Positions 1 through 9,730 of a DNA stretch of 9,730 nt are shown one piece after another. The DNA comes from Ruminococcus sp. GTDB lineage: Bacteria; Bacillota_A; Clostridia; Oscillospirales; Ruminococcaceae. The number at the start of each line of letters is the position of its first letter. Position 1 is the first letter of the stretch. The notes below the pieces were generated by a model, which had not been told where the DNA came from, ran no database searches, and saw only the letters and a list, made by a program, of their open reading frames with translations. The position numbers and the translations under genes are program-made. Location of the stretch: assembly GCF_024684275.1 (NCBI RefSeq), contig NZ_JAIKXF010000066.1, positions 1 to 9,730 on the forward strand. Reading direction: 5' to 3'.

Positions 1-121
1 CGTATTCCTCCTATGTCTAATTTAGTCCAGTTTACTCCATAGACTATTTTAGCTTATCTAATTTAGTCTATGGAGCTGCTTAGACTTTATTATACACCAG
101 ATTCCTTTTGGGAGGAATACG
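1..121. repeat. 11-bp inverted repeat bracketing an intergenic hairpin
   Basis: Seen: cgtattcctcc at 1-11 and its exact reverse complement at 111-121. Inside are a perfect 12-bp stem (35-46 with 64-75) and a near-identical direct repeat (16-29 and 57-70, 13 of 14 the same). Two readings are open. It may be a very small MITE-like element. Or, read on the minus strand, it may be the leader of a gene starting just off the left edge, since AGGAGG lies at 6-11 in good position for a start codon around position 0, and a TATAAT sits at 89-94 on that strand. The repeat could extend past the window, so its real length is unknown. Confidence 0.5.
35..75 (-). promoter_or_regulatory. perfect 12-bp stem-loop in a possible 5' leader
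   Basis: ctccatagacta at 35-46 pairs perfectly with tagtctatggag at 64-75 around a 17-nt loop. No U-tract follows on the minus strand, so it is not a typical terminator. Its position between a minus-strand TATAAT (89-94) and a minus-strand SD (6-11) would fit a structured leader. The repeated sequence (16-29, 57-70) offers a weak alternative pairing. A regulatory role is inference. Confidence 0.35.
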
Positions 122-136
122 TCCTTTATTTGACGC

Positions 137-571
137 TTACAATTCAAGCTCATCGTTCACGGCTTTCCGCGCAAATATCGTGTAGCCCAGCTTCTGATAC
201 AGGCGGATATTATCAATGCTCCTTGTGCTTGTGAATAGTTCATATCGCATATCGGGATAGCATTTCTCTATCTCAGACAGAAGCATTGTTCCATAGCCTT
301 TATGCCTGTATTCGGGGTGTACCATCAGCTTACCGATATATACTGTTCCGTCACGTTCTTGCGCCCGCACTGAGCCGATAATAGTATTATTATCATCGAC
401 CATTTTCAGTATCACTCCACTATTGAATTCTTCAACAACTTCATCGATAGTCTGCTTCAGTGGAGGAATGTCTCTGCTTCCGAATAGGTCAGCTTCGCTT
501 TGATATGCAAGATATTGAAGTTGTAATATTTCTTTCAGATTGCTGTGTTCGGCTTTCTTTATTACACACAT
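137..571 (-). CDS. GNAT family N-acetyltransferase
   Basis: Transfers an acetyl group from acetyl-CoA to an amine; the substrate cannot be told from sequence and the protein is probably cytosolic. The acetyl-CoA binding motif A is clear: KLMVHPEYRHKGYGTMLL, with the R/Q-x-x-G-x-G/A pattern at HKGYG (about residues 91-95). Motif B follows as NIRLYQKLGYTIF near the C-terminus. At about 144 residues it is a normal length for one GNAT domain. I start at the internal ATG at 571 because GAGG (578-581) lies six bases before it; the ATG at 583, four codons earlier, has no SD. It follows the HhH gene by 17 bases on the same strand, so the two are probably cotranscribed. The GNAT call is secure, the substrate unknown. 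Confidence 0.88.
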   Translation of the reverse strand: MCVIKKAEHSNLKEILQLQYLAYQSEADLFGSRDIPPLKQTIDEVVEEFNSGVILKMVDDNNTIIGSVRAQERDGTVYIGKLMVHPEYRHKGYGTMLLSEIEKCYPDMRYELFTSTRSIDNIRLYQKLGYTIFARKAVNDELEL

Positions 572-588
572 ACAAAACCTCATTTCTA

Positions 589-819
589 TTATTCGACATC
601 TAGGAATTTCTCTATAACAATCATTATCTCTTCAAGGCGCTTACCACCAATACCCTTGATCTTACTAAGCTCCATCTCAAGAGAAGGAAGATCTATTGTT
701 TTGCTCTGTTCTCCGAGCAGCTCATCCCCGTACTGGAGAATGAACTTTGTAAGCTTCTCTCGGTTCATTTTCTTGATTTTTCGGTAAGTGTCCTGATCAA
801 TGATCTCTTTATTTACCAT
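589..819 (-). CDS. small protein with C-terminal helix-hairpin-helix motif
   Basis: A 76-residue protein not recognised as a named family. Its N-terminal half is charged and helical (TYRKIKKMNREKLTKFILQY, residues 11-30). The C-terminal part reads LSKIKGIGGKRLEEI (51-65), a good helix-hairpin-helix pattern with the GxG turn, a motif that in known families binds DNA backbone without sequence specificity. I start at the ATG at 819: AAAGGAGC lies five bases upstream, whereas the longer reading from 846 has no SD. It is first in an operon with the acetyltransferase and has a strong promoter overlapped by a palindrome. A DNA- or protein-binding role is inferred from the motif only. Confidence 0.72.
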   Translation of the reverse strand: MVNKEIIDQDTYRKIKKMNREKLTKFILQYGDELLGEQSKTIDLPSLEMELSKIKGIGGKRLEEIMIVIEKFLDVE

Positions 820-848
820 ATATAGCTCCTTTGCGTTTCTTATCAACT

Positions 849-872
849 ATTATAGCATATCACTGCTATAAT
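849..872. promoter_or_regulatory. operator-like palindrome over the -10 box
   Basis: ATTATAGCA (849-857) and TGCTATAAT (864-872) form a perfect 9-bp inverted repeat with a 6-bp gap. It covers the -10 and most of the spacer of the minus-strand promoter, where a dimeric repressor would act. It also creates a second extended TATAAT on the plus strand, but I see no -35 for that one. The binding protein is unknown. Confidence 0.45.
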
Positions 873-877
873 GTAAA
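849..877 (-). promoter_or_regulatory. promoter of the HhH-GNAT operon
   Basis: On the minus strand: -35 TTTACA (872-877), 17-bp spacer, and -10 TATAAT (849-854) with a TGC extension before it. The transcript would start near 842, about 23 bases before the first ATG. Confidence 0.7.
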
Positions 878-903
878 TACGTAAAATAGCCAAATAAAGA
901 ACT

Positions 904-926
904 CAGAGCCTCCAATGGAGGCTCTG
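904..926 (-). terminator. intrinsic terminator of the dockerin gene
   Basis: A perfect 10-bp stem (CAGAGCCTCC, 904-913, with GGAGGCTCTG, 917-926) with a 3-nt loop lies ten bases past the stop codon. On the minus strand it is followed by a T-rich run (AGTTCTTTATTT). Confidence 0.82.
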
Positions 927-935
927 TTGCATTTG

Positions 936-3077
936 TTATTTCTTTTTCATATACTCTTCAACTGGCATTATTTCTTCCTTGGTGGTAGAGGTATATGCAT
1001 AGTATGAAAGGATATATGAAGCATCTACTGCGTTGACATCACCGTTGTTATCAAGATCAGCAGCCTTCTTCTGTGCTTCAGTAAAATCGCCGTTCTGATT
1101 TGTTGAGGTCATGGCATAATAGGTCAGGACGATCGAAGCGTCAACAGCATTGAGCTTTCCGTCGTCGTTTACATCACCGAGCTCATACTCAACAGGTTGT
1201 GTTGTAACCGTTGTTGTTGAGCTCGTTACAGGCTTTGTCGTTGTAGTGGCTGAAGTTGTAGAAGTCGTTGTAGGCTTCTGAGTTGTGGTTGTTGAAGTTG
1301 TAGAAGTTGTTGTTGGTATCTGAGTTGTTGTAGTTGTTGTGTTAGCAGCGGTAGTAGTTGTTATGCTCGTTGTCGTAGTCGAAGTTGCTGAAGTGGTAAT
1401 TATTGTGGTTGTTGTTGAAACCACAGGTTCATCAATAGCTTCAAACGGTATATCGTTTTCTAAAGCAAATGTGTGTGCTGTTGAGTTTTCATAGCCGCGT
1501 ATCTTGGCAACGTAGATAAATGGTTTCCCATTCTGATCACGGTTGTCAGAAGCTAAGCTCGTAACATCACAGTCAGAATTCATGACAGTGATAGTCGGGT
1601 ACGAAACTCCCTCATTTTCATAACTACAGCCGTATAATGCATTTTTTCCGATACTTGTTACATCTTTAGAGAGATAAACATTAGCAATTTTCTCATATCC
1701 TCGATTTAACCAAGGAGACACTAAATTCGCTCCAGCCATAAGTGTCTGAAAATCCTGCATTGCACCTTGACCGTTTATCGTGAGATTCATGGCTTTCTCA
1801 TCATATTCCCAAGTTAAATACTCACCGCAAGTTCCAAAGTACAGTTTAGGACACTTAAAGAATGTATCTAAAAGTGAACCGCCATCAATATGTGAAATGA
1901 AATGAACATCTGATGGCATAGATACAGTTTCCAGATTATCAAAATAGCTGAGTTGACTAATCTCAGAAATATCTTCTTTTATTATAATAGAAATAACACT
2001 TTTTCTTGTATCAGCATCAATCCATGTGTATGAGTCGTTAATTTTTCCCTCTCCAGATATCGTAAGTGTACCATTACTATCAAGATGCCAAGTAGCGTTC
2101 TCACCACACTTACCGCTGGCAACAACTGTGATTTCACCAGTCGTAGTAGTCTCAGGAGCGGTGGTTGAAGCTGTTGAAGTCGTTGTAGGCTTCTGCGTTG
2201 TAGTAGTTGTTGTTGGCTTCTGAGTTGTCGTAGTCGAAGTTGTAAAGGTCGTTGTTGTCGTAGTTTCGGTAGATATCTCCTCAATTACCTCAAACTTTCT
2301 GTTATACTTTTCTGCATAAGCCTGCGCGGTTGAACCGGCATAGCCACGTATTACACCATCATATTCAGCTTCAGTAGGTCCTGCCGTCGCATTTGATATC
2401 GTTCCCGCAAAATCCGCTATTTCGCATTCAGGATTCCAGATAGTTACAGATTCAAGATCGCTGCAGTAACTAAAAACACCCTCTTCTATAGACTTAACAG
2501 TTCCCGGTATCGAAATTTTTTTCAGTCCAGAATCAAAGAAAGTCTCGTATTCTATTGTTTCCACTTTTCTCGGAAAAGTAGTTATGCTTTCAATACCGCT
2601 TTGATAAAAAGCGCGTCTGCCAATCGATTCTACAGACTCAGGAATCGTTATACTTGTCAGACTGCCGGTGCGAAAAAAAGCACTTGAACCAATTGTTTCA
2701 AGAGTAACGGGCAAAGATACCGACTTAACATTATAGCATGATAAAAATGCAGCATCTCCTATTGCCGTAACGCCATTATATATTTCGATCCTGTTTATTT
2801 TTTCGTAATTACTGTATTTTGCTGTGATGCCCATAGGCGGATATTCGCCCTGAAAAGCCCCCTTTTTAATTTCACCCTCGCCACTGATAGCGAGTACGCC
2901 ATTGCTGTCAAGAGTATAGGTAACGTTCTCACCGCAAGTTCCACTGTCAACAATATCCGCCGCAACCGCTGTGATACCAACGGTAGGCTGATATGCCGTG
3001 ACAGCTGTTTGTGCTCCGCAAACAACAGTCAAAGACATTATAGTCGCTAACGTCTTTTTCATTAGTTCGATTTTCAT
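936..3077 (-). CDS. secreted BspA-like LRR protein with type I dockerin
   Basis: A 713-residue exported protein, probably docked onto a cell-surface or cellulosomal scaffoldin through its dockerin. In order: signal peptide (1-40, KK then a hydrophobic core, cut likely near TAVAA); a CGENVTYTLDSNGVLAISG module (48-66); BspA-type leucine-rich repeats (about 94-215, with SVSLPVTLETIGSSAF and SITIPESVESIGRRAF); a Thr-rich linker (about 270-313); a second CGEN-type module (324-343); a third (417-436) with a weaker LRR part (about 460-500); a longer Thr-rich linker (554-626); and a dockerin (631-700) with two calcium-binding loops, DVNDDGKLNAVDAS and DLDNNGDVNAVDAS. No enzyme domain is visible, so adhesion or substrate binding is more likely than catalysis. 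SD AAGGAGA (3088-3094) supports the start. A terminator follows, and the leader suggests attenuation. Confidence 0.92.
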   Translation of the reverse strand: MKIELMKKTLATIMSLTVVCGAQTAVTAYQPTVGITAVAADIVDSGTCGENVTYTLDSNGVLAISGEGEIKKGAFQGEYPPMGITAKYSNYEKINRIEIYNGVTAIGDAAFLSCYNVKSVSLPVTLETIGSSAFFRTGSLTSITIPESVESIGRRAFYQSGIESITTFPRKVETIEYETFFDSGLKKISIPGTVKSIEEGVFSYCSDLESVTIWNPECEIADFAGTISNATAGPTEAEYDGVIRGYAGSTAQAYAEKYNRKFEVIEEISTETTTTTTFTTSTTTTQKPTTTTTTQKPTTTSTASTTAPETTTTGEITVVASGKCGENATWHLDSNGTLTISGEGKINDSYTWIDADTRKSVISIIIKEDISEISQLSYFDNLETVSMPSDVHFISHIDGGSLLDTFFKCPKLYFGTCGEYLTWEYDEKAMNLTINGQGAMQDFQTLMAGANLVSPWLNRGYEKIANVYLSKDVTSIGKNALYGCSYENEGVSYPTITVMNSDCDVTSLASDNRDQNGKPFIYVAKIRGYENSTAHTFALENDIPFEAIDEPVVSTTTTIITTSATSTTTTSITTTTAANTTTTTTQIPTTTSTTSTTTTQKPTTTSTTSATTTTKPVTSSTTTVTTQPVEYELGDVNDDGKLNAVDASIVLTYYAMTSTNQNGDFTEAQKKAADLDNNGDVNAVDASYILSYYAYTSTTKEEIMPVEEYMKKK
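1200..1418 (-). repeat. low-complexity Thr-codon tract, linker 2
   Basis: Imprecise repeats of ACA/ACT/ACC codons with Ser, Gln, Lys and Pro interruptions encode residues 554-626, before the dockerin. The unit ACAACTCAGAAGCCTACAAC recurs here and in linker 1. Such O-glycosylation-type Thr linkers are usual between modules of cellulosomal proteins. The DNA repeats could recombine or slip in frame. Confidence 0.8.
2139..2264 (-). repeat. low-complexity Thr-codon tract, linker 1
   Basis: Encodes residues 272-313 between the LRR domain and the second CGEN module. It shares the TTTTQKPTTT motif, at the DNA level too, with linker 2 about 800 bases away, so recombination between the two could delete the middle modules without breaking the frame. 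Confidence 0.75.
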
Positions 3078-3100
3078 AATTAAACCATCTCCTTATTATT

Positions 3101-3143
3101 AAAAAAAGAGTATCTCACAGGACATAGTTAGTCTGAGTGATAC
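3101..3143 (-). terminator. candidate attenuator hairpin with U7 tract
   Basis: Read on the minus strand: GTATCACTCAG (3143-3133) pairs at 9 of 11 positions with CTGTGAGATAC (3120-3110) around a 12-nt loop, followed by TC and seven Ts (3107-3101). The 5' arm is the last codons of the 34-codon uORF, whose TAA (3130-3128) lies in the loop. The dockerin gene SD comes just after the T-run. A ribosome ending the uORF would cover the 5' arm and should prevent the hairpin. The stem has two mismatches, so termination would be partial. Confidence 0.5.
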
Positions 3144-3232
3144 GCTGTTTTACCAAATGAAATTGTCGACTGGGCGCAAGTATACTTTTTGCAGAATATA
3201 TATGTATTAACTAAATATTCTGCTGCTCCCAT
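3128..3232 (-). CDS. 34-residue leader ORF upstream of the dockerin gene
   Basis: ATG at 3232 with a very strong SD (AGGGGGAG, 3239-3246, six bases before the ATG), ending at TAA 3128-3130. The predicted peptide begins MGAAEYLVNTYIFCKKYT and ends TAYHSD; it has two Cys, no signal peptide and no run of one amino acid, and I know no family for it. It lies between a strong promoter (3266-3294) and the attenuator-like hairpin formed by its own last codons, 50 bases before the dockerin gene. I infer a cis-acting leader peptide. It could instead be a short independent protein, or a ribosome binding site with no real product. Confidence 0.45.
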   Translation of the reverse strand: MGAAEYLVNTYIFCKKYTCAQSTISFGKTAYHSD

Positions 3233-3265
3233 GGTCAACTCCCCCTAAAAATTAATAATATAGTT

Positions 3266-3294
3266 ATTGTATCATATATGTGTGCAAATGTCAA
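3266..3294 (-). promoter_or_regulatory. strong promoter for leader ORF and dockerin gene
   Basis: Minus strand: -35 TTGACA (3289-3294, perfect), 17-bp spacer, -10 TACAAT (3266-3271, 5 of 6). Transcription would start near 3259, giving a leader of about 180 nt before the dockerin ATG. I saw no other gene between here and the terminator at 3383-3399. Confidence 0.72.
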
Positions 3295-3382
3295 TCGCCA
3301 CAAACGTATTTTGTTGAATATGCATAAACAACATGCATGATTCTTATATTGACACCTGCGCAATTTAAGTTAAATAGAAACA

Positions 3383-3399
3383 GGCGGCTTATAGCCGCC
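3383..3399 (-). terminator. terminator downstream of the SRAP remnant
   Basis: GGCGGCT (3383-3389) pairs with AGCCGCC (3393-3399) around a 3-nt loop. On the minus strand it is followed by TGTTTCTATTTAACTT. It sits 16 bases after the stop of the broken SRAP reading frame and probably belonged to the intact gene. Confidence 0.65.
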
Positions 3400-3414
3400 A
3401 TCAAAGATTTTTTC

Positions 3415-3657
3415 TTACATTGTAATGAATTCAGTTGGCGATCTGTGGTACTCTACAGCCTTCTCAAATACCATATTGGTCAGTGCTTTCTCAACTATAG
3501 CGCTGGGATCTCCATTCGGGCGTATCCATTCCTTCACATCCTCTTTATCCAGTATCAGAGGCATACGGTCGTGTATGTCTCCTACAGTGCCTGCCGCTTC
3601 TCGCGTAAGTATTGAGAACACAGGCACCTGCATATCACAATGCTCCTCATAACGATA
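3415..3657 (-). pseudogene. C-terminal remnant of an SRAP (YedK/HMCES-like) gene
   Basis: The intact family binds abasic sites in single-stranded DNA and forms a thiazolidine crosslink through an N-terminal Cys2. Here only the C-terminal third remains: VPVFSILTREAAG, then IHDRMPLIL with the conserved His of the H-D-R-M-P motif. SRAP-like sequence can be read in frame upstream of the ATG at 3633 (YRYEEHCD), back to an in-frame TAG at 3658-3660. The Cys2 domain is absent, so the crosslinking chemistry is lost. The ATG at 3633 has a purine-rich sequence before it, but this is just the Glu-Glu codons of the old gene. It lies at the junction between host-like genes and the repressor-integrase module, so the break could mark an old insertion or deletion. 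Confidence 0.75.
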
Positions 3658-3696
3658 CTATGATTATATAGCAACAAATAATAATTCTACCAGACT

Positions 3697-3780
3697 AACC
3701 GACTACATGAAGAAAAATTAGAATATATTTCCCTCGGGACGTTATGCCCCAATTTTCTATTTATAATGAGAAACCGACTA
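3697..3780. repeat. 9-bp direct repeats below the repressor gene
   Basis: aaccgacta occurs at 3697-3705 and 3772-3780, 75 bp apart. Its CGACTA core is the half-site of the palindrome over the repressor promoter (4035-4054), so these may be extra binding sites. Between them is AT-rich sequence with only a weak, unconvincing hairpin (around GGG...CCC). I see no gene in 3658-3790. Confidence 0.35.
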
Positions 3781-3790
3781 ATGTTAGCTT

Positions 3791-4003
3791 TTAATAGCCT
3801 TCATCAGTCGGTTCGTATTTTATTATATCTTCAACGCTGCAGTTGAGTATTTTGCATAAGTCGTCTATCAGCTGAGTAGTAACGCCTTGATCATGACGAA
3901 GACGGTGTATGGTACTGCTGCTGATATTATATTTATTGATAAGCGTATATGTAGATACGCCTTTTTTCTTCATAGTTTCCCATAATGGCTTGTAAGTTAT
4001 CAT
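3791..4003 (-). CDS. small Cro/CI (XRE) family repressor
   Basis: A 70-residue helix-turn-helix protein: MITYKPLWETMKKKGVSTYT, then recognition-helix region NISSSTIHRLRHDQG (26-40), then the LIDDLCKILNCSVEDII tail (45-61) typical of compact YozG-like XRE regulators. I start at the ATG at 4003. The family begins with ITYKPLW here, and the earlier Met codons (4048, 4021) fall inside the promoter, the ATG at 4021 being part of the -10 box. The leader is then very short, with only GGTGAT as SD. It is transcribed away from the integrase, and its promoter overlaps a GACTA/TAGTC palindrome, as expected for a repressor controlling itself and the plus-strand promoter. No oligomerisation or protease domain is present. 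Confidence 0.82.
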   Translation of the reverse strand: MITYKPLWETMKKKGVSTYTLINKYNISSSTIHRLRHDQGVTTQLIDDLCKILNCSVEDIIKYEPTDEGY

Positions 4004-4019
4004 AATTATCACCAATTTC

Positions 4020-4048
4020 ATTATAGAGCATACTCGACTACTTGACAA
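4020..4048 (-). promoter_or_regulatory. repressor gene promoter
   Basis: Minus strand: -35 TTGTCA (4043-4048), 17-bp spacer, -10 TATAAT (4020-4025). The start would be near 4013, leaving about ten bases before the ATG at 4003. Confidence 0.65.
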
Positions 4049-4082
4049 TAGTCGTATATCTGACTATAATAATATATAGTCA
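4035..4082. promoter_or_regulatory. two palindromic operators over the divergent promoters
   Basis: Operator 1: CGACTA (4035-4040), 8-bp gap, TAGTCG (4049-4054), over both -35 boxes. Operator 2: TGACTATA (4061-4068), 6-bp gap, TATAGTCA (4075-4082), over the -10 and start of the plus-strand promoter. Both share GACTA/TAGTC half-sites, and their centres are 27 bp apart. The likely ligand is the 3791-4003 repressor (inference). Confidence 0.6.
4042..4070 (+). promoter_or_regulatory. fully consensus promoter facing the integrase
   Basis: TTGACA (4042-4047), 17-bp spacer, TATAAT (4065-4070): perfect sigma-A consensus. Its -35 overlaps the -35 of the repressor promoter by five bases on the other strand. 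Such a strong promoter would need repression, which the flanking palindromes suggest. Confidence 0.75.
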
Positions 4083-4148
4083 CAATTATGATTATAATAG
4101 TGTCGCTTAAAATAAGAAAGCCGCAAATTTCTCGAATTTGCGACTTCT
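4077..4148 (+). ncRNA. possible short leader or small RNA ending in a hairpin
   Basis: A transcript from the consensus promoter (start near 4077) would soon meet a hairpin: CGCAAATT (4122-4129) with AATTTGCG (4135-4142), 5-nt loop, extended by GAA/TTC. On the plus strand it is followed only by ACTTCTATTCT; the minus-strand reading has a better T-run (CTTTCTTATTTT), so it may stop transcription both ways. Bases 4121-4135 are perfectly complementary to 5501-5515 in the AAA+ gene leader. An open 25-codon frame at 4088-4165 has no SD and I do not call it. Whether RNA ends here or continues into the integrase cannot be told. Confidence 0.35.
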
Positions 4149-4330
4149 ATTCTATGATGTAATTATAACATAAATATTTAATGATATTGAGAACATTTTA
4201 TGAACAATATACATTAAAATGAGTTTTTTGTAGTTTTATACAATCAGAATACATACGTATTGTAGATTTTGCAGTATGAAAAGAGTTTATAATCCGTCAA
4301 TTTGATGGTCAATTATACTGGAGGGAGAAT
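4149..4330 (+). promoter_or_regulatory. integrase upstream region
   Basis: AT-rich with no gene visible. A perfect -10 TATAAT is at 4288-4293 but has no good -35 at 17 bp. A second weak candidate is TTGAGA (4187-4192) with TACATT (4210-4215). GTCAATT is repeated at 4296-4302 and 4309-4315, just before the integrase SD (GGAGGGA, 4320-4326), and could be a protein-binding site. Confidence 0.3.
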
Positions 4331-5419
4331 ATGCCGAGAAAAGGTGAAAACATATACAAGCGCCGTGATGGGCGCTGGGAAGGAAGATATAAAACAGGAT
4401 ATAACGAGCATGGCAAGGCGAAGTATCATTCCGTGTACGGTCACAGCTACACAGAAGTCAAGGAGAAGTTACTGCCTATGAAGGCTGCTCCTGCTGCTAT
4501 AGCAGCAGCTTCATGTAATATGACGGTAAAAGAGCTTTTTGATGAGTGGCTTGCGGCAGTAAAGCTGCGTGTTAAGTCTTCAACGTATGCTAATTATACT
4601 ATGAAGGTCAAGAAGCATATCCTACCTGCATTCGGCGGACTTCGATATGACGTACTGACGGTTCAAATGATTCACTCATTTATTGATAATAAGCTGAATG
4701 AAGGACTTTCTCCAAAATATGTTTCCGATGTTATTGTTGTTTTCAAGGCTATGGCGAAATACACCTCAAAAGTACACGGATATCGCAATATCCTCGCAGA
4801 TGTCGTTATGCCTAAATATATCAAAGAAGAGAAGCCTCTGCTTACACTTATACAGCAACGGATTCTGTGCAAGTATCTTTTTTCTAACTTGACCCCAACG
4901 ACATTGTGCCTATTATTGAGCTATTACACTGGACTTCGTGTTGGCGAAGTTTGCGGTATGATGTGGGACGATATTGATTTTGAAAAAGAAGTCCTTACTG
5001 TCAGGAGAACAGTTCAGCGTATAAACAACGGATCAAGTGGTACGCAGCTTATAATTGATACACCTAAAAGTCGCTCATCGCAGCGGACAATTCCAATACC
5101 AACATTTTTAATGAAATTGCTGCGGGAATCCCGCAGCAATAATAATCATTATATTTTATCGAATTCCGAAAGGATAATAGAGCCTCGTACATTGCAGCGC
5201 CGATTCCAGACAATACTGAAAAAAGCAGGATTACCGTCAGTGAACTATCACTGCCTTCGCCATATGTTTGCTACCAATAGCCTACAGGCAGGCTTTGATG
5301 TCAAAACTTTGTCTGAAATATTAGGACATTCAAGCGTAGAAACAACGTTAAATCGCTATGTACACAGCTCTATGGAGCGCAAGAGAGCTTGTATGGAGCT
5401 TATAAAAATAACTGCATAA
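4331..5419 (+). CDS. tyrosine recombinase (integrase)
   Basis: Catalyses site-specific strand exchange, probably for integration and excision of the element. The 362 residues divide into an N-terminal arm-binding domain (4-46, GENIYKRRDGRWEGRYKTG, AP2-like as in ICE and phage integrases), an Ala-rich linker (51-61), a SAM-like core-binding domain (about 64-160), and the catalytic domain (about 170-350). All six catalytic residues are visible: R203 (TGLRVGE), K246 (TPKSRS), H307 and R310 (HCLR), H333 (GHSS) and the nucleophile Y343 (RYVH). Length and motifs are normal, so it should be active. The strong SD GGAGGGA fixes the start. No excisionase was found nearby, and no direct-repeat att pair can be identified within the window. 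Confidence 0.93.
   Translation: MPRKGENIYKRRDGRWEGRYKTGYNEHGKAKYHSVYGHSYTEVKEKLLPMKAAPAAIAAASCNMTVKELFDEWLAAVKLRVKSSTYANYTMKVKKHILPAFGGLRYDVLTVQMIHSFIDNKLNEGLSPKYVSDVIVVFKAMAKYTSKVHGYRNILADVVMPKYIKEEKPLLTLIQQRILCKYLFSNLTPTTLCLLLSYYTGLRVGEVCGMMWDDIDFEKEVLTVRRTVQRINNGSSGTQLIIDTPKSRSSQRTIPIPTFLMKLLRESRSNNNHYILSNSERIIEPRTLQRRFQTILKKAGLPSVNYHCLRHMFATNSLQAGFDVKTLSEILGHSSVETTLNRYVHSSMERKRACMELIKITA
4491..4508. repeat. 18-bp perfect palindrome in the integrase linker
   Basis: CTGCTGCTA joined to TAGCAGCAG with no gap. It encodes the Ala-rich linker between the arm-binding and core-binding domains, so codon repetition may explain it. Confidence 0.5.
5116..5140. repeat. 25-nt perfect hairpin inside the integrase ORF
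   Basis: ATTGCTGCGGG (5116-5126) pairs with CCCGCAGCAAT (5130-5140) around an AAT loop. The next bases are AATAATCATTATATTTTATC. It encodes residues 263-270, between two catalytic motifs, and GC-richness stands out locally. It could slow or prematurely end transcription, or be a captured REP-like unit. Confidence 0.6.
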
Positions 5420-5425
5420 ATATCT

Positions 5426-5452
5426 TTGACCGTCATTATCGCCGTCTATAAT
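5426..5452 (+). promoter_or_regulatory. candidate promoter for the AAA+ operon
   Basis: TTGACC (5426-5431) and TATAAT (5447-5452), both close to consensus, but with a short 15-bp spacer. The start near 5459 would give a leader of about 130 nt holding the 15-mer at 5501-5515. The surrounding region also has TGACCG/CGGTCA (5427-5432, 5473-5478) and GTGGTA/TACCAC (5463-5468, 5488-5493) inverted repeats. No clear terminator separates it from the integrase, so readthrough is also possible. Confidence 0.38.
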
Positions 5453-5591
5453 CATCGTAACTGTGGTAGTAGCGGTCATAACAACTATACCACCATAAAA
5501 TCGAGAAATTTGCGGTAGGAGTAATTCTGATATTTATATTATATTCCAATTATAAGTGAAATATTTATTATTGAATAGAAGGAGATTAAAA

Positions 5592-6542
5592 ATGCCTCTG
5601 ATTCCAAATTCAAACAATCCAGATTTTCAGAATCATGATAAAAAGCAAGAGAAACACGAAATACAATTCAAGAAGTCAGAACCGATTTACACGTTTTCAG
5701 ATCTTATTCTTTCGGACAAGACATTGGATGAATTAAAAACCGTTGTCAGTGCTCAAAAGAATTGGAATAAAGTATTTATTGAATGGGGACTTGGCTCCAT
5801 AATTAAAGAAAGAAAAAATCTATTTGTCAATCTTTATGGAGATTCTGGAACTGGGAAAAGTATGTCAGCGCATGCAATAGCCTCAGCATTAGGCAAGAAG
5901 TTAATATGTGTGAATTATGCGGATATTGAATCAAAATATGTCGGGGAAACAAGTAAAAACCTTACAAGACTATTTAATGATCCGAATAATTGGGATGATA
6001 TTATTTTTTTCGATGAAGCGGATGCACTTCTTAGCAAACGAGTTACAGATATGAGTAGCGCAACAGATGTAAGTGTTAATCAAACACGTTCTGTTTTACT
6101 AACATTATTGAATTCTTATGAAGGAATGGTTATATTTGCAACAAATTTTATTAGCAATTATGATTCTGCTTTTATGAGAAGGATACATTATCATATCCGT
6201 TTTAATCTTCCTAATGCAGAACTACGAGAAAAACTATGGGCTCATTATATCCCTGATAAAATGCCAGTTAATATTGATATCCAATACTTATCTCAGAAAT
6301 ATGACAATCTTAGCGGAAGTGATATTTCAACAGCGGTCTTAAAAGCTGCACTAAATGCAGCCAAGAACAATGCGGAGATTATTTTACAGACTGATTTTGA
6401 TATTGCCATAGAGAGCATTATTAATAGTAAGAATGCTAACGCTAATAATACATCGAAAATTGTTAAAAGTGAAATAGTAGAAGAAAAAAATGTACCATTA
6501 TCCATTCGCAAGAAATCGTATGAAAGCGAGGATATAGAATGA
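5592..6542 (+). CDS. classical AAA+ ATPase (unfoldase/remodeller type)
   Basis: A 316-residue single-ring AAA+ ATPase. Residues from the ATG at 5592: Walker A GDSGTGKS (83-90), pore-loop 1 SKYVGE (114-119), Walker B IIFFDEAD (137-144), sensor-1 Asn in IFATNF (185), arginine fingers FMRR (196-197), and the sensor-2-region GSD (242-244) of classical AAA proteins such as Cdc48, FtsH and Vps4. The aromatic pore loop suggests it threads or pulls a protein substrate. There is no protease domain and no membrane segment. The charged N-terminal 40 residues may bind an adaptor; the C-terminal tail (about 278-316) looks disordered. I start at 5592 because AAGGAGA lies six bases upstream; the ATG at 5556 has no SD. 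It overlaps the next gene by ATGA, so the two are translationally coupled. Its substrate is unknown. Confidence 0.9.
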   Translation: MPLIPNSNNPDFQNHDKKQEKHEIQFKKSEPIYTFSDLILSDKTLDELKTVVSAQKNWNKVFIEWGLGSIIKERKNLFVNLYGDSGTGKSMSAHAIASALGKKLICVNYADIESKYVGETSKNLTRLFNDPNNWDDIIFFDEADALLSKRVTDMSSATDVSVNQTRSVLLTLLNSYEGMVIFATNFISNYDSAFMRRIHYHIRFNLPNAELREKLWAHYIPDKMPVNIDIQYLSQKYDNLSGSDISTAVLKAALNAAKNNAEIILQTDFDIAIESIINSKNANANNTSKIVKSEIVEEKNVPLSIRKKSYESEDIE

Positions 6543-6889
6543 TTCTGTTTAGCTTAGTAAAAGAATTTGTAATTCAAACGGTTGCGCAGGGAGTATTAAC
6601 TCTTATAGAAAGATTTAAACAGTCTTTTGTTCAATGGCTTCAACAGATTCCAGAAATGATACAGGATAAAGTTGACGGCATTGTTTATGGTTGTAAGACA
6701 TTTGTTAGGGAGCAGTTGGGAATCAATAAAGAAATATCTGATAATTATGCATTTAATGGAAAGCAGTGGCAAAAAACAACTGTTACTCGTGAAGTAAGGT
6801 CTTCTGAGGTCCCATATGAAATATCAAGCCAAATTTCAAATGGAGAGGTATTAGATGTTACAGAAGAATTGGAGCTTTATATGAAATAG
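6539..6889 (+). CDS. Q1: uncharacterised protein, paralogue of Q2
   Basis: A 116-residue protein of no family I recognise. The N-terminal 60 residues are hydrophobic to amphipathic (FSLVKEFVIQTVAQGVLTLI at 4-23, then VQWLQQIPEMI), which could lie on a membrane, but no clear spanning helix is seen. The C-terminal half looks like a small soluble domain. It shares an ordered set of motifs with the protein at 7710-8087: QWL (32-34), GCKTF (51-55), SDNY (67-70), WQKTTV (77-82), VPYEI (91-95) and an acidic VTEELEL end. It overlaps the ATPase stop codon (ATGA), so it probably works with the ATPase. A role as adaptor or membrane anchor is inference. Confidence 0.75.
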   Translation: MILFSLVKEFVIQTVAQGVLTLIERFKQSFVQWLQQIPEMIQDKVDGIVYGCKTFVREQLGINKEISDNYAFNGKQWQKTTVTREVRSSEVPYEISSQISNGEVLDVTEELELYMK

Positions 6890-6906
6890 TAAAGGAGAGA
6901 TTATAA

Positions 6907-7296
6907 ATGGCTATTTTTAAACAGAATCAACCTAAAACAGATAGGAAACTATTTACATGGGATTCTTTTTTAGAATACTATAATCAAAGAATTGATAGCG
7001 AGATCATATCGTTTAGCAGAGCCAATAATCAGTTTTATTACGGAGGAAAATGTACTATTTCTGCGAAGGTTAATGAAGATGAATTTTCCAAAAAAACATA
7101 CCTAATAGTCGTATCTGTTCTTTATTTTAAAGACCAATTTACGAAAAAAGTTATAGAAAGAACAATTAAAAGCAAATTTGATTATCAGGAATTCAATAAG
7201 GATAAAGAAACTTTAGCACAGTTGCGCAGTATCGTTAGCAAACCGATGGAGGTTAATATAGATTCTCCTGTAATAGAAAGTGAGGTAGATCAATAA
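6907..7296 (+). CDS. Y1: uncharacterised soluble protein, paralogue of Y2
   Basis: 129 residues, no membrane segment or signal peptide, not recognised. It has a mixed helix and strand pattern: FTWDSFLEYYNQRID (16-30), YYGGKCTISAKV (44-55), a beta-like TYLIVVSVLYF (64-74), then a helical Lys-rich part. The protein at 7296-7703 matches in the same order: T-[WY]-x-x-F-[LI]-E ... ID, YGG-[KE]-C-x-I, a hydrophobic strand, TK-x-x-I, and a D-x-[ET]-T-x-x-x-L-x-x-I end. Strong SD (AAAGGAGAG) 17 bases after Q1. Its stop overlaps the start of Y2 by one base, so the Y pair is translationally coupled. Function unknown. Confidence 0.75.
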   Translation: MAIFKQNQPKTDRKLFTWDSFLEYYNQRIDSEIISFSRANNQFYYGGKCTISAKVNEDEFSKKTYLIVVSVLYFKDQFTKKVIERTIKSKFDYQEFNKDKETLAQLRSIVSKPMEVNIDSPVIESEVDQ

Positions 7297-7703
7297 TGCC
7301 GTTTCCACCTGTAATTATTGTATTTGCATCAGTAGGAGTTATATTAGCCTATTTTTACCATAAAGGAAAAAAGTGCGAAAAAAGACCTGTTACATATAAT
7401 CAATTTATTGAGCAGCTTAGTAAGCAAATAGACAATTATATGATAAATGAAGAGAAAAAAACAGGAATATCTATGTATGGCGGTGAATGCAATATATATA
7501 TAACACAAGAATCACCTGATATAGTATTTATGAAAATAATATTATATGGCAAAAAGAAAAAAGATGATAATTGGACCAAAAGTGAAATATTACAAAAATT
7601 GAATATATCAGATTTTACTGATGATCAGGATACACAATCAAAACTGGAAAAAATTAAGATGAAGCCAGATAATTTTAAGGTTAGTAGACCTAGTAAGGAG
7701 TAA
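7296..7703 (+). CDS. Y2: membrane-anchored paralogue of Y1
   Basis: 135 residues. Unlike Y1, it begins with a hydrophobic helix (VIIVFASVGVILAYFY, 6-21) followed by HKGKK, a likely N-out, C-in single-pass anchor by the positive-inside rule. The cytosolic part repeats the Y1 pattern: VTYNQFIEQLSKQID (32-45), MYGGECNIYI (60-69), IVFMKIILYG (76-85), and TKSEILQKLN (94-103), with DQDTQSKLEKI near the end. The very basic KKKKDD stretch is specific to this copy. It starts inside the Y1 stop codon, with GAGG 11 bases before the ATG. The SD of the next gene (AAGGAG) lies in its last codons. Function unknown. Confidence 0.75.
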   Translation: MPFPPVIIVFASVGVILAYFYHKGKKCEKRPVTYNQFIEQLSKQIDNYMINEEKKTGISMYGGECNIYITQESPDIVFMKIILYGKKKKDDNWTKSEILQKLNISDFTDDQDTQSKLEKIKMKPDNFKVSRPSKE

Positions 7704-7709
7704 TTAATT

Positions 7710-8087
7710 ATGCTTGGTACATTGTTGATTATTGGAGCAGTTGGAGCTCTTGCAGGTGCAGTCATTCATGCATATTGGAAGAACATAATACAGTGGCTTG
7801 CTAAAGCGGCAAACAAAATTAAAGAAGTATTGCATGTTGTTGTCGAAGGAACAGAAACATTTATAAAGAGAATAGGTGCCGGATTTAAAAACATGTCAGA
7901 AAACTATTCCAAGCTTCCTGATAATAAATGGCGAAAGGATACCGTGATTGAAAGTACCTATATAGATGAGAATGATGTTCCGGAAGAAATAAAACGTGCT
8001 ATGCAAAATTCTATGGGAATCGAAGGAGAAAAAATAGAGATAACTTCTTATGTTGAAAAGCAAGTACTTTCTTTATCTAATAAGTAA
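7710..8087 (+). CDS. Q2: membrane-anchored paralogue of Q1
   Basis: 125 residues. A clear N-terminal membrane helix (LGTLLIIGAVGALAGAVIHAYW, split here as LGTLLIIGAVGAL and AGAVIHAYW, 2-23), rich in small residues. Then a helical region (KNIIQWLAKAANKIKEVLHV, 24-43) and a soluble domain with the Q motifs in order: QWL (28-30), GTETF (47-51), SENY (63-66), WRKDTV (74-79), VPEEI (90-94), and IEITSYVE near the end. Identity to Q1 is low but the motif order and spacing agree, so common descent is convincing. It follows Y2 by six bases with SD AAGGAG. As with the Y pair, this copy carries the clear anchor and the other does not. Confidence 0.76.
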   Translation: MLGTLLIIGAVGALAGAVIHAYWKNIIQWLAKAANKIKEVLHVVVEGTETFIKRIGAGFKNMSENYSKLPDNKWRKDTVIESTYIDENDVPEEIKRAMQNSMGIEGEKIEITSYVEKQVLSLSNK

Positions 8088-8099
8088 GGTGGTGAATAT

Positions 8100-8921
8100 A
8101 TGTTTTGTAACATAGTAGATGTTCCTTTTTTAATAGCCTTTATAATAATACTTGTTGTTTGGTGTGCTGTAGGCGCTTTTTTGACATCTATTCACCCTGT
8201 TATTGGTGGAATATACATATTCTGTGCTTTTATAGCTTATATTCGACTTACAGTTGCTGAGTTTACGAATGGACATATATTCCATGGAATCGTTGCGGTT
8301 ATACCGATTATATTATTGATTTTACTTGTTATATATTTTTATATTGATGAGCAGAGACAGGAAAAAGTTAGAAAAATCGAAATTCCTCAAATTCAAGAAA
8401 GAGTTGAAAAATATATTGCAATAAATGGATATACATCGCCTAAAAGATTTGTTGAAAGCTTTGATAGTAATCCAGAGTATCAAAATGCAAGATCAGTTTC
8501 ATATAATAATCCTCTTTATATTGAACAGGTTGAAGCCAATAAGAAAAGACGAGCTAACAAACAAGAGCCATTAAAAATCACAGAGCCTTCAATGATATCA
8601 TATGGAAAGTATTCTTCTTTTATATATAAAGAAAAAGTACTAACATATTTTATGCCGAAATTAGAAGAAGTATTAAAATCTAATCATATGTTTGATTATG
8701 ATAATTTATATGATTTTATGCCTGATTTCAAGGAATTCTTTAAAAAGGATGACGGTAGCATTGATAAAGTATATTTTGCGCAAGCATGCATTGGAATGAT
8801 TAATCAAAGCATAAAAAATGGTATAATTGAAAAAGTAGGTGATTCAGGCACGCTATATCGTTCTAAAATCATATCAGAAGAAGATGGAAATGTTGTCGAA
8901 GGTGAGGTGATAGAATTATAG
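8100..8921 (+). CDS. three-pass membrane protein with cytosolic C-terminal domain
   Basis: 273 residues, family not recognised. Three hydrophobic segments lie at about 9-29 (FLIAFIIILVVWCAVGAFL), 34-52 and 62-82 (HGIVAVIPIILLILLVIYF). The remaining 190 residues are soluble, start with a charged helix (EQRQEKVRKIEI), and end in a region that could be a winged helix (VYFAQACIGMINQSIKNGIIEKV, here given as VYFAQACIGMIN and QSIKNGIIEKV, then GTLYRSKI for the wing, about 224-257). Basic residues after the third segment put the tail in the cytosol. SD GGTGGTG lies right after the Q2 stop, so it is the same operon. It would be the natural membrane platform for the ATPase and the Q/Y proteins (inference). 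Confidence 0.78.
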   Translation: MFCNIVDVPFLIAFIIILVVWCAVGAFLTSIHPVIGGIYIFCAFIAYIRLTVAEFTNGHIFHGIVAVIPIILLILLVIYFYIDEQRQEKVRKIEIPQIQERVEKYIAINGYTSPKRFVESFDSNPEYQNARSVSYNNPLYIEQVEANKKRRANKQEPLKITEPSMISYGKYSSFIYKEKVLTYFMPKLEEVLKSNHMFDYDNLYDFMPDFKEFFKKDDGSIDKVYFAQACIGMINQSIKNGIIEKVGDSGTLYRSKIISEEDGNVVEGEVIEL

Positions 8922-8973
8922 ACCCGTTAAATATCAATATATAACTTTTACAAGGTAACGAGGAGGTGCTTTT

Positions 8974-9207
8974 ATGGCAATTTATTGGACGCAAAAAAAA
9001 CAATGTGCTACATGTGAGTATTGGAATGGTCCAAGACAACTTAGATCAGACCCTCGTGTAGTAGAATGTCCGGATGATTATGATGATGCAAAAGGAATGT
9101 GTCAAGGAATTAAATTTCCAGCACAGCGTGGAAAAATGGTTCATGCAGGTACCTGTGCTGGTGGTGGAATGTGCTGGGTCTGCGCAAGGGGGCTGAGTGA
9201 GCGTTAA
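8974..9207 (+). CDS. small Cys-rich (probable zinc-ribbon) protein
   Basis: 77 residues with Cys at 11, 14, 32, 43, 61, 67 and 70. The first pair is CATCEYW, followed by GPRQ; the last is CWVC. This spacing suggests one or two bound zinc ions. Cytosolic, no signal peptide. Strong SD GAGGAGGTG. It begins 52 bases after the membrane gene, the widest gap so far in the operon, and has no terminator before it. It shares C-x-T-C-x-Y-[WY]-x-x-x-RQ with the next gene, so the two may be related. Possible roles are nucleic-acid or protein binding; nothing in the sequence decides. Confidence 0.72.
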   Translation: MAIYWTQKKQCATCEYWNGPRQLRSDPRVVECPDDYDDAKGMCQGIKFPAQRGKMVHAGTCAGGGMCWVCARGLSER

Positions 9208-9272
9208 ATACTAGGGAACTTTAATTAGTTGATAGAAGAATGATTTTTATTAGTTAGAAAGGTAGGTATAAT

Positions 9273-9464
9273 ATGGGATTATTTAATAAGAATAAGTATA
9301 ACATGAAGGATCAGTTAAAGAAAAATGTTGCTGCAAATCTTGGTTCATGCAGAACTTGTCGTTATTATGATAGATCACGTCAGGTTTGTTTGAATAGAAG
9401 TAGTGGAGTAACTTATACAAATGAAAGTCAGCCTAAATGTAAATGTTATCAATTGAATCTTTAA
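9273..9464 (+). CDS. small Cys-rich protein related to its upstream neighbour
   Basis: 63 residues with a basic N-terminus (NKNKYNMKDQLKKN) and Cys at 26, 29, 39, 56 and 58. CRTCRYYDRSRQVC closely resembles the CATCEYWNGPRQ start of the 8974-9207 protein, but this copy lacks its C-terminal Cys pair and ends CKCYQLNL. A zinc-bound fold through C26, C29, C39 and C56 or C58 is plausible. SD AAAGGTAGG supports the start. It is the last gene before the IS region: an IS-type end begins three bases after its stop, so any natural downstream part of the operon may have been displaced. Confidence 0.65.
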   Translation: MGLFNKNKYNMKDQLKKNVAANLGSCRTCRYYDRSRQVCLNRSSGVTYTNESQPKCKCYQLNL

Positions 9465-9466
9465 TC

Positions 9467-9492
9467 GAGTCAATCCCAAATTTTGTGTGAAC
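9467..9492 (+). mobile_element. solitary IS256-type terminal repeat (remnant)
   Basis: 26 bases starting GAGTCAATCCC that match 9594-9619 at 22 positions and lie in the same direction. The sequence after it does not continue like the IS leader at 9620, so this is a lone left end, probably left by an earlier element. Confidence 0.55.
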
Positions 9493-9500
9493 GTAGAATA

Positions 9501-9566
9501 GTGCAAAAAAAGAGTATATGATAAGACCGATTGTTAGCGCAGTCGGTCTTATCTGCATATTAGCAC
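9501..9566. repeat. imperfect palindrome between the two IS ends
   Basis: Central stem GATAAGACCGA (9520-9530) with TCGGTCTTATC (9543-9553), perfect over 11 bp with a 12-nt loop. Weaker outer pairs follow: ATAT (9516-9519) with ATAT (9557-9560), and GTGC (9501-9504) with GCAC (9563-9566). No U-tract follows on either strand, so a terminator is possible but not typical; it could also be an element end or a cruciform-forming site. Confidence 0.5.
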
Positions 9567-9609
9567 ATTATCATTTGATTGTCAAGATGAAAAGAGTCTA
9601 TCCTAAAAT

Positions 9610-9638
9610 TTGTGTAAACCTCCAAAGTAGTGTATAAT
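9610..9638 (+). promoter_or_regulatory. weak transposase promoter with -35 in the terminal repeat
   Basis: TTGTGT (9610-9615), 17-bp spacer, TATAAT (9633-9638). The -35 is poor, so expression should be low. The start would be near 9645, after the left arm of the hairpin at 9619-9660. Confidence 0.5.
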
Positions 9639-9660
9639 AGAAGAGACACTACTTCGGAGG
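9619..9660 (+). promoter_or_regulatory. leader hairpin that hides the transposase SD
   Basis: CCTCCAAAGTAGTGT (9619-9633) pairs at 14 of 15 positions with ACACTACTTCGGAGG (9646-9660). The 3' arm ends in the SD GGAGG, eight bases before the ATG at 9669. RNA from the IS promoter would lack the 5' arm and leave the SD open; RNA reading in from outside would hold both arms and close it. Confidence 0.65.
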
Positions 9661-9668
9661 TTTTAATT

Positions 9669-9730
9669 ATGAGCAGAAGGCGAAGAAACGAAACAGAAGA
9701 GCAGCGTGCAAGAAGAGAGCTGATAAGCGA
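9669..9730 (+). CDS. IS256-like transposase, N-terminus only
   Basis: The frame opens MSRRRRNETEEQRARRELIS and runs off the right edge. A basic start followed by an E/Q/R-rich helix, behind an IS256-type terminal repeat and a good SD (GGAGG), is what a mutator-type transposase looks like at its N-terminus. The catalytic DDE domain is not in the window, so activity cannot be judged. Alternative: another IS family with a similar leader. Confidence 0.6.
   Translation, partial: MSRRRRNETEEQRARRELIS

Follow-up and report, generated by a model that had tools for sequence, protein, structure and literature searches.

Which genes of an operon that adjoins an integrase in Ruminococcus sp. belong together, and what might its AAA+ ATPase do with partners that protein family libraries do not name? 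We analyzed a stretch of 9,730 nucleotides, hereafter the window (contig NZ_JAIKXF010000066.1 of RefSeq assembly GCF_024684275.1). The ORF list places eight closely spaced plus-strand ORFs at 5592-9464, encoding in this order the AAA+ ATPase, four small proteins (Q1, Y1, Y2 and Q2), a membrane protein and two Cys-rich proteins. An ATGA overlap joins AAA to Q1 and a TAATG overlap joins Y1 to Y2, as read from the sequence, and the G+C content is 0.29-0.33 across 5601-9100 against 0.35-0.42 leftward. All ORFs of the packed, AT-rich series with coupled starts reported in the preliminary description were therefore recovered.

The operon is preceded by a Cro/C1-type repressor gene on the minus strand (3791-4048; HTH_26, E 5.1e-16) and by the tyrosine integrase gene of the element on the plus strand (4331-5419; Phage_integrase, E 4.9e-29; Phage_int_SAM_3, 9.5e-13). 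Two palindromes with 8-nt spacers were found by eye within 4035-4081 (CGACTA-N8-TAGTCG at 4035-4054 and GACTAT-N8-ATAGTC at 4062-4081), and both are overlapped by a sigma-70-type promoter with a perfect 12/12 match (plus strand, 4042-4070); these palindromes are likely candidate operators of the repressor. At the other end of the operon, 3' of the last gene, lies an inverted repeat of 14 nt (9520-9553; 93%, 6 nt between the arms; pair I18), a possible candidate for the end of transcription that is absent from the predicted-terminator list.

The ATPase gene, core component A, encodes 316 amino acids from an ATG (5592-6542, plus strand), a start supported by relatives at loci L001, L002 and L004 (the last by ORF call) that likewise open with MPI. 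The protein matches Pfam AAA (E 6.5e-24; 85.3 bits against a cut-off of 21.2), and its alignment with six relatives identified the Walker A (GDSGTGKS), Walker B (FFDEAD), pore loop (KYVG) and sensor (ATN) motifs together with an RR pair, confirming the proposal that every classical AAA motif is kept, aromatic pore loop included. Beyond the lid it continues with a short tail only, and it has no TM-like segment by hydropathy, no additional domain by Pfam and, differing in this from the FtsH proteases, no M41 peptidase domain (Pfam, E up to 1). By sequence, its closest solved structures are VCP-like ATPases (2.7e-29), and it shares the aromatic pore loop with the Cdc48/VCP and Msp1-type remodellers; unlike these, it has a single AAA domain and lacks a TM-like segment. 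A scan of viral contigs with the single AAA and with P0020 returned no relative.

None of the seven non-AAA proteins reaches the cut-off of any Pfam or NCBIfam family or matches PADLOC at E up to 1, in agreement with the earlier view that they lie outside known families. Q1 (6539-6889) and Y1 (6907-7296), the core components Q and Y, show no TM-like segment at the hydropathy threshold used, whereas the second copies, Y2 (7296-7703) and Q2 (7710-8087), begin with one (residues 1-24 and 1-23, respectively); all four genes lie on the plus strand. The AlphaFold model of Q2 (pLDDT 84.9) has a hydrophobic helix followed by the order α-β-β-β-α-β, and the Y1 model, of moderate quality (pLDDT 71.5), has the same order of elements. 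In addition, hhalign aligned Q with Y at 72% in matching register. The preliminary description had treated Q and Y as two kinds, a distinction that these results do not uphold; compared by the order of elements in two models and by hhalign, Q and Y would have one predicted topology. Fusions also connect the parts, with a TM segment and tag joined to Y domains in L162 and a Q-like tail joined to Y in L007/L008. A further hhalign value, 95% for Q against set C, is partly circular because set C was selected with the Q model.

Matches of Q and Y to named families were weak. With E up to 1 allowed, PepSY_like (PF11396) matched 22 of the 68 members of Q, the best at E 0.0054, and scored 13.2-15.5 bits in six of ten Q proteins scanned singly, below its cut-off of 28.3. 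FtsH_ext matched Y2 below its cut-off (15.7 bits, E 0.017, cut-off 25.5) and gave a match for 1 of 30 Y members, and in PHROGs, which comes without cut-offs, Q2 matched tape-measure proteins over its hydrophobic part (1.4e-05). Any structural relation of Q or Y to known folds such as the cystatin-like and COMM-domain folds would be tentative.

The AAA-Q-Y arrangement recurs in Ruminococcus callidus, Synergistaceae, Intestinimonas, Selenomonadaceae and two proteobacterial plasmids, and this identical order in other genomes makes the operon more than a chance arrangement. The gene-neighborhood check called for at the outset thus found a core that is conserved together, and the preliminary description withstood the refuting condition it had set for itself. 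The same does not hold for the remaining three genes, and the eight genes as one unit are not supported. The accessory membrane protein (8100-8921, plus strand) has its hydrophobic segments within residues 1-85, followed by a soluble C-terminal region. A plasmid search with it at E 0.1 gave no match, and the membrane proteins that follow Q-Y at different loci show no likeness to one another in BLAST comparisons, where the best E from locus to locus is 0.038. For the Cys-rich proteins (8974-9207, 7 Cys of 77; 9273-9464, 5 Cys of 63; both plus strand, from the ORF list), a BLAST search of all ORFs from the collected loci at E 0.5 gave no relative other than a 37-residue match at E 0.21. Judged on sequence, the conserved unit comprises AAA, Q1, Y1, Y2 and Q2 rather than all eight genes.

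Among 151 genomes of the Selenomonadaceae family (the family of G408), A occurs in 37, Q in 38 and Y in 36; 35 genomes have all three and 113 have none. Q and Y are mostly adjacent, with a Y within 1.5 kb of 57 of 63 Q matches and a Q beside 53 of 56 Y matches. Of the 37 genomes that have both A and Q, 13 contain no pair of A and Q matches 6 kb or less apart, although linkage is possible in some of them, since the AAA lies near a contig start in G551, G520 and G515; in G536, AAA and Q are on one contig. The hypergeometric p for co-occurrence (1.5e-34) overstates the association, as the positive genomes are related and co-inheritance in them does not amount to 37 independent events. By these sequence matches, A, Q and Y are inherited together, even where the genes lie apart, and we are confident, short of certainty, that AAA, Q and Y constitute a three-part unit.

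A tree of 86 rows agrees with this grouping: every one of the 17 AAAs that have Q and Y no more than 5 kb away (14 of them found irrespective of Q/Y; L142, L147 and L152 fetched via tag hits) falls inside one clade of 25 rows (SH 99), and the window AAA, with two Q and two Y, is one of them. The eight rows of this clade without an adjacent Q-Y pair are L004, L039, L041, L043, L044, L045, L046 and L048. L004 is the end of the Moraxella phage Mcat5 record, L044 and L048 have a contig end close to the AAA, and the genomes of L043 and L046 carry Q-Y at another site. Q and Y were found near 0 of 38 longer AAAs and near 17 of 75 shorter ones, after setting aside loci with short flanks (about 2.2-4.0 kb), which hold 24 of 62 longer and 5 of 80 shorter AAAs.

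Within Q, the element 'SExEVPxxIR' (about 6776-6835 in Q1, TTVTREVRSSEVPYEISSQI; about 7941-8003 in Q2) recurs on microproteins, Sel1 proteins and GTPase proteins, among them a protein with a DO-GTPase2 match in L151. With a tag model built largely from Q, the element was detected in 36 of 38 genomes that have any core part and in none of the 38 examined out of the 113 that have none. Fifty of the 61 tag hits are Q and 11 lie outside Q-model matches; an initial strict-motif count likewise consisted mostly of Q itself. The C-terminal tail of the window AAA (KSEIVEEKNVPLSIRKKS, 6465-6518, plus strand) resembles the Q element by eye; it scores a non-significant 4.0 bits with the Q-element model, against 14.7 bits for the R. 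callidus AAA tail, which is alone above shuffles (one sequence, two rows). A tail pattern that is a related version of the tag occurs in 11 of the 25 clade AAAs and in 0 of 117 others. Fourteen AAAs of the clade deviate from it; among them, eight (L039-L041, L043-L046 and L048; six represent genomes or loci without an adjacent Q-Y) end right after the lid, so that the tail is not required everywhere.

These observations admit a reading in which the element is no docking motif: the microproteins would be shrunken Q paralogues, the element a PepSY-like core and the likeness of the AAA tails convergent. The predominance of Q among the hits, the tailless AAAs and the non-significant window tail suit this reading, as do the microproteins, which retain the Q start and the element without the Q middle. 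Furthermore, the weak PepSY_like matches cover strand 3 and helix 2 of Q, the same region as the tag, and the element could thus represent the core of an ancient small domain instead of a docking signal. Against it, the element appears in combination with unrelated domains (Sel1, EIIA with DO-GTPase, and Y) and in tandem copies (L035, 8903-9184), and four genomes retain, at a site away from AAA matches, a microprotein between branching-enzyme-like and sigma-factor-like genes. In addition, an AAA-tail model (13 tails, selected by a pattern picked by eye) retrieved 4 of 9,725 non-AAA ORFs below 400 amino acids at E <0.01 and 0 of 9,725 shuffled ones; all four are small tagged proteins encoded in AAA operons, and two represent a single gene from two genomes. 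We regard the no-docking reading as a substantial possibility, if on the doubtful side.

The interpretation that we favor, with a chance close to even but short of it, is a membrane-tethered AAA+ remodeller with a Q-Y platform and a docking tag that would serve in conflict or stress. Q and Y would associate as a heteromer on the inner surface of the cell membrane, anchored by the hydrophobic helices with which Q2 and Y2 begin, and the AAA would work there as a hexamer, assisted in some members by its tagged C-terminal tail. ATP would be spent on pulling on or dismantling proteins that show the 'SExEVPxxIR' element, with the tagged microproteins, GTPase and Sel1 proteins acting as clients or recruits of this hub; membrane proteins particular to an operon, like that at 8100-8921, would be exchangeable outputs. 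The membrane-located unfoldase put forward in the preliminary description is likewise an interpretation of sequence features. On mobile elements, the machine would likely be used in conflict with phages or other elements; a role of the system in defence in general is a real possibility that falls somewhat short of probable.

A more specific version of defence, in the style of IetAS, would have the AAA sense or unfold a trigger and a partner kill the cell or block the phage, with the operon's membrane protein as effector. The window AAA is a classical AAA ATPase related to the IetA models, which are its top-scoring named anti-phage relatives (PADLOC, 1.1e-31; NCBIfam, 2.8e-31), and like IetAS it resides on mobile DNA. 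The plasmid and phage-end settings and the exchangeable last operon gene would also be in line with this version, and WYL regulators adjoin the AAA at L004, L007 and L037, loci picked by eye; 48% of BrxR-family WYL regulators are located with known phage defence (PMC9122601). However, the AAA reaches 109 bits where the equivalog cut-off of IetA is 510, the eight operon proteins include neither a subtilisin-like IetS nor any other peptidase (Pfam), the partners being Q and Y instead, and the unlinked genes in 13 genomes are unlike a defence island. An IetAS-style mechanism is therefore unlikely, though it deserves consideration.

Housekeeping quality control of membrane proteins or envelope stress, Msp1- or FtsH-like in effect, with Q-Y delivering membrane proteins that are damaged or in the wrong place to the AAA, appears less probable still. 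It would account for genes that are split yet retained in those 13 genomes of the G408 family and for the hydrophobic N-termini of Q2 and Y2, and would suit the dynamin-like and zinc-ribbon GTPase genes that follow the L142 array and the EcsC gene near the L037 operon. The distribution is patchy, however (37 of 151 G408-family genomes; 1 of 16 in the R. callidus genus), and the eight window proteins contain no peptidase domain. Upkeep of the carrier element through replication, partition or transfer is very improbable: the window integrase adjoins the operon and the Comamonas copy sits on a 10-kb plasmid, but AAA, Q and Y match no replication or transfer family above cut-off (Pfam, NCBIfam), and copies in G408-family genomes lie on contigs of ordinary chromosomal genes, as judged by eye. 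The earlier assignment of the operon to element cargo accordingly holds in part, for the window with its integrase and repressor, the two plasmids and the phage end; in 13 of 37 Selenomonadaceae-family genomes, however, AAA and Q are not neighbors.

Returning to the membrane-tethered remodeller with a docking tag, we considered related machineries. Vps4 reads short motifs on its partners, and the counterpart here would be the motif on the partners of the AAA. By analogy, one could picture a recruitment network, doubtful as we hold it to be, in which the AAA+ motor, the Q-Y membrane platform and a system-specific tag address many unlinked proteins, among them microproteins, GTPases and Sel1 scaffolds, for immunity or membrane remodelling; with no greater probability, it would resemble the short-motif working of ESCRT/Vps4, with unrelated parts. 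ESCRT-like modules (Vps4/Snf7, PspA/AAA+; PMC11237479) similarly combine a classical AAA+ ATPase with small membrane-proximal proteins; in contrast, the eight window proteins contain no MIT, Snf7 or PspA (Pfam, E up to 1), and Q and Y are predicted to be alpha/beta. The FtsH ternary and DO-GTPase conflict systems of Kaur et al. (2020; PMC7159879) share AAA+ or GTPase cores with exchangeable partners, and the tagged L151 protein adds a likeness to the latter. Unlike the FtsH ternary systems, the eight proteins include no MoxR or vWA, and a single-domain AAA is combined with Q and Y.

A literature search recognized no AAA with such partners, most subscription papers being beyond its reach, and the AAA-Q-Y machine is apparently previously undescribed in bacteria. 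It links library-unnamed families through gene order, co-inheritance, fusions and a common short element, and offers a compact, testable AAA+ pathway that is present on plasmids as well as in bacteria of the gut and rumen. Should the element prove to be a docking code, each tagged gene would become a predicted client, including GTPases of the conflict-system type. Arrays of small proteins also adjoin related AAAs in Bacteroidota, cyanobacteria, Lentisphaeria and Firmicutes. Sets R and K of these arrays reach at most 2% with Q or Y in hhalign and are thus not joined to them by sequence; their position beside related AAAs hints at a broader theme.

The eight plus-strand ORFs of the preliminary description were recovered by an ORF check of the window: an AAA+ ATPase gene (AAA; 5592-6542), four small partners (Q1, Y1, Y2 and Q2; 6539-8087), a membrane protein (8100-8921) and two Cys-rich small proteins (8974-9207 and 9273-9464). 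This stretch is AT-rich and is preceded by genes for a tyrosine integrase and a Cro/C1-type repressor. A motif alignment bore out the classical motifs claimed for the ATPase, and the seven partners, described as lacking a known family, indeed had no match at or above the cut-off in Pfam or NCBIfam, and none in PADLOC at E up to 1.

AAA, Q, Y and a membrane protein occur in the same order as in the window on a Moraxella osloensis plasmid and a 10-kb Comamonas plasmid, and a one-genome-per-species scan, using the best 80 of at least 519 loci, added Ruminococcus callidus (order AAA-Q-Y-Q-membrane), Synergistaceae, Intestinimonas and Selenomonadaceae. Among 142 non-redundant AAA ORFs in these comparison loci, 17 had both Q and Y within 5 kb, eight had Q only and 117 had neither; three of the 17 (in L142, L147 and L152) came from places fetched for hits to the tag, a short conserved element of Q. 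All 17 fell in a single 25-row clade (support 99) of a tree of 86 AAAs, comprising 80 of 460 amino acids or shorter and six of the 62 longer ones. Of the eight genes proposed as one operon, AAA-Q-Y recurs elsewhere, but the membrane and Cys-rich proteins are not kept with this core: the membrane proteins encoded after Q-Y at five loci showed no match among themselves, and no relatives of the Cys-rich proteins were found beside the core. Separately, two genomes carry a large operon (L142, 1048-10216; L163, 2353-11143) with an AAA and about nine small proteins (Q, Y and tagged proteins; in L142 also a phosphopantetheine carrier), followed by an 838 amino acid zinc-ribbon GTPase and a 596 amino acid dynamin-like GTPase (Pfam on L142 only).

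The distribution of the core was followed in 151 genomes of the family of a Selenomonadaceae MAG (G408), with thresholds of E 1e-60 for AAA and E 1e-6 for Q and Y. AAA was present in 37, Q in 38 and Y in 36; 35 genomes had all three and 113 none, the partial sets being G434 and G476 (without Y) and G559 (without AAA). The hypergeometric p of 1.5e-34 for this co-occurrence is not a fair probability, since the genomes are related. Of the 37 genomes that carry both AAA and Q, 13 had no pair of AAA and Q matches closer than 6 kb, and therefore linkage alone does not explain the co-occurrence; in one of them (G536) the two are about 57 kb apart on the same contig, and in three other unlinked genomes AAA lies near a contig start. 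A close AAA was found in one of 16 genomes of the R. callidus genus; in its family an AAA relative was detected at 1e-30 in 40 of 396 genomes, among which only R. callidus was close (64%), the others reaching at most 41%. The paired AAA proteins of 638-787 amino acids, about 5 kb apart, in three genomes of that family (G128, G262 and G398) are a different system.

The tag, roughly TTR-x-I-x-E-x-E-V-P-x-x-I-R-x-K-I, occupies strand 3 and helix 2 of Q. A 26-position model (E 1e-4) found it in 36 of the 38 genomes with any core part and in none of 38 sampled from the 113 without. Eleven of its 61 hits, in 10 ORFs, lay outside Q-model matches; an AAA match lies no more than 2 kb from three of these ORFs, and the other seven are elsewhere. 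The tag occurs in tandem (two copies, L035), on microproteins made of a hydrophobic start plus the element, on Sel1-repeat proteins (L038, L158), on a protein that lacks the hydrophobic start (L146, L159) and on EIIA proteins, either with a DO-GTPase2 domain (L151) or followed by a separate DO-GTPase2-like gene below the cut-off (L157). In four genomes (L148, L154-L156) a tagged microprotein sits between branching-enzyme-like and sigma-factor-like genes; Pfam covered the L148 enzyme and both L154 genes, and the other assignments were made by eye.

A related tail, KRxVSEEYVKxQ, ends 11 of the 25 clade AAAs, versus none of 117 other AAAs. A model of 13 such tails, searched against 9,725 non-AAA ORFs under 400 amino acids, retrieved four at E < 0.01, all tagged small proteins in AAA operons; 9,725 shuffled ORFs gave none. 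The R. callidus tail scored 14.7 bits on the Q-element model, with best control scores of 7.7 (710 shuffled tails), 7.6 (357 AAA body windows) and 2.6 (63 long-AAA tails). The window tail resembles the element by eye and through its likeness to the R. callidus tail, but its score of 4.0 bits is not significant. Eight clade AAAs, from Selenomonadaceae and Selenomonadales, have no tail, which therefore cannot be needed throughout.

Q and Y share one predicted topology, with the same order of elements. The AlphaFold model of Q2 (68 sequences, pLDDT 84.9, pTM 0.76) has a hydrophobic helix (4-16), a helix (21-41), three strands (45-55, 58-68, 74-80), a helix (92-100), a strand (108-110) and a last helix (112-123); that of Y1 (30 sequences, pLDDT 71.5, pTM 0.55) has a helix (18-40), strands (42-58, 61-76, 82-92), a helix (100-111) and a strand (114-118). 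Comparison with hhalign gave 72% in the same register with deeper profiles and 24% with smaller ones; a search of solved structures gave no clear match for either. Q and Y are mostly adjacent (57 of the 63 Q matches and 53 of the 56 Y matches), and natural fusions combine Y with TM plus tag (L162) or with a Q-like tail (L007/L008). These observations are most naturally read as a Q-Y heteromer; the window would then encode two pairs, Y2-Q2, which has TM-like segments, and Q1-Y1, which lacks them. Arrays of some three to five small proteins also lie upstream of related AAAs (34-42% identity; L006, L052, L053, L057, L060, L061, L063) in a cyanobacterium, Bacteroidota, Lentisphaeria and Firmicutes; many begin with a hydrophobic or amphipathic segment and have a C-terminal part that ends on the pattern 'lD.el...f....ivvLs'. 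By eye this arrangement recalls the Q/Y topology, but profile comparison did not join them to Q/Y.

Protein searches gave 115 Q clusters, one with a precomputed Pfam domain, and 27 Y clusters. PepSY_like was matched weakly but repeatedly by Q (22 of 68 members at E up to 1; best 0.0054, below cut-off) over strand 3 and helix 2, and a distant kinship is possible. FtsH_ext was matched by Y2 alone (0.017). Matches to tape-measure proteins, by the N-terminal part of Q2 in PHROGs (1.4e-05) and by two Y members to a tape-measure family (best 0.00033), were discounted as composition. AAA itself matches PHROG 3757, of unknown function (1.8e-58), and its named relatives include IetA models (109 bits against a curated cut-off of 510). 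The motor is of a known kind. For the partners, the Q-Y pairing and the tag network, the libraries searched contained no entry above cut-off, and searches of an open-licence literature library turned up nothing recognised as an AAA-Q-Y system. The system as a whole is placed among AAA+ motors with adaptors, with a real chance that it merits its own category.

Sequence comparison shows a co-inherited unit, with a short element recurring on the platform, some motors and other proteins. We propose that Q-Y lies on the membrane's inner face, where an AAA hexamer would act; one receptor, at first guess Y, which lacks the element and occurs in 35 of 37 AAA genomes, would collect tagged proteins, and ATP would then be used to pull these proteins apart or extract them from the membrane. 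WYL regulators adjoin AAA in three loci, and DO-GTPases are linked to conflict systems (PMC7159879); together with the plasmid and phage-end contexts, these speak for a role in conflict. The 13 genomes in which AAA and Q lie apart favour a broader function in stress or at the membrane.

In the window, the mobile element is likely under control of the repressor, because a perfect sigma-70-type promoter match sits within two palindromes (identified by eye) beside the repressor start. A 19-nt inverted repeat (95%; 4121-4139 and 5497-5515), its left copy itself a near-palindrome, lies either side of the integrase gene and possibly marks recombination or operator sites. A direct repeat (83% over 23 nt; 3101-3123 and 9505-9527) spans the element and was not called as attachment sites because it is too AT-rich. 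Adjoining the element, at 3415-3633, is the C-terminal fragment of an SOS-response-associated peptidase (SRAP), which matches profile positions 148-204 of 214 and was possibly cut by an insertion. A 713 amino acid secreted-looking protein (936-3077) has, by eye, Thr-rich linkers and a dockerin-like end, suggesting a cellulolytic Ruminococcus. Finally, an ORF truncated by the window end (9669-9730; MSRRRRNETEEQRARRELIS) is perhaps the start of a transposase, and two similar stretches, aaattttgtgtgaac and aaaatttgtgtaaac, were seen by eye upstream of its start.
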